Notes under the pieces: generated by a model
What the model was told of the DNA's origin: nothing
Databases searched by the model: none
Seen by the model: the letters and a program-made list of their open reading frames with translations, nothing else
Translations under genes and position numbers: made by a program
Shown here: positions 1 to 64,000 of the stretch, in pieces
How the letters are laid out: every line of letters starts with the position of its first letter
Position numbering within the stretch: position 1 is the first letter of the stretch
NCBI GenBank assembly: GCA_021927905.1
Contig: BLLK01000019.1
Location: 248,001-312,000, forward strand
DNA from: Chaetoceros tenuissimus
Taxonomy: Eukaryota; Bacillariophyta; Thalassiosirophyceae; Chaetocerotales; Chaetocerotaceae
Length of the DNA stretch: 64,000 nucleotides
Direction: 5' to 3'

Positions 1-1434
1 CGATACTTCGAGAGCTTGATGAAGTGATCTCATATTTTCCGAATCGTATCCTCCTCCAAACATGCGCATGTTTTCTGCCTGTAGTTTAAGTCTTTTTTCT
101 TCTTCTTTCCGCTTTGCTTGTCTTCGAGCTTCTTCTTCGTCCTGATTAGCATCTACCTCACGGAAAGCATTCATGGCATCTGCGCACATGTCATCTTCCA
201 CCATAGTGATATCGATCAGGCAGCGTTTTTTCTCAACAAGCAAAGGAGCTTGTTCTCCTGATTCTTCTCCTTCTACAACTGGTTCCATATTTTTTTCCTG
301 ATGGAAGATAGCTACAAGCGCCTCTTTGTTACTGACATTTGGATAATGTTTCTTTATAGTTCTCATTTCGAACCAAAGATAGAGTCCCAAAACATAAATG
401 CCTTGTGATTCGCAACATATAACATCCATGATCTGATAGATGAGTCCAGATTGGAATGCAAAAAACATTTGAATGTAAAATGCAAATATAAGGAATACCA
501 CAAAAGCACAATTGCTTGCATCGCAATATCTTTTGTAGCTTCAAAGTTACTGAGACTTATTGCTGGGTGCAACTGTTGCTGCTGATTTGACAGTTGCCTA
601 AAACTGGAAAGAGAACGCTCATTAATCTGCTGTTCTTCACGGAATGTCTTGTAGATAATCAGAAGCATAGCTAATGTTCCAAATACAAATATTCCAGTAA
701 AAACCGCACAAAAGATCGTGATACTTATATCATCATCTAAAAATGGAAGTATTACACATAATCCGGCCACAGGATTGGGAGCAATAGCTGCATTCCTAAG
801 CAGCACAAATCTAGTGTACCAAACTGTTACAAAGAAAATGACTGTATAAGCCACAGCCTCCACAATTGGTGAAATCTTCTTGCCAACTCCATAATTTAAC
901 CTCAAAAGAAAATAGAGACATAGCCAACAACAGGCAAACATGAAGGCTGTGTAACAAGAAAAGTCGATGATACTTTGAACATAGCAGCCCAATGTGATGT
1001 CGCTCGTTTCTTTGACAATTTCACTGAAATTAAAAAAAGAGGTTGAGACAGCAGGGAAACTCATTTTATTTGCCAGGCTTCCACTGATGCCTGCTACCAA
1101 AACGTTTCCCGCTGAAAAAGTAGAGAATATTGCAAGAGCGCACATAATGCGATGATAGATTGGCTGCTTTGATTCTTCATCAGGATACTTCTTTCTTGAT
1201 ATTAGAAATAAGAGAAGAAAGTTACATGAAATAGAGATTGCAGCTACTGCAGTGTAAATTTCTGCAACAAATGTTTCGATGCTAGTTGCTGTTTCCTCAT
1301 GATGGTTCTCTTGTTCCGTCGTGCGTATCAACAACAGGAACATCGTCAAGCTTTTTGCCGGACAAATTGCTTTGAACGTCATCGCCTACAACCAAGAATC
1401 TGCTGTCAATAGTATAATGAAGAGTAGGAATCAT
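1..1434 (-). pseudogene. Seven-TM receptor (cAMP-receptor/secretin-like), degraded paralogue, runs off the window start
   Basis: This is a close relative of the intact gene at 10794-12641, in opposite orientation. The first six membrane segments and the loop motif YKTFREEQQINERS are retained. Two defects are visible. Near 501-510 the reading frame slips just after DIAMQAI; the intact copy continues VVFLIFAFYIQ, and here that sequence sits in another frame (a one-base loss near the A-run 502-505 would explain it). At the N-terminus the ATG matching the intact copy (1434) is out of frame with TM1 because of an extra segment of about 43 nt; a fortuitous ATG at 1382 restores an open frame. The C-terminal acidic, coiled-coil-like tail is still recognisable down to base 1, so the gene continues beyond the window. 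It is either a pseudogene or an intact gene with sequence errors. The receptor class is inferred from topology only. Confidence 0.7.
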
Positions 1435-1940
1435 AGTCCTAGGTGGTGTAGTTTACTTCCAATTAGATTACTTGATAGTAGAGGAGAATATTGTATTATG
1501 TAAGTATGGAAGAGAATTTCAACCTTCCCTTTTATCTCATGCGTACATATGTATCGATACTGCACCTCTATCTCATGACACATATAATGACGTCACAAAT
1601 TTCAATTTTGGAACACCTGTTTTAGAAATGGCCTAAACCTTGTGGCAGCTGTCAGTCAAAATAGCTAAAAGACTCTGCCCCTGGCAACGGAAAAAGAAGA
1701 GTAGATCATGTTGGCTTCGTTTTGAAAACATATCTTATGCCATCACACTATGGAGAGGAGTTCTGATAATGAATCACAGAAGAAGATAGACTTCAGCTCT
1801 CATATAGAAATAGTTGATAGGTATAACTAGAATCAAAACGAATTCATCATCGAGTAAAAGACTTGTGATAGCTTTGACAAGTGACACATCACCTAGAAAA
1901 TCACATATAATATCTAACGTGAGAGTAAAGGAGGATCTGC
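1435..1940. other. Divergent intergenic region
   Basis: Non-coding by eye, between the minus-strand receptor relic and the plus-strand gene at 1941. It holds a perfect CRE-type palindrome at 1588-1595 (listed separately). No RNA gene was recognised. Confidence 0.5.
1588..1595. promoter_or_regulatory. CRE-like palindrome TGACGTCA
   Basis: A perfect 8-bp TGACGTCA lies in the divergent promoter between the receptor relic and the gene starting at 1941. TGACGT/ACGTCA are the CO2/cAMP-response elements bound by bZIP factors in diatoms. That it functions here is an inference; the site could occur by chance. Confidence 0.35.
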
Positions 1941-4900
1941 ATGGATATTAAGCAAAAATCTGTATCTAATAAAACCAGCAGGTCAAGTCTCATCTCAACA
2001 TCTAGTTCAAGCTCATCTGAAAAGAAAGAAGAGCATCGCCATCTTAAGTTTGCCTTTGTTAGCAAGTGTGTACACGATAACAACAAAAGATACTATTGTT
2101 GCCCTTCTTATTGTTCTCCAGGAGGTATACGGTCGCTTCTATTCAATCATCAATCAGAAGGAGAAAATTCCAGTCATAGCAATAAAGAAGAGAATCAAGC
2201 TGAATCTACATTTCCAGTGACTCATAACAATATTCATTGGCCATCTCCTCTACATTTTCACTTAAGTGATCATCTGCCTATCTCTTCAAAGTATCTTTCA
2301 CATCTCATAGGTGATCAGCACTTGAAACAAGACTGGGACTCCCTCGGTAACTCCAATTGTTACATAGATTCTATTGTTTTCAAAAGCTTGACAGCTTCTA
2401 CTTCTAAACATAGACACTGACACGATCATCATATACATAATTCGCACAGGGGAAACATTGACAAGAAGCTAAAGCATCAGTCAAATTCTACAACGTCTTC
2501 TGTACTTTCAGCATCTAGTCATTCAAAATCTACACACTCCAAGAAAGATTTACATTTTCACAAACATCAACATATTCACTGTGGTGAGAGTATTAGTCAA
2601 ACTGTTTTACAATCCGCAATTGATACTATATTTAGAGCCATAGATTCTACACTGGAAAAGAAAAATATGTCGAGTCATCCACATCCGCCATTGACCTCAC
2701 TGTTGTCTTTTCTTGCATTTGACAATACTTTAGATTCTGATGATTCTGCTCAGTTGCACAAACATTCTGTTCAGGTAGATGGACGTTCTCATCATCATGA
2801 TAAAAATGATGCAATTTTAGAACCTGCCACTATTATTTATCATGAGTCGGCTCGATCCATTGTCTTTCGCGATCATTTGAGAAGAGTACATGATGCCCAA
2901 GTAAATAAAAAAGCAACCACTCCTCAGAAATTAAAGTCTATGCATAGTATTCATGAGCACGAAGAGAAATTGAAAGCAAAGCCAAATATTTCAGAATCTA
3001 GTACTTCAGGAGATGCATCTGCGGATAGTTCCACACCAAAATCGACAAATCGCAAATCTACAACCTTTAGAGATGATATTTCCTATATTAGTAATTCTAC
3101 AAATGGTAGCGGTGGCAAATTTTCCAATATAGGTGAAACAGCTCATGCAGTGCATTCATGCTCTATTAATTCTCTCGGATCGTCGCTAGATGCTACTCAT
3201 GATGATGTACACACTGAAGACGAGCATGATCACAGTACATCTACCTTTGAAATAAATCTTCACGATTCCCCATCTGTTGGCGAGAAACCGCAAGTCATTA
3301 TTGCAAATTTTACACCTGAAATTGACCCGTTACCTCCATTAGACTTTGAGCATCATCATGAGTTCCAAAAACTGTTACTCTCTAATCCATACACTTGGAA
3401 CAAAGATCAAGGTGCAGGTCCAGAGGAGGCAACTATTAATCAAGATGTCTGGAGTACAATGACTGAATCTGAGAAGCAAGTAGTGGAACGTCTCAAGAAT
3501 CAAATGTGTGCAGTCAAAACAATCAAGAATTCAGATTTGACTTCATTTATTAAAAAGTTCCCAGTAAAGAATGGCGAAAGAGCAAAGCGATGGTTGCATC
3601 CCAAAGACTTTAAAAATGCAACAAAGGCATATAGAGAGTCAGATTCTCAATTGCATTCATTTTACACATCTCTTTCATTACTGCCTCCACTCGGTATTAA
3701 AATGCGTTGTTATGGATCAACAAGAGAATATAGCCTTGGAGTTATTTTTCCGCTTCCTACAAAGTTCATATTGGGCGAAAGTGAAGATGATGCCGCAAAA
3801 AGAACCTACTCATGGGCTTGGCCGGCTGGATATGCTGCAAAGACTGAATTCAATATAACGCCCTATGGAGATCTAATCAATGGTAAGAAAATACAACATT
3901 GTTTATTTTATACACAAATGAATGGAATTCTCATCAAAACAATCTTCTAGGCCGAGAGGAAGCATTGGTGTCCCTTTCAACATTGAGATCTAATAACCAC
4001 GCCTATGTATACGAAAAGGACTATAAAATCCTCGGAAAATTGATTAAAGGCGGATTTAATACTTTGCCATATAATGAACTCTATTGTCGCATTGGAGGAA
4101 GCGGTAGAATGAAATCAGAGAACGATATTTCCTTTGATCAAGGAGTTGGTCTACCCATTGCTTTATTTGTAAGGACTTGTACCTTTGGTGATCTTGCTGC
4201 ATTACTAAGATTCCGTGCTAGACTAGGAGCAACATTAGGCAAGAGTTCAGTACGTGCCATCCCACTTTTGTACATTGATCCAAACGATGGAGTTAGAGTT
4301 TTGACAGAACCTCTTCAGAAGAAACTTCTTTCTACAATGTCAAATTCTTTGAACCCATTCCAAAACCCTCATTTAAGACACAAGACTCAAATTAATGAGG
4401 TTTCAGAGACTCATTTCCAGCAAAAACTCGAAGAACTATTGGATCTTGATGACGATAACATTCGAAATATTCTTACCGCAGAGGGTAAGTATTTAGAGTT
4501 ATCAATTTTTAACATCTTCACCGCATTCACTTTCTCACCATTCGTCTATAGAATGCGGAAGATTAGCTGGGGGCTTTGGAGCGACTGATGATAGTGTCGC
4601 ACATCTATTGATGGATGCACTCGAGGATGATGGTGAACAAGCTCACAGTAATCAAAATAAGTTGCAACGAATTGTAAATGAAGGATTGACGTCAGCTGTG
4701 AGAGCTGGAGATTTCAATACATCTCGCCAGGTAAGCCCTAATAATACCTAAAGTCTGTGTCCATGAGAAGAACCCTTACCTCTCTCTAACGGTTCAATCC
4801 TTTTAGCTCCTTATTCTTTATACACTTGTAGCTTCAAGACATTCCAAACAATGCAATGAGGTGGATAAGTCAAAGACATCACTTGATACAGATGAAGCTT

Positions 4901-5610
4901 CTGTGCAACATTCTGTGTGTAGCAATAGCTCCAAGCATAAAAATCAACGTTTGACAAGACAAATCAGTTCCATGTCCGCACATAAAGATACCGGTACAAG
5001 ACTACTCCAGAGAAAGTCTTCTCTTGAAACATCCAAATCATCCATTCCTGCACCTCCTCCACCTCCTCCATTAGATACAGACCGTCTCCGATCAGCGACA
5101 AATTCCGATGGTTTATTGGCCGTACTTGGTGCAGCAGAAGTTTTAAAATCACTTCAAACAGGAGCAGCAGCCAAACGTGCCCAAGAAGCAGCCGACTCCA
5201 TCGACGAATGGGTAGAGAAAAGTGAACATTCCGTAGCATACCGTCTAGCATCATGGAGAGATTTAACAGCTGCACAGGGCGATCTAAAAATTGCCACCGA
5301 AAACAATAGTAACTTTATGGCATTTGTAAGTAACAAGGCCATCACCAACCGACGTAGATTTGCAACTCAATTACGCAATTCCATCGCCAATACAAATTTT
5401 GAGGGTATTGAGTTTTTAAAGCAGATCCATAGCATTCTTGGTACGATGCATTCACCTTGTTTACGTCTGGAGTTGTTGCAGTTTATACTTGGTCTTGACA
5501 ATCGCTATTCTGTGGCTCATGTCGCTCGAAGCATTGAACTTGCTGCTACATGTCTGGATATTTCAGCTACGGATGATATTTTTGTAGAGCAGACGGAAGA
5601 GTTTGTCTAA
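1941..5610 (+). CDS. Uncharacterised large Ser/His-rich protein, four exons, with an in-frame TGA
   Basis: I do not recognise the family. Four exons join cleanly: 1941-3882, 3951-4484, 4552-4730 and 4807-5610. The introns (68, 67 and 76 nt) are all GTAAG...AG and keep the frame, giving about 1150 codons. The N-terminal 480 residues are low-complexity and rich in Ser, His, Asp and Glu (likely disordered). From about residue 500 there is a conserved-looking globular part with WLHPKDFKNATKAYRE, YSWAWPAGYAAK and LYCRIGGSGR, then an alpha-helical C-terminal region (WRDLTAAQGDLK, FLKQIHSILGTMHSPCLRL) after a proline run (APPPPPPLD). A TGA at 2418-2420 interrupts the first exon. The same frame stays open and His-rich on both sides, and no GT-AG pair removes it in frame. 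The alternative is initiation at the in-frame ATG 2667, with the first part a relic. Confidence 0.6.
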
Positions 5611-5967
5611 AGGCTGATATATTTCTTGATATTTCAGCAGCAAACTCTATTTTTGTGGTGTAGTTGATAAAGTTATTTAAATTATAATTTTCATTTAAAT
5701 GTACTAATAGCCTTTTGAACAACTCTTAGGGGTAGTTAGGGGCGTACGCAGTACAATGACTTTTGTGGCGGCTTCTCAAAGCATTTTCTGGCTTCGCATC
5801 TTGTAACCGTTTTCTAACCGACATGATATCATCTCACACTGACGTTTTTTCTGACACAACATGCATTTCTAACTCATTTCATCATCACATTCCATAAAAA
5901 GCAACTGAAACTGATACAACTGTTACAGAGCTCCAAGTAGAATTTCATATTTATACCTTTTTTCATC
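5611..5967. other. Intergenic region, tandem genes
   Basis: AT-rich 3' end of the upstream gene and presumed promoter of the M32 peptidase gene. No further feature seen. Confidence 0.4.
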
Positions 5968-7787
5968 ATGTTAGTCAGCAAAGTAGCCGTATCTTTTCTT
6001 TCTCTCATCTCAGGCAGTCGAGCATTTGCAATTTCTCCTCGCTACAGTTTCAATGCAATCCGAGGAGGAGCGTCTAAACTAAGTATGTCCACTGCTGCTC
6101 CAACAGAAGTCAAGCCATTGCAAGAAACATCTTCAGCGTACAAGGAATTATATGAAACTTTGCAAAGCATCACTCAACTCAAACGAGTGTCTGCTGTATT
6201 GGATTATGACAGAATGGTACTCATGCCAAGTAGTGAAGATGCAGCAGCGGCGAGAGGAGCACAACAGGCTGTATTAGCAAGTATCATTCATGAAAAAAGC
6301 ACCGATGCAAAAATTGGCGAATTGATTGCAGAATCTCTAAAAGATATTGAAGCTTCCTCGGAAGAACATCAGGAAGAACGTCGCGTTTTAGCTCTGACTC
6401 AAAAATCTTTTGATAAAAATACAAAGATTCCAGCAGAATTGGAAGCCAAACGGGCTAAATTGCAATCAGCGGCATATACAGCATGGGTCAAGGCTCGTAC
6501 TGCTTCTGACTTTTCTTTATTCGAATCCACCTTGAAAGAATGCTTTGAGACTGCTCAACAAGTTGCAGAATGTACCCGTGAAAATGAGTCTATTCCACTC
6601 TATACTCAAATGTTGGATGAGTTTGAAACTGGAATGGATGCATCTCGTATTGATGATTTGTTTTCTGAAATTAAAACGGCACTTGTTCCTTTGATTCAAA
6701 AAGTTTTAGCTTCTTCGACTCCGCCTAGTACGGATGTTTTGAATGGTGAATTTCCAATTGAGGTACAAAAAAAGATTAATGAGGATATTGTCACTAAAAT
6801 GGGGTTCGATGTAAATTCAGGCAGGTGCGACGAGAGTGTCCACCCCTTTACCATGAGTTTCGGTCCTTCGGATGTAAGAATTACTTCTCGTTACTCGACT
6901 TCGGAATGGTATCAGGGTCTTGCGGCATCGATTCATGAAGCTGGTCATGCAATGTATGAACAAAATATAAAGGATAGTGGCCTTGAGATTGATTCCTATT
7001 TGAGTATGGGAGCACATGAATCGCAATCTTTATTTTGGGAAAGACATATTGGAATGTCCAAGGAGTTTTGTAAAGTGATTGCTGAGAAAATGAATGCTGA
7101 GATGCCAAATGCGCAAGACTTTACTTGTGACAGTATTTATGGAGCAATCAATTCTGTATCGAAATCCGAAATTCGTGTAGAAGCAGATGAATTGACTTAT
7201 CCGTTACATGTTATTTTGAGATACAATATTGAGCGTGATGTTGTAGAAGGAAAACTGGATGTCAAGGATATTCCTACGAAATGGAATGAATTGATGAAGA
7301 CTATGTTGGATGTTGATATTACAGATGATGCAAAAGGCTGCCTTCAAGATGTACATTGGTAAGTAGGTTTGCTATGTTTTCTCAGCTGCTGCCTTCTTCT
7401 TTGACTTGGCAAGTTCGATAAAGCTGCAAAATTCATTCATCAATTTACATTCTATGTTTGCGAGATTCGAGATTATCCTAACAAATTCGTCCCTGTTTCA
7501 ACAGGTCTGGATTGGCGATTGGCTATTTCCCAACTTACCTTATTGGAGCTGTAACTGCGGCGCAACTTGCATATTATTGTGAGAAGGATCTACCCTCATT
7601 TAGAGCTGATATTAAGAATAATGAGTTTGGAAACATCAAGGCTTGGCTAGTAGAGCAAGTTCACATTCATGGAAGAAGATATGAGTCATTGGATGCAATG
7701 CTTGAAGATCAACTAGGAGAAAAGTTGAATCCAAAGTATTTTATTGATTACTTGACAAAAAAGTACTGTGATTTGTACAAAGTTTAA
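5968..7787 (+). CDS. M32-family metallocarboxypeptidase, probably plastid-targeted
   Basis: This is a thermostable-carboxypeptidase-1-like zinc enzyme that removes C-terminal amino acids. Two exons, 5968-7358 and 7505-7787, are joined by a 146-nt GTAAGT...CAG intron inside the conserved HWSG motif, giving about 557 aa against roughly 500 in bacteria. The zinc motif HEAGHAMYEQ (about residue 323) is followed some 25 residues later by the M32 hallmark AHESQSLFWE, which supplies the third ligand and catalytic context. The second exon carries the family's GYFPTYLIGAVTAAQ and ends with a helical tail. The first 40 residues form a signal peptide followed by SRAFAIS, which resembles the ASAF cleavage motif of diatom plastid preproteins, so plastid import is likely though secretion is possible. 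The start is the first ATG, just ahead of the hydrophobic signal. All catalytic motifs are intact. Confidence 0.93.
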
Positions 7788-7879
7788 AGCTTTAGAGACA
7801 AGAAGAAACTAAAGAATCTTAAAGATATTCATCGTTCTTAGTACAATCTTTATACAGATACGAGTAAAAACATCTGATT

Positions 7880-10522
7880 TTACGATATTGCGGCGTCATC
7901 ACTGTTCAAAATAGATCCTTTGCAAAAAAGATTTTTTTTGTCAAAGATTTTGCTAGAGATTGAGGCATGTTCATTGATCGAACGTTTTAGTTTTGGTGCC
8001 CTCTTCTTACGTACTTCAGCTAAGATGTCAATAATATTTTCAGACGGCTCTTTGATCTTGTACTTTCTTTTCCTAAGAGGCCTATCATCGCATGGGTCTT
8101 TTGGATTATGGTACACTAGAGGTAATTCGTGATGAGATATTTTGAAATTCAAGCTTCCATACACAACATCATTCTGTTCGTAAGAAATGAAGTTTTGCCT
8201 ACACTTTTTTGTTTGAGTTACGTTCCTTGTAGATGTCTTTGCAACATCAACAATTGCATATTGCGACGGAGGTAGATCTTCCTCGATGGTCTTTGTGTTC
8301 GTAGTTCTTGCATAGATCTTACTCAGTTGCCATGCTAATGCGTTTGGTGAACTTTTCTTTTTCGACTCAATATTTCCTTTCAAAGACACCGAAGTAGAGC
8401 CTAGAGGAGCATCTCGTATACCTTTCATTTGTAATTCTTTGCCCTCTCCACATACAGCAAACGTATTGGACAATATGTCACCTCTTGAGTCTGCAGTAAT
8501 TACACACAACGCTTTCTGAGATTCTACATCAAATTCATTTGATTTCATAGTTTCATTTGTCAATATGGTAGACATGTCGGTGTAAAAACTTGCCAAACCA
8601 GTTGTAAATTTCGATGAGGAGGTAGTAGGAAAGGGATGAAAGGAAGTTTTGGAAAAGGTACCTAGTACATCTAATTCCTTTGTAGTACTGGCGACACTTT
8701 CCAAGTTTTTTGTATGAAAAAGACCCGCTTGTTTAGGTCGATAATGCATACTGAATCCTTTTGCATTTGGCTCTTTCTTTCCATTTATTATTGGTATAGC
8801 AGAATCTTCAATTCCTTCTGTCATAATCAGTGGTGTTGTAAGAATGCTACCTGCACCATAAATACCCGTTGATGAATTCATGATTTTGTCTTCGTCTAGC
8901 ATACCTCCCATGGACCATGAGCATATAGTCTTTGAAGGCATTCTAGCATCAATGTGATAAAGTTTACTTCCTGCAGATGCGGTTGAAACAAACAGTGAAT
9001 ATGGATTCTCATGACTCTCTTGAACAATAGAACATACTGAATGAATACCTCCAGGAACAAACTCATCATCGGAAGGACTCCATACAAAATTGGCTTTATT
9101 CGACCTTAAATCAATGGAGTGTAGAGAATGTCCATACCCAAGCTGCGGTCGCTTCCAATGCACTGGACCTTTTATTAGAGGTTGCTGAGTTGATGATCGT
9201 GCTGCACTCCAAAGTACCAATGGATGTACTCCAGAGAATTCTATTTGCGAGATACTCGATAGATTCTCTATCTCATATCTTTTCGTTTGTATCTGTGAAT
9301 AGTTTTTACCACCACACGTTGTATAATGAATAGTGTTTGGTCCACGGGCTCCAAAGACTAGATCTTCTGAGCTTTTACAAACTGTTGCAAAGGTGGGGAT
9401 GGTGCCTCCATAAAAAGTCGAATTGTACTGCCTTGTGGCAATATCTATAGGCGTCAATGGTACTCTTCCATCTATATGATAATCTAAACTCGCAATAAAG
9501 CTCAAAGTATAATCTCTTGTACAAAATGCATGATCCTCATCATCTACCGCTTCGCACAACAAAATAGAGACATCCCGTGATGTACGCACGATTTGTAGTG
9601 TTTCATTTGATAAAGTAGAGATATCACGGACATCGCAACAGCTTTCAATTTGCATCACAGTGGCTTCCACATCGACTTGTCGTGGTAATCCATGACCGTC
9701 ACTGGATGAATCCTTTTGAGGCAAATGTATTGGGTTCACAGATACCGACTGTCCTTTGGAAAACAACAGGGCACAGCTGTGACTCTCTTTCTTATTCTTC
9801 CCTTCACAATATTGACAATTACATGGCAGAAGTTTCAAACTATTTCCATAGTATTGTGGCTGCTCCTGAATATTCCTTCTCTCTAAACCATGTATTTGTT
9901 TAAACTGCTTTTGTTCCTTTTGCGACATGCACAATAAAGGTTTGTCTCCTCCTCCTAGTGCACTTCTTACTTCAGGTTCCGTAAAGGGTGCACAATATCG
10001 ACTCAAGGGGAATGAATTCCCGAAGGAAACATCATTATGCCGTTTCTTCATTTCTAATTCAGCTTGCTGTTGAATATATTGATTTGTAATCATTTCTTCA
10101 TCTTCTTCCAGATACAAACAAGATGAATAGTTGCTTTTTCCATAGTTGCTATCTTGAACATATGGTAAGTTATCATATGCTCTACCTAATGAGCCTGGAA
10201 AGTTATGAATCAATCTAGCCCTATTTGTTTGACTTAGGGTTTCAGTTATATAATTTGCATAATCCCTAATCTGGACAATACCCAAGTCATCTAAAGTTAC
10301 ATTCCATGGTTTCCAACTATGATAAGAATCTTCTATAGAAGGAAAATATTCTGCTGCATGTTTTGTGGTATTATCATGTTTGTATAAAAAGGTTGGTGCT
10401 CCAATTTGTTGATAAAAGTAAGATTCTTTGTTTGGCAGACGATCTGCTATTGATGAGATATCTTCTGTGCTGGAGCTTTCAGTCGATGATACTGAAGAAT
10501 TTGAAGAGTAATTAGCTGCCAT
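7880..10522 (-). CDS. 880-aa beta-propeller-like nuclear protein, possible TAF1C/Rrn6 relative
   Basis: A single uninterrupted reading frame of 880 codons starting at ATG 10522. The central part has repeated beta-strand-like segments such as GVHPLVLWSAARSS, LHSIDLRS and SKLYHIDARMPS, which look like blades of a WD40-type propeller. The HP[R/L]-type and LYxxDxR motifs recall the RNA polymerase I initiation factor subunit TAF1C/Rrn6, but this likeness is weak and is only an inference. The C-terminus is strongly basic (RKRKYKIKEP, RKKRAPKLKR), suggesting a nuclear localisation signal. A Cys cluster, CNCQYCEGK, lies near residue 235. No membrane segment or signal peptide is present. Its start faces away from the 7TM gene at 10794 across about 270-350 bp, so the two may share a promoter region. 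Confidence 0.6.
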   Translation of the reverse strand: MAANYSSNSSVSSTESSSTEDISSIADRLPNKESYFYQQIGAPTFLYKHDNTTKHAAEYFPSIEDSYHSWKPWNVTLDDLGIVQIRDYANYITETLSQTNRARLIHNFPGSLGRAYDNLPYVQDSNYGKSNYSSCLYLEEDEEMITNQYIQQQAELEMKKRHNDVSFGNSFPLSRYCAPFTEPEVRSALGGGDKPLLCMSQKEQKQFKQIHGLERRNIQEQPQYYGNSLKLLPCNCQYCEGKNKKESHSCALLFSKGQSVSVNPIHLPQKDSSSDGHGLPRQVDVEATVMQIESCCDVRDISTLSNETLQIVRTSRDVSILLCEAVDDEDHAFCTRDYTLSFIASLDYHIDGRVPLTPIDIATRQYNSTFYGGTIPTFATVCKSSEDLVFGARGPNTIHYTTCGGKNYSQIQTKRYEIENLSSISQIEFSGVHPLVLWSAARSSTQQPLIKGPVHWKRPQLGYGHSLHSIDLRSNKANFVWSPSDDEFVPGGIHSVCSIVQESHENPYSLFVSTASAGSKLYHIDARMPSKTICSWSMGGMLDEDKIMNSSTGIYGAGSILTTPLIMTEGIEDSAIPIINGKKEPNAKGFSMHYRPKQAGLFHTKNLESVASTTKELDVLGTFSKTSFHPFPTTSSSKFTTGLASFYTDMSTILTNETMKSNEFDVESQKALCVITADSRGDILSNTFAVCGEGKELQMKGIRDAPLGSTSVSLKGNIESKKKSSPNALAWQLSKIYARTTNTKTIEEDLPPSQYAIVDVAKTSTRNVTQTKKCRQNFISYEQNDVVYGSLNFKISHHELPLVYHNPKDPCDDRPLRKRKYKIKEPSENIIDILAEVRKKRAPKLKRSINEHASISSKIFDKKNLFCKGSILNSDDAAIS

Positions 10523-10712
10523 GATCTTTTCATAGTTTCGCTCCTATTGATGTTTCATTTTTAGAAGAAGTATTTAGGGCAAATAAATCAAAAAGAGATC
10601 TGTTCATCAAGTGTGTGTTTCCACTGTGTTTCTACATGCTGTGTACTCGTATTTGTGAATTTCAGTGGACAGGAAAATCTGAACATGTTGAGAAGAATAG
10701 ATACTGGCTTTA

Positions 10713-10741
10713 TACGTACGAAATGAATTTTCTCGTACGTA
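10713..10741. promoter_or_regulatory. Inverted repeat TACGTACGA / TCGTACGTA in a divergent promoter
   Basis: Two perfect 9-bp arms (10713-10721 and 10733-10741) are separated by an 11-nt AT-rich spacer, between the start of the 880-aa gene (-) and the 7TM receptor (+). It could be a dimeric transcription-factor site or an RNA hairpin in the 5' leader. Function is inferred from position only. Confidence 0.4.
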
Positions 10742-10793
10742 CAATTAGTTTATCCGATTATCCGGAATCAAGGAAGTACTTTCAAAAGTACGC

Positions 10794-12641
10794 ATGAGAT
10801 ATGGGAAGGTTTTTCATGTTGTATCAACAATACAAACATTTTTGCACAACAATTGGAATTACACTACACCACCTATGACTATGATTCGAGCTTTTCATTA
10901 CTCTAGTGACAGCAGATTCTTGGTTGAAGGCCAGAGCAATTTATCCGACACGACGGAACAAGGGAGCCATGAGGAAACACCCCCAACTAGCATGGAAACA
11001 TTTGTTGCAGAAATATACACTGCAGCAGCTGCAATCTCTATTGCATGTAATTTTCTCCTCTTATTTCTAATTTCAAGAAAGAAGTATCCCGATGAAGAAT
11101 CAAAGCAGCCAGTCTATACTCGCATCATGTGCGCTCTTGCAATTATTTCCAGTTTCTCAGCGGGAAACTATTTTGTAGCCGGTATCAGTGGAAGCCTTGC
11201 CGATAACATGAGCTTCCCTGCTGTCTCTAGCTCTTTTTTTAATTTCAGTGAAATTGTCAAAGAAACGAGCGACATTTCATTGAAATGTTACATTCAAAGT
11301 ATCATCGACTTTTCTTGTTATGTTGCCTTCATGTTTAGCTGTTGTTGGCTATGTCTGTATTTTCTGTTGAGAATGAATTACGGAGTTGCCAGGATTTCAC
11401 TATTCGTAGAAATTGCAATTTATACAGTGATTTCCCTTGTAACAGTTTGGTACACTAGATTTACATTGCTAAGGAATGTAACTGTGGCTCCAGATCCTTT
11501 GTTTGGAATGTGTTTAATATTGCCATTGTCAGATGACATAATTTTCGTGGTTTATTGGACGTTATTCACTGGAATATTCGTATTTGGAACAATATTGGCT
11601 ATGTTCCTGATAATCTACAAGACTTTTCGTGAAGAGCAGCAAATTAACGAGCGTTCTCTTTCCAGTTTCAGGCAACTGTCAAATCAGCAGCAACAAATGT
11701 ACCCAGTTATAAGTCGCAGTAGCTTTGAAGCCACAAAAGATATTGCGATGCAAGCAATTTCTTTCGTGGTATTTTTAATTTTTGCGTTCTACATTCAATT
11801 GTTTTTTGCATTCCAATCCGGACTCATCTATCAGATCATGGATGTTATATGTTGCGAATCACAAGGCATTTATGTTTTGGGACTCTATCTTTGGTTCGAG
11901 ATGAGAACGATAAAGAAACATTATCCAAATGTCAGTAACAAAGAGGCGCTTGTAGCTATCTTCCACCAGGAAAAAAATATGGAACCAGTTGTAGAAGGAG
12001 AAGAATCAAGAGAAGAGACTCCTTTGCTTGTTGAGAAAAAACGCTGCCTGATCGATATTACTATGGTGGAAGATGACATGTGCGCAGACGTCATGAATGC
12101 TTTTGATGAGGTAGATGCTGATCAGGACGAAGAAGAAGCTCGAAGACAAGCAAAGCGTAAAGAAGAAGAAAAAAGACTGAAACTACAGGCAGAAAACATG
12201 CGCATGTTTGGAGGAGAAGGATTCGACTCGTCACTTCACCAGGCTCTCAAGGCATCCTTTGGAGATTTGGATCTCGAAATAGCAAACCGCAAGCTCAATC
12301 ATTATAACGCCTCCAAGGATGCTAGCAAACCTGTGACTCATCGATATGGAAGCATTGATCCAGCAACTTTTCGAACTGAAACCACAGAGGAAGAAGTAGA
12401 TAATTTATCAGCAGAGGGGACACGAGATCAATCTCAACTGAAAATAGTGGGCGAAGGAATGGTCATGGAGGAGATTGAAGAAGGAGATGAAGAAGAGGAG
12501 GAGGATGCCAAGGAAAGCAGTACAGATGACAAGAATCAAGAACAAGAATCTTCTCATGCGCATGCGCCCGCGCAACAGCCACAAGGTGCTGGAAGAAGTG
12601 TCATATCAGACCTTACCATGATATCTACTTTGCGCTTTTGA
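10794..12641 (+). CDS. Seven-TM receptor, cAMP-receptor/secretin-like GPCR, with long acidic tail
   Basis: A plasma-membrane receptor candidate. After a short extracellular N-terminus there are about seven hydrophobic segments, from TM1 near the motif NFLLLFLISRKKYPDEE to the last one near QIMDVICCESQGIYVLGLYL. The loop after TM5 has FREEQQINERSLSSFRQLSN, resembling cytoplasmic loop 3 of Dictyostelium cAMP-receptor-like proteins. The C-terminal 220 residues are cytoplasmic: a charged coiled-coil-like stretch (EEEARRQAKRKEEEKRLKLQ) and an acidic EEGDEEEEEDAKE run, suited to phosphorylation and scaffolding. The frame opens at 10794, but comparison with the degraded copy at the window start favours the ATGs at 10875/10881. 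No classical DRY motif is evident, so GPCR assignment rests on topology and loop resemblance. It is the intact member of an inverted pair. Confidence 0.72.
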   Translation: MRYGKVFHVVSTIQTFLHNNWNYTTPPMTMIRAFHYSSDSRFLVEGQSNLSDTTEQGSHEETPPTSMETFVAEIYTAAAAISIACNFLLLFLISRKKYPDEESKQPVYTRIMCALAIISSFSAGNYFVAGISGSLADNMSFPAVSSSFFNFSEIVKETSDISLKCYIQSIIDFSCYVAFMFSCCWLCLYFLLRMNYGVARISLFVEIAIYTVISLVTVWYTRFTLLRNVTVAPDPLFGMCLILPLSDDIIFVVYWTLFTGIFVFGTILAMFLIIYKTFREEQQINERSLSSFRQLSNQQQQMYPVISRSSFEATKDIAMQAISFVVFLIFAFYIQLFFAFQSGLIYQIMDVICCESQGIYVLGLYLWFEMRTIKKHYPNVSNKEALVAIFHQEKNMEPVVEGEESREETPLLVEKKRCLIDITMVEDDMCADVMNAFDEVDADQDEEEARRQAKRKEEEKRLKLQAENMRMFGGEGFDSSLHQALKASFGDLDLEIANRKLNHYNASKDASKPVTHRYGSIDPATFRTETTEEEVDNLSAEGTRDQSQLKIVGEGMVMEEIEEGDEEEEEDAKESSTDDKNQEQESSHAHAPAQQPQGAGRSVISDLTMISTLRF

Positions 12642-12751
12642 TACGTATATGGAATACATAAGTTAATACATATTTTAATCATTTCAAACTCATTAAAAAC
12701 CACACAACATTTTGTTAAGCTGCAAGCATTTGTTATCTTTGTTATCTTACA

Positions 12752-13441
12752 CTAAATATCCCAACCAACATTCGGCCTTAGCCTAGAATCTTTACTCAAG
12801 ACTCTTGATGGATGAGTATTCGCATGACAACCTCCCCATATAACAAGCAAAACAGCAGCTTCTTCATCACCAATGAATGACTGATGTACAGATCCAATCT
12901 CATTCACTAATGTTTCACCTTGATTCAAAGAAAACTTTTCAAACTTTGTCTCTTGACAAATCAACGGCCCTTGCGGTTCATCTCCTTTCAAATCATTTCT
13001 ATTCACAAAAGGATCTGGAGATGTCATGCGATATTCATGAAGAGATCCATGTAGGCAATACACAAACTCTATAGTTGGGTGAGCATGTATACGAAACCAC
13101 TGTGATGGTTTCAACATCATCATTTGCATAAACAATGGTCGACCATTAGATTCATTTGTCTCAAGAAACTCTTGTAGCTCTTCTTTTGTCCGAGTAGATT
13201 TATCAAATGCTTGATGCAATGCTTTTGCATAAAGTATATCGAACTGATTTTGATTTGACTCGGAAACAAAAAGACCAGTTTCATTCTGAGATGCATTAAT
13301 CACATCACTAGGGCTGGGTAAACTCTTTGCATCTTTGATTGGGAATTTGCTCCCTAGAGAACTAGTTTGAAGACTTCCTGCTGCAATTTTGGTTGAAAAC
13401 ACATCTTCATTCTTTTCTATCAGTGTATTCAACGTCATCAC
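12752..13441 (-). CDS. Cupin-fold protein (RmlC-like)
   Basis: A 229-residue protein whose second half is a single cupin barrel. Motif 1 is seen as HAHPTIEFVYCLHGSLHEYR, with two His and a Glu in metal-ligand positions. Motif 2 is seen as GETLVNEIGSVHQSF, with the third His. Cupins of this kind bind a metal and can act as dioxygenases, isomerases or sensors; the substrate cannot be told. The N-terminal 90 residues are helical or unstructured (KSTRTKEELQEFLET). No convincing targeting peptide is present. The gene converges with the 7TM receptor, with about 110 bp between the stops. Start is ATG 13441, with a second ATG immediately after it. Confidence 0.8.
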   Translation of the reverse strand: MMTLNTLIEKNEDVFSTKIAAGSLQTSSLGSKFPIKDAKSLPSPSDVINASQNETGLFVSESNQNQFDILYAKALHQAFDKSTRTKEELQEFLETNESNGRPLFMQMMMLKPSQWFRIHAHPTIEFVYCLHGSLHEYRMTSPDPFVNRNDLKGDEPQGPLICQETKFEKFSLNQGETLVNEIGSVHQSFIGDEEAAVLLVIWGGCHANTHPSRVLSKDSRLRPNVGWDI

Positions 13442-13841
13442 AAAAGATAATAATAAGAATACTCCTCTTCTTGTTCCTGCCTGTCGCTTGTTGTTATCTT
13501 CTTTTATACTGGTTGCCGCGCGCCTTCTCCCCTCCTTCTCGTTGCTTCTTTCTCAATTGAATGTCTTGAAATGAAAAATTGCTTCTTCTTGGAATCTGTT
13601 CACTTGTCCTTGCCTATTCTACTTGAGATAAGATGTTAATCTGCCAACACTTGTTGCTTAGCTATCCACATTGAACATCTTCATCTTCTTCCATCGATAA
13701 CATTATAACATACATACGTACTGACATAAAATGACAAAAAAGTCTCAAGATCGAATTTAGCGACAAAAGTCAACGTGGAATGAAAGTACCAAAGAAGATT
13801 ACTTTGATTATTTCTAAAGTTACATTTGAAGTCAGTTACCA
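13442..13841. other. Intergenic region
   Basis: Promoter of the cupin gene and 3' flank of the sulfatase gene. No RNA gene or repeat recognised. Confidence 0.4.
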
Positions 13842-15811
13842 TCAATTGCATTCCCCGCACGTCATCCTACAAGTTTCTTTTATCCCTGCCACTTGGTCGC
13901 ACTGATCCTGAGTGATTTCGGAACATGTTACGAGCTTTTTGCCTAGCTTGAACTGCATTTTAACATCTTGACACGAGCAGGGCATAACATCTTTGCATGT
14001 AGTTGGACAAGCTATAGCAACTGCACCCTTTCCACGAAAACAACGATTTTCTGGATTATTAGATGCCCATTTGCATTTGATGGCTCTTTTTACTACTTTG
14101 GCGTCTCTGAAAAATCGAGGAGAATCCGTGCAATATTCTGCATCATTTACAAATGATCTGGATGTATCAGTTGGAACAAATTCGTTTGAACTTATCCATT
14201 TCAAGATCTGACCATAGATATAGTTTACAATGATGGGTTTCTCTGAGATATAGTTTGTGATTTCCTGTGGATCCACTCGCAAATCAAACATGGTTGGTCC
14301 TTTCTTCAATCCATTCAAAATAAGTTTGTAGCCTGCCTTCAATGCCATAATCCAACGACCATCATGCCAATAAGAAATAATCAATTTTGATTTGTCATTG
14401 GAGATTTCTTCATCATTCATAATTTCTTCACTTCCATCTACACCATCAAATTCCATCCCCATACTTTCAGCTTTTTCTGTGAATCCCATAATTCCTAGAA
14501 TACTCGGCGCAAAGTCAACTTGAGAGTATGCAGATTCAATCACTTTCTTTTCTTTGATGTGATTTGGATATTTGATAATCATGGGAATTCCAGCAGATGT
14601 CATAAATGGCTCTTGCTTATTGAGTCTACCATGCTCAAATGCGAGGTCTCCATGATCTGAAGTAAAAACAACGACTGTAGAATCTTCAATTCCTTGTGAA
14701 CGTATTGTGGATAATATTTCTCCAATCTTATCATCGAGAAGCTTCACCATTCCAAAATAGTTTCTCATTGTGCTTTCAAAGTTTGTGAAATTAGCAAATT
14801 TTTCCAAGTACTTTGCACTTTGTGTAGGGCTTCGAGATTTATACACAATCCCATTTATTTTGTAGTAATCTTTATGTACTTCACCATAGAAACCCGGCGG
14901 CGATGGATTTGAATTTATATAGTCAACTGTAGTTTCTGGCATGGAGAATTCGAAATGGTTATACATTGTATCATAAGGACTTCGTACTTCATTGGGTCCT
15001 GATTAACTTGTTTTGTTAGAACGAGAAATTGATAACATAATTATATGCATATCAGATGACACACATACCATGTGGATCCACCAGACTCAAGAACAATGCA
15101 AAGGGTTCATTTGCACTTGCTTTAGATTCGATATATTCCATGGCTCTATTAGCGTAAAAGTCAGTAGTGTATACATCTTCAAGATGATCTCCATCCTCTG
15201 CATCTTTAATAAAATTCCCCTTAACAAATTTTCCATCCACCTGCTTGATAATTTTAAAATGACCATTGTTGTAGCGATAATGATTATCCTTAAATCCAAA
15301 TGTTCGTTCTTTGTCTCCCGACAATGGAAAGAAATCAGGATCGTAATCTGGATCATGTGTCTGCCATAAATTTTCTCCTCCATCCAGATGAAATTTTCCT
15401 GCTTGTTGCGTACCCTTCGTGTTCCAAAACATGAGCCCAAGTCTTGGCATCCTCATTCATTTTATCCCAATTTTTTACAGCACCAGTTTTGAAAGGATAC
15501 AGTCCAGTTAAAAATGATGCCCTTGCAGGTGTACATTGTGGAACGCTTGTATAAAAATTCGTGAATAATGCCCCTTCCTTTGCCAAAGAATCAATGTTTG
15601 GCGTATCGACAAATACATTAGGTCCCCAAACGTCCACAACTTCTTTTGGAAATTTGGAAAGGTAATAGTCTCGATAGCATGAAAGTGTACGTAAGTTATG
15701 TTCATCGGTCATGATGACTAACAGATTAGGTTTCGTTGTCTCCTCTGCATTTGCAAAACTGCTGTTACAAATAGAGAGAAGTAAAGTGATAGGTGCGATA
15801 CGAATATGCAT
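13842..15811 (-). CDS. Secreted type I sulfatase (formylglycine type) with C-terminal ShK-like Cys module; one frameshift
   Basis: It hydrolyses sulfate esters, probably of polysaccharides, outside the cell or in the secretory route. A signal peptide (residues 1-22) precedes NLLVIMTDEHN, the metal-binding start of the sulfatase fold. The activation site is CTPAR at about residue 93 (C-x-P-x-R, where Cys becomes formylglycine), in VPQCTPARASFLTGLYP. GKFHLDG and FTSDHGDLAFEHG supply further active-site residues. A 70-nt intron (14999-15068, GTATGT...CAG) joins DPHG to PNEVRSPYDT in frame. Near 15401-15420 the frame slips between LEHEGYAT and QQAGKFHLDG, normally contiguous in sulfatases, so a small indel must exist (real or sequencing error). 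The last 110 residues are Cys-rich (CPTTCKDVMPC, CRMTCGEC), like the ends of the genes at 29447 and 58465. Confidence 0.85.
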
Positions 15812-16177
15812 TATAAGAAATACGATATGATGTTGTATAGATAGTGGTTGGTGGTGCTCATATGGGCTGTATATATGAATTATAAAAGATGAAAAGTTGT
15901 TGATGAGAACCGATCTGATCTAGCAACACAATGCGCACCTAAAATAGAAAAGTGAAGAAAGATGTGAGTGTCGCAAGTTGAACTAAATTTATCGGCGGGT
16001 TCTCTCTTTACTATCCAGCAAGGGTCCTTGCTAACATCATTTCGTCAATGACGATCAAACGCACGACTCACGGTAAACTTATTGTCCAAGATGCACGAGA
16101 ACCACGAAATTCAATCACACAAATACGAATCAGTCTATAATATCATTACATAATTAGAAAAGAAAATACAATTGAAT
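15812..16177. other. Divergent promoter region, sulfatase / SET gene
   Basis: Non-coding 366 bp between two divergent starts. No strong motif recognised. Confidence 0.4.
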
Positions 16178-17188
16178 ATGCTTCGAAAATCGTTATTGTT
16201 CCTTATCTTTTTATGTGTTTCATTTTTGGGAGATGATTCTTTAGCAACTGGAGCAGATTCAGTTCCTCAAGAAGAAGCAACAAATGACGACAAAACATGT
16301 GTTGCCACTGAAAATAATAATGGAGAATGTGATGCATCGGCTACTCTAGCAGTAGATGAGGAGGACTATGAGTATTATGAAGATGACGACGAAGAAGAGT
16401 TTTACGACGAAGATGAAGAGGACGAAGAGGATGAAGATTATGACGAGGAAGATATCTATTCTTACGAAGAAGATTACGAGGAAGATGATGACGAATATGA
16501 AATAGAAGAAGAAGAAGATTCAGACGGTTCCATTAACTACTGGACAAGAGAATACTGGACTACTGAACATAAGAATCAAAACCGTACCATATTTGATTTA
16601 TGGTTCAACTTGAAATGCGATGTATTGTTTGAAAAGGAAAGGCCTATCCCTACAACAGAACAATTTGAAGATGCTATTGAGCTTTATAACGATATATTTG
16701 AGGACGAAGAAGAATTACAGATTGATTTGAATGAGAAGGGATTCTATGTTCCTGTGGAAGTGAAGCATGTACCTATGAAAGGAAGAGGGTTATTTGCTAC
16801 TAGGGATATCAAAAAGGGTGAAGTTGTACGAAAAGAAGTTCGTGTTGGAAGATTTTACGATGCAAGAGATTACAGAGAATTCGTGTTGAACCTCGAGGTA
16901 GACTTTGCATGCGATGTACTTCAATGGGCATACACTATTCTTGATGCTGATGAGTACTATGTCGGGGTTGATTTGGACGAAGCCTCGATTTGCAATGACG
17001 GTGGTGAAAATGACGCAAATGTTGTACTAGTAACCGACGAAGAATTCAAAAAGGCACATATGGAAGAAGGCGATAAATGGTATCTATATGAAGTAGCTGC
17101 TAGAGACATCAAAGCAGGAGAAGAATTACTTTGCCTCTACAAAGAATTTGATAGATTAAATGGATGGGAGCAGTTGGGACTGGAATAA
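16178..17188 (+). CDS. Secretory-pathway SET-domain protein with long acidic region
   Basis: The start is ATG 16178, directly before a hydrophobic signal peptide (LRKSLLFLIFLCVSFLG). Residues about 60-120 are an extreme Asp/Glu/Tyr run. The C-terminal half is a SET fold: KGRGLFATRDIKKGEVV is the N-SET strand, and YEVAARDIKAGEELLCLY is the C-SET motif with its expected tyrosine. The central NHS-type element is replaced by ICNDGGENDANVV, so substrate and cofactor residues are only partly conserved and methyltransferase activity is not assured. SET proteins methylate lysines in histones or plastid proteins; a signal peptide on one is unusual and suggests an ER, secreted or plastid location. Gene order gives no partner. 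Confidence 0.75.
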   Translation: MLRKSLLFLIFLCVSFLGDDSLATGADSVPQEEATNDDKTCVATENNNGECDASATLAVDEEDYEYYEDDDEEEFYDEDEEDEEDEDYDEEDIYSYEEDYEEDDDEYEIEEEEDSDGSINYWTREYWTTEHKNQNRTIFDLWFNLKCDVLFEKERPIPTTEQFEDAIELYNDIFEDEEELQIDLNEKGFYVPVEVKHVPMKGRGLFATRDIKKGEVVRKEVRVGRFYDARDYREFVLNLEVDFACDVLQWAYTILDADEYYVGVDLDEASICNDGGENDANVVLVTDEEFKKAHMEEGDKWYLYEVAARDIKAGEELLCLYKEFDRLNGWEQLGLE

Positions 17189-17209
17189 AATAATATAAAA
17201 GTCTTTACT

Positions 17210-18592
17210 TTACTCTGATATACTTAATGCCAGCATTGAAATTCCCAATAAATAGGATGCAAACATGATTGATAAGATACATCCAACTTTACAAGACGTT
17301 TGTCGAAACTCATGAAATAAAAAGTAATCCCAAAGTGTTGAAACGAGAGGAAATGCCTGTACCATATCGGCAGCTGCAAAACCCGCAAGAAAACCACCTT
17401 GAAACTGCAACCAATTGCCAAATGCACAAATCGTACCTGCACTGAATGCAAGCCTTCTTTCAGACCAAGGTTCACTAATATAATTGCTCCATGTTGTACT
17501 TGGAATAGTTGAGAACGCTGTTCCTTTCATCAGTCTCAAATTACCAATCACTGAGCATAAAGTAAATGCAAACGCAAACCATAGGTTCGCATAAGGCACT
17601 TCTAAACCATCGTCGTACCATTGAAAAGGATCATTGACAGCAATATTGAATGATGGAGTGAAGAATCCTATGCATATTCCACCTAAAAATGCAACAATGA
17701 GTCCTAATTGCACATGACTTTGATTGGATGAAGCATTTCTAGAATGCATGTAGTCTTCACTATCATTTAATGAAGAATGAGTATGCTGTCTAAAAGACGC
17801 ATTTGGCAATTCTATACTTCCATGATTGCTATCTTCATCATTCTTTTGATATAAAGGTACTCCATCGGATACAATAGTATTCACATGTTCATCTCGATCC
17901 AATGCATTTCGTTTTTGTATTTGATATAAAATCTGTGCACGTGAAGCCGACACAATGGCGATTAGAAACGAGCCCACTCCTATGAATAACAAATGGGGCT
18001 TTGATGTTTTTTCTGGCTGTAAAAAGTAATTGATGGATGTACCCAGTACCACACAAAGTGATGACTGTAATGCGACAACAGTTGTCAAGGGAGCATTGTA
18101 GACTGATGTAGACCACTGCATCGATATATTTGCCAAAGAAAGTAAGGAGCCACCAATCATTGCGACGAGTATCAGTAATGGCTTTGCAAATATAGATGAA
18201 TTTGAATTTTCAGACATGATTTGAAACATGACTGGTATCGAAGAAGCAACGACATATGAAAATGAATAATCTAGATAGACATGGCAAGGATGCCGATCTT
18301 GTGGTGAAGTAAGGAATGTCGTCCGTGACGATCGTCTTCTTGATTGATGTATTATATCTGCTAGCTCTTTTTCACAAGAACAGAGTCGCATGCTAGGAAG
18401 GAGAAATTATGTGAGAAAGGACTGCATTTGCCAGCTAGAAGTTGCCCTCTTTCAGCATAAATTCAAAGCAGTCAGCCATGATCCTCATCCAGACCGATCA
18501 TATCATTATGTTCTAGATGGAACTTACAAAGCCGGCCAAGTTCCCAGACAAACCAAGCTTAGCAAAAGCATCAAAATGCCCAAGGAAAACAT
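17210..18592 (-). CDS. Ureide-permease-like transporter (UPS family, DMT superfamily)
   Basis: A polytopic transporter related to plant UPS proteins, which move allantoin, uracil and other oxo-heterocycles with protons. Two exons, 18592-18528 and 18392-17210, flank a 135-nt GTAAGT...TAG intron. The tiny first exon supplies TM1 with the family motif CLGTWPAL; splicing reads on in frame to HPCHVYLDYS, as in plant UPS. Further matches are LVAMIGGSLLSLANIS, VVLGTSINYFL, GICIGFFTPSFNIAVND, FGNWLQFQGGFLAGFAAAD and VQAFPLVSTLWDYFLFHEFR. About 415 aa and ten membrane segments match the family. The central cytoplasmic loop is Ser/His-rich and variable. Nitrogen scavenging is the likely role; substrate is inferred from the family. 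It diverges from the MYND gene at 18927. Confidence 0.88.
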
Positions 18593-18926
18593 CGTTGCCT
18601 AGAGAATTGAGTATAGGGATGTTGTTTCGATAAAGCAAATCATCGAAATTTTATTCTTTATATTCTTCTTACTTTCCCTTGTCGCTTGCTTGACAATTCA
18701 ATTTTCCCCTAACCCTAACCGTCATAAACCGTCCCTCATGACATCTCTTTTTCGATGATGATGTGTATGCATTCGAATTCAACAAGTGTTCTGCGAACAA
18801 AAAGAAAGCGAACACATGATACTATCGATAAAGATAAGTAAAGACAGATCATCTAATAAAAGAATTCAATCTTTTATATACAAAGCAATATTATATGTTG
18901 AACTGTCCTGACGGACTCAGTCAATC
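18593..18926. other. Divergent promoter region, UPS-like / MYND gene
   Basis: Non-coding 334 bp. It contains a short CCCTAACCCTAACC at 18707-18720, too short to call an interstitial telomere. Confidence 0.4.
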
Positions 18927-20420
18927 ATGCCTACAAATAAAAAGAAAACAACAAAGAAGAACCAAAGAAACAAGAACAAGAATGAAAATAGCACCAGCAA
19001 TAGAAATCAAGCTGGAAAGCGCAAAGATGATATACCAGACGATGTTTTCGAAGAGTTTCTCGAGTGGTCTTTGAGTGATAAAGAAGATATTAATGCAAGG
19101 AAATTTGAAAAGAAAGCACCTCGGGCTGCAGAGCTATTGAAAGAACATGATCCAAACACGATTGTTAAAAGATTGGTTAAGAAAAGGGAGGAAAGACTTG
19201 AAGAACTAGAGAAACAATCAAATGAATATGATACAAACTTGTATAGAAATATTTTTATAGAATCCATGACGGGTTACTTCAAGAGTGAAGGAGAAAAATT
19301 TGACTTTGGTCAGCAGCTTGATGCCGCAATAAAGCGCATAGAAAAGAAAATTCCTTTGTCAACACTTGCACTCAAAGTTACATTTGAAGAAGTTGCAGAG
19401 AAATGGGCAAAGCAACGTATCATCTCTCTGGAGAATAATCGGTATTATCAGAAAGATCCAACTACTATTCTTAAACTCATCGAAGAAGATAAGGTCAATA
19501 TGATCAAAATGGAATCTGACATATTCCAAAGATATGAAGAAATTAAAGAAAAACTCGTATACAAGTCCTATGCGAAAACTCACTTTATGAATTATGACAT
19601 AGGAGATACATTATTTATGTATGCATGTAACTTTCGGCTAAGATATACGTGCTGGTGTTGTGGCAGAGATTATCATTTGATTTGTTCGAGTTGTAAATGT
19701 GCTCGATATTGCTCCAAAGAATGCCAAGTCAAACATTGGAAAACTGATCATAAGAAGAAGTGTAAATATATTGGTGATACATGGTCACTCTATTTATCAA
19801 ACAAGCAACGATTACATAAAGCAGTTAAAGACAAAAGAATTTGGACGGACAAACTGTTCTTCGATGCCGATGAAAACAGTCGTGAGTGTTTTCTCCGTCC
19901 AAGTCCAAGTATAGATACTTTCTTAAGTTCTATGGTGAATATGGACTCGTACTCATCGCCTCTTCATAAATTCTATGAGCAGATGGCAATCTTAAGTTGC
20001 GGAGGGAAGCATCCACTGTTTGGTAATGAGACTGTGAATCCTGCTCTTAACTTGTTTTTGGAGCATTTAGGCAGTGATTGCAATGATGAAGACGTAACGT
20101 TGCCTACTGATGGAAATAAAATGTTACTTACAAATCTTCTCAGGCTCTCTTTCAAGAATCAAAAGATTGAGCAGAATGAGATAGATGCCATGGTCAAATA
20201 TGTATTTGAAATTTTTGCTGATTTACCAGGCCATAATGAGAGCTCTTGGAAAGAACGAATCGAGATTGCACAGAAAGAAACAAAATGTAATTCTTTGACA
20301 CTTGACAAATTTCTGACTCTCTACACATGTTTTGATCCTCTGGATTTGTACAACGAAGTAGTTAGTGGGGATAAGTACACCGGTGAATTTGTTTTATTGA
20401 CTACGCTTAAATCTCTATGA
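18927..20420 (+). CDS. MYND zinc-finger protein, paralogue 1
   Basis: A 497-residue cytosolic or nuclear protein. The first 35 residues are Lys/Asn-rich. Then comes DDIPDDVFEEFLEWSL, a domain start shared with the paralogue at 21797, a helical region with KSEGEKFDFGQQLDAA, and the MYND finger CWCCGRDYHLICSSCKCARY with CSKECQVKHWKTDHKKKC (about residues 240-277). The Cys/His spacing is the full two-zinc set, a protein-protein interaction module. A C-terminal helical domain includes LSCGGKHPLFGNETVNP. No catalytic domain is seen; in particular no SET half was found. MYND proteins are expanded in diatoms, and their partners are unknown here. Confidence 0.82.
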   Translation: MPTNKKKTTKKNQRNKNKNENSTSNRNQAGKRKDDIPDDVFEEFLEWSLSDKEDINARKFEKKAPRAAELLKEHDPNTIVKRLVKKREERLEELEKQSNEYDTNLYRNIFIESMTGYFKSEGEKFDFGQQLDAAIKRIEKKIPLSTLALKVTFEEVAEKWAKQRIISLENNRYYQKDPTTILKLIEEDKVNMIKMESDIFQRYEEIKEKLVYKSYAKTHFMNYDIGDTLFMYACNFRLRYTCWCCGRDYHLICSSCKCARYCSKECQVKHWKTDHKKKCKYIGDTWSLYLSNKQRLHKAVKDKRIWTDKLFFDADENSRECFLRPSPSIDTFLSSMVNMDSYSSPLHKFYEQMAILSCGGKHPLFGNETVNPALNLFLEHLGSDCNDEDVTLPTDGNKMLLTNLLRLSFKNQKIEQNEIDAMVKYVFEIFADLPGHNESSWKERIEIAQKETKCNSLTLDKFLTLYTCFDPLDLYNEVVSGDKYTGEFVLLTTLKSL

Positions 20421-20566
20421 CCACATTACACCACTTAAACTTATTCGAGTTCTTTGAAAGTAAAGATACCGATAATAAAGTAAACAGTAAATTACGTATT
20501 CAAAACTGCAAAACTGCAGTTCTAGATAGTTTGACTGCAAAAGCACCATAGTTAAGGGACTTTACT

Positions 20567-21360
20567 TCAACGCTCAAAAGATGAAATATTTTCGTCTTTA
20601 GATACTTGTTCTTCGTCTTCACTATTCTTCATACATTTTTCTTTGAAACAATTAAATCCAACAAGAATAATGTGAAATCCCAGGCTCGAAGCAGTAGATC
20701 CTCCCGCATATAACCAAATGTTCCCACAATAAATCATCGAACCAAGTTCATGTCCCAAGACAACAATCACTTCCAAGACGAAAGTAAACAGTGTAGAATA
20801 TGGTCGCCACAAACTAACATTGTATTTTACTTCACTAGTGGATACCAAGAAAGCCATCAATGGAGCGCTGAAGAAGTGAATCGTCAAATTAGATATGAAG
20901 AACACCACAAGTAAACCATTCGCCACATTCTCATTTGATGTAATATCTCGAGATAATCTTGATTTGTGCAAAGTGTAACACGCATCTGAATTGACAAAAG
21001 TCTTTGCATCATGAGTCGCATCATAGTATATATAAGTTGCACTAACTGACAAAACATGTGGCAAACCAACATTTACAATCTTTTGATAAAGAGAACTGTG
21101 GTGGGAAGATTCACCATTGTCATGGTGAAACAGCTTTCTTATCGCCCATCCAAAGAAGATTGCAATCGCAAAGTACATGTTCCATACTGTAAAGTACATA
21201 AATTGCTGCTTGATACTCGGCTTATCATCCTTACGGCAATTGATGCATTCCCACTGCTGTTTGTAGAACACTGTATCGAATATCCATTGAAAAACTGCGC
21301 AAGAGTATAAAGGAGCAAAAATGGGAAAAGAATAGCTCCGATAAACTTAGGAAGAGCCAT
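20567..21360 (-). CDS. Polytopic membrane protein, unrecognised family, 5' end uncertain
   Basis: About six hydrophobic segments, including MYFAIAIFFGWAIRKLF, NLTIHFFSAPLMAFLVS, TLFTFVLEVIVVLGHELG and AGGSTASSLGFHIILVGF, with a charged C-terminal tail. I recognise no family; a faint likeness to FAR-17a/AIG1-type proteins is not enough to call. The main frame is open upstream to about 21335 but lacks an ATG there. Either ATG 21360 (MALPKFIGAILF) is the start and one base is missing in the five-A run 21290-21294 (plus strand), or the pyrimidine-rich tract ending in CAG just before it is a 3' splice site for an unseen upstream exon. The gene sits between and opposite to two MYND paralogues. Confidence 0.55.
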
Positions 21361-21796
21361 CTTCCGAACTATTTATTTGCCAATACTTGATCAAAAGAGA
21401 GAAAAGTTAAGAGAAGTGTTATTAACTTTAGAGTGAAAGCTTTCACAGAAGTAAAAGATTTAACTTGAAGCGTCGTCTTGAAAAGTCACACGTGAATCCA
21501 AGATGCGAAGGCTCGCAATCAAACAGATGGGACTAAATACCCGTCAATTTAACTGTTTATATCTTTCTCTCAAGTCTAACGAAAATGTCCTCTCTACCAT
21601 CTGCTCTCATGTTGAGGAAAACGTCATCACACAAATCTTATGTGCGTTAAGGAGAAGTCTAGAGGCTACGTGGAGAGCGTTGCTGATGTAGAAGAAAGAA
21701 GAACTACGAAGTGTGCAGCTTCAACACTGTATCGGATAGTATTTATAAAATAATTTCTACCGGTTTTACGTGCTTCCTCTTCTGAAAATAAGAACT
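21361..21796. other. Divergent intergenic region
   Basis: Presumed promoters of the membrane protein (-) and the second MYND gene (+). No gene or repeat supported. Confidence 0.4.
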
Positions 21797-23210
21797 ATGA
21801 AAGAAAGTACTTCTTCGTCTACATCTGCAACTCATTCGGATGACTTGCCTGATAATGTTTTTGAGGAGTTCTTCAAATGGTCGTTTACTATCAAATTTAA
21901 CTCTGATCATCTAACTGACAGGAAATTTTCAAAAAAGGCTCCAACCGCTGCTTTGATGCTTCGAGAAGGCAAAGTTATGATCGACACACTTGAAAGATTT
22001 GACCTGAAATTTTCTTCTCCTACTTCTTTTTTGTTAAATTCCCTATCTAGTCATTTCAAAAGTGAAGGTGAACGACTTGATTTTGGGCAGAAACTCCAAG
22101 CTGCATTCAGAAAGAAGAAATTAAAGGATGAAAGCAAAGAATCCATCGAGATATATCAGAAAATTTTTGATGAACATGCTGAGAAATGGTCCAAAAGGCG
22201 TGAAATATCTATCCAAGAATGCCGTTTTTATCAAAAGCCAGCCAAAGAGTTCAATCGGCAGTTTACTTCAGATTCAAAACTTTTGAGAAAGCATCAAGAA
22301 TTGGAAAGTGAAATGAACTTAGCAGACATTAGTACTGATGATTTTCTACGTACCTTTTTGGTGACAGCTCTTGAACCTAGCTCTGTTCGAGTACGATATC
22401 AGTGTTGGCATTGTGAAACAAACTATGAGGGAGAGCAGCGGAAATTAAAAACAGTATGCCAAGGATGTGAATGTGCCCAGTACTGTTCGAGAGAATGCCA
22501 AAAAGAGAATTGGAAAAAAGGACATCAAGAAAAGTGTAAAGATATTGCCGGCATTTGGTCAATTTACCATTCAAATAAAAAACGCGTGGAAAAGGCGAGA
22601 AGGGATGGGAGAATTTTGAGTGAATCAGTTTTGGTGAATGGAGAAGAATATCAATGTTTCATACAACCGAGCATGTTCTTCGACAATCAAGTTTGTGCTG
22701 AAATGAGCATAAGTGAACTCTCAATAGATACGTTTTACAGAAATGTTGCTACTATTTCATGTGGGAGGGGAACATCCAATATTTGGGGATGAGACTGCTA
22801 GTCCTGATGACCTGCTGCAACACACAGAATCTATGCCATTTGAACTTTTACCCAACGAAATTAAAGCAATGAGAATGATAGCAATTGCACTAGCAGTAGA
22901 TAATTCACGTTGGGACAAGGAATCACTGCAAAGATTAAGAATGAAGACAAAAGATGTATATGGCTACGAAGAGTTTTCTCTCAATAGATTTCTTGTCATA
23001 TATTCACGTTTACAGGAGACTTCGGTCGTAAAGGGGAAACCATGGGATTACTTTGTTATTCATGATTTGAAGTTCCACAATACTCGCTACGTTGAAACTG
23101 GAAGACAACCAACTCACCGTTTTAGCGATGAAATTTTGAAAGGTACCGGTCTAGTATGGCAGAAGTTATCAGATACAGAGGCAAGGGACAAAATGCTGAT
23201 CAAAATGTAA
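21797..23210 (+). CDS. MYND zinc-finger protein, paralogue 2, with a one-base frameshift
   Basis: Paralogue of the gene at 18927. It shares the order DDLPDNVFEEFFKWS, FKSEGERLDFGQKLQAAF, the MYND finger (CWHC, then CQGCECAQYCSRECQKENW and HQEKC) and the C-terminal SCG-GEHPIFGDETASP. Between SCG and GEHPIFG the frame slips: at 22761-22770 the sequence GTGGGAGGGG has one G more than the sister gene needs. Without that base the two halves join exactly as in paralogue 1. This is a G-run indel, either true inactivation or sequence error. The start is ATG 21797. The zinc ligands are complete. The protein is longer at the C-terminus than paralogue 1, ending at TAA 23208 or spliced onward (see next entry). 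Confidence 0.72.
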
Positions 23211-23533
23211 GTTTGTCTTCATGTTTCTTTTCATATGTTTATCTGTTGTGAAAATCGACTGATTTCTTTTTGAAGTTTTTTAAATTTCTTCAAGCTTTAC
23301 CTGAAAATTTTTCAAAAGCAGATGCTATACTATTAGAGAGTTCATTCTACGGATCAGCTTCGTCTCTCGCTGAATACAGTGATATTGAATCTTTCAAAAG
23401 ATGGTTCCTGCCAATGATAAAAACTAGAAGTAGTACGCAGCAGCTCAGGCTTCAGCTCTTAGAATATCAAGAAGAAAAAAGATTTACAGTTAGATCAAGT
23501 GTTAGATCAAGTATTAGATCGCTAGTATTGTAA
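23207..23533 (+). other. Possible 3' intron and last exon of the MYND paralogue 2
   Basis: A GTAAGT donor overlaps the end of the preceding frame at 23207, and an acceptor TTTTTGAAG ends at 23275. The following frame (to TAA 23531-23533) reads FLQALPENFSKADAILLESS and looks coding, but it is one base out of phase with the upstream exon; a T-run of six (23276-23281) would need seven. It ends with a 12-bp unit GTTAGATCAAGT repeated about three times (23492-23525), encoding V/I-R-S-S repeats. Coding status is uncertain. Confidence 0.4.
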
Positions 23534-23680
23534 TCTTATAGTCTTGAGTTCACTCTATGAATAATTGTTTATGGCGATGCGTATTCAAAGATTTCTCTAT
23601 ATAAAATCGATTTGTTTAGGTTAGGTCCATCTAATTCACATTACTCTCTTTGTCAAATTCTACTCCTTGACATTCAATTT

Positions 23681-24963
23681 TTATCTCTTCCATCCATCAG
23701 CATTTGGAATCTGCATGATTTGGTATCCATCTAATGCTTCAGTCTCTCTTCTTTCTCCATCATTTGCCATATTCATCTGGTTCATGTCAATACGTGTATT
23801 CAAAACAGGAAGCTGTTCATCAAAGACCATCTTGTCAAGGTACTTGAAATCCTTTTCAAATACTTCACGATCATTCACATATGCCTTCATGAAATCAAAG
23901 ATGGTGATTCTGGTACTTGAATTAAGACGCCAGTCAACAAATCTCTTATCAAGTCCATTAAACATTTGTCCCTTTCTCGAATCCAAATCCTTGCATCCAG
24001 TCACAATCATATGTCCAGTTTCCACAAGCATAGCCTTGGAGGTGATGAATTTATTCTCTCCAATACAATCTACAACGATGTCAATGGTATCAATCAAAAT
24101 TGGACCCCAGTCAGAATGCAAAGGACCCATAGGCTTCGCTCCAAGTTCTCTCACCAATGAATCATATTCCGGCTCAACAGGTACATGAATCTTTTTCGCT
24201 CCATGCAATTTAGACAAACGGATCAAAGCCTGATTGATAGGTCCCATACCTCCATTCAACAAAATACGATTATTATCCACGGTAAAAGGACAAGATTGCA
24301 AAATCTGCAATGCAGGAAGGTAACTCAATGCAATGGATACTTGCTGCCATGGATCAAGATTCTTCTTCACTTTGATCAAACGTGAATATGGCAATTTGGT
24401 ATAAGTCTCTGAATAGTATTTTTCATCTTCAAAGAAACCCAATACACGATCTTTGAATCTGAGTGGACAGTGTTCAGGTGTCTTGGTCATTACTTGACCG
24501 ACGATTACGAGTTTTGGCATTCCTGCGAATGGCATCGGTTCACAGAGTCCCTCTTTTTCTTTGGCAAGGTGTGGTCTTGCAACAGCCTAGAGGAGAATGA
24601 AAGAAAATAGCTGTGTCAGCTCATATACAAAAAGAGTGTAAAGCCAAGACTAGAGCCTTTTGTACTTACAGCAACCTTGACGACAATGTTTTCAGGAGCA
24701 ATACCAAAGAAGGAACCTAAACAAGCACTGACTGGATTATCATAATAAGCCAATTCTTCCATATCATCTGCAGTGACAAGCTCTTCACCATCCATAGCAG
24801 CATTGGATCTCTTTTTAACAGTCTTTTTCGTTTCAAAGGTTTGTACAGTTGATGCATCGCCTCTCATGGTCGATTCATCGCCTGAAAAGGATTGAAGAGC
24901 GAGAAAGTCTCCCTCGGATCCGACTGCAGAGTCTTCATCGTAACTACCTACGAAAGCATCCAT
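23681..24963 (-). CDS. MDR-superfamily (quinone oxidoreductase-like) reductase
   Basis: Two exons, 24963-24670 and 24586-23681, are joined by an 83-nt GTAAGT...TAG intron in phase 0 (VKVA to AVARPHL), giving about 399 aa. The C-terminal two thirds resemble the zinc-independent medium-chain dehydrogenase/reductase fold. A GroES-like part (VIVGQVMTKTPEHCPLRFKD, DRVLGFF) is followed by a Rossmann segment NRILLNGGMGPINQALIRLS with the dinucleotide-binding Gly cluster and GAKKIHVPVEPE. VDCIGENKF corresponds to the substrate/cofactor cleft strand. The first 90 residues are acidic and Ser/Thr-rich with no obvious targeting signal. NAD(P)H-dependent reduction of a quinone or enal is likely from the family; the substrate is unknown. 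The gene converges with the MYND gene. Confidence 0.7.
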
Positions 24964-25339
24964 TGTAGATATATGTTATATTGTTTATGTTTGATACTGT
25001 GTTGTAATGATGATGTTGGTGCTTGCTAGTCTAAAGTGATGGTTGTAAAATGAATGCTTGTGAAGAAATTTTCTTTCTTCTATGCGTTGACATAAAAAGA
25101 TGCGTTGAGAAAGCAATCTGGCTATTTTTGCATATTTCGGAGAGACAATACTACGAATCATTCATTCCTGTGAAGTATTTAGTGGGCTTGTTTCCAATCG
25201 TTTCAAAGAAGAGATTGACTCTGATCTCTGATGAAGAGATGATGTGTGAAAGAATAATAGAGAGATGATGCGGTAGTGATTACAACTTACACTTCAATAT
25301 AAAATATATTCTACACGTATTTCAATAGTCAATACCAAA
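24964..25339. other. Divergent promoter region, MDR reductase / MAPR gene
   Basis: Non-coding 376 bp between divergent starts. No recognised element. Confidence 0.4.
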
Positions 25340-26319
25340 ATGAAGTTGCTACTCTCTGCTCTTTCTATTGCAATCCTTTCGCTGATACCCGCTATACACA
25401 AGAATTTGAATAACTACTTGATGGGCTTCTTTCGAGATATATCAAGGTAAGCTCCACCCACTACATTTAAATACATACTAGCTACCTAGCGAATAGTCTC
25501 TTCACCTAACCTGAAACATTCAAGAGTCAAGGCCCGAAATAGAAGAATGAATGGAAAAGGAATCATATCCATCAAAGACGTACGAAATATAATACTCGAT
25601 AAAGAACAAGATCCACTACAAGATGTCGTCGATCATATCCTCAACACCAACATCACAGAAGAAGAACACATACAAGATTTACCAATTTATACAAGAGAAG
25701 AATTGTTTGAATTGGGCAATGGAGAAAATGAAAGTGGTACTATCTTATTATCGATATTTGGTAGAGTATACGATGTATCACAAGGCAAAAAGTATTATGG
25801 CAAGGATGGGAAATATCACTTGTTTGCAGGAAGAGATTCGACAAGAGCACTCGCGACTGGATGTTTGAAAGAATCATGTTTGGGGAGTAAGGTATCATCT
25901 CCTGATGCGGGGAATTATGGTATTGAATTGAATGAAAAGACTACCAAGGAGGCTAAAAAGTGGCTTAGGTAAGATCTTGAGTTGCGAATATCAAAGCAAG
26001 AGCATTGTTTTGAGTAAATCTAGTTATTTATACTCAGTCCACACCATACCCAAGATTTGAAAGAGTATTCTCTTGAAAATCATCTTTCAATTCATCAAAA
26101 ATCTTTTCACATCATAAAATTCTAATTTGTTCCAATCTCATTAGCTTTTTTGAAACGCATGATAAATATTCCATGGTTGGGTATTTGGCAGATGGAGATT
26201 CGCTTGAAGAATTGATTGATAGTTTACTTGAAGAAGAAACTGCAAGTCTATGCAAAAAGAATGATGAAGATAATGAGGAACGTGACGGCAATTTAGAAGA
26301 AACTGCAGATCTAATGTAA
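25340..26319 (+). CDS. Membrane-anchored cytochrome b5-like heme/steroid-binding protein (MAPR/neuferricin type)
   Basis: Three exons, 25340-25446, 25525-25968 and 26145-26319 (introns 78 and 176 nt, both GTAAG...AG), give about 241 aa. The N-terminus MKLLLSALSIAILSLIPAI is a signal anchor. The b5-like domain reads YTREELFELGNG, ILLSIFGRVYDVSQGKKYYG and YHLFAGRDSTRALATGCL. These are the MAPR hallmarks, with tyrosines instead of the His pair of classical cytochrome b5; the third exon supplies DKYSMVGYL. MAPR proteins bind heme and support P450s, sterol metabolism or secretion. The tail is acidic and ends in two similar segments (EEETASLCKKN, LEETADLM). No frame problem. Confidence 0.85.
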
Positions 26320-27053
26320 AAAGAATAAAATCCGGCCTCAAATGAATAGAATTATCGAAATCATCAAAAGACTGTATGGTCAGAAAACATCACTGTTAAT
26401 AAGGCAATACTATTCAAAAGACAAATACTTATATCATTAAAAGAGATTTAAACTTTAAAAGTTTTCCAATTTAAGAGCTTGTCGAAGATATTCCTCTCTT
26501 AAGGCAAGGTCAGCACGCTAAAGATTGCTAAAGCTTGAAGTTCAAATGAATCTGCTACTTTAGATGAAAATGAATACAGATGGAAATTTTTCCTACTACT
26601 AGATGAATAGGCGCGGATGTATCCGAAAGCATAAAAGTGTAAGTCAGTTTGTTTACTTTCACTTGCTATCTAGATACATTCTTTGTTTTTATCTTGATTT
26701 GGAAATACTATGAAGGCTCACCACGACCATTTCATGTACCTGAAGTAATAAAAATCCTTTTCAGAGTAATCAAGAGTTCCCCGAGAATAAAAGTTAGAAC
26801 GGCAAGAAAGGTTGAAACAACATTGTTTGCCTTCTCGCTGATCAAGTTTGATAGATGCTATGTCGTTTCTCCAATATGAGAAGGGTTCTTGCGAGAAGGG
26901 TTCTGCAGAGCAGAAGACGAGGATGTATACTTAGCTACCAATTTTGGTGTGTAAACGACCAATCTACATTCATGAACGTTTTTCTTTTTGATATTAGAGC
27001 TATTTCAATTTATCACAAGCTAGATTGCTGACATTGCTGAACCTTCCTCCACC
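26320..27053. other. Intergenic region with start of an A-B repeat array
   Basis: AT-rich and apparently non-coding. From about 26840 onward it carries the repeat modules described in the next entries. Small frames here show no protein-like features. Confidence 0.4.
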
Positions 27054-27125
27054 TCATACATCCCAGATCCGAACCCTAACGCTATCGTTTCTCCTGTTGA
27101 GAAGGTTGTAGGAGCAGTTCTTGTC
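26838..27125. repeat. A-B-A repeat cluster overlapping the 3' end of a gene
   Basis: Module A (core CGTTTCTCC...GAGAAGG) occurs at about 26857-26900 and 27062-27125. Module B (core GAGCTATTTCAATTT, then GCTGACAT and CTTCCTC) lies between them at about 26935-27060. The same modules recur at 29152-29347. The second A copy encodes the last 20 or so residues of the minus-strand gene that ends at 27054. Boundaries are by eye. Confidence 0.6.
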
Positions 27126-28334
27126 ATAATCTCTACCAACGGCAAAGGTACCACTAAAGCCACGAGATGAAGTAAAGCGACCAAACAGAATATTTCCCTT
27201 TTTCAACTTGCCCTCAATTTCCACCTCAAAATCTTTATACTTTTCTGTCCATTCCACTTCGTATTCTCCATTACCAACTTCTTTCCATGTACCCTTTACT
27301 GAATACTGTCCATCAATTGAATCCGCTCCATCACCACTAATTAATCCATTTTGCGTGAAATTTAGTCTGGTTCTCACACTTTGTTTGATAGTTTTTCCAT
27401 GTACATTTTCAGAAGAGAAGCCTCGGTAAACCCCACTTCTTGTATAGTCAATAGGATCATCTGTCAACTTATTTTGAATCTTTTGCAAAATCATGATTGT
27501 CTCTTCTCTTGCAAGCATATACATACCAAAGATCGTATAAATAACTGGCCACCAATCAATCGGTGCATACTTTTTATCAGTGGGGACTGCAGTAAATGTA
27601 CTTTTCTTCTCATCAATATTGGTAGCTAGAGCTCGTACTTGAAAGTCACCTGGAACCTTGTTTCGATTTGCATGAATTGGTTTTGGTGCGTTTGAGTTTG
27701 GATAAAAAATATCATTATCACCTGGCAAAGTTGAGCATACTTTAGATTGTCCCTCATTTTTTGCATGTTTGTTTACATTAGACATGGTATAATCGACCTG
27801 GTACACATCTTCAAACAATCGCATGCTTGGGTCCGCCACACTTCCTCCTCCTCGAAAGAAACTTCCTCCTCCAAAACCTCCTCCTCCACCGCCGCCGCCT
27901 CCCTTTTGCTTCTGCAGCTACAGGATTTAACAAAAGTGCACTCGCAAGCAACAATACTGAAATAATAGCCCTAGAATCCTCTAAATCAATTTTGCCATCG
28001 CCATTAACATCCAACATCTTCATAAGTGGTTGAAACATTATTTTGATATCTTCAGCATCAATTTTACCATCATTGTTGAGGTCAAATAAAGCTCGAATGT
28101 TAGTAGATAAGGTAACAAAAGGGTTGCTGCAATTGCTGGACAAAGACGGAGGCAGCAGATGTTTCACAGGCTTTCCCTCATTACTACATACTTCATCTCC
28201 AATACTCTCTCTCTCATCTTAGCATTTTCATTCGTTGTTGCAGTCCTAAGTTTAATGGATGTCTTTGGAATGCTAAATGCAATTGATGCTTGCATGTATG
28301 CGAGGAGCAATGTACTCTTGAATAGTAATCTCAT
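27054..28334 (-). CDS. Plastid-type EF-hand / Gly-rich membrane protein, unknown function; frame break in the Gly-rich run
   Basis: Start ATG 28334 precedes a signal peptide and QASIAFSIP, an ASAF-like plastid motif. A 56-nt intron (28136-28191, GTATGT...CAG) joins VLEM to NNCSNPFV in frame. Two calcium-binding loops follow, DLNNDGKIDAED and DVNGDGKIDLED, as in EF-hands or dockerins. Next is a hydrophobic stretch (VLLLASALLLNPVAAEAKG), a poly-Gly run (GGGFGGGSFFRGGGS), then WWPVIYTIFGMYMLAREET and a beta-rich C-terminal domain (GTWKEVGNGEYEVEWTEKY). The frame slips at 27901-27907 at the beginning of the poly-Gly run. Either one G too many is present, or a 55-nt GTATTG...AAAAG intron removes the hydrophobic stretch in frame; I favour the former. 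The C-terminus lies in a repeat. Function unknown. Confidence 0.65.
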
Positions 28335-29446
28335 TTTGATCTCGGATTTCTCAATCTTATGAGATTGTTTGGAAGTTCGAAAACGCGATAGCTTTTCAGA
28401 GATGTTCCTTTTTGTTCTTGATGCACTATGCATGATCTAAATTGACATGAATATTCTTCATTCTCCAATGACTAAGGTATGCATGACCTATTAGATTTTT
28501 ATTGCCGGCATTTTTCTCAGGACGACAATGCGGCTAAATGAAACTTTTAATTCATCAGTTCGGACTTTTTTGAAACTAGTGAGCATGTAGTTTGTATTAG
28601 AGACATCAGCCGAGGTTTTCAATTCTACACATACCGAACATCACGGACAGTCTAGGGAAATAAATTGAAAAATTCCAGCTTGACCTAGTCCTTGAGTAAA
28701 TTTCTCAATTTTAGTCAGTCAAGGAAGAAATTTAGATTTTATTCTGGCGAAAACAAGGCAAGCAAAAATCGAATTGTTAGTTTTCCCAATGGAAAAGCAG
28801 TGTGGTGTAGTGTACAAAATACGATACAAACTAATAGGAAGTAAAATGCAGCGATATGATTGGCTATTGATTTATTTCTATACTAAGTAATACGTACAGA
28901 GAATATGTTTCTGTTAGTAGTGTGAAACCACGGAACGGAGGATGGAGGAAGGAGGATGGATGGGAAAGGATCGGACAACAATCCGATAATAAAGTTAGAT
29001 AATACACTTTTACACTTCACTATGTAGGCTTCTCAGTTCAAGAATCAATCTAATGGCTAGGCTTCTCAGTTCAAGAATCGATGTTACCGGTCATTCAATG
29101 TTATCAAAGGTCATTCGATCAGTCATTGACAGATCAAGATCTTCTGAATGCCTCGATCCGAACCCTAACGCTATCGTTTCTCCAGTTGAGAAGGGTTCTA
29201 GGAGCAGTCTTGTATTGAAGTTGCAATTTTTGTGTACCAAAAGACTCAAATTTCCATGAATGTGAACGATTTTCTATTTAAAATTTGAGCTATTTCAATT
29301 TGTTTCTCTGGACCGCTGACATCCCGAATCTTCCTCTTCCCACCCGATCCGAACCATACTCCTTGGAAAACAACTTCTTTCCCTCGACCGATCTTCAGAG
29401 AACATGGTTGCAACTCTCATAAAATACACAATTGGAAATTTTGAAC
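28335..29446. other. Long intergenic region with short direct repeats and A-B modules
   Basis: Mostly non-coding. A 22-bp direct repeat (TAGGCTTCTCAGTTCAAGAA core) occurs at 29025-29046 and 29058-29079, 33 bp apart. A purine-rich GGAGGATGG tract is at about 28935-28970, and A-B modules follow from 29152. It holds the promoters of the genes on either side. Confidence 0.5.
29152..29347. repeat. Second A-B repeat copy, carrying a fragment of the 27054 gene's 3' end
   Basis: Module A at 29152-29215 is nearly the same as 27062-27125 and, read on the minus strand, still encodes LLNWRNDSVRVRI against LLNRRNDSVRVRI in the gene. Module B at 29222-29335 matches 26935-27060, followed by the beginning of another A (GATCCGAACC). 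Spacing of A and B is about the same in both clusters, so the unit is A-B in tandem, about 190-200 bp. Confidence 0.6.
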
Positions 29447-30718
29447 ATGAAACTCGCCAACATTGTTTACGCAGCAACTTTGTTTCTCAGCTCCAGTACC
29501 CTTGAAGTAAAGGCAAGTCATGGTTGTAAGTTGTAAATTTATATACTATTTTCATACATTCTCGTTTTAGTTTATCTCTCATTATCTTCTTATTCCTACA
29601 AAACATTTCATAGATTGGGGAATTGATGTTTGTTGTGCTGCTGGGTTAATGCAAACAACTCCTACTGGGATGGAAACGGCTTGTTACTGGGGAACACAAG
29701 CAATCGGAGAGCCTTGTCTAGGAGACACAGGTATCCTAGGGTAAGATTAACAAATGGATCTTTCTTTATTGATTTATATAATATGTTCTAAACATCATTT
29801 CTCTCTTTCAATTAAAGTTGTGCCCACGGGTTTTGCAATATTGACACCTGCGCTGGTTGTACCACTGATACAGACTGCTCAAGTGGTTCAACTTTTTGGT
29901 GAGCACAATTAGAAAATCAGTTGTTATCTATACATTTCTGTTTCTAACAAACTTCAATATTTAGTGTTGCTAGTGTTGGTACTTGTGCTACTGGTGCCAA
30001 TTCAGATGTATGTGATACTCATGATCAATGTTCTAATGGATACTGTGCCCTCTATGGAGTTGATGTCGCAGTGGATACAAAACGATGTCACGATGGATCC
30101 AATGGAAGAAGCTGTGATGCAAATGATCAGTGTTCCTCCGGATATTGCAATACCAGTAGCAATAGATGTCATAATGGAGACATTGGTGATTTATGTGGAG
30201 CAGGCTCAGATTGCCAATCTAGTATTTGTGATAGTGCTACAGCGCCAAGTCTCTGTGCTTCTCCTCCACCACCACCATCTAATCCTTGTTTGTCTGTGAA
30301 CTGCGGGCCTGGCGGTCAGTGCATCTCCATGTCACCTACTGACGTATCATGTAGATGTGAGAACACCTTTCAAGAGTTTTTGAACTCGAACGGCGTTCCT
30401 TATTGCGATTGCCCAAAGGAAACTACCTTCAATGCTGAAAAAAATCGTTGTTTTGCTCCTCCAACAATTGCTCCCACATCTAGCCCGACAAAATCACCAA
30501 CAGCAGCACCGACTTTGGTTCCTACATCTTCTCCTATCGAACAAACTGTACCATGTGCAGATGATGCCGATGCAACTTTTTCTCTAGACCGTTTTGATAA
30601 AGAAGTTGGTTGCGAATGGCTCACCAAGAACTGGAAGAAGAAAAGTATCAGAATCGAGAGATACTGTGGACGTGAAAAAATTGATAGCATGTGCCCTGCA
30701 ACTTGTGGCCTGTGTTAG
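29447..30718 (+). CDS. Secreted Cys-rich protein: repeats, EGF-like module, PT-rich linker, ShK-like C-terminus
   Basis: Four exons, 29447-29525, 29614-29740, 29818-29898 and 29965-30718 (introns 88, 77 and 66 nt), give about 346 aa. A signal peptide (LANIVYAATLFLSSSTLEVKA) is followed by short disulfide repeats of the form D.QCSSGYC / CHNGDIGDLC, repeated at least four times. A proline run then leads to an EGF-like module (CLSVNCGPGGQC to CDCPKE), a PT-rich linker (APTSSPTKSPTAAPT) of the kind common in diatom cell-wall-associated proteins, and a terminal module with C-W and CPATCGLC spacing (ShK-like). All Cys motifs are intact. It is probably extracellular, perhaps frustule- or mucilage-associated; this is an inference. 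Its 3' half and flank are duplicated at 58 kb. Confidence 0.82.
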
Positions 30719-31050
30719 AAAAAGAAGCTTATTCCTGAATGTCACTGCTTGTTTCTCCAATATGAAACTCTTGAAAGTGTTGTTTGAAATGAAAAAAAAA
30801 ATGAAAAAAAGAAGAAAAATATATGTGAAGAATTTATGAATATATCTCCAATCAAGAAGTGGAGTGAAAAAAACAAAAAAAAATGTTCAATGGAAAATTG
30901 AATCGAGTAGTTATTATAATTATAAGACCGATGTTTTATTGTTCAATTCGATGGATATTCGCAATTACGTATTTTCATATTTTCCGAGAATTCAATCGAT
31001 GAGAATGCTTTTTCCGTTGATTCTAAACAATGAAGCGGTCGAGTCTTGAA
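30280..31050 (+). repeat. Arm 1 of a large inverted duplication (partner 58100-58960)
   Basis: The EGF/PT/ShK-encoding 3' part of the gene and about 330 bp of downstream DNA match the reverse complement of 58100-58960. The downstream part includes CACTGCTTGTTT.CTCCAATA, AAGAAAAATATATGTGAAGAA, GTTCAATGG.AA, CGAGTAGTT and GAATGCTTTTTCCGTTGAT in the same order. Confidence 0.75.
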
Positions 31051-31220
31051 TAGCAAGAATTTAGCCAACTTTTTTGTCTAAACGTCCCGCTTGTGTGTGC
31101 TGCCTGCTCACCTTTTTCTAGATAAAGCATTCGCCACCACACATATTTGTTCCTTACTACCATAGCAATAGATTACATCCCTCTACCCTTCATTTATATA
31201 AATACTACTTTTCTATCAAC
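31051..31220 (+). promoter_or_regulatory. Presumed promoter/5' leader of the kinase gene
   Basis: A TATA-like TATATAAATA lies at 31195-31204, only about 17 bp before the ATG, so it may be leader rather than a true TATA box. Nothing else was recognised. Confidence 0.25.
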
Positions 31221-32312
31221 ATGGATGCATGTGGAGGACTTCAGCTAGTCTTCTCTGGAGATGGAGAAGAGAAAGCAATCGACGTGGAAGCAGAATACAA
31301 AGACATTTTCACCAACACTAGCATGTACCAACTTACTCAAGACGATGTACAAATACAATACCGACAAAGACTTGGCAGTGGAGCATTCTGTAATGTCTAT
31401 CCCTGCTTTGTCAAGAATGGACGTACAAAGCAATTTAATGAACGTCTGCCTCCTTTCGCAATCAAAATGTTGAATTATGAACTGGCAGAGAATCCTAAAT
31501 TGCTGCAGGCTGCCTTTGATGATATTTGTCATGAAGCGGAAATTATACAAAAATTAAGTCATGAAAATATCACGAGTATGTATGGTATGTGTGATTTAGA
31601 GATTGGGAAGAAGAATATGACGGATTTCTTTATAGTGACTGAAAAGTTAGAAGGGACTTTAGGTGGTAAACTTGAAAAATGGGCCAAAATTCGTGGGTCC
31701 TTCAAGAAATTCGTTCCTGCGGATGCTGTGGAGTTGAGAATTAATTTAGTGGCCAAGCCTCTAGCTGATGCATTTCGATATATCCATTCACAAAATATTA
31801 TATATCGTGATTTGAAACCTGGCAACATTGGTTTTGATGCCAAGGGAAATGTGAAATTGTTTGACTTTGGTCTAGCTGTTGTGATTGAGAAGGAAAATGG
31901 ATTCATTCGAGGCAAAGCTGGAACGTTGCGTTACATGTGCCCTGAGATGAAGGCTGAGAAAGGTAGAGGACAATATTCATTTACTGCAGATGTATACTCC
32001 TATGCCATCTTATTATGGGAAATAGTAGCAAGTAGGATACCATTTGAAAAAGAAATTCCAATGTCACAGTTTTCTACACCCAAAGAATTGCCCATAGATA
32101 AAAGGCCAAATTTGAAGTATATTGAGTCAACTGATTTAGGCAATCTATTAGTGAAAGCGTGGGAGACAGATCCAATGAGACGATTAACGTTTGAACAACT
32201 GATTCCTGAACTGGAATTAGTATCGAAATATTTCCAAGCGGAAAGAGAAAAGTCTGACAAGAAGAAAAAGCCAAGCAAGAAAATCTATGGATCGGTAATG
32301 AATAACTATTGA
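31221..32312 (+). CDS. Protein kinase, TKL-like
   Basis: A 363-residue soluble kinase that is little more than the catalytic domain. The Gly loop is LGSGAFCNVY (52-60). The ATP lysine is in AIK (82), the catalytic loop is YRDLKPGN (Asp 198, with Tyr in place of the usual His), the Mg site is DFG (216), and the activation segment ends RYMCPE, where Cys replaces the Ala of APE. TADVYSYAILLWEI is the F-helix, typical of the tyrosine-kinase-like group. The 45 residues before the kinase domain are acidic; the C-terminus is Lys-rich (KSDKKKKPSKK). An active Ser/Thr kinase is expected since Lys, Asp and DFG are all present. Substrate unknown. Single exon, start ATG 31221. Confidence 0.87.
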   Translation: MDACGGLQLVFSGDGEEKAIDVEAEYKDIFTNTSMYQLTQDDVQIQYRQRLGSGAFCNVYPCFVKNGRTKQFNERLPPFAIKMLNYELAENPKLLQAAFDDICHEAEIIQKLSHENITSMYGMCDLEIGKKNMTDFFIVTEKLEGTLGGKLEKWAKIRGSFKKFVPADAVELRINLVAKPLADAFRYIHSQNIIYRDLKPGNIGFDAKGNVKLFDFGLAVVIEKENGFIRGKAGTLRYMCPEMKAEKGRGQYSFTADVYSYAILLWEIVASRIPFEKEIPMSQFSTPKELPIDKRPNLKYIESTDLGNLLVKAWETDPMRRLTFEQLIPELELVSKYFQAEREKSDKKKKPSKKIYGSVMNNY

Positions 32313-32699
32313 CTATCAATGGTGAAGGATTCTCTATTGATTGTGCAACAACGAGATTGGAAAACTGTTGTGTGGAGGATCCTTCACATTGCTCTTGTAT
32401 TGATTCTTTGTTATATGGCAAGATAGTGCATGTATGATTTCTGTGAGAGGTGCAAACATCTTTTGAAAGTAAGCGTGAAAGTATGTAATAAGGTCATAAG
32501 ACAGAATTACATGTGTCTATTCAAATCAGTGTAAAACCTCTTCATCACAAAAAATAATTGATAACTTTTTAAAAATATAGCCGTTGGAAAGAAGTTAAAA
32601 TATAAGAAGTGCCTCATTACACTTTATCACGTTACTATCATAACAATACATGAGACACGAGAACAACACCATATCTAATTAGTTAATAGTTTTAGAAAT
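32313..32699. other. Intergenic region, tandem genes
   Basis: 3' flank of the kinase gene and promoter of the RING gene. AT-rich, no other feature. Confidence 0.4.
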
Positions 32700-34376
32700 A
32701 TGAAGAGTGGAATGACTGAACAAAGGCCTCTGCGTCGCTCTTCACGTAGAGCTGTAACCAAAGTTACTTCCTACAAAGAAGTAGAACATGAAGACGAAGA
32801 TCAGACCGTTGATAATCCTATCGATGACAAGAAATCGGCAGAACAGCAGCAGCAAGTACTCAATCAACAAAAATCTACATCTAACAATCATGCAAAACAA
32901 GAGAATATCTACAAAGAATTTGAATGCCCAATTTGTCTCGATGTATTGAACAATGCCTTCCTAATTCCCGAGTGTTGCCATAGGTTTTGTGAAGGCTGTA
33001 TTCACAAGTCTATAGCTTCAGGTAATAATGAATGTCCAACTTGTCGAGTACATATTACTACAAAAAGAAGTTTGCGGAAAGATGCCATGGTTGACAGCTT
33101 GCTTAAAATTGTAGGAAATCTCAAGGCAAAGATTGAAGATTTAGAACAGAACAAAGAAGAGTCAAGAGAGGAAGGATATTTTCGATACGGCGATAGTCAC
33201 TCTTCTCTAATGAATGATAGCGAATATGATTCTCAAGATGCTCCAAGTATAAGAAACAAACAAACAAAGAAAGCCACACTAAAAAGTAAGAAAAGCTGTG
33301 CCGACAAACTCAATGTGCAACAAGAGTCTTCTTCAGCTACCTCTGAGAAGCAAACAAGGGCAAACAAGAGAACAATTTCAGAGACGTCCAAAAATACGCA
33401 GCGCATAAGCAAAAAGACTCGAAAACAAAAACGAGCAGTAGAAGAAAAGATTTGGACAAGAAGTGAGTTCATGAAACTTTCTTTTGAGGAAAAACTTGAC
33501 GTTCTGGCAAAGTATAAGGAGGTGCATGGCAATTGCAATGTGTCACGGGAAGATACCAAACACGCTAGTCTTGCATGGTGGGTCTATAGATTAAGAATCA
33601 CAAGGCGGGGTGACAAGAGAGGGTACAAGGATTTCAAACTGACTCCAGCCAAAATAGCAGAACTCGATAAGTTGGGGTTTCAATGGAAATTGGAAAAGTC
33701 GTTTGAGGAGCACTTCAATGATTTGAAAGAATACAAGGCTCGATATGGCCATTGTAACGTGCCTTTAAAACACAAAGATGTGCCAACTCTTGGAAATTGG
33801 TGTAGAGCTATGAAGGCTAATTATCAGTTAATCCAACGAGGCAAGAAACCTTTGCGACGACTTAATCAGGAAATGATTGATAAATTAGATAGTATAGGCT
33901 TTCCATGGAAAGTGAGCAAGTGCCGTACATTTCAAGAACATTTATCTGACTTGAAGGAGTTCAAAAAGAAATATGGACATTGTAATGTTACATCGAAGTA
34001 CAATCCTGCACTTGCAGGGTGGTGTGCTGAAATTCGAAAAGGATACAAACATTTTGTTTCTGGGAAGAAAGCAGCATCTTATAACTTGACTCCCTCTATG
34101 GTTGATCAGCTGGAGCAACTTGGCTTTGTCTTTAAAAAAGTAAGAAGTTTTGAAGAGTATATTCATGATTTACAAACGTTCAAGGATGAATACGGCCATT
34201 GTTATGTACCCAAGAGATACAAAGATAATCAACAGCTCGGGAGATGGGTTATGGCAATGAGAGGAGCATACAAGTCTATTCAAGCTGGAAAGAAACCTCA
34301 TCATCGCCTCACGAAGCAAATGATAAATCGGCTCAATGATATGGGTTTTAGCTGGCAAGGAAAAAGATATCGATGA
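32700..34376 (+). CDS. RING-finger protein with four helicase-associated (HA) repeats
   Basis: A 558-residue protein. Residues 76-115 are a C3HC4 RING (CPIC, C-C-H-RF-C-EG-C, CPTC), a likely E3 ubiquitin-ligase module. A Lys/Ser-rich linker with basic clusters (KKTRKQKRA) serves as a probable nuclear signal. From about 260 to the end there are four HA domains of roughly 70 residues, each with the signature YGHCNV (GNCNV, YGHCNV, YGHCNV, YGHCYV), a W at the domain centre and LGFxW or MGFxW at the end. HA domains are thought to bind nucleic acid and are greatly multiplied in diatoms. The pairing suggests ubiquitylation directed to DNA- or RNA-bound targets, which is an inference. Single exon; all RING ligands present. 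Confidence 0.88.
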   Translation: MKSGMTEQRPLRRSSRRAVTKVTSYKEVEHEDEDQTVDNPIDDKKSAEQQQQVLNQQKSTSNNHAKQENIYKEFECPICLDVLNNAFLIPECCHRFCEGCIHKSIASGNNECPTCRVHITTKRSLRKDAMVDSLLKIVGNLKAKIEDLEQNKEESREEGYFRYGDSHSSLMNDSEYDSQDAPSIRNKQTKKATLKSKKSCADKLNVQQESSSATSEKQTRANKRTISETSKNTQRISKKTRKQKRAVEEKIWTRSEFMKLSFEEKLDVLAKYKEVHGNCNVSREDTKHASLAWWVYRLRITRRGDKRGYKDFKLTPAKIAELDKLGFQWKLEKSFEEHFNDLKEYKARYGHCNVPLKHKDVPTLGNWCRAMKANYQLIQRGKKPLRRLNQEMIDKLDSIGFPWKVSKCRTFQEHLSDLKEFKKKYGHCNVTSKYNPALAGWCAEIRKGYKHFVSGKKAASYNLTPSMVDQLEQLGFVFKKVRSFEEYIHDLQTFKDEYGHCYVPKRYKDNQQLGRWVMAMRGAYKSIQAGKKPHHRLTKQMINRLNDMGFSWQGKRYR

Positions 34377-35219
34377 AATACTACTCAAACATGTTTCAAT
34401 GATCATGCATTTTTATACATAGTTAATTTAAATGAGAGCAAAGCTTACCTATCTACAGTGTATTGCTAAGGAAAGTACCAATTTCATAGGAGTCTGCACT
34501 CAAACCTTACGACCGTGAGGATTACGTACGTCATTGTACAAGTTTCTTCAAACTTGTGCTGTTGGGTTTTGGTAGTTTCGAGAAATCCAAGAAGAAGAGG
34601 CAGGAGACGGAGACTGGCAGAAGAAAAGGTAGAAGACATGTTGTGATACATGATACTTCGAGACGATAGATAGAGATGTAAAAAGTTCAAGTGTAAACAA
34701 GTACTACTTGAGGTTTTCTATGAGAATCTAGAATGGGACGATGAAGAAGCATGGAAGAAGGCAGGTATTGAAAAAAACTATTTGAACACAAAAGCAAAGT
34801 ACAAAATCACCATGACTGATCCTGCATATGTTGAGCACTTGAAAATTGGTGAAACATGGGATGGAAGATGAATGATCTGCACTTTAAAAATACAATTGTC
34901 AACTACAAATGCAAACTAGATATATAAAAATATAATGTCCAGAAGTTACAAAAGCCATCCTCCACACTTGGTTTTGCTAGAGCTGGAAGAATTCTGTTTT
35001 ATTTATTCAATTTCAGAATACAAAGAAAGATTCGTTCCAAAATGGTATTTTCAGTCGGGTCTTTTTTAGATTTTTTAGTCCCACTGGAAGGGTTCGCTGT
35101 TTAGGCTTCTCAAATATACTCCGACCATTTTCATTTTCAAAGCGAGTTGAACATCGCAAAGTTGTATCTTTTGTGTTCTCATATTACATCAAAGATATCT
35201 ACCATAAAAAGAAATCAAA
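34377..35219. other. Intergenic region with a coding relic
   Basis: Non-coding apart from the short protein-like frame listed next; the last 250 bp are the presumed promoter of the gene at 35220. Confidence 0.4.
34673..34871 (+). pseudogene. Short coding relic or last exon of an unseen gene
   Basis: A frame open from about 34673 to TGA 34869-34871 reads protein-like: LEWDDEEAWKKAGIEKNY, then KITMTDPAYVEHLKIGETW. The composition and the DPAYVEHLKIG phrase look like genuine coding sequence, but there is no ATG context, signal or neighbouring exon. It may be the 3' remnant of a lost gene. Family not identified. Confidence 0.35.
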
Positions 35220-37016
35220 ATGAGTGAAAGAAATGGATCCCTCACCCCGTTGTCTTCAAACAGAGACATGAATGAAAATCCTCAAGAGAAAAGGGCAAAA
35301 GAGCCCGAGTATCCGTTCGATGAAGAAGAAATAAGAAAGATGTTTCTATCAACTTCTCACGAAAAAGAAGTGGAGAAGTTGATAGAAATAATTGAAAATG
35401 ATGATGAAGATGAAAAATCATCCGTAGAGAAAGAATCGGAACACATCGAAAACACTCAAATTCAAGTAAAAGATTACGAGGATGTCAAACCGCTGTTACC
35501 TCGATATGTAGGAAGTGTATCTGAGGTCAAAGATGACTCTCTCAAGTCTATTGACAAGTCGAAGAAAAAGATATCTTCCACTTCACCTATGGAAGAGAAT
35601 ATTTGCGAAGAAATACATATCGATCTTCATATGCACGCGATTTATACTTTGGCATCAAGCAAGTCGGGACTCAACAAGTTTGGCAATGTTTCAGTATCAA
35701 TCATACTTTTCCTTTTGCAAATATATGTGTTCATTTTAGTTTCGTTTTCATTCATTCAGCCAACATGCCGCAATCATTCCGATTGTCCGACAGGTACATT
35801 CTGTGAGCTCGGTAGTACTAAACGCTGTAATGATTGCACAATGTACATTGATCAGGAGAGGAATTTCACTGATTTTCTTGATTCACAATATCTTGGAGAA
35901 TCTTGTCTACCAAAGATCCAAGATGACTACAACCTTACGAGTACGTCAATATGGTCCACTGAAGTCTTTCATCCTTGGAGTGAATACAATCACGATATTG
36001 GCGATTCTCAACTGGAAGATACATCTATGGAAGTTTGCAGAGCCATCCACCATTGCCTCAAAACGGATGCCATTGATGACAAATGTGATTTCATCTTTCG
36101 AAATCAGCACTATCTCGACGCCACATCTATATTGACATTGATACTAGCTGCTGCGTCAATAGTGGCATTGATAGGGATGGATATAAAAGCTACTCGAGAT
36201 CAAGAAGAATACTTATTTCGTCATGCTCCCAATGGTCTGATGAAGCATATCTTGGGCAGTCTATCTATAGCTAAAAGATTTGGATTGCCTATTGTCATTA
36301 CCAGAGCAGCAATCTTTATTTACAGTTCACTGCCACTTCAGCCATTGAATATTCTATTTAGCAGCATCGCCATCATTTTGATACAATACTCGGACAAGTT
36401 GATATCCAAAGCAATCATTAGTTCGAGACGAGAAGCAAAGATTCAAAAGCATTATCAGACATCGATGCAGAATCATCTTTACGGTTCCAAGGATACAAGA
36501 GGAGTGTTTATGGATGGCATAATCATTGCAACCTCGTTCACACTTCTTCTCTTGTGCGTTCTAGGCTTGGAACAGATGACTGACTTTGAAATTGACAGGT
36601 CACTAAGCAACACATTTGATACTAGTTGCACAGGAATTGCAAACATGATTTACTTGATCTCATGGGTAGCACTTTTATTTCTAGTACTTGCCAATGTACT
36701 CTGCATGCTCTTATGGGATCCAAACAAAAAGAGAAGACCGATATGGCTAGATTTGCCTTTGTTTTTCTCGGGAGTGAGTTTATTTCTTACTTTGGACTTT
36801 ATTGGTGTTTTGATTCAACATTACATGGGTAATAAGCATACAATCTTTGCCTTTGTAGATGAACTTGGAGAAACACATTTCCAACTACTTGATCTACTTT
36901 ATCTACTACCCATTGTGATGTTCTTCATTTTCGGAGTGTTGACCATGATATTAGAGAGGCGATATAGGAAAGGAACAGAAGACGATTCGTCAACGAGAAG
37001 AAACATGAGTCAGTGA
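35220..37016 (+). CDS. Polytopic membrane protein with Cys-rich luminal loop, unknown family
   Basis: A single 598-codon frame. The first 150 residues are acidic and cytosolic-like. TM1 (VSIILFLLQIYVFILVSFSFI) is followed by a Cys-rich external loop of about 130 residues (CRNHSDCPTGTFCELGSTKRC, then CRAIHHCLK) with N-glycosylation-type sites. About six further membrane segments follow, e.g. ATSILTLILAAASIVALIG, IIIATSFTLLLLCVLGL and LLDLLYLLPIVMFFIFGVL. The cytoplasmic tail is short. Similar loop patterns occur in diatom surface proteins of no known function. I cannot assign a family; channel, transporter or receptor are all possible. Confidence 0.7.
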   Translation: MSERNGSLTPLSSNRDMNENPQEKRAKEPEYPFDEEEIRKMFLSTSHEKEVEKLIEIIENDDEDEKSSVEKESEHIENTQIQVKDYEDVKPLLPRYVGSVSEVKDDSLKSIDKSKKKISSTSPMEENICEEIHIDLHMHAIYTLASSKSGLNKFGNVSVSIILFLLQIYVFILVSFSFIQPTCRNHSDCPTGTFCELGSTKRCNDCTMYIDQERNFTDFLDSQYLGESCLPKIQDDYNLTSTSIWSTEVFHPWSEYNHDIGDSQLEDTSMEVCRAIHHCLKTDAIDDKCDFIFRNQHYLDATSILTLILAAASIVALIGMDIKATRDQEEYLFRHAPNGLMKHILGSLSIAKRFGLPIVITRAAIFIYSSLPLQPLNILFSSIAIILIQYSDKLISKAIISSRREAKIQKHYQTSMQNHLYGSKDTRGVFMDGIIIATSFTLLLLCVLGLEQMTDFEIDRSLSNTFDTSCTGIANMIYLISWVALLFLVLANVLCMLLWDPNKKRRPIWLDLPLFFSGVSLFLTLDFIGVLIQHYMGNKHTIFAFVDELGETHFQLLDLLYLLPIVMFFIFGVLTMILERRYRKGTEDDSSTRRNMSQ

Positions 37017-37098
37017 TGATTCTACATACTAGGTACAAGACTTATTCTAATTCATTTCATGTACATAAAATATTCTTATTTATCTCTACCAACACTAT

Positions 37099-38052
37099 CT
37101 ATGTAGAAGTCAAGAGCCTATTGGCAGCATGTTCTACATTATTATCACTTCTACGAAGCGCCAAGACCACCGCATCCCTGTCAAATCCCATGGCAGTCAA
37201 GGTCGCAATCGCCTCTTCACTAGGTTCCTCCGCCATAGGCATCGGTTCATATTCCGGTTGAGCAGGCGGTGCACCAGGTACTTGAGGTAAATGAGGTCGA
37301 TTCTGTACATTCCCAAAACCTGCCGCTCTTTGAAATTCCTGTACAGATTGTCTCCTCCCCGCTGAAGCAATATAAGAAGGTGCATGACTCAAATCCTCCA
37401 AACCAATCGCTTTTCCAACCGCAAGACCAAAATTCATGACAAAGTTCGGCACAGGAAAGTCAACTTTACTCAATGGAGAATATTTACTCATACAGAGTAT
37501 ACCAGCTGCATAACCTGACATGAATGGAATGATACTATTGATTCCCTGATTGTTCATGATCTGAAAAGCTAAAAGAAATGTCATGGCTTTCTCTGAAAAG
37601 TCGAATCCTAATACAGATGCAAATTTAGGATACAATCTTGGTGTATATCTTGTATACAAATACATTAAAACTCCCAATATAGGATATAAACCCGTTGCAA
37701 ACTTTTCTTGTTGAAAGATACACTGAATAGCTGTCGCTGTTGTAATGGTCTTGCATAAAAATTTGACATAAGCTTCGGAACCGAATTCTCGTTCAAATCT
37801 TTTGGAAAGGGGGATGAAACTCGCCAAGCCGAAAATGATTTCTCCCAATGATGCAAAGGTGAGGGGATACATGACTAGTCTGTAGTATTCATTGTTTTCA
37901 AGAACGTCTTTTAGATTGAGTGCGATGAGGTCTGTGTTGTCGTTGAGAATGAAGAAGAAGGCGACGGTTGATAGACACATGAATTTGGTCAGAGGTGCTC
38001 CTTGAAAAAGGCCTGGTTGCTGATAACGGCTTGGGTTCGTTGTTCTTGTCAT
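37099..38052 (-). CDS. UBAC2: UBAC2-like rhomboid pseudoprotease with C-terminal UBA domain
   Basis: A 317-residue ER membrane protein. Residues about 15-210 form a rhomboid/derlin-like six-TM unit (LTKFMCLSTVAFFFILND, YYRLVMYPLTFASLGEIIFG, IIPFMSGYAAGIL). No GxSG/His catalytic pair is visible, so it is a pseudoprotease, like UBAC2 and derlins. After a proline-rich linker the last 40 residues are a UBA domain (EEAIATLTAMGFDRDAVVLA, ending NVEHAANRLL), which binds ubiquitin. The family works in ER-associated degradation and lipid-droplet protein trafficking. Start is ATG 38052. It converges closely with the gene at 35220 (about 80 bp between stops). Length and domain order match the family. 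Confidence 0.88.
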   Translation of the reverse strand: MTRTTNPSRYQQPGLFQGAPLTKFMCLSTVAFFFILNDNTDLIALNLKDVLENNEYYRLVMYPLTFASLGEIIFGLASFIPLSKRFEREFGSEAYVKFLCKTITTATAIQCIFQQEKFATGLYPILGVLMYLYTRYTPRLYPKFASVLGFDFSEKAMTFLLAFQIMNNQGINSIIPFMSGYAAGILCMSKYSPLSKVDFPVPNFVMNFGLAVGKAIGLEDLSHAPSYIASAGRRQSVQEFQRAAGFGNVQNRPHLPQVPGAPPAQPEYEPMPMAEEPSEEAIATLTAMGFDRDAVVLALRRSDNNVEHAANRLLTST

Positions 38053-38338
38053 TCTTTTTATATGGTTTGTAGATTAGTTTAGATGTGTTTGTAGAGTAAC
38101 AGAGGAAAAGATGAATTAACAGAATGAATGAATTAATTAGGAATTAGATCTTTCTTTGATCTTTGATCTTCTGTTGTCTGTTGTCTCAGCTTGAATGAGT
38201 TTAGTAAGCACATCCCTGAAAGAAGAAAGAAAAGGACAGAAAAGAAGAAGTATAATACGAGTAAAATAACAATGACGACATCTAAGTGAAAGTTATAATT
38301 TTACATCGTCTAGCTCTTGCTCGTAACAATTTTCAAAA

Positions 38339-40985
38339 TCAATTCAACTCATCATGTTTTTCTATGATCTTTTTGATGATGCAGTAGAGACTGACTTGGC
38401 GATATTCTTTTTGGGTGTAGATTGGAGTTGCAATATCTTGATACACTTTCATGAATTTTTCAGGTGTATTTTCCAAAAAGTAATCAAAGTTTGGCTCGGT
38501 GCCTTTGTCATGATCTTGTTCGTGAACCACAATGATGGGGATCTTTTCATCAATGACAGCTTGAAGGATTGGTCCTAGCTTTGCAATGTTTCTCTCTGCA
38601 AAAGTATCTTTGTTCAAATATAGAAGAAAAACCTTGAAGTTTTTTGACTCGAGTTGAGATCTCAGTAGACTCCCGCTTTCTTGGTTCATATGAAATTGAG
38701 TTTCAGTAGGAGCTTCGACCTTTTCACTGCTGTCCGTTAGCTGCTGAGGGTTTTTGGCTGTTATGCTTTCCTTCGATTCTTTCAAAATCATGTCTTCAAG
38801 TGAAAAACAACCTGGAACAATACCGAACCATGTTACGTAGTCCTCGGCAACTTTGTCTGAGGCTAACGATTGAATTGCAAATGGTTCTACATCAGATAAA
38901 GACTTTGAGTGGGAGTATATCGTAGATACTACATGTGGTGCTTTGAGACTCTCTTCATCGTGCGATATCCCATTTTCAGCCATGTCAACAATTCTTACCA
39001 CTGGCTTGTCTAGCATTATCACAATTTCTTCAGCAATTTCATTAGAACCTTTATTGGAAGAAATGACAAGGATATCTAATGGAAACTTGATATGTAGAAT
39101 TTTCTCATCATTCGGCATGAGTAAGCCTTTATCACATGCACTCGGTCCAACTTCTTCTTTGTAATATGGTAATTCCTTTAGTATCCTCAAGTAGATAAGT
39201 TTCAAGGATTCAGATGAAAAACTACCACTTTTCAACCACAGGATAGTCTTTTCCTTCCAAACGTTCTCACTCCATAATTCCAATCCGTCATCATTGTTTT
39301 CGCAATTTATTTCACATTCGTTTTTCATAATACCGAGCTCACAATTGGAACCGTCATAGACAACAATGATGGGTTTGTCAAGATGAAGAGCTTGGAAAAA
39401 CTCTCGTCTACAGTTTTTGCTTTCAAAGTAACCTCGACTATAGCAAAGGAGAAAGACAGCACTTTCTTTTACAGATTGCTCCAGATTTTCTGTACTTGAT
39501 AGATTATCGACATCGAGCCATATTCTAAGTTCAGTCATGTAAAGCTGAAGCTTCCTCGCTATAGAATGGCATTTATCCTGCCCACCTTTCCACTTATGAG
39601 ACATGAAGATATGATACTTGCAGTCCTCATGGAGATTGAGATCAGGAGGATACCCTGTACTTTTCAATCTTGCTATTGGTGAATATTGAGATTGAAATAT
39701 TAAAGCTGCAACTGTTACAAAGAGCATTACTGACATGACTGCTATCACAAATATAGATGCTCTTTTCCAGTTTAAAGAATACCCGAAATAAATCCGACAT
39801 GCGCCATCATATTCACATATCCCCAAGACGGAACTATATGCAAATGCTAGTGTCAAGAGGTAGCTACTAAGAACTGCTAATTGAAAGTCATCATGTCTCT
39901 TGTACGGTCTGACATACAACAAGATGAGCATATACAAACTTGAAATTGCAGTTCCTATGGTGGCTTTTAGTAATTTGCTCGTGCCTCGTGGATCTATAAA
40001 ATTGATGAATCCAAGTAGGAAAACTTTGCGCACAGAATCCACAATGTCCCAGTAGATGGCTATATTCGAATTTTGATGAAAGTCTGCCCATAGAAATGCA
40101 AACTTTTTGGCAAATAAACTTGGTCTGAAGGCTAGCAACTATCCCAAATAATCCCAACAATGTAGAACATGGCCAAAGGACAAAGAAAATTGGAAAGAGT
40201 AATGTCAAAATAAAACTATCTCGTACTTTTTCCGATGAGCAGCTAAAAAACTGATCATTGTAATCATCATCTCCTATTTCGTCATGCGGGATAAACTTGC
40301 AACGTTTTGGTACAAATATTTGTTTTGAAATAATTGGCAGAGCTATGTAAAAGATGACCACGGCAATTTGACCTATTGTGGTACTTTCTTCCTTGGTATT
40401 ACTGTTCATGGTCTTACAATACTTTTTCAGCCTTTTCACTAAAAAGTATAGTACCCAAACACAAAGACAAAGTAAATATGGCCAGACTCCAGTAATAATA
40501 TAGGCAATTTCAATTTCAGTCATCCATTGCAATGGGACAAAGTTGAGACCGAAGATCAATGTAAAGTAACGAAAGATTCGTTGCATATCTGGATGCATTT
40601 TGATTCCATAGACGTCTTGAAAGGCAGACATGATTTGATAGAATCCGACCAATATTTTGAGCTTTGAATAAACACTGATGCTTCTGATTGTATTTGATAG
40701 AGTAGTTAAACGACCCGTATACCAAACGAAGAAAGAGAAAACCAGTAGCAGCGATAAAGTTATTATTCCAGAGAGGATGAAGAATCCTATCCCTGAAAAT
40801 CCGGACAATCCTCCTTGTGGACGCAGGTAGATATCCTCCTCGTCTCTATAGTAGTGAGCAGTAGTACCAGGTGTCAAGAGCAAGAATAAACTCAAAAGGA
40901 GTTGCACTAAAGGACTTTTGAATGAAATCATTCTTGAAGAATGAAGAACAGAGTCTACTCTTCCTTCTCTGAATATTTTTTCCAT
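38339..40985 (-). CDS. Short TIR-domain multipass receptor, paralogue 2, with internal deletion/frameshift
   Basis: Close paralogue of the gene at 42304 but without its GCC2/GCC3 ectodomain. A signal-like segment (VQLLLSLFLLLTPGTTA, best start ATG 40931 or 40985) leads into the multipass domain (KLKILVGFYQIMSAFQDVYG, VIFYIALPIISKQIF, IYWDIVDSVRKVFLLGFINF, LYVRPYKRHDDFQL). The cytoplasmic TIR domain follows: YHIFMSHKWKGGQDKC, RIWLDVDNLSS, VFLLCYSRGYFESKNCRREF (Glu in the NADase position) and PIIVVYDG. A second alpha/beta unit at the C-terminus has FKVFLLYLNKDTF and IPIIVVHEQD. Near 40125-40147 the two halves are in different frames, and about 30 nt present in the sister gene is missing. This may be a pseudogene or hold an assembly error; the TIR half (599 codons) is intact. 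Confidence 0.75.
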
Positions 40986-41628
40986 CTCTGAATATTATGT
41001 TAATTGGTTAATCGGGTGTGGAGAGGTGAGACTTCTCGATGATTCATGCAATAAAGAGAGTGAACTCTTTTCGTGGATTCCTGTTTCTCACAATCATCTT
41101 CCATCTTCTCTTCAATTTCCGACTACAATCATATCTTCGTACTATGTAGTAATTTATTGGATGAAAAAAGTGTAATCAACATCAGTTCGGCTTCTCATCG
41201 ATCAAAACTAGTGGAATGACTCGTGCTTTTCATTTGTCACTTCCTGGACTTCCTCCAGCTGCTACATCTTTGCCGCTTTTCTCATAATTGTAGAAAACTC
41301 GATGAAATAGATTCAGTAACCTAATCAAAGCATTTATTCGATGTTGTTTCTTTGGATAGATTCAGATGTTGATGCGTGTGTTCTTTTCATCGCTTCTTTG
41401 GAAAGGAAGGTCGATGTGACCAAGCGATCTGACCATTTCGAAAAGGAAGGAGAAGGGAAAGAAAGAGTTGGGTCGACACGACTGACAATGACGATCTCGA
41501 GGCAAGAGTTGAAAAACTATAATAGCTTTTGCAACGCGGTAATACTTCGTAATAGAAAAATCATCAAGTACTTTTGGCACATTCTAATTTCATTCATTAT
41601 TATATTTACCGAACTAATATCGACGGTC
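40986..41628. other. Intergenic region
   Basis: Promoter of the short TIR receptor gene plus DNA with no supported gene; a plus-strand frame at 41341-41664 overlaps the next gene's end and shows no family features. Confidence 0.35.
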
Positions 41629-42051
41629 TCAATAGTCATCACGCTTGGATTTCAAATGAAATAGAATATAAATGACAACTGGTAACATGCAAGCAATATC
41701 CAATTTGCGCTTATCAATCGTTACAACACCATTCGAAAGAGCATCTTCATTCTCTCTAATATATTGCAAAGTTTCGTTGAGACTCTCTAATTCTAGTTCC
41801 ATAGCATCAGTCTTTTGTTTCAATTTCTTGTATCTTCTTTCTTGAAATTCGACATGACGAGCTTGTCTCGTGACAATGGATTGTAATTCTTGAATTTCCT
41901 TTTGCAATGAGTACACGTGAGAACTTGTAGCGATTGCTCGGTGGGGAACAATTGAGGTTGGAGTGTAGTAACTTTCTTTGGAACTTGTCTTGAGCCAAGC
42001 CATTACTGTTCCGGCAAATAAAGTGCAGGTTTGGAATGTAGCATATTCCAT
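41629..42051 (-). CDS. Small coiled-coil protein with C-terminal membrane anchor
   Basis: 140 codons from ATG 42051. A hydrophobic N-terminal stretch (FQTCTLFAGTVMAWL) is followed by a heptad-rich coiled coil (VYSLQKEIQELQSIVTRQA to ELELESLNETLQYIREN) and a hydrophobic segment near the end (LDIACMLPVVIYILF) with a basic tail KSKRDDY, as in tail-anchored proteins. A frame upstream to about 42262 (NPFASHQLLLKSNRDKY) looks coding and may be an N-terminal extension in a different phase, by an unseen intron or indel. It lies between the two TIR receptor genes on the same strand; a link to them is possible but unproven. Confidence 0.5.
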   Translation of the reverse strand: MEYATFQTCTLFAGTVMAWLKTSSKESYYTPTSIVPHRAIATSSHVYSLQKEIQELQSIVTRQARHVEFQERRYKKLKQKTDAMELELESLNETLQYIRENEDALSNGVVTIDKRKLDIACMLPVVIYILFHLKSKRDDY

Positions 42052-42303
42052 AATGCTTAGATTTTATGGACTGCATCATTGAATCGGGTTTCTTTGGAGT
42101 ATATTTGTCACGATTGCTTTTCAATAAAAGCTGATGGGATGCAAAAGGATTCTTACGTATGTAGGTACAGTTGCCTGATTTAGCTCGTTCAACTGTATCA
42201 CAAATGTCATTGCTAGATAGGTTCACTTCATCATTCGATTTTCTGATTCTTATTCTATACACAGTAAAAGTAATAATAAAAGTAGTATTTATTAGTTATG
42301 CAT

Positions 42304-45300
42304 TCACTTTCTGTTAGTGTATAAAGTATTCATCTTATGAAGGACTTGACAGAAGCTGACATATCGATACTCCTTACGACTATAAAGAGGAATTGCAATA
42401 TCTTCATACAAAACCATCAAGTCATCAGGTGTTTGTTGCAAGATACAGTCAAAGTTTGGAATCGCTCCCTTTTCCATGTCTTGTTCATGGAGTACAATCA
42501 CAGGAAGATTCTTTTGAATAATTGACTTGAGAATGGGTTGAATATTGACTATTGCTTGTTTCTCAAACATGTCTTTGTTCACATAGAAAAGAAATACTTT
42601 GAAAGTCGTACTAGACCTCCAAAAGGAAGAACGTAAATTCTCAGTCAGTAAGCTATCGACAACTATGGATGATTGCATCTCAGCATCTTCTTGCAACAGT
42701 GGAGATTGCTGATATTCTTCTTGTCGATCCTGAGTTTCGTTCGATTCCGTTTGTGCAACATGTAATTCTCCTATTTGTATGGAAGAGTTCTGTCTACTAT
42801 GATTGGAAGTAGAAGAATGGTTGACCTCATCAATAGCATCTGTTTTGTCTTTCTCTTTTTCAGACTTGGGCACATGAAAATTTATACTGACTCTATTCTC
42901 TTCGTCTCCAGATAGATCAGTCAATTTGATGAAACTATGACTCACACTCTGAATCTCATTGGCAATTTCGACAGCGCCAATATTGTATGAGCTAAAGAGA
43001 AGCTCTGTGCGAAACCTTAATTTCGGTATTTTCTCATCGTTGGGCATCGATAACCCTTTCGATAACAAGGGTGCATTTGAACAAGTCTTGTAGTATGGTA
43101 GGCATTCCAAAATCCTTAAATAGATCAGTTTCAATGACTCTGATGAGAACGTCCCAGCCTTCAGCCATTGAATAGCCAAAGAGTCAAAATGAAGAGATAC
43201 AAAATCATTGACTTTCCTTGCCATATCATCGATATTATTTTGCCATTCACACTCGGCAAATCCATTCTTTTCGAGGATTTCTCTAATCTCATCTTCAAAA
43301 TCTTGGTTCGTGGTTATTCTAAAACATTCTTCTGCAATGATTTTGAGAACACTATTGTCACCATCATAAACAACAACCATTAGTTTGTCTAGCAGTAGGG
43401 CTTGGAAGAACTCGCGTCTACAATTCTTGCTTTCAAAGTAACCTTGACTATAGGAAAGGAGGAACACTACACTCTCCTTCACAGATTGCTCAAGGTCATC
43501 TATATTCGAAAGATTGTCGACATCAAGCCATACCTTCAATTCTGTCATGTAAAGCTGCAGCTTTCTTGCAATAGAATGGCATCTATCTTGGCCGCCCTTC
43601 CACTTATGAGACATAAAGACATGATATTCGCAATCTTCGGGTAGATTGAGATTAGGTGGATAACCAGTCTTCTTCAACCTAGCAATCGGTGCATATCTTG
43701 TTTGGATGATCATAGTCACAACAGTTATTACCATCATGAGGGCAACAAGTATTGTTACAAGGATAGAAGCACCAAGCGAATCATCGACTCCAAAACCAAC
43801 ATATTTCTTACACGCTCCATCATCTTCATTCTCACAAATCTTTAGAATATATCCAAAAGAAAATGCAAGAGTAATGAGGAAACTACTCAGCATTGACAAC
43901 TGAAAATCATCTTGTCTCTTATAAGGCCTCACGTAAAGGAGGACTAGCATGAATGCACTGGACACTGCTACAGCCACTGTCAGTCTAAGCAGCTTATTTG
44001 ATCCTTCATTTTGATCAATGAAGTTAATGAAGCCAACTAGAAATAGCTTACGGACAAAGTCAATGATATCCCAATAGATGGCGATGTTTGAAGTCTGATC
44101 GAAATCAGACCAAAGAAATTTACATTTCATTGCTAATGCGGTTGGTCTTTCATGTCGGACTGAAGAGAATATTCTCGAGACGAGTACAGCAAATCCCATG
44201 AGTGCCAGACAAGGCCAAACAGTGAAGAACACCCAGAATATGATTTGCAGATTCTTGAAGTTGTTATCTAAGCTTGCATCGCATCGTATTGTCTTTGAAG
44301 ATACGAGGTAGCTCTCGAAGGTATCATTTTCATCGTCTGTCTTGAAAGCTTCGCATATTTTTGCATCGAAAATATGCTTCGAGACTACTGGCAAGGCGAA
44401 ATAAAAGACAAAGATGATTATCTGATGTGTAGATATCTTCTCTATAATATGATCCAAAGTATGATTCTTTCTGGTATTGAAATTTCGACGACTTAACTTG
44501 AGTACCTGATAGCATGCAACTATCAACAGACATAGGATATAGGGCCAAAGCCCACTGATGATGAATGCAGGTATTGTACCAATGAATTCTAGTGGAAAAG
44601 ATGAGAGGAAATCAAAGCTGAATACATTGGTCATGAAATGAAAACTTCCTTTCACTTGATCATGAAGAGCAACTCCATAGACGTCAGTGAAACAGGCCAT
44701 GATTTGGTAGAAGCCTACGAATATCTTCAGTTTGCATTGCATATTGAGACTTGCTATTGTAAATGCCAATGGCATCAGATACCTTTTCATCTTCAGCATA
44801 GCGTAAGTGCAAGGTAGAATTAGCACTACTATGACTGCGAAGTAAATTAGAAACCTGTATGGCCTACATGTTTTGCATTGACCCTTCATTTTGTCAAAAT
44901 ATTGATTACGAACGGTACATGTCTCCAAACCTCCATGATATCCCTCAGCACAATATTCATTCATTAAATGAAACTTTGGTGATATATGATGCCTTGACAA
45001 TGAATTGTCAATAGGACTACAGGCAGATGCGAAATTACATTTGTAAATTTGAGACGTATTCTTTGTAGCTCTCCAATATCCTGATCGAATTGTAATGTTA
45101 GCAAGAGTTGTACCAACGCTGCAATCTGTTGAATTGTCTACAGTTGGGCATGGGAGACAGTACTCTCTTGGATATTCATATAAGGTCTCAGCATTCACAG
45201 ATATATCCTTTAAGTAGTATCCTCTCATACACACTGAACAATGCGTATTGCCGTCATTGAAGTTGGTAAGAGGAAATGGACATTCATTACATTTCGAAGA

Positions 45301-46691
45301 TCCTTCGAATACAGTATGATTTCCTTCTTCGCACAACTTGCAACTACTTTGTCCGTCCAGATCATTGTAAGTTCCTGGTTCACATCGCTTACATTGATGT
45401 TGGCCTTCTTCATGTGTGTAAGTTCCCCTGGGACACGGCAAACAAAATTTGCTATTTCAAAGGAGTAAGTGCCTTTTCTACATTTCTTGCAAGAATGACC
45501 ACCTTGTATATCTTGATATGTCCCCGGACCGCAAAGATTGCAGATATGCTGTCCCATCTCACTTTGATATGTACCAACTTCACATTCTTTGCAGTTGATG
45601 TACGATCCATTTACAAAGTCATTGGAATATGTCCCAGCTCTGCACTTTTTGCATTCAGGTTGTCCAATTTCATTCTGGTATTCTCCCAATATACAACTTT
45701 TGCACTGAGTTTCTCCTTTCCTACTTTGGAATTCACCGAAGTTGCAATATTTACATGATGATTGTCCATGTAATGGCTGGTATTGTCCTTTATGGCATGG
45801 TGAGCAAGACTCTGACGCTGTAGTATTTGTAAATTCACCAGGATTGCAACTTTCGCAGCTTGTGGCACCTAACTCATCAGAAAATGTACCTTCTGTACAA
45901 CTATTACATTCAGATTGTCCAATTTTGGACTGGTAATGACCCTTCATACATGGAGTACAAACGTTCGACGATACTGCTCCTACCTCATTCGAGGCTGTTC
46001 CTTCATCACATTGTTCACATCTGTCTTGACCGGGTTTATCTTGATAATGCCCTGCTGGACACATTGCACAAGAAATAGAGGATGTTGTATTAGCAAACGT
46101 TCCAACCCCACATTGCTTGCATTCGCTTAAACCAGGCTCATCAGAGAATTCTCCAAGAGGACAATCCAAACAATATGACTGACCAAGCCTTGATTGAAAT
46201 TTCCCTCTTGGACAATCAACACAAGTCGTAGATCCCGTAGTATTGGAATATGTTCCAGCTAGGCATGTTGCACACTTTATTTGACCAGTGGAGTTAGTAT
46301 ACGTTCCTATTCGGCATTCATTACAAGAAGCTTGGCCACTTGACGATTGAAAATAACCGACTTCACAAGGCTTACATTTTGCACTTCCTTTTTCATTTGC
46401 ATAATGACCTCTATCACAAGCCGTACAAACAGCTGAAGCAATCTCAGAAGCATAGGTACCTTCAGGGCAAGGTCGACAATGATCAGCAATACCATTTCCA
46501 ATAGTTCCAATAGGACAAGGGATACATTTCGTCTCGGAATTTTCTTTGCTGGGATCGGTTGGTATCCTTTCAACATAATATCCAGAGGGACACAGAGTAC
46601 CAGCATTTAAAGCTGATGCCACACGCCTAAGATAGCTTAATTGGAAAATTATCGGAAAAATTAGATTGAGTCTCATCCTCAAAGGCATCAT
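42304..46691 (-). CDS. Giant TIR receptor: signal peptide, about 25 GCC2/GCC3 Cys-rich units, multipass domain, TIR
   Basis: About 1460 aa. Start ATG 46691 (next ATG 46688) precedes a signal peptide (MRLNLIFPIIFQL). Then come some 25 tandem units of the C-x2-C-x2-G form with GTY.....G...C (for example CPAGHYQDKPGQDRC), the ephrin-receptor-like GCC2/GCC3 type, and a Cys-rich juxtamembrane region. About eight membrane segments start at FLIYFAVIVVLILPCTYAML and include the protist-type core LKIFVGFYQIMACFTDVYG. The cytoplasmic TIR domain (roughly 1030-1125) has YHVFMSHKWKGGQDRC, KVWLDVDNL, VFLLSYSQGYFESKNCRREF and LMVVVYDGD; the Glu after CRR is in the catalytic NADase position. A C-terminal alpha/beta unit has FKVFLFYVNKDMF and LPVIVLHEQD. 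Between FVC and PCPRGTY (45431-45443) one or four bases are missing. It is probably a plasma-membrane sensor. Confidence 0.85.
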
Positions 46692-47335
46692 GAAAACATA
46701 CGTAAAGCTACTTCTAGTTTTTTTATTGCTTCTTGTGTTCTGTCCTCCATGGTAGAGTTTTTCCGGAAGCAAAACGCATGACACATTTGCTTCTTCGTCT
46801 TCTCAATTTCCTGCGTCCATTCATAAATCAGTAGAAATGTGTATCATCTTGTCATCTTGCACATGAATATTTCTCATTGATAATCATGTGGATGTACAGA
46901 AAAGGATGAAAAGATGAAGCCGATCTAAAAAAATAAAGAAGGCGTAGATTGTTACGAGGAAAATCCAACAAGAACCTTTTGCTTCTCTTATTCTATTGAA
47001 AGCATCAAAGCAGCTATGCTTCAATGATATCTTCTTTTTATTTCGCTGAAGCACAATACTTCATCAGACATTTACTTCTTGTAGATCTAAGTGTTTGTGA
47101 ATAAAACCTTGAGAAGAAGAATTCTTAGTGATACGGTTGGAGTGGTCATTCGGACAAGTCACACTCTGTCACATCTCAAACCACGATATCATTAGATAGA
47201 AAGAATAGGTTGGAAACCTGTCCCATCTCATCGTTCAATCCCAACCCTTCATTTTATCTATCGCACAAGCCAGCATCCTAATTCAATTCAATTGGAGTAA
47301 CAGAAGGCACTTCTACTACTCAATTAGTAATCAAG
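46692..47335. other. Divergent promoter region, TIR receptor / bL33m
   Basis: Non-coding 644 bp between divergent starts. A short hairpin GGTTGG...CCAACC lies at about 47210-47250. No RNA gene was supported. Confidence 0.4.
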
Positions 47336-47530
47336 ATGCATCCAACACGCATTCTATTAGCAAGAGGAAAAGGAAAGACTATTCCTATCAAATTACTGAG
47401 TTCAGCCGGTACCGGATACTTTTACACAACACGAAAGAATGTAGCTCAAAGTGTTGGAAAGATGGCCGCTGTAAAGTTTGATCCGGTTGTGAGAAGACGA
47501 GTGTTGTTCAATGAGGCAAAGATCAAGTAA
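47336..47530 (+). CDS. MRPL33: Mitochondrial ribosomal protein bL33m
   Basis: A 64-residue basic protein from ATG 47336. The core [20 protein letters not shown], followed by [20 protein letters not shown] and [11 protein letters not shown], is the bL33 fold of the large ribosomal subunit near the E site. Like mitochondrial and many bacterial L33 proteins of the zinc-free type, it has no Cys pairs. The N-terminal [13 protein letters not shown] is short, and the protein may be imported without a cleaved presequence, as for other small mitoribosomal proteins. Single exon. Length matches the family (50-65 aa). Confidence 0.92.
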
Positions 47531-47998
47531 AGAAGATATATATATGAGAGAGAAGATGTTTGCTTGGAAAAGAAAGGAGAGAAGGAATTTATATTGGAAT
47601 GGAAATGAAATATTGAGAAAGCTCATTTGGCGGTTATTTTCGTTTGTACGTTACTGCATTTGAAATGAGGAAAAAGTGTTAGAGGATGGAAGTAAAAGGA
47701 CAAGTTTTGTATTACTAAAGAAAGAAGAAAAGAATATAGAAAGAATGAGAAAACTCTTTTGCAGTATTCTTTTGTTCGACAATAGCTAGACGCTTATCTG
47801 TAAATATTTTATAAATTTACAGATTGCATAATGAATCCACGTCTTTTTCTTTACTTTATCTATTTCAATTAATGATTGCTTGGCATTCATATGATTATTA
47901 TCAATATTGTCATTCTATTCTTTGCTTCTTTTCATTCCTCTAGCTCTTACTCATACATGCCATTTACTTGCCTCTCTTATTCCTTCCATTCCTATATT
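47531..47998. other. Convergent intergenic region
   Basis: 3' flanks of bL33m (+) and the CREST protein gene (-). AT-rich, nothing recognised. Confidence 0.4.
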
Positions 47999-48934
47999 CT
48001 ACGAAATCTGATTTGCAATATGCGCTTGTCCAATGAGAAACCCAGTATAAGCACTAAACAAATGCCAAAGCGAATGCCAAAATAAGTAAGGAACACCAAA
48101 TTCCCATACCCAACACAATGATAAACATACAATTGATAAAGCTCCGCAAATCAAAGCATCCATTGGAACGTAATTAATTCCCTACGAAAGAAATGAAGTG
48201 AGTTTTACTGTTCATAGCTTTTCTCATTGTAGACCCTTATACTTTACAATACATCAAGAAACTACACTTCTTTTATAAACTCAACTCACCATATCAATCA
48301 TGTAAAAGCCACCAGTCAGCAAAGCACTCCCTGCAGTAAAATAATCCGTCAAAAGAGCCAACCTCACTTCTTCTCGATCCTTCCCAAACTCAAGTTGAGA
48401 ATAATGATACCAAAAACTAACAATACCAGCCAACTCCGTCAAACCTGCAAAGAACCAATCACCCTGTAACGCCAACACAATCCCCGCAAGCGCATACCCT
48501 ACATTCGTAGCCAAAAACGCTCTCCCCTCAATCGTCCTGGGTGTACTTGGACTCAAATCAGCATAACTCAATGCCCAATCACCTGATATTCCATCAATAG
48601 TTTTGGCAATGGGTGTCAATATTCCAAATGTATTGTAGGATCTTTCTTCCTTGTATTCACTTGCGATATCTTTTTGAAACGACAAAAGTTTTTCTTCGTC
48701 AGTGAGTGGTGTTGCTGATTCTGATTCTTCTTCTGTGAATAGATTTAACCTTGTGTTTAAATCATGTGGTTTTGAAGGAATGATTGCTGGAGATGAAAGT
48801 TTGCATGACTTCAAAGAACAACTTGAAGTCGACGTAAAGGCAAATGAAGAAGTAATGGAGATGCTCATGCATAGCAACGATATCCAAATGCTGGAACTTC
48901 TACTTGCAGTCATTCTTGTTCTGTAGCTTCTCAT
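47999..48934 (-). CDS. CREST-superfamily (TMEM8/ceramidase-like) membrane protein, likely plastid-targeted
   Basis: Two exons, 48934-48290 and 48181-47999 (108-nt GTGAGT...TAG intron), give about 275 aa. The N-terminus has a signal peptide followed by SSFAFTSTS, an ASAF-like plastid motif. Several membrane segments follow. The CREST signature is visible as a Ser/His pair in IVSFWYHYSQLEFG, an Asp in ALLTDYFTAGSALLTGG, and the terminal His pair in LFWHSLWHLFSAYTG (second exon). These residues form the metal-dependent hydrolase-like site shared by alkaline ceramidases, PGAP6/TMEM8 and PAQR receptors. Acyl-lipid amidase or lipase activity is therefore possible, but substrate is unknown. The second exon is essential, since without it the HxxxH pair is lost. 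Divergent from 49253. Confidence 0.75.
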
Positions 48935-49252
48935 ATCTAGTTCTGTTGTTGTAATGAGTTATGCTTTTCCCTGTGTAAACTTATTCTTGAATGAATGGAA
49001 GAAAAGATATCTTTTTGAAAGAATGGAAAAGGAAAACGTGTGTTCTTTCCAAAAGAGCCAATGGTGTCAAGTTCCATGACGTCATTGCATTGCCAATAAA
49101 AAATCATTTTGGCTAGAAAAGATAAAGAGCGATGCTAATTAACATCTAAATAGACACTGTCTACGACAATATGTCATTATTCAGCGATAACCTGGAAAGA
49201 AGCCCATCTCTTCATATTTCTATCTTTTCAGTTTTATAATCCATCTCTCATT
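48935..49252. other. Divergent promoter region
   Basis: 318 bp between divergent starts of the CREST gene and the 49253 gene; contains a CRE palindrome at 49077-49084. Confidence 0.4.
49077..49084. promoter_or_regulatory. CRE-like palindrome TGACGTCA
   Basis: A perfect TGACGTCA (in ATGACGTCAT, so a 10-bp palindrome) in the divergent promoter of the plastid-type CREST protein gene and the 49253 gene. In diatoms such elements mediate CO2/cAMP/light control through bZIP factors; functional use here is inferred. Confidence 0.4.
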
Positions 49253-50461
49253 ATGAATACTCATCTCTTTCTCTATCTCATCTCTTTATTCATTACACCA
49301 CTAACCATCAATATGAAGATATTTCAAAGAAGAAAAAGCAAGACGCCTTCCAAAAACAAGACATCGAGTTCCGTCCAAACAAACTCTACCACATCTTCTT
49401 CTTCCTCTTCACCAGCCTGTCAAAACAACATGATGACCATGTATGCTCAAATGAGTTCCACCATTGCACAAGCATTACCAAGTGAAGAATATGAATCACA
49501 TCATATATTGTATCATCCTTCAAGAAAGATTGTATCGCAAGTGATTTCACCAAATCCTAATCGAAGAGACATGTATGTACCCTCCACTATTGAAAAGAAG
49601 AAGAAACATACAAGAGGACGAGATGCGAAAAGACGTGGCAAGGGTAGTGAAAAGGCATTGACTCCGAAAAAGGTAAATGTGAAATTGTTTCAAGAGGATG
49701 AAAAGCAAGTGTTGGAGGTACCTTCTCCCATTCATGTTGTGCATAAAAAACAAATCCAACGTGATTTACCAGATATTTCCGATGATGAAGGTTCTATATT
49801 TTTTTCCTATTCGGCGGATGTAGATGATTTTGATCAAGGTTCCTTCGACCAAGATGAAATTGACAAAGAGAATCAAGAGATTAAATTGGCTCTGGAACAA
49901 CTTGAAGCGAAAGCAAGAGAGTTGCAATTGGAGGCGGATCGAGTCATTCGACAGAGAAAAGGTGAAGCAGCTTTGCAAACACCAAATGTAGATTCACAGC
50001 CAGTAAAGTCTACACCTGGAAAACAAGTTTCGCAACAAATGCAGAATCCAAATCGTAAACGATTGAGTATTGATACTAGTAATTCCATGCCAAATGTCAA
50101 CTCTAGTGCATCGAAACCAAGTCCAAATAAGCACTCTTCACCAAAGAAACCATTGGCACCGGGTCTTGCCAATAGACTGAAGATAGACACCGGCTTTGAA
50201 GATTCTAATAATACAACTCCAAAGACTGGAGTAATAAAGAAATGTGTCAAAGTATTTGGTCATGATCAGATTCATAATAGTCCAGAATGTTGTCATACAG
50301 GGGAAGTCTCACCTTCTTCCACTGTGAGTTCCTTGACGATGCCGAATGAATTGGAGTATGCTCATCATCATGGACACCATAATTCTCATCATAGGTGCAC
50401 CTGTCAACATTCGACTTTGCCAATGATTCATGAAGATACTGGTATGTTGGGTGAGATATGA
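49253..50461 (+). CDS. Disordered Ser/Lys-rich protein with coiled coil, unknown function
   Basis: 402 codons. The first 20 residues are hydrophobic (LFLYLISLFITPLTINM) and may be a signal anchor, or the true start may be the ATG at 49313 (MKIFQRRKSK), which would give a soluble protein. Most of the sequence is low-complexity Ser/Asn/Lys. One acidic block (DDVDDFDQGSFDQDEIDK-like) leads into a coiled coil (ENQEIKLALEQLEAKARELQ). The C-terminus is His/Cys-rich (HHHGHHNSHHRCTCQH) and could bind metal. No family recognised. Multiple SP/TP sites suggest phosphorylation. Confidence 0.6.
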   Translation: MNTHLFLYLISLFITPLTINMKIFQRRKSKTPSKNKTSSSVQTNSTTSSSSSSPACQNNMMTMYAQMSSTIAQALPSEEYESHHILYHPSRKIVSQVISPNPNRRDMYVPSTIEKKKKHTRGRDAKRRGKGSEKALTPKKVNVKLFQEDEKQVLEVPSPIHVVHKKQIQRDLPDISDDEGSIFFSYSADVDDFDQGSFDQDEIDKENQEIKLALEQLEAKARELQLEADRVIRQRKGEAALQTPNVDSQPVKSTPGKQVSQQMQNPNRKRLSIDTSNSMPNVNSSASKPSPNKHSSPKKPLAPGLANRLKIDTGFEDSNNTTPKTGVIKKCVKVFGHDQIHNSPECCHTGEVSPSSTVSSLTMPNELEYAHHHGHHNSHHRCTCQHSTLPMIHEDTGMLGEI

Positions 50462-50705
50462 TGAGGTCAATGGAGTTTGATGTGCTATGGGCTATAGTAT
50501 ATATGGATATAGCTACATGAGGCATACTTTTAATTTGTAACGGATTAAAATTTTATATTTTTATATCTTTTCAATTTATACTTTTCTGTTTATCTTTTTT
50601 TCATATGTATATTTTTCGGAACATGAGGTTTCCGAGTACCATCCACCACAAAAACTTTTATCCTCCACATATCCATCCACACACATATATTTCCCTCACC
50701 TCCCT

Positions 50706-52004
50706 CTAATGGTGCTTATTATTATGATCATGTGCAACATCTCTCAAAGTCTGTTGAATTCTCAACTGATGCTTCTTAATAGTCTCTACACGCTCCAACA
50801 AACTATTCATTGCCTCAATTCTCTCTTTTTCAATCTGCTGCTGCATCTCTTCCTCCTCCGCATCCTTTTCCAAAAGCCCAAGCGCTTCACAAAGCACCGC
50901 CACAATCAAGTTAAACACAATGAAACCCGAAACAATCTCAAAAAGCACAAACAAAAGTGGCGCCCATGGAATCTCCTGCTGACATTCTCTCGCCGCCTCT
51001 TGCCAATCCATAGTCATGAATTGAAACAATGAAAAGAGAGTTTTATCAAGTCTGGAAAAGTAATCCCTACTCAAATCCAAATCTTTAAACAGTGTGGTAA
51101 ACATTACCGCAAAAATATAAAACACCAACAACAGTAGTGAAAAGATGGCGGTAATGTTTGGAATGACATCCAATAACGCGGTAATCAATCTCTGCAGTGC
51201 TTCAAATTTACTCGCAATTTTCAAAATTCTCAAACATCTCAGTACAGTAAACGCCTGGAAGGCCCAGGAAGCAATCACCAAAATTAAATCAAACAGGAGC
51301 CATTTATTCTTGAGGAGTTTGATATCCCAATAAATGAGCTGCATAGCGGATTCAATTGTAAAAATCACTAGAAAGCATTGATCCATGATGTCAAATGCTC
51401 TAAATGTCGGACCAGATTTTGCAAAGTCAAATGTAGATAATACCAGCAATACAGTGTTGCAAAAGATGATGAAGGTAATGAAATGTTCGACGTAGGGGTG
51501 ATTGATGAATTGTCCGCATTTGGTACGAATCGCTCCGAATGGTCCATCGAGTGGTACAATTTCTGTTTTACCCTTGGAAAAGCGTGATGTGTTAGATTCC
51601 GCAGTCGATGGTCTGTTGTTACCTTGTAGACCACGACCTGGAGTTTCCAATGAATTAAAAGAAGACGATTTCGAGTCTCTTCTGGTAATGTGAATTTCGG
51701 AGATGTTGTGTTGGTCTTGCGGTCCTTCATCAATGTGTGTGGCGAGTCGGTTATGGCCTGATGCCGGTGCTTCATCTACAAATTGTACTTGAGAAGGACG
51801 ACGATCTCCAATGTTGGGACGAGAGTTGTTATTGGTCATACTGTTGCTGTTACTAGTTGTAGTACGTCGTGTTGGGGAGTTGATCTTGTTGTTGTTAGTG
51901 TTGTTGTTGCTAGTAGTGGCTGTACCTCCGCTGAAGCCTAAAATGGAATTAAAGGACGGAATCTTGAACAGAATTGTTGATAGTATAAAGGGAATGGATC
52001 TCAA
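50706..52004 (-). CDS. Single-domain voltage-gated cation channel (EukCat/NaChBac-like)
   Basis: One six-TM unit of the voltage-gated Na/Ca channel type. It has S1 (HFITFIIFCNTVLLVLSTF), S2 (FLVIFTIESAMQLIYW), S3 (WLLFDLILVIASW), S4 (VLRCLRILKIASKFEAL, with a basic residue at every third position), S5, a pore helix and selectivity filter FMTMDWQEA, and S6 (IVSGFIVFNLIVAVLCEAL). Four such subunits would make a channel. A long coiled coil (EEEEMQQQIEKERIEAMNSL) follows S6, as in NaChBac-type channels that tetramerise through it. The N-terminal 140 residues are disordered and Asn/Ser/Thr-rich. The frame has no ATG before 51839; either that is the start or a 5' exon precedes the acceptor-like CCACTAG at about 52012-52018. 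In diatoms such channels carry action potentials and Ca signals. Confidence 0.85.
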   Translation of the reverse strand: MRSIPFILSTILFKIPSFNSILGFSGGTATTSNNNTNNNKINSPTRRTTTSNSNSMTNNNSRPNIGDRRPSQVQFVDEAPASGHNRLATHIDEGPQDQHNISEIHITRRDSKSSSFNSLETPGRGLQGNNRPSTAESNTSRFSKGKTEIVPLDGPFGAIRTKCGQFINHPYVEHFITFIIFCNTVLLVLSTFDFAKSGPTFRAFDIMDQCFLVIFTIESAMQLIYWDIKLLKNKWLLFDLILVIASWAFQAFTVLRCLRILKIASKFEALQRLITALLDVIPNITAIFSLLLLVFYIFAVMFTTLFKDLDLSRDYFSRLDKTLFSLFQFMTMDWQEAARECQQEIPWAPLLFVLFEIVSGFIVFNLIVAVLCEALGLLEKDAEEEEMQQQIEKERIEAMNSLLERVETIKKHQLRIQQTLRDVAHDHNNKHH

Positions 52005-53004
52005 TAAGACCCTAGTGGAATATAATTAATTATTAGGTAATAGCTAGGGACTGGATGAAGTAGGGATATGTTGTGTGCGGCAGTAGTTAGTGTTTTCAGG
52101 CTCAATGGCTTGGCTTGTGTTTACGTAAGCACATCTTGTACCTGCGCTGTACATGCGCTATGGAGGAGCTTTTTGTAATTTATATGTATACTACGACAAA
52201 TGACTCTTGTATAGCAAAGAAATAAGATGTCTAACGCAAGAATGAAGAGAATAAAGAAGAGAGTTTTTGAAAAAGAAAAGTGAATACGCTTGTAGTTTTC
52301 AAGATTGAAATTGTTTGCGAGTGGTTTGATTCAATATGAAAACTAGAATTGTTAATGTTAGATTGGATATTGAATGAACCACCATCCACAGAGAGAAATG
52401 ACGAAATTATCACAAAGCTAAATTTTTCAAAAAATGGCCTAGACTTTGGGCCTCTTTCTTGTATGAAAATTGAAATGGAGAATTGAGAATGAAGTCATGC
52501 CATGTAAATAAATTATGAATAAAGAAGAAGAAGGTGAAAGAAATGGTAGAGTCTACTAGAAGTATGTTTCAAGTTGAAATTAATTCTTCTTCATCTCATT
52601 TACAAGACTTAAGTGCGAGTAAGTCAGGATGAGGTAGGATAGTGGTCGGATAAACTGCATACTCACTAAACTAAGTAAGAAGAACGCAACACACCAACAA
52701 CGCATTCGCAACCAGTTTGCAACAGAGCAACAGACCCAGCTTTTTACACATGCGAGTGTCCTTCTCATTATTGATTTGATCTCTTTTTTGTGATATTACT
52801 TGACTCTTTCATCGGCTTCTTTGAAACATTCTAATTTCATTACTATTCAAATCATTCTCTACTGATTCAAAGCAAAGCAAAGTATTCTTTAAAAAAGACT
52901 TTCTTTTGTCTGTTGACCTTTCTTCATTTTTATAAGAAAGGAGCCAAAACAGGAAGAACACCAACAAGAAATATCAAGCAAGCAAGTAGGCTTTCAATAC
53001 AAAT
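52005..53004. other. Divergent intergenic region, cation channel / MgtE gene
   Basis: About 1 kb without a supported gene. It probably holds the 5' end of the channel gene (an unseen exon cannot be excluded) and the promoter of the transporter gene. No repeat or RNA gene recognised. Confidence 0.4.
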
Positions 53005-55833
53005 ATGAATCAAGATGCAGCTGATGTCCCGTCACATCATGCAACCTCGACACAAAGTAATGCAGACTCGACGAGTATAGCTCATCGACATGAAGAAGAA
53101 GATACTCATGGTCAAGATCATACTTTTGCTACAATTGATAATGTACAAACACAAATACAAACTACAAATCATGAAGCATCCATACAAACTTCTCTACAGT
53201 CCAATCTAGACTCGGCTAAAAATCATTCGCAACATGAACCTACACTAGACCTTGGTAACAATATGATACTTCAACCACTATCCGTCGAAGCAGTGCATCA
53301 AGATATATTTTTAAATATAGCACCTAGACGAAGAAGTACTTCCATTCACACTACACATAATTTACAACCCGATGAAGAAGATGATATAGAAGAAGAAGTG
53401 GATGCACCACCGCCAATGAGTACCACCACTCATCATTCCTTATTGGAAGAAGAAGATGTGGAACAGATTGTACCACCCGTTCCACCTCCGCAAACGGCCA
53501 GAGAACAATTGATCGAAAGGGAACGACAGGCGAGGTTAGAACGAGAACGAGCGAGACTCAAACGGCAATTGGCGTTGAGTCGAGAGAGGGAGGAGGAAGA
53601 TCAAAGGTTTAAAGATGCCGATATTGCCAGAGTGAATAGTGATGATTCTATTGCCAATACGAGTATACGTGCTTTGGAAATTAATATTGATCATGAACAT
53701 GAAGAAAATGGGCAACGGGGGAATGAAGATCAAGATGCAGAACAGGAGGATGCTGCTTTGCAACGAGCGAATGCGGCTTCACCCTTTGGATTTACCATGG
53801 AACGGTTTTTACAAGAAAATATCGAAAATACTATTGGTGACGATGTCGAGAATGGAATGGCGATAGCGCAACGAGAAACTCATAATGTTCGAGAGCATAC
53901 GGATGCAAATCATTTGGAGATTGATTCTTATAGGGTAGCAGATGAAATCGTACCGACGGATAGTGATAGTATCCGGGCACACATTATTCATGAAGATTTG
54001 GAAACTCATGAACAAAATTCGCATCTATCTTCGCCTGTTCGTATGGGGAACATTCATCATGATGATATTGAAAATGAAGGTAATGATATATATGATATTC
54101 ATAGGGATACTGGATTATCTCGTCTTGCACAACTTGCAGAAGCGACTACATTGGATATTGATGAAATTGACTATGCCAGTGTAGGAGTATATGCACCAAG
54201 ATCTGTCCGAGATGAAAGGCACCTTCCCGACTTGGCTGGAATGTCCAATGCTAGTTTTGACCATACGCAAACTACCATGAATGAGTCTGAAACGAGTGTA
54301 GGCTTGCATAGCGTACAATCGCAAATCTCTGATCATGGTAGTATGACTGTAAAAACTTCTTCTAGTGAAAAAGAGACGCACGCGGATGATGGTGCTTTGA
54401 ATCAGGTATCACCTCTATCAAATGTTGCAAAGTTGCCAATGCAGAATTTTATTGCACAGTCAAGTACAAACAGTGTTGTTACGAACCGAAGTGATGCAAG
54501 CATATTGGCGACAAGTGTTGAATCAGATCGTAAAATGCCAGCTATTGAAAAAGTTGAAGACATACCCATGCAAGTACCTTCTCTCAATAACTTTTCAAAT
54601 GATAGTGAAGAGAAATGGTCGGAAGCTATGGAATTTCATCAAAGTATCAAATCGGATGACCTACCCCCAAACGCATTTGTACATACAATTACTGCTACAT
54701 TTAGTCCAGATGGAAATACATCTGCAGATCTTTATGATATACCCAATAGAACAATACGGCCAGGAATGATCAAAATAAAATCTGATAGTAGTCGAGCCAA
54801 ACTTCATCGAAGATCACAAACAACACCTGTCTTTCCGTCCTTTGTAGATGACTTTGACTATTGCAAGTATGATAGTAATGATAACCCAGTATCTATCGAA
54901 CAGCAGCGAGGCTTCTTTCCCGATGGAACTCAAATAAATGAATCTATAGTCATCGTGAGACAAGAGTCCAAATCATATGGAGCATGCGATGATGAAGAGA
55001 AGCAATGCCTTATAAGTAGCAAAAATAATGACACAGGTCCTGAAGAAAGCAACGAAGACCGCAGATTTAATTTCGATAGTATGGTTGATTCAGTATTTAG
55101 TTCGGTGAGATCAATGAGTACAGCTGACTTTCAAGCTGAAATTAATGATTGCGACAAATATTCTTCAAGTCCAGTCATAGTTAGGGCATTTTCTGAAAGG
55201 TTTCTTCCACTTATTATTACACTTATTATCGAGATTCCTGTACTATTGATGATCACAGGAGGTAGTGACAACCTCGTACAATTGATTGGCCAACGGCGAT
55301 ACGAACTGCTAATAGCAATACTACCAATATCAACTGCCTTATCTGGGAACTGTGGTAAGCCCCACTTGTTCATTTTAACCCTTCGGAAATCATTCGTGTA
55401 ACGTACCTCGCTAACAAACCCGATTTTGATAGGACTACAAGCAAGTGCGTTATCCACTAGAGCTATTTCGCACCTACACGTTACGAAGGAAAACTATCTT
55501 ATTTGGCTTTTACAAGAGATACAAGTGTCAGCTATACTTGGTATTGGAATTGGAGGTATTATCGGTATTCTATCATATCATTTGAGCGGCCACGATGCAA
55601 TCTTTAGCCTTGTCATGTTCCTAGCAAATGCAATTGGTCTAACAACTTCTGGATTTATTGGTACATTAGGACCCTTAGTATTTAGTTTTATCTTTCACAG
55701 AGAATCAGGCAAATGGAGTAGTCTTATTGCTACTTCTTGCCAAGATATTATTGGCTGCTGTGCTATGATTGTATTTTCGTATCATGCGTTAAAATTCTTT
55801 GGTAAATACGAAGGTGTGCCATCTGAATTGTAA
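53005..55833 (+). CDS. MgtE/SLC41-type divalent cation transporter with long disordered N-terminus
   Basis: Two exons, 53005-55354 and 55433-55833, with a 78-nt GTAAGC...TAG intron that splits the MgtE hallmark SGNCG|LQASALSTRAIS, give about 916 aa. The N-terminal 730 residues are cytosolic, acidic and disordered, with a charged helical patch (ERERQARLERERARLKRQLA); they lack recognisable CBS domains. The C-terminal 190 residues form the membrane domain: FLPLIITLIIEIPVLLMITG, ELLIAILPISTALSGNCG, QVSAILGIGIGGIIGILSYH, FSLVMFLANAIGLTTSGFIG and a last TM. That is one MgtE unit of five TMs, so it should work as a dimer for Mg2+ or related ions. The conserved acidic residue used by MgtE in the pore lies in the last segments (SCQDIIGC). 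Phospho-control is likely from the Ser/Thr-rich tail. Confidence 0.86.
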
Positions 55834-56071
55834 CACTAGCTATTGAATAATAATAATATCTTTTAGTTTTGTTCTATCCAACAAGTGTAATGTTCAAGAC
55901 TGCAAGCATTTTGGTATTATTTTTATTTCGAAGCATTTTGTTTTGCTGAATTGATTAGTAAGTTTTTTAATCATGCCAATTCAATACTTTCGAAAGTTTC
56001 AGTCCAAAAGGAAATTTAATCATCGATAAGCTTTTAAAGTTTTCTTTATGAAAATCAGTTGATGGTTGTCT

Positions 56072-57649
56072 TTAAACAATCTCTGTCTTCTCTGACTTCT
56101 CTAAAACACTAGACCTCAGTCCAAGAATGGATTTCGCAAGTTCAAATCTTGATTGTGGATGCAAATGATGAAGAGCAACCGAATCTCGCATTCTTTGTCT
56201 ATGCTGAAATGCAATACTTTTACCCAAGTCATCCATGATTTTACCAGCAGTTGCATGATGATCATCTTTCCTTCCATTGAAAAAGGATCGAGGTTTTGAT
56301 GCAAACAGTCGTTTCATAGTTTCCATGGTAGTATTTCTCACTCTCGGTGTGTTGATAATGTAGTCCTCTACACTTGCTTCCATTTCAGCTATGGTATGAA
56401 TATCGGACTCAATAGCGGAGAAGTCTTTCATAATATCATTTGCAGCAAACCTTTGAAAGTGCATGTTTGGATGCTTCAATCTTGCAGTTTCTAATGTTCG
56501 ATGGACAAAGAGTTCTTCGTCATCTGTGTATCCAAGGTCAACTTTTGTTAAAGAAGGAAGCAAGATGAGATAATTGCCAAACATGAGCAAAACCGTATTT
56601 GATTATTCACGGGATATACTCACCAATCACTCCGATTGGTCTTCCCGGATAAAGCCGACTAGCTTCGTCAATTGCTAATGCAAGTGGACAGTTTTGAAAT
56701 AGTCCACCATCTGCCATGATTCTCATTTTACCATCTACCTTTGCTCGAACTCGGTCAACAAGAACAGGAGGAGATCCTGTAGCAGCCATTGCTTCGTACA
56801 TTTTCATCCCGCTGCTACTATGAGCAAGCTTTGGAACGTCTTCATCCATATGTGCGTTTGTTGGATATGCATAAGTCCTACCAATCAATGGTTCAATTTC
56901 ACGATCTTCAATTTCTTCCAAAGTCTCCTCATCTCTTTCCTTACTATCTTTAACAGCGGCAATACAGACCATGGTAGGAATACAATTTGGATTTTTCAGG
57001 GGGGCGTCAAAATATTTCTGAAGGAAATCAATCATTTGACTTTTCTTTTCAATGAGTTGATTGCAACAAAGTAAATTACCAAAATTGATTTTGGAGAAGC
57101 CATTATCACGAATATCGTCCATGACATCTCTTCCTTTAGAGATGACTTCATCTGTTGTACACCCAAGCGACCAGTAATGAGATACTAATAAAGCACTCAT
57201 ACCACCAACAGATGTTCCCGCAATCAAATCAAACTGGCCAAAGAAATCTTGATCTTTTTCTAGATAATGGTCTTGAATCGCTTCTACTGTAGCAACAGCA
57301 GCATAGCCTTTCATTCCTCCTCCCTCTTCTCAGATGATCAAAAGAGAGAATCAAACAAACACGAATACCGATAAAAGTAAGACGATGACAGTAGTAGTGG
57401 CTGAGAATGAAGAAAATTACATATATACCAGTCACTTACCTATGACAAGAATATTGATAGGATCTGCATTAGGATCTATGTCATTTGTATTTATTGTTTT
57501 TGCAAGATGAAGCTCTGCATTCTTTTCAAACGTTTCTAGAATGTTTTTGTTCTTTTATCGGCATCTAGGAAATTCTTTAGCCAAAGCTTGACGGATGCAA
57601 GGCGTTTTCTCTTTTGTTCAAAAGACTCTTTCTGCTCATAAGATAGCAT
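56072..57649 (-). CDS. Patatin-like phospholipase, three exons, one A-run frameshift
   Basis: Three exons, 57649-57440, 57328-56624 and 56541-56072 (introns 111 and 82 nt, GTAAGT and GTGAGT donors), about 461 aa. The oxyanion loop EEGGGMKGY spans the first splice junction; the nucleophile elbow is GTSVGG and the catalytic Asp is in MADGGLFQN. All three hallmarks of the iPLA2/patatin Ser-Asp dyad are present, so it should hydrolyse acyl esters of membrane lipids or triacylglycerol. Exon 1 (LSYEQKESFEQKRKRLASVK) is helical with no targeting signal. Within exon 1, near the T/A-runs 57544-57556, the frame slips by one base. The total exon length is also one base short of a multiple of three, so one A is probably missing. 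The third exon is a helical C-terminal extension. Confidence 0.85.
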
Positions 57650-58464
57650 GACACAAATACTTTATTTAATATAAATAGATCTTGTTCGTGCTGTAAGTAT
57701 TCATATAAATTGGGTTTAGTTTCTGGTCGGGAGTGCTTCTTTCTTTAATAATTTGACGATCTTGGATAGGGCAACCAACAAGAAAGATGCAACGTAGTAG
57801 CGCATAGTTGAAGGTATTAGGCAAACGGATGATTTTGCATAATTTTTGCTATGGAAAAATCGCCTTTTGCAGGTCATTTTTATATGAATATATCTTTTTT
57901 CAAGAAAATAGGTAGACCATCGACACTCCATAGTACTGGAAAAAGAACAAAATCTATTTGCAGCTGCTTGCGCTTGCAGTAAAAAGTGATAATCTTTTTG
58001 TAGACCAGTGGTTCTATCTGGCAGATGCTTACTGACACGGTGACTTCAAGCGTTAATTAGAGGTTCCGAAGATTCTCCTGATCGGCATTTATGATCCTTA
58101 ATTCCATTATCCCTGTTGAACTGGAGGTGCAAGATGAGCCACTCATTTTTGAGGATCAACGGAAAAAAGCATTCCAAGACGTAAGAATTCTTCATTCTTT
58201 TGATGGACGGAACAAAAGGAAATGATGAACAATGAAACAATAATCTTATAATTATGGAAACTACTCGATTGCAACTTCCATTGAACAATTTTTTTGTTTT
58301 TTTTTGCTCCACTTCTTGATTAGACCGCTATCGCTTGATTAGACATATATTCATGTATTCTTCACATATATTTTTCTTCTTTTTTTCTTTTTTCTAATTT
58401 CAAACAACACTTTTATATGTATTCGTTTCTATTGGAGAAAACAAGCAGTGGCATACAGCACTGT
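57650..58464. other. Intergenic region containing the flank of the inverted duplication
   Basis: Non-coding. From about 58100 on it is the reverse-complement match of the downstream flank of the gene at 29447. Confidence 0.5.
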
Positions 58465-58960
58465 CTACTTGCTGAACCAATTAAAGCCACTTCTCTTACA
58501 TAGACCACAAGTTGCAGGGCAAATGCTATCAACATTTTCACGTCCACAGTATCTATTGATTCTGATACTTTTCTTCTTCAAGTTCTTGGTGAGCCACTTG
58601 CAACCAACTTCCTTATCAAAATTGTCTAGAGAAAAGGTTGCATCAGCATCATCTACGCATGGAACTTCTTCTAGATTCGTATCCTTGGTAGGAGGAGATG
58701 TAGGAGCCAAAGTTGGTGCTGCTGTTGGTGATTTCGATGGGCTAAATGTGGGAGCAATAGTTGGAGGGGCAAGGCAACGATTTACATTTGCATGGAACTC
58801 TTTTTCCGGACCACATGTGCACGAAGGTTTCCCATTGCCATCAACAGATAGCTCGAATGTGTTCTCACAGATGCAGGTTGGCTTGGTGGAGTCTGTTTCG
58901 GAGAGGGCACATTTTCCAGCATTTCCACATGTCACACCATCGCATGGCTTGCGCTCTTGA
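58100..58960 (-). repeat. Arm 2 of the large inverted duplication (partner 30280-31050)
   Basis: Read on the minus strand, this has the same order as arm 1: EGF/PT/ShK coding end, stop, then the AAGAAAAATATATGTGAAGAA, CGAGTAGTT and GAATGCTTTTTCCGTTGAT blocks. Coding parts are more conserved than the flank (many small indels there), which fits an old duplication. Confidence 0.75.
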
Positions 58961-59460
58961 GGAGGTGGTGAAATTGAAAATGGAACTTCTGGTGGGCTGC
59001 TGTCATCAAAGGATGCTGGATTGTCTTGCACCACTACAGCACCATTCACAGTAATGGAGTATGAGGCACCGGTACCCCATCCACCTAAACCATCTGAAAT
59101 TGCAACTGAGGTATAATCACCATAACCTGGAAAACAGACCAAGAAAGAAGTAAGGGATTCAGGAAAACCATAAATTTCCAAAAAAGGGCCACCAGAAGCT
59201 GGTAAAAGAACGAATCCAGTGTAGCTTGGATCATTGCCAAATGTAGCAGAAAAAGTACCTGGAATTTCATCACTAGAACAAGTTGCCTATTCAAATAAAA
59301 GATCTATTGTTAGTTTCCATGAATCATGCAGAAGAACTCCAATGGTGCTTCTTCCACAAATATTCTTTGAAAAATATTTTGTGCCCTTATTTTTACTTAC
59401 AACAGTGGTGTCGATCATTGTCGAGAGTAGAATAAGAACAGTTTTCTTGCTAATCTTCAT
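58465..59460 (-). CDS. Secreted protein with novel beta-rich N-domain, EGF-like module, PT-rich linker, ShK-like end
   Basis: Two exons, 59460-59401 and 59286-58465 (114-nt GTAAGT...TAG intron), give about 293 aa. The first exon is just the signal peptide (KISKKTVLILLSTMIDTTV). The N-terminal domain is beta-rich (GTFSATFGNDPSYTGFVLLP, DYTSVAISDGLGGWGTGASY), containing a GGWGTGASYSI phrase, and I do not recognise it. Next is an EGF-like module (CDGVTCGNAGKC to CTCGPEK), a PT-rich linker (APTFSPSKSPTAAPT) and the ShK-like end (CKWLTKNL to CPATCGLC). From the EGF module on it is paralogous to the gene at 29447, but the N-terminal domains are unrelated, so the C-terminal cassette was swapped or copied. 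Extracellular, perhaps cell-wall-bound. Confidence 0.82.
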
Positions 59461-59664
59461 GATGATCTAAAGAGTGAACGATAAGTCAGATGCTGTGAGT
59501 AAAAATGAATAAATTACAATAAAACAGGACATATGTTGTTGTACAAATGAAGAAACTATTCCTACTCGCTTCAACTTAGATATGACTCACGCTTTCTCGA
59601 GTTTTTTGTTGAATGATTGAAATTTCCTTGTATCAAATTTATGAGAGTAGCAAGAGTGTTCGCT
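59461..59664. other. Promoter region of the secreted protein gene
   Basis: AT-rich upstream DNA of the minus-strand gene starting at 59460, followed by the fold-back repeat cluster. Confidence 0.3.
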
Positions 59665-60242
59665 GAATTCATGTCAAGGTGCTGTACTTTACTTGATGGA
59701 TTGAGGTTGAAGATTCTCCGAAACTTCTTGAATATTTCACTGGACCAGTCTTTCATTCCGGTCAGTCTAGGGAGAGGTCTTAATCATTCCGGTCGGTCCA
59801 GTGAAAAAAAAGTCATTCGTAACTATTTTTCCAAGGACTGATAAGTATTTTCCCTGGACCGACCAAAACATCAATTTTTGAAACGATTGAAAGGGAACAA
59901 AAGTTGCGTCTGGAAATGTTCTTCTTCTTTCCGGAAGGAATGCAATCATAGAGAAGGCTTCGGAGAATCTAGACCTCACACAAGGAAGTCCAGCGATCCA
60001 TAATTTTAATGCTATGCTCTTTTAATTTTAGCCTTCCTTTTGGAAACTTCACATCTTTTTAACTTTTTCACTGGACCGGAAGGAATGTGTTTCATTTTTT
60101 TCACTGGACCGGAAGGAATGTCTTTCATTTTTTTCACTGGACTTCCTCAAAGAAATGATGACTCAAGCTTTCAACGGGAATGCGGACGGAGAATCTTCAA
60201 CCTCAATCCATCAAGTAAAGTGCAGCACCTTGACAAGAATTC
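59665..60242. repeat. Fold-back repeat: two 56-bp inverted arms about 470 bp apart
   Basis: Arm 1 (59665-59720) and arm 2 (60187-60242) are reverse complements with 54 of 56 bases the same. Between them are several inverted and direct GACCGGAA/TTCCGGTC motifs, for example CACTGGACCGGAAGGAATG. No transposase is encoded. It looks like a fold-back or MITE-like non-autonomous element; related GGTCTAGATTC / GAGAATCT pieces continue to about 60700. Confidence 0.7.
60064..60150 (+). repeat. 33-bp tandem repeat, about 2.6 copies
   Basis: The unit TTTTTCACTGGACCGGAAGG followed by AATGT-TTTCATT occurs with TCACTGG starts at 60068, 60101 and 60134, exactly 33 bp apart. It sits inside the fold-back element. 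Confidence 0.85.
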
Positions 60243-60862
60243 ATTATTGCACTTTCTCTCGACCGGGGAGTAGACGATTTCATTCACAATTTCCGCATTT
60301 CTTCCGGTCTGGGGAAGATTACGTTTCATTTTCTTACAAAACATCATTAGCTACTTTTATCCTCTACTTTTTTGCAGATCTAGATTCTCCGAAGCTTATT
60401 TTTTCATCTATCTTTCCATCTTTCCATGTGACATTGACAGTTTCGACATTCCTTCTGGTCAAGGGAAACATTTGCTCCATTTTTGTTGCTGCAAGATGAC
60501 TGAAGTGGAGAATCTGAATCTTAATGTTGCAGAATCAGATGATTTTAAAGACCTCGCAGCTGTAACTAAATTTGACATTCTTTCTATTACATGGAAAGGT
60601 TTAATCATGTAGTACCCAGTTCAGGGGAAGTGCAATCATGTATTTCTTGGAAGCTGCTGCATTTTCTTGCAACTGAGAGGTCTAGATTCCCCGTATAAAG
60701 CTTTACGATGCTTTACTAATGTCAAGAAACGCTTTCTATTTTATTGTTTAACAATCAATGTCATCATTGTTTGGACTAAATTCTCGATGTTTCTTTTTAA
60801 ATTTAAAAATTTTGTTCCGTTGAAAGTTTTATGCTGAAGGAGGTTTCTTTTTAGATAGTTTG
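60243..60862. other. Repeat-derived intergenic DNA
   Basis: Continues with degraded CCGGTC- and AGATTCTCCGAAG-type motifs related to the fold-back element. No gene supported. Confidence 0.4.
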
Positions 60863-61231
60863 ATGATGAAAATATTTAAAAACAATTGGATGTATAGTAT
60901 CGCGTCGATGACCCCACCTGCATCCTATTTTGCAATGCCATTTGTAGCCGTAGCAGTCTACCTCACTTTAAGGTTTGCGTTTGTATACATCATGAAGTAT
61001 GATCTCATGCTTGAAAATGGTCTTCTTTCAGAGAGGAAGCATAAAATATCTGTCCTTGCTTCAGAGTTACTTGGATTAGCATAGTGTGGTTTACCAGTGA
61101 TCTTAGTTTGTACTCCTAAACAGCATGTCTGGTGGCATAGTGGACTCTTTTTTGCAATAATTTACACTAGACTGACAGCAGTGTTGGCTTCATTTTGCTT
61201 GGACAACAAAAGGCAGCTTAGATTCTCTTGA
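60863..61231 (+). pseudogene. Relic of a polytopic membrane protein with in-frame TAG
   Basis: From ATG 60863 a frame reads two membrane-like segments (YFAMPFVAVAVYLTLRFAF) up to TAG 61082-61084. The same frame stays open for another 48 codons and continues membrane-like (HVWWHSGLFFAIIYT, LTAVLASFCL) before TGA 61229-61231. The continuity of hydrophobic character across the stop suggests a decayed gene. Family not recognised. Confidence 0.4.
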
Positions 61232-61532
61232 GAATCGATTTTTCATTGGAATATACACAATTGTTTCAATAGTATTACAAATCATGGCATTTTGGCAATA
61301 CTTTCTTTTCGATATTTATCCTGGATATAAGGCAAGAGTACCAGGAAAAGGCTTCATCCCAGCTTAGCTCATGATGATTTGTGATTATACATGGTTTTTG
61401 TGTATCGCAATACTTCCAAAGTTTTTGCCAAATGAGGTTTTGATTCGTAGAAAGCTTGAGTTGGTAGCAACAGTTCATGACTAACTTGGATTAGACTAAT
61501 AACGTTTACTATTTGCTCATGTATTTCCAAAG
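61232..61532. other. Intergenic region
   Basis: AT-rich, between the membrane-protein relic and the end of the strictosidine-synthase-like gene. No feature seen. Confidence 0.3.
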
Positions 61533-62750
61533 TCACGTTAATTTAGTATAGACTCCAATGAAATTGTTATGAAGTGAACCTAAATACAACCGTCCTTTAT
61601 TTTCTGTAACACCATTGATAGTTCTAAGGTCCACGCCCTCTGGATCTTGCACAACTCTACTTATAACTTCTTTATCATTGTCGATTTCAAACTCAATAAA
61701 AGCAGTGTAAGGTTCAGTTGGTGGCGCTAATGACTTTGGAATCATTAGGAATAGTGTACGTAGAAAAGCCTCTAAATTGGAAGGAAGCTGAAATATTTTC
61801 TTTGTAAGAGCTGTCACACTGGATGGAATTGCAATGTAGCACTTTCCTGATTCTCTGCTACAATCGCATCCATCTGTGTGTCCTACCAAGGTATCCAATG
61901 CAACTTCTAGTTTTCCTTTGTTCTTTCCCTGTAAATGGTATTTCAAAACTCTAAACTTTGATGTCTCGGAAACATACAGTACTGATTCATCTTTACTCAA
62001 GGTAACTCCATTTGCAAAATGAATGCCATCAGCTAATACATTCACTTCTGCTGTAACAGGGTTGTAAGAAAGTATTCTCCCGCTTGGTTTATTCCTCAAA
62101 AAGTCTAATTTGTATGAATACATTACATCATAGGAAAGATCTGGATCTCTCTCACTTGGAATATCACTTGCATCACTAAAGTAAACCATACCATCAGTTG
62201 CAATTGTGGCATCGTCAACATAAAGCAATCGAGAGTAGGTCCCATCGGGTAACTTGACTTTTGATGAAACAATTTCGATAGTGGGATGAGCACTAGACAC
62301 ATCAATTCTACACAAACCTAATGTAGCATCTGCAAAGTAAAGAATGTTGCTATCAGGTACAAATTTTCCTCCTAGTGGAGCTCCAACGCTTTGCGCAATC
62401 TCCTTTACATCTACTAGTAATGTGTTTGGATCGTTTTCAGAAGGTTGGAGATTCTCTAGTTTTAGCAATTTGCCATATTTTGAGAACAAGCAATACATGG
62501 ATCCATCGTCATGGAATATAATTGTCTCTGGTCCAAATAGGAGACACTCTTTCCCCTTCTGTAATCTCTCATGTATAAGTTTCAATTTTCCTTTTTCCAA
62601 AGTAAGATTTTGAATCGTTTTATCCACTTCTGAGAAGGGTGGTCGGAAATCATTCTTGATCGCTGGGCCATATGGTAATAATTTTGGAAGGGAAAGGTTG
62701 ACGAAAATTCCAATAAAGGCAACTAAAGCACATTCCTTTAGAGAAAGCAT
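61533..62750 (-). CDS. Strictosidine-synthase-like / APMAP-type six-bladed propeller protein, membrane-anchored
   Basis: Start is taken as ATG 62750 (MLSLKECALVAFIGIFVNLSL), because upstream codons in the same frame look like leader and this ATG precedes a signal anchor. The rest is a six-bladed beta-propeller of the SMP-30/strictosidine-synthase-like family. It shows GPETIIFHDDGSMYCLFSKYG, LYFADATLGLCRIDV, YVDDATIATDGMVYFSDASD, GIHFANGVTLSKDESVLYVS, KYHLQGKNKG, TDGCDCSRESGKCYIAI and INGVTENKGRLYLGSLHNNF. These are the NGV/DG/FSD positions of the metal site. Plant and animal APMAP-type members act as arylesterases or lactonases; true alkaloid condensation is not expected in an alga. About 405 aa, single exon, length as in the family. 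Confidence 0.85.
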   Translation of the reverse strand: MLSLKECALVAFIGIFVNLSLPKLLPYGPAIKNDFRPPFSEVDKTIQNLTLEKGKLKLIHERLQKGKECLLFGPETIIFHDDGSMYCLFSKYGKLLKLENLQPSENDPNTLLVDVKEIAQSVGAPLGGKFVPDSNILYFADATLGLCRIDVSSAHPTIEIVSSKVKLPDGTYSRLLYVDDATIATDGMVYFSDASDIPSERDPDLSYDVMYSYKLDFLRNKPSGRILSYNPVTAEVNVLADGIHFANGVTLSKDESVLYVSETSKFRVLKYHLQGKNKGKLEVALDTLVGHTDGCDCSRESGKCYIAIPSSVTALTKKIFQLPSNLEAFLRTLFLMIPKSLAPPTEPYTAFIEFEIDNDKEVISRVVQDPEGVDLRTINGVTENKGRLYLGSLHNNFIGVYTKLT

Positions 62751-63520
62751 ATTTGTGTATATAAATTTAATATCAGATGAGAACAAATTCAAATAGTAGA
62801 GAGTATAGGTAAATAACTGAAAGATATGGTTCTTTTTTTGATGTGCAAAACATGCAATCATTGTAGAGTTAGTTGAGATTCACGAGGAGTGTGTCGGGGT
62901 TCGGGTTCTTTCGGCGCGAAATAATGAGAAGTCTCATCTCCTTACCCGACAAACATTCCGTCATTGTTTCTAAAAATAATCTTGGCACTGGTTCATACAA
63001 TTAAATTTCCAATCTAGTCTACAGAAAAGCTTGAATTTCAAAAAGATTTATTATTTACGCTCAATCGCTCAATAGTGCTTTTTTCCGGTTTCAAGCGTGA
63101 TTGGCGAATTTAGCTTGGAGCCATCGGGAAAACGTAAGAAACCGAAAATTGGAAAATATTTTTGAAAAAAGTTTTTCTCCCGAAACTTTGAACAGAATTT
63201 CGGTGAAAAACTGTAAGAAATCAGTTAAATCTTGCTATTTATGTGTTTCAACCACATTTGCGTCATTTCATTTCATCCCTATATATTCTTGTAGTATTCG
63301 CACAGCTCAAAGCTACAAGTATGCTGTTTTCAAGTCTTCAAGTGTAATCTTAATGAGCATACTACGAGGAAAGTAGATGCTAGTATTTGTCAGAAATAAA
63401 AAAGGTGATAATTTGTCGTAGTAGAGCTCGGAGTTTCATCATTCGTGTATGTATCCCGTTAAAAACCCATATCAGCGATCAATTCGTTTGAAAGCGTACT
63501 ACTCCACAATTCTACAAATT
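62751..63520. other. Intergenic region
   Basis: Promoter of the minus-strand gene, then AT-rich DNA. A plus-strand frame at 63101-63376 lacks protein-like features. Nothing else was supported. Confidence 0.35.
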
Positions 63521-63620
63521 CTTAAATATTCTTAAATATTCTTAAATATTCTTAAATATTCTTAAATATTCTTAAATATTCTTAAATATTCTTAAATATT
63601 CTTAAATATTCTTAAATATT
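63521..63620 (+). repeat. 10-bp tandem repeat (CTTAAATATT) x 10
   Basis: Ten perfect head-to-tail copies of CTTAAATATT, with a diverged eleventh (CTTACAAAAT). Directly after it come GACGGCCGTC (a 10-bp palindrome, 63633-63642) and two copies of GTCAGCTTTT. The perfect copies imply recent expansion by slippage. Confidence 0.95.
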
Positions 63621-63624
63621 CTTA

Positions 63625-64000
63625 CAAAATCTGACGGCCGTCAGCTTTTGTCAGCTTTTGTCAGAATATTTCAGATTTTGAAAATATTCGCACCATATAA
63701 AAATTCAAAAGTGAAGGTGATAAGGAACGACTCCTGCAGAGGAAAATATATGTTCGCTCGTCTACGATTTGTGATATGATTGGATAAGCTAAATCAATCA
63801 TTTACGAAAGTAGAGCATTTTTTATGGAGCAAAAATTTTAATCTGAGTAGTGGTGTTCTTTCTGTAATACTTCAATGAAGACTAGTATCTAGTAGTACTA
63901 GTCAAGCGAGCAAAGAGAGTACGTAAAGGTTTGGCAGTCAGAAAAAAGAAAATCATAAGGAGACTTGTGAGACTAGGGGTGATGGAATGAAAACCGGTTG
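63625..64000. other. Non-coding end of window
   Basis: AT-rich with short direct repeats next to the satellite. No gene is supported to the window end. Confidence 0.35.

Follow-up and report, generated by a model that had tools for sequence, protein, structure and literature searches.

A diatom locus joining Cys-rich repeats, a multipass membrane domain and a TIR domain: a probable member of a small receptor family with interchangeable ectodomains

Does the locus at 42304-46691 of the window (the whole 64,000-nucleotide stretch of DNA analysed here) encode a single membrane receptor, and if so, would its cytoplasmic TIR domain act as an enzyme or as a scaffold? The whole gene is carried by the minus strand, running from 46691 to 42304; a plus-strand reading of the same interval contains many stops and was rejected. 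All the domains named in the initial annotation are present on this strand and in the order it gave. It had, however, missed two features, namely a frame break near position 45441 and a conserved domain following the TIR (Table 1). The diatom origin that it proposed is borne out by a search with the silicon-transporter family (11 matches above cut-off, best E 2e-211).

Table 1. Features of the receptor-like locus and of its tandem neighbour (window coordinates)
Feature	Position	Strand	Basis or remark
Start codon and signal-peptide-like hydrophobic N-terminus (MMPLRMRLNLIFPIIFQLSYLRRVASALNA...)	46593..46691	-	Direct reading; putative signal peptide, from sequence
Cys-rich ectodomain, first part, 21 CxxCxxG units, GCC2_GCC3/Ephrin_rec_like family	45442..46592	-	PF07699; pattern count
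Frame break between two open frames, assembly error or real indel	45430..45450	-	ORF list and sequence
Ectodomain, last part: rest of repeats and membrane-proximal Cys module (GYWR ... C ... C)	44860..45441	-	PF07699, two stretches; translations, alignment
Multipass membrane domain, nine predicted segments	43702..44859	-	Hydropathy and loop charges
TIR domain, including aE helix (WLK..SSESLKLIYL)	43042..43689	-	TIR_2 match; AF2 model; structural match to SARM1 TIR
C-terminal region: variable linker and conserved domain of ~100 residues	42304..43041	-	Alignments; weak match to TIR profile
Tandem paralogue without Cys-rich ectodomain	38339..40985	-	Possibly a decaying copy

The gene is read from two overlapping minus-strand frames, one covering the ectodomain (45225-46784) and the other the membrane and TIR part (42304-45441). 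The ectodomain matches PF07699 (formerly GCC2_GCC3, now Ephrin_rec_like) with a score of 205.2 bits, against a curated Pfam cut-off of 23.1; its N-terminal frame contains 13 matching stretches, and the next frame adds two. Direct counting yields 24 CxxCxxG units plus one spanning the junction, i.e. 25, in agreement with the "about 25" repeats first announced. The single frame break falls near 45441, within a T-rich stretch located between repeats. As the frame is broken there, the window copy alone is no proof of one protein, and two adjoining genes, one for a Cys-rich protein that is secreted and the other for a protein with the membrane and TIR parts, might have been misread as one. The position of the break, inside the ectodomain, and the existence of a tandem copy without the Cys-rich part both suit such a split, but PF07699 repeats run on across the break with no spacer between them. 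Moreover, a paralogue located on another contig (C38) consists of one unbroken frame of 2158 codons, which encodes seven FG-GAP_3 stretches, two Ephrin_rec_like stretches, the membrane domain, the TIR and the C-terminal domain, in this order. Cys-rich repeats, membrane domain and TIR are thus joined in a single frame in this paralogue, and we consider it highly improbable that the locus consists of two genes.

Two explanations of the break itself have to be weighed. A second gene of the window, an apparent MYND zinc finger gene (21770-23210, plus strand), also loses its frame near 22.76 kb (22730-22800), within a run of G, whereas the paralogue at 18927-20420 keeps an unbroken frame; this G-run break may reflect base-calling errors in the assembly. 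Since a second window gene thus breaks frame, an assembly error at 45441 is plausible. The window copy could instead be a recently broken pseudogene, intact function being left to the C38 paralogue and other members. The adjoining paralogue likewise has a frame break, and lacks about 10 residues, near 40.1 kb, which speaks for such a decay, as does the break near 45441; but there are no in-frame stops over the 416 + 1045 codons flanking this single break, and the MYND gene fits base-calling error. In addition, pN amounts to 0.16 and pS to 0.64 in the TIR between the main gene and the window paralogue, and this low dN/dS (about 0.13 between the two copies) shows that the TIR is under purifying selection. 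We thus regard a pseudogene at this locus as improbable.

The locus is not alone of its kind. Our own-genome protein searches, conducted in one diatom genome (G000, 41.0 Mb in 68 contigs, the window being C13:248001-312000), recover the membrane-TIR-C-terminal core together at five loci. Neither the membrane part nor the C-terminal part was detected in G000 outside these five loci, apart from one chance-level C-terminal match (E 0.3), and scans for the family in IMG/VR viral contigs and GTDB prokaryote genomes returned pattern matches only, none of which was confirmed by tblastn. The ectodomains vary: a PF07699 array in the window gene, FG-GAP repeats in the C38 and C54 members, an LNR with a propeller-like stretch and one PF07699 unit in the C17 member, and none in the window paralogue. 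The membrane-proximal Cys module is also present in the C38, C54 and C17 members. This constant core with differing ectodomains would be the pattern typical of receptors with exchanged sensors; the five paralogues, one of them with its frame unbroken, strengthen the "receptor class" that had been proposed from the window gene.

Hydropathy delineates seven strong and two weak membrane segments, in keeping with the "about eight" first counted; a total of nine fits a topology with an extracellular ectodomain and a cytoplasmic TIR. The inner loops carry a net positive charge, in the C38 member as in the window gene, and two Cys are found in each of the outer loops preceding TM5 and TM9, so that an N-out/C-in arrangement of nine helices is predicted. 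No Pfam family, GPCR families included, matches the membrane region, and the AF2 model of the whole core is poor (pLDDT 50), too low to name the membrane fold. The CB1 receptor and ZnT8, which came up as PDB matches of the membrane part, were rejected, their match level being that expected of helical bundles. As a separate observation, the window also contains two paralogous multipass proteins resembling GPCRs, at 1-1382 (minus strand, with a frame break) and 10794-12641 (plus strand, intact), whose DNA is 86% identical.

The identity of the TIR domain, a domain of the STIR clan, can be assessed by both profile and structure. The window gene matches TIR_2 with 30.1 bits (Pfam cut-off 28), and contains all the motifs initially singled out (MSHKWKGG, VWLDVDNL and SKNCRREF). 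Among its relatives, the window paralogue (37.5) and the C54 member (30.3) also exceed the cut-off, while the C17 member (27.5) is just below it and the C38 member scores 21.1. The AF2 model of the TIR alone, built from the five family members, reaches a pLDDT of 72.6 and a pTM of 0.75, with elements in the order bA-aA-bB-aB-bC-aC-bD-aD-bE-aE, as in TIRs. A Foldseek search with this model gave 15 matches to solved structures at E<=0.001, and every one was a TIR. The top match in VIA-align is the human SARM1 TIR (Z 13.5, rmsd 2.4 over 129 residues, 24% identity), with plant TIRs coming next (Z about 12). The model thus predicts a five-stranded flavodoxin-like fold matching solved TIRs, and the comparison with SARM1 and plant TIRs, suggested at the outset as a check, upholds the domain assignment.

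Whether this TIR is an enzyme is a more delicate matter. Invariant residues gather in the AA loop (FMSH.W...QD..H), the BB region (WLDVD.L) and aC (YS.GYF.SKNCRREF). The Glu of SKNCRREF, in helix aC, is invariant in 5/5 members and, as first noticed, lies in the NADase position: in a profile alignment, it pairs with the Glu of WCVREL in RPS4, which is known as catalytic. A Glu also stands at the aligned place in TLR1, whose TIR is a scaffold, and a Glu in the catalytic position is thus not diagnostic of an NADase. Furthermore, in a comparison of sequences only, RPS4, TLR1 and the C18 TIR have BB loops longer by 2 to 4 residues. In view of the TLR1 Glu and of the short loop of the diatom TIR, the domain in the window gene may be either an enzyme or a scaffold, and we would place the likelihood of an NADase somewhat under even. 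Of the initial idea of a receptor class linking a cue to NAD-based or scaffold signalling, the class is upheld, and NAD-based signalling would be a candidate function.

A related alternative is that the membrane part is mainly a channel, a transporter or an adhesion protein, the TIR being a non-enzymatic scaffold with no NAD+ chemistry. Such a function is consistent with a multipass domain outside Pfam families, with the short BB loop and the Glu shared with TLR1, and with the presence of 11 further TIR loci in the genome, which could supply partners. However, it is in the NAD-binding parts of NADase TIRs that the invariant residues are concentrated, and the nearest structures are those of SARM1 and of plant NADase TIRs; we hold this alternative to be possible rather than probable.

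Several TIR loci elsewhere in the genome have organizations of their own. The strongest TIR_2 match in the genome (85 bits) is at the C-terminus of a 719-codon frame (L002, G000:C18:57259-57609, minus strand), where the TIR is preceded by a helical region that resembles, by eye, ARM repeats and a SAM domain, in a SARM1-like order; Pfam reports neither ARM nor SAM in this frame, and a PDB search matched the TIR only. At three loci (L007, L014 and L016, at C58:824044, C32:3535390 and C32:3674125), the TIR stands behind a region that looks, by eye, like a CHAT caspase-like domain (HFGMHG ... FLNTC), Pfam reporting only the TIR in the C58 member. Ankyrin-like repeats followed by a TIR are found at C10:18178 and C42:218211 (L004 and L005). 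As match scores are equal on both contigs, C10 (24 kb) may duplicate the C42 haplotype. Finally, a TIR is followed by apparent MORN repeats at C54:2755838 (L009).

Downstream of the TIR, the domain of about 100 residues that the initial annotation overlooked is conserved in the five members, according to alignments, with the pattern VFLxYxNKDxF ... PIIlvHEqD ... IAxPlY.rkEYR.VS. A PDB sequence search with this domain returned nothing, and Pfam contains no credible family for it. In a profile comparison, the VFLxYxNKDxF...PIIlvHEqD part is weakly in register with bC-aC-bD of the TIR (22% probability). It is thus possibly a degenerate second TIR or TIR half, a suggestion in keeping with so weak a comparison. 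If this were the case, the Glu would have been lost and the domain could regulate the first TIR.

Taken as a whole, the locus probably belongs to a small family of diatom receptors whose ectodomains are interchangeable, and which would signal by TIR clustering. Outside the cell, about 25 GCC2/GCC3 repeats would form a secreted disulfide-rich rod. A surface or dissolved cue would bind this ectodomain, or the membrane domain would change, and the signal would cross via the multipass domain of about nine helices. In the cytoplasm, the TIR and the second conserved domain would then act: TIR domains would be brought together, and would signal either by NAD+ cleavage or by recruitment of other TIR proteins. 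Ligand sensing and TIR clustering are what we infer from the architecture; known TIR systems are activated by clustering, whether they work as enzymes or as scaffolds. A more specific version, in which an extracellular cue directly controls an NADase TIR through interchangeable ectodomains on a constant nine-helix domain, possibly with regulation by the degenerate TIR-like domain, is tentative, and we deem it rather unlikely to hold in full.

How does such a receptor compare with known systems? Toll-like receptors similarly combine an extracellular sensor, a membrane crossing and a cytoplasmic TIR on one chain. The diatom protein differs from them in having no LRR according to Pfam, about nine membrane segments versus one, a TIR structurally nearer to those of SARM1 and plants, and an extra C-terminal domain. 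With SARM1 and the plant TIR NADases (RPS4, RUN1, L6), it shares the TIR fold (Z about 12 to 13.5) and the Glu in aC, but these proteins are soluble ARM-SAM-TIR or NLR proteins, whereas the diatom protein is a membrane-anchored putative receptor with a shorter BB loop. The ectodomain points to yet other proteins. Mst1 is a structural mastigoneme protein and Eph receptors carry kinase domains, and we know of no TIR in either of them; Pfam reports no kinase domain in the window gene. The same Cys repeat as in the diatom ectodomain is found in GCC2_GCC3/Ephrin_rec_like proteins such as the algal mastigoneme-like Mst1 (PDB 8tx1). Finally, TirC of Dictyostelium, a toxic NADase, is another protist TIR protein tethered to a membrane (PMC13142454). 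The diatom protein resembles TirC in this tethering, but a single hydrophobic helix is present at the N-terminus of TirC, which lacks an ectodomain.

TIR domains, GCC2/GCC3 repeats and FG-GAP repeats are each already known, and it is domains of the TIR kind that set off immune responses or the death of the cell in bacteria, plants and animals. Our literature search found no description of diatom TIR receptors, and the combination of a TIR with GCC2/GCC3 or FG-GAP repeats on a multipass core with exchanged ectodomains is absent from the literature searched. A recent collection of 7,432 eukaryotic TIR domains includes six clades made up of eukaryotic TIRs alone, none of which has a characterised member (2026 preprint, PMC13142454). 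The TIRs of the five loci may belong to one of these six clades. If the cue-controlled enzymatic version were true, the family would represent a membrane-gated NAD+ signal or cell-death switch in phytoplankton. To our knowledge, few cell-surface receptors are known by which diatoms would perceive bacteria, grazers, partners or dying neighbours, and TIR function is almost unexplored beyond animals, plants, bacteria and a few amoebae. A constant signalling core with exchanged sensors thus constitutes a concrete and testable candidate for diatom sensing receptors, and single-celled algae may sense their surroundings by an undescribed membrane-TIR pathway.
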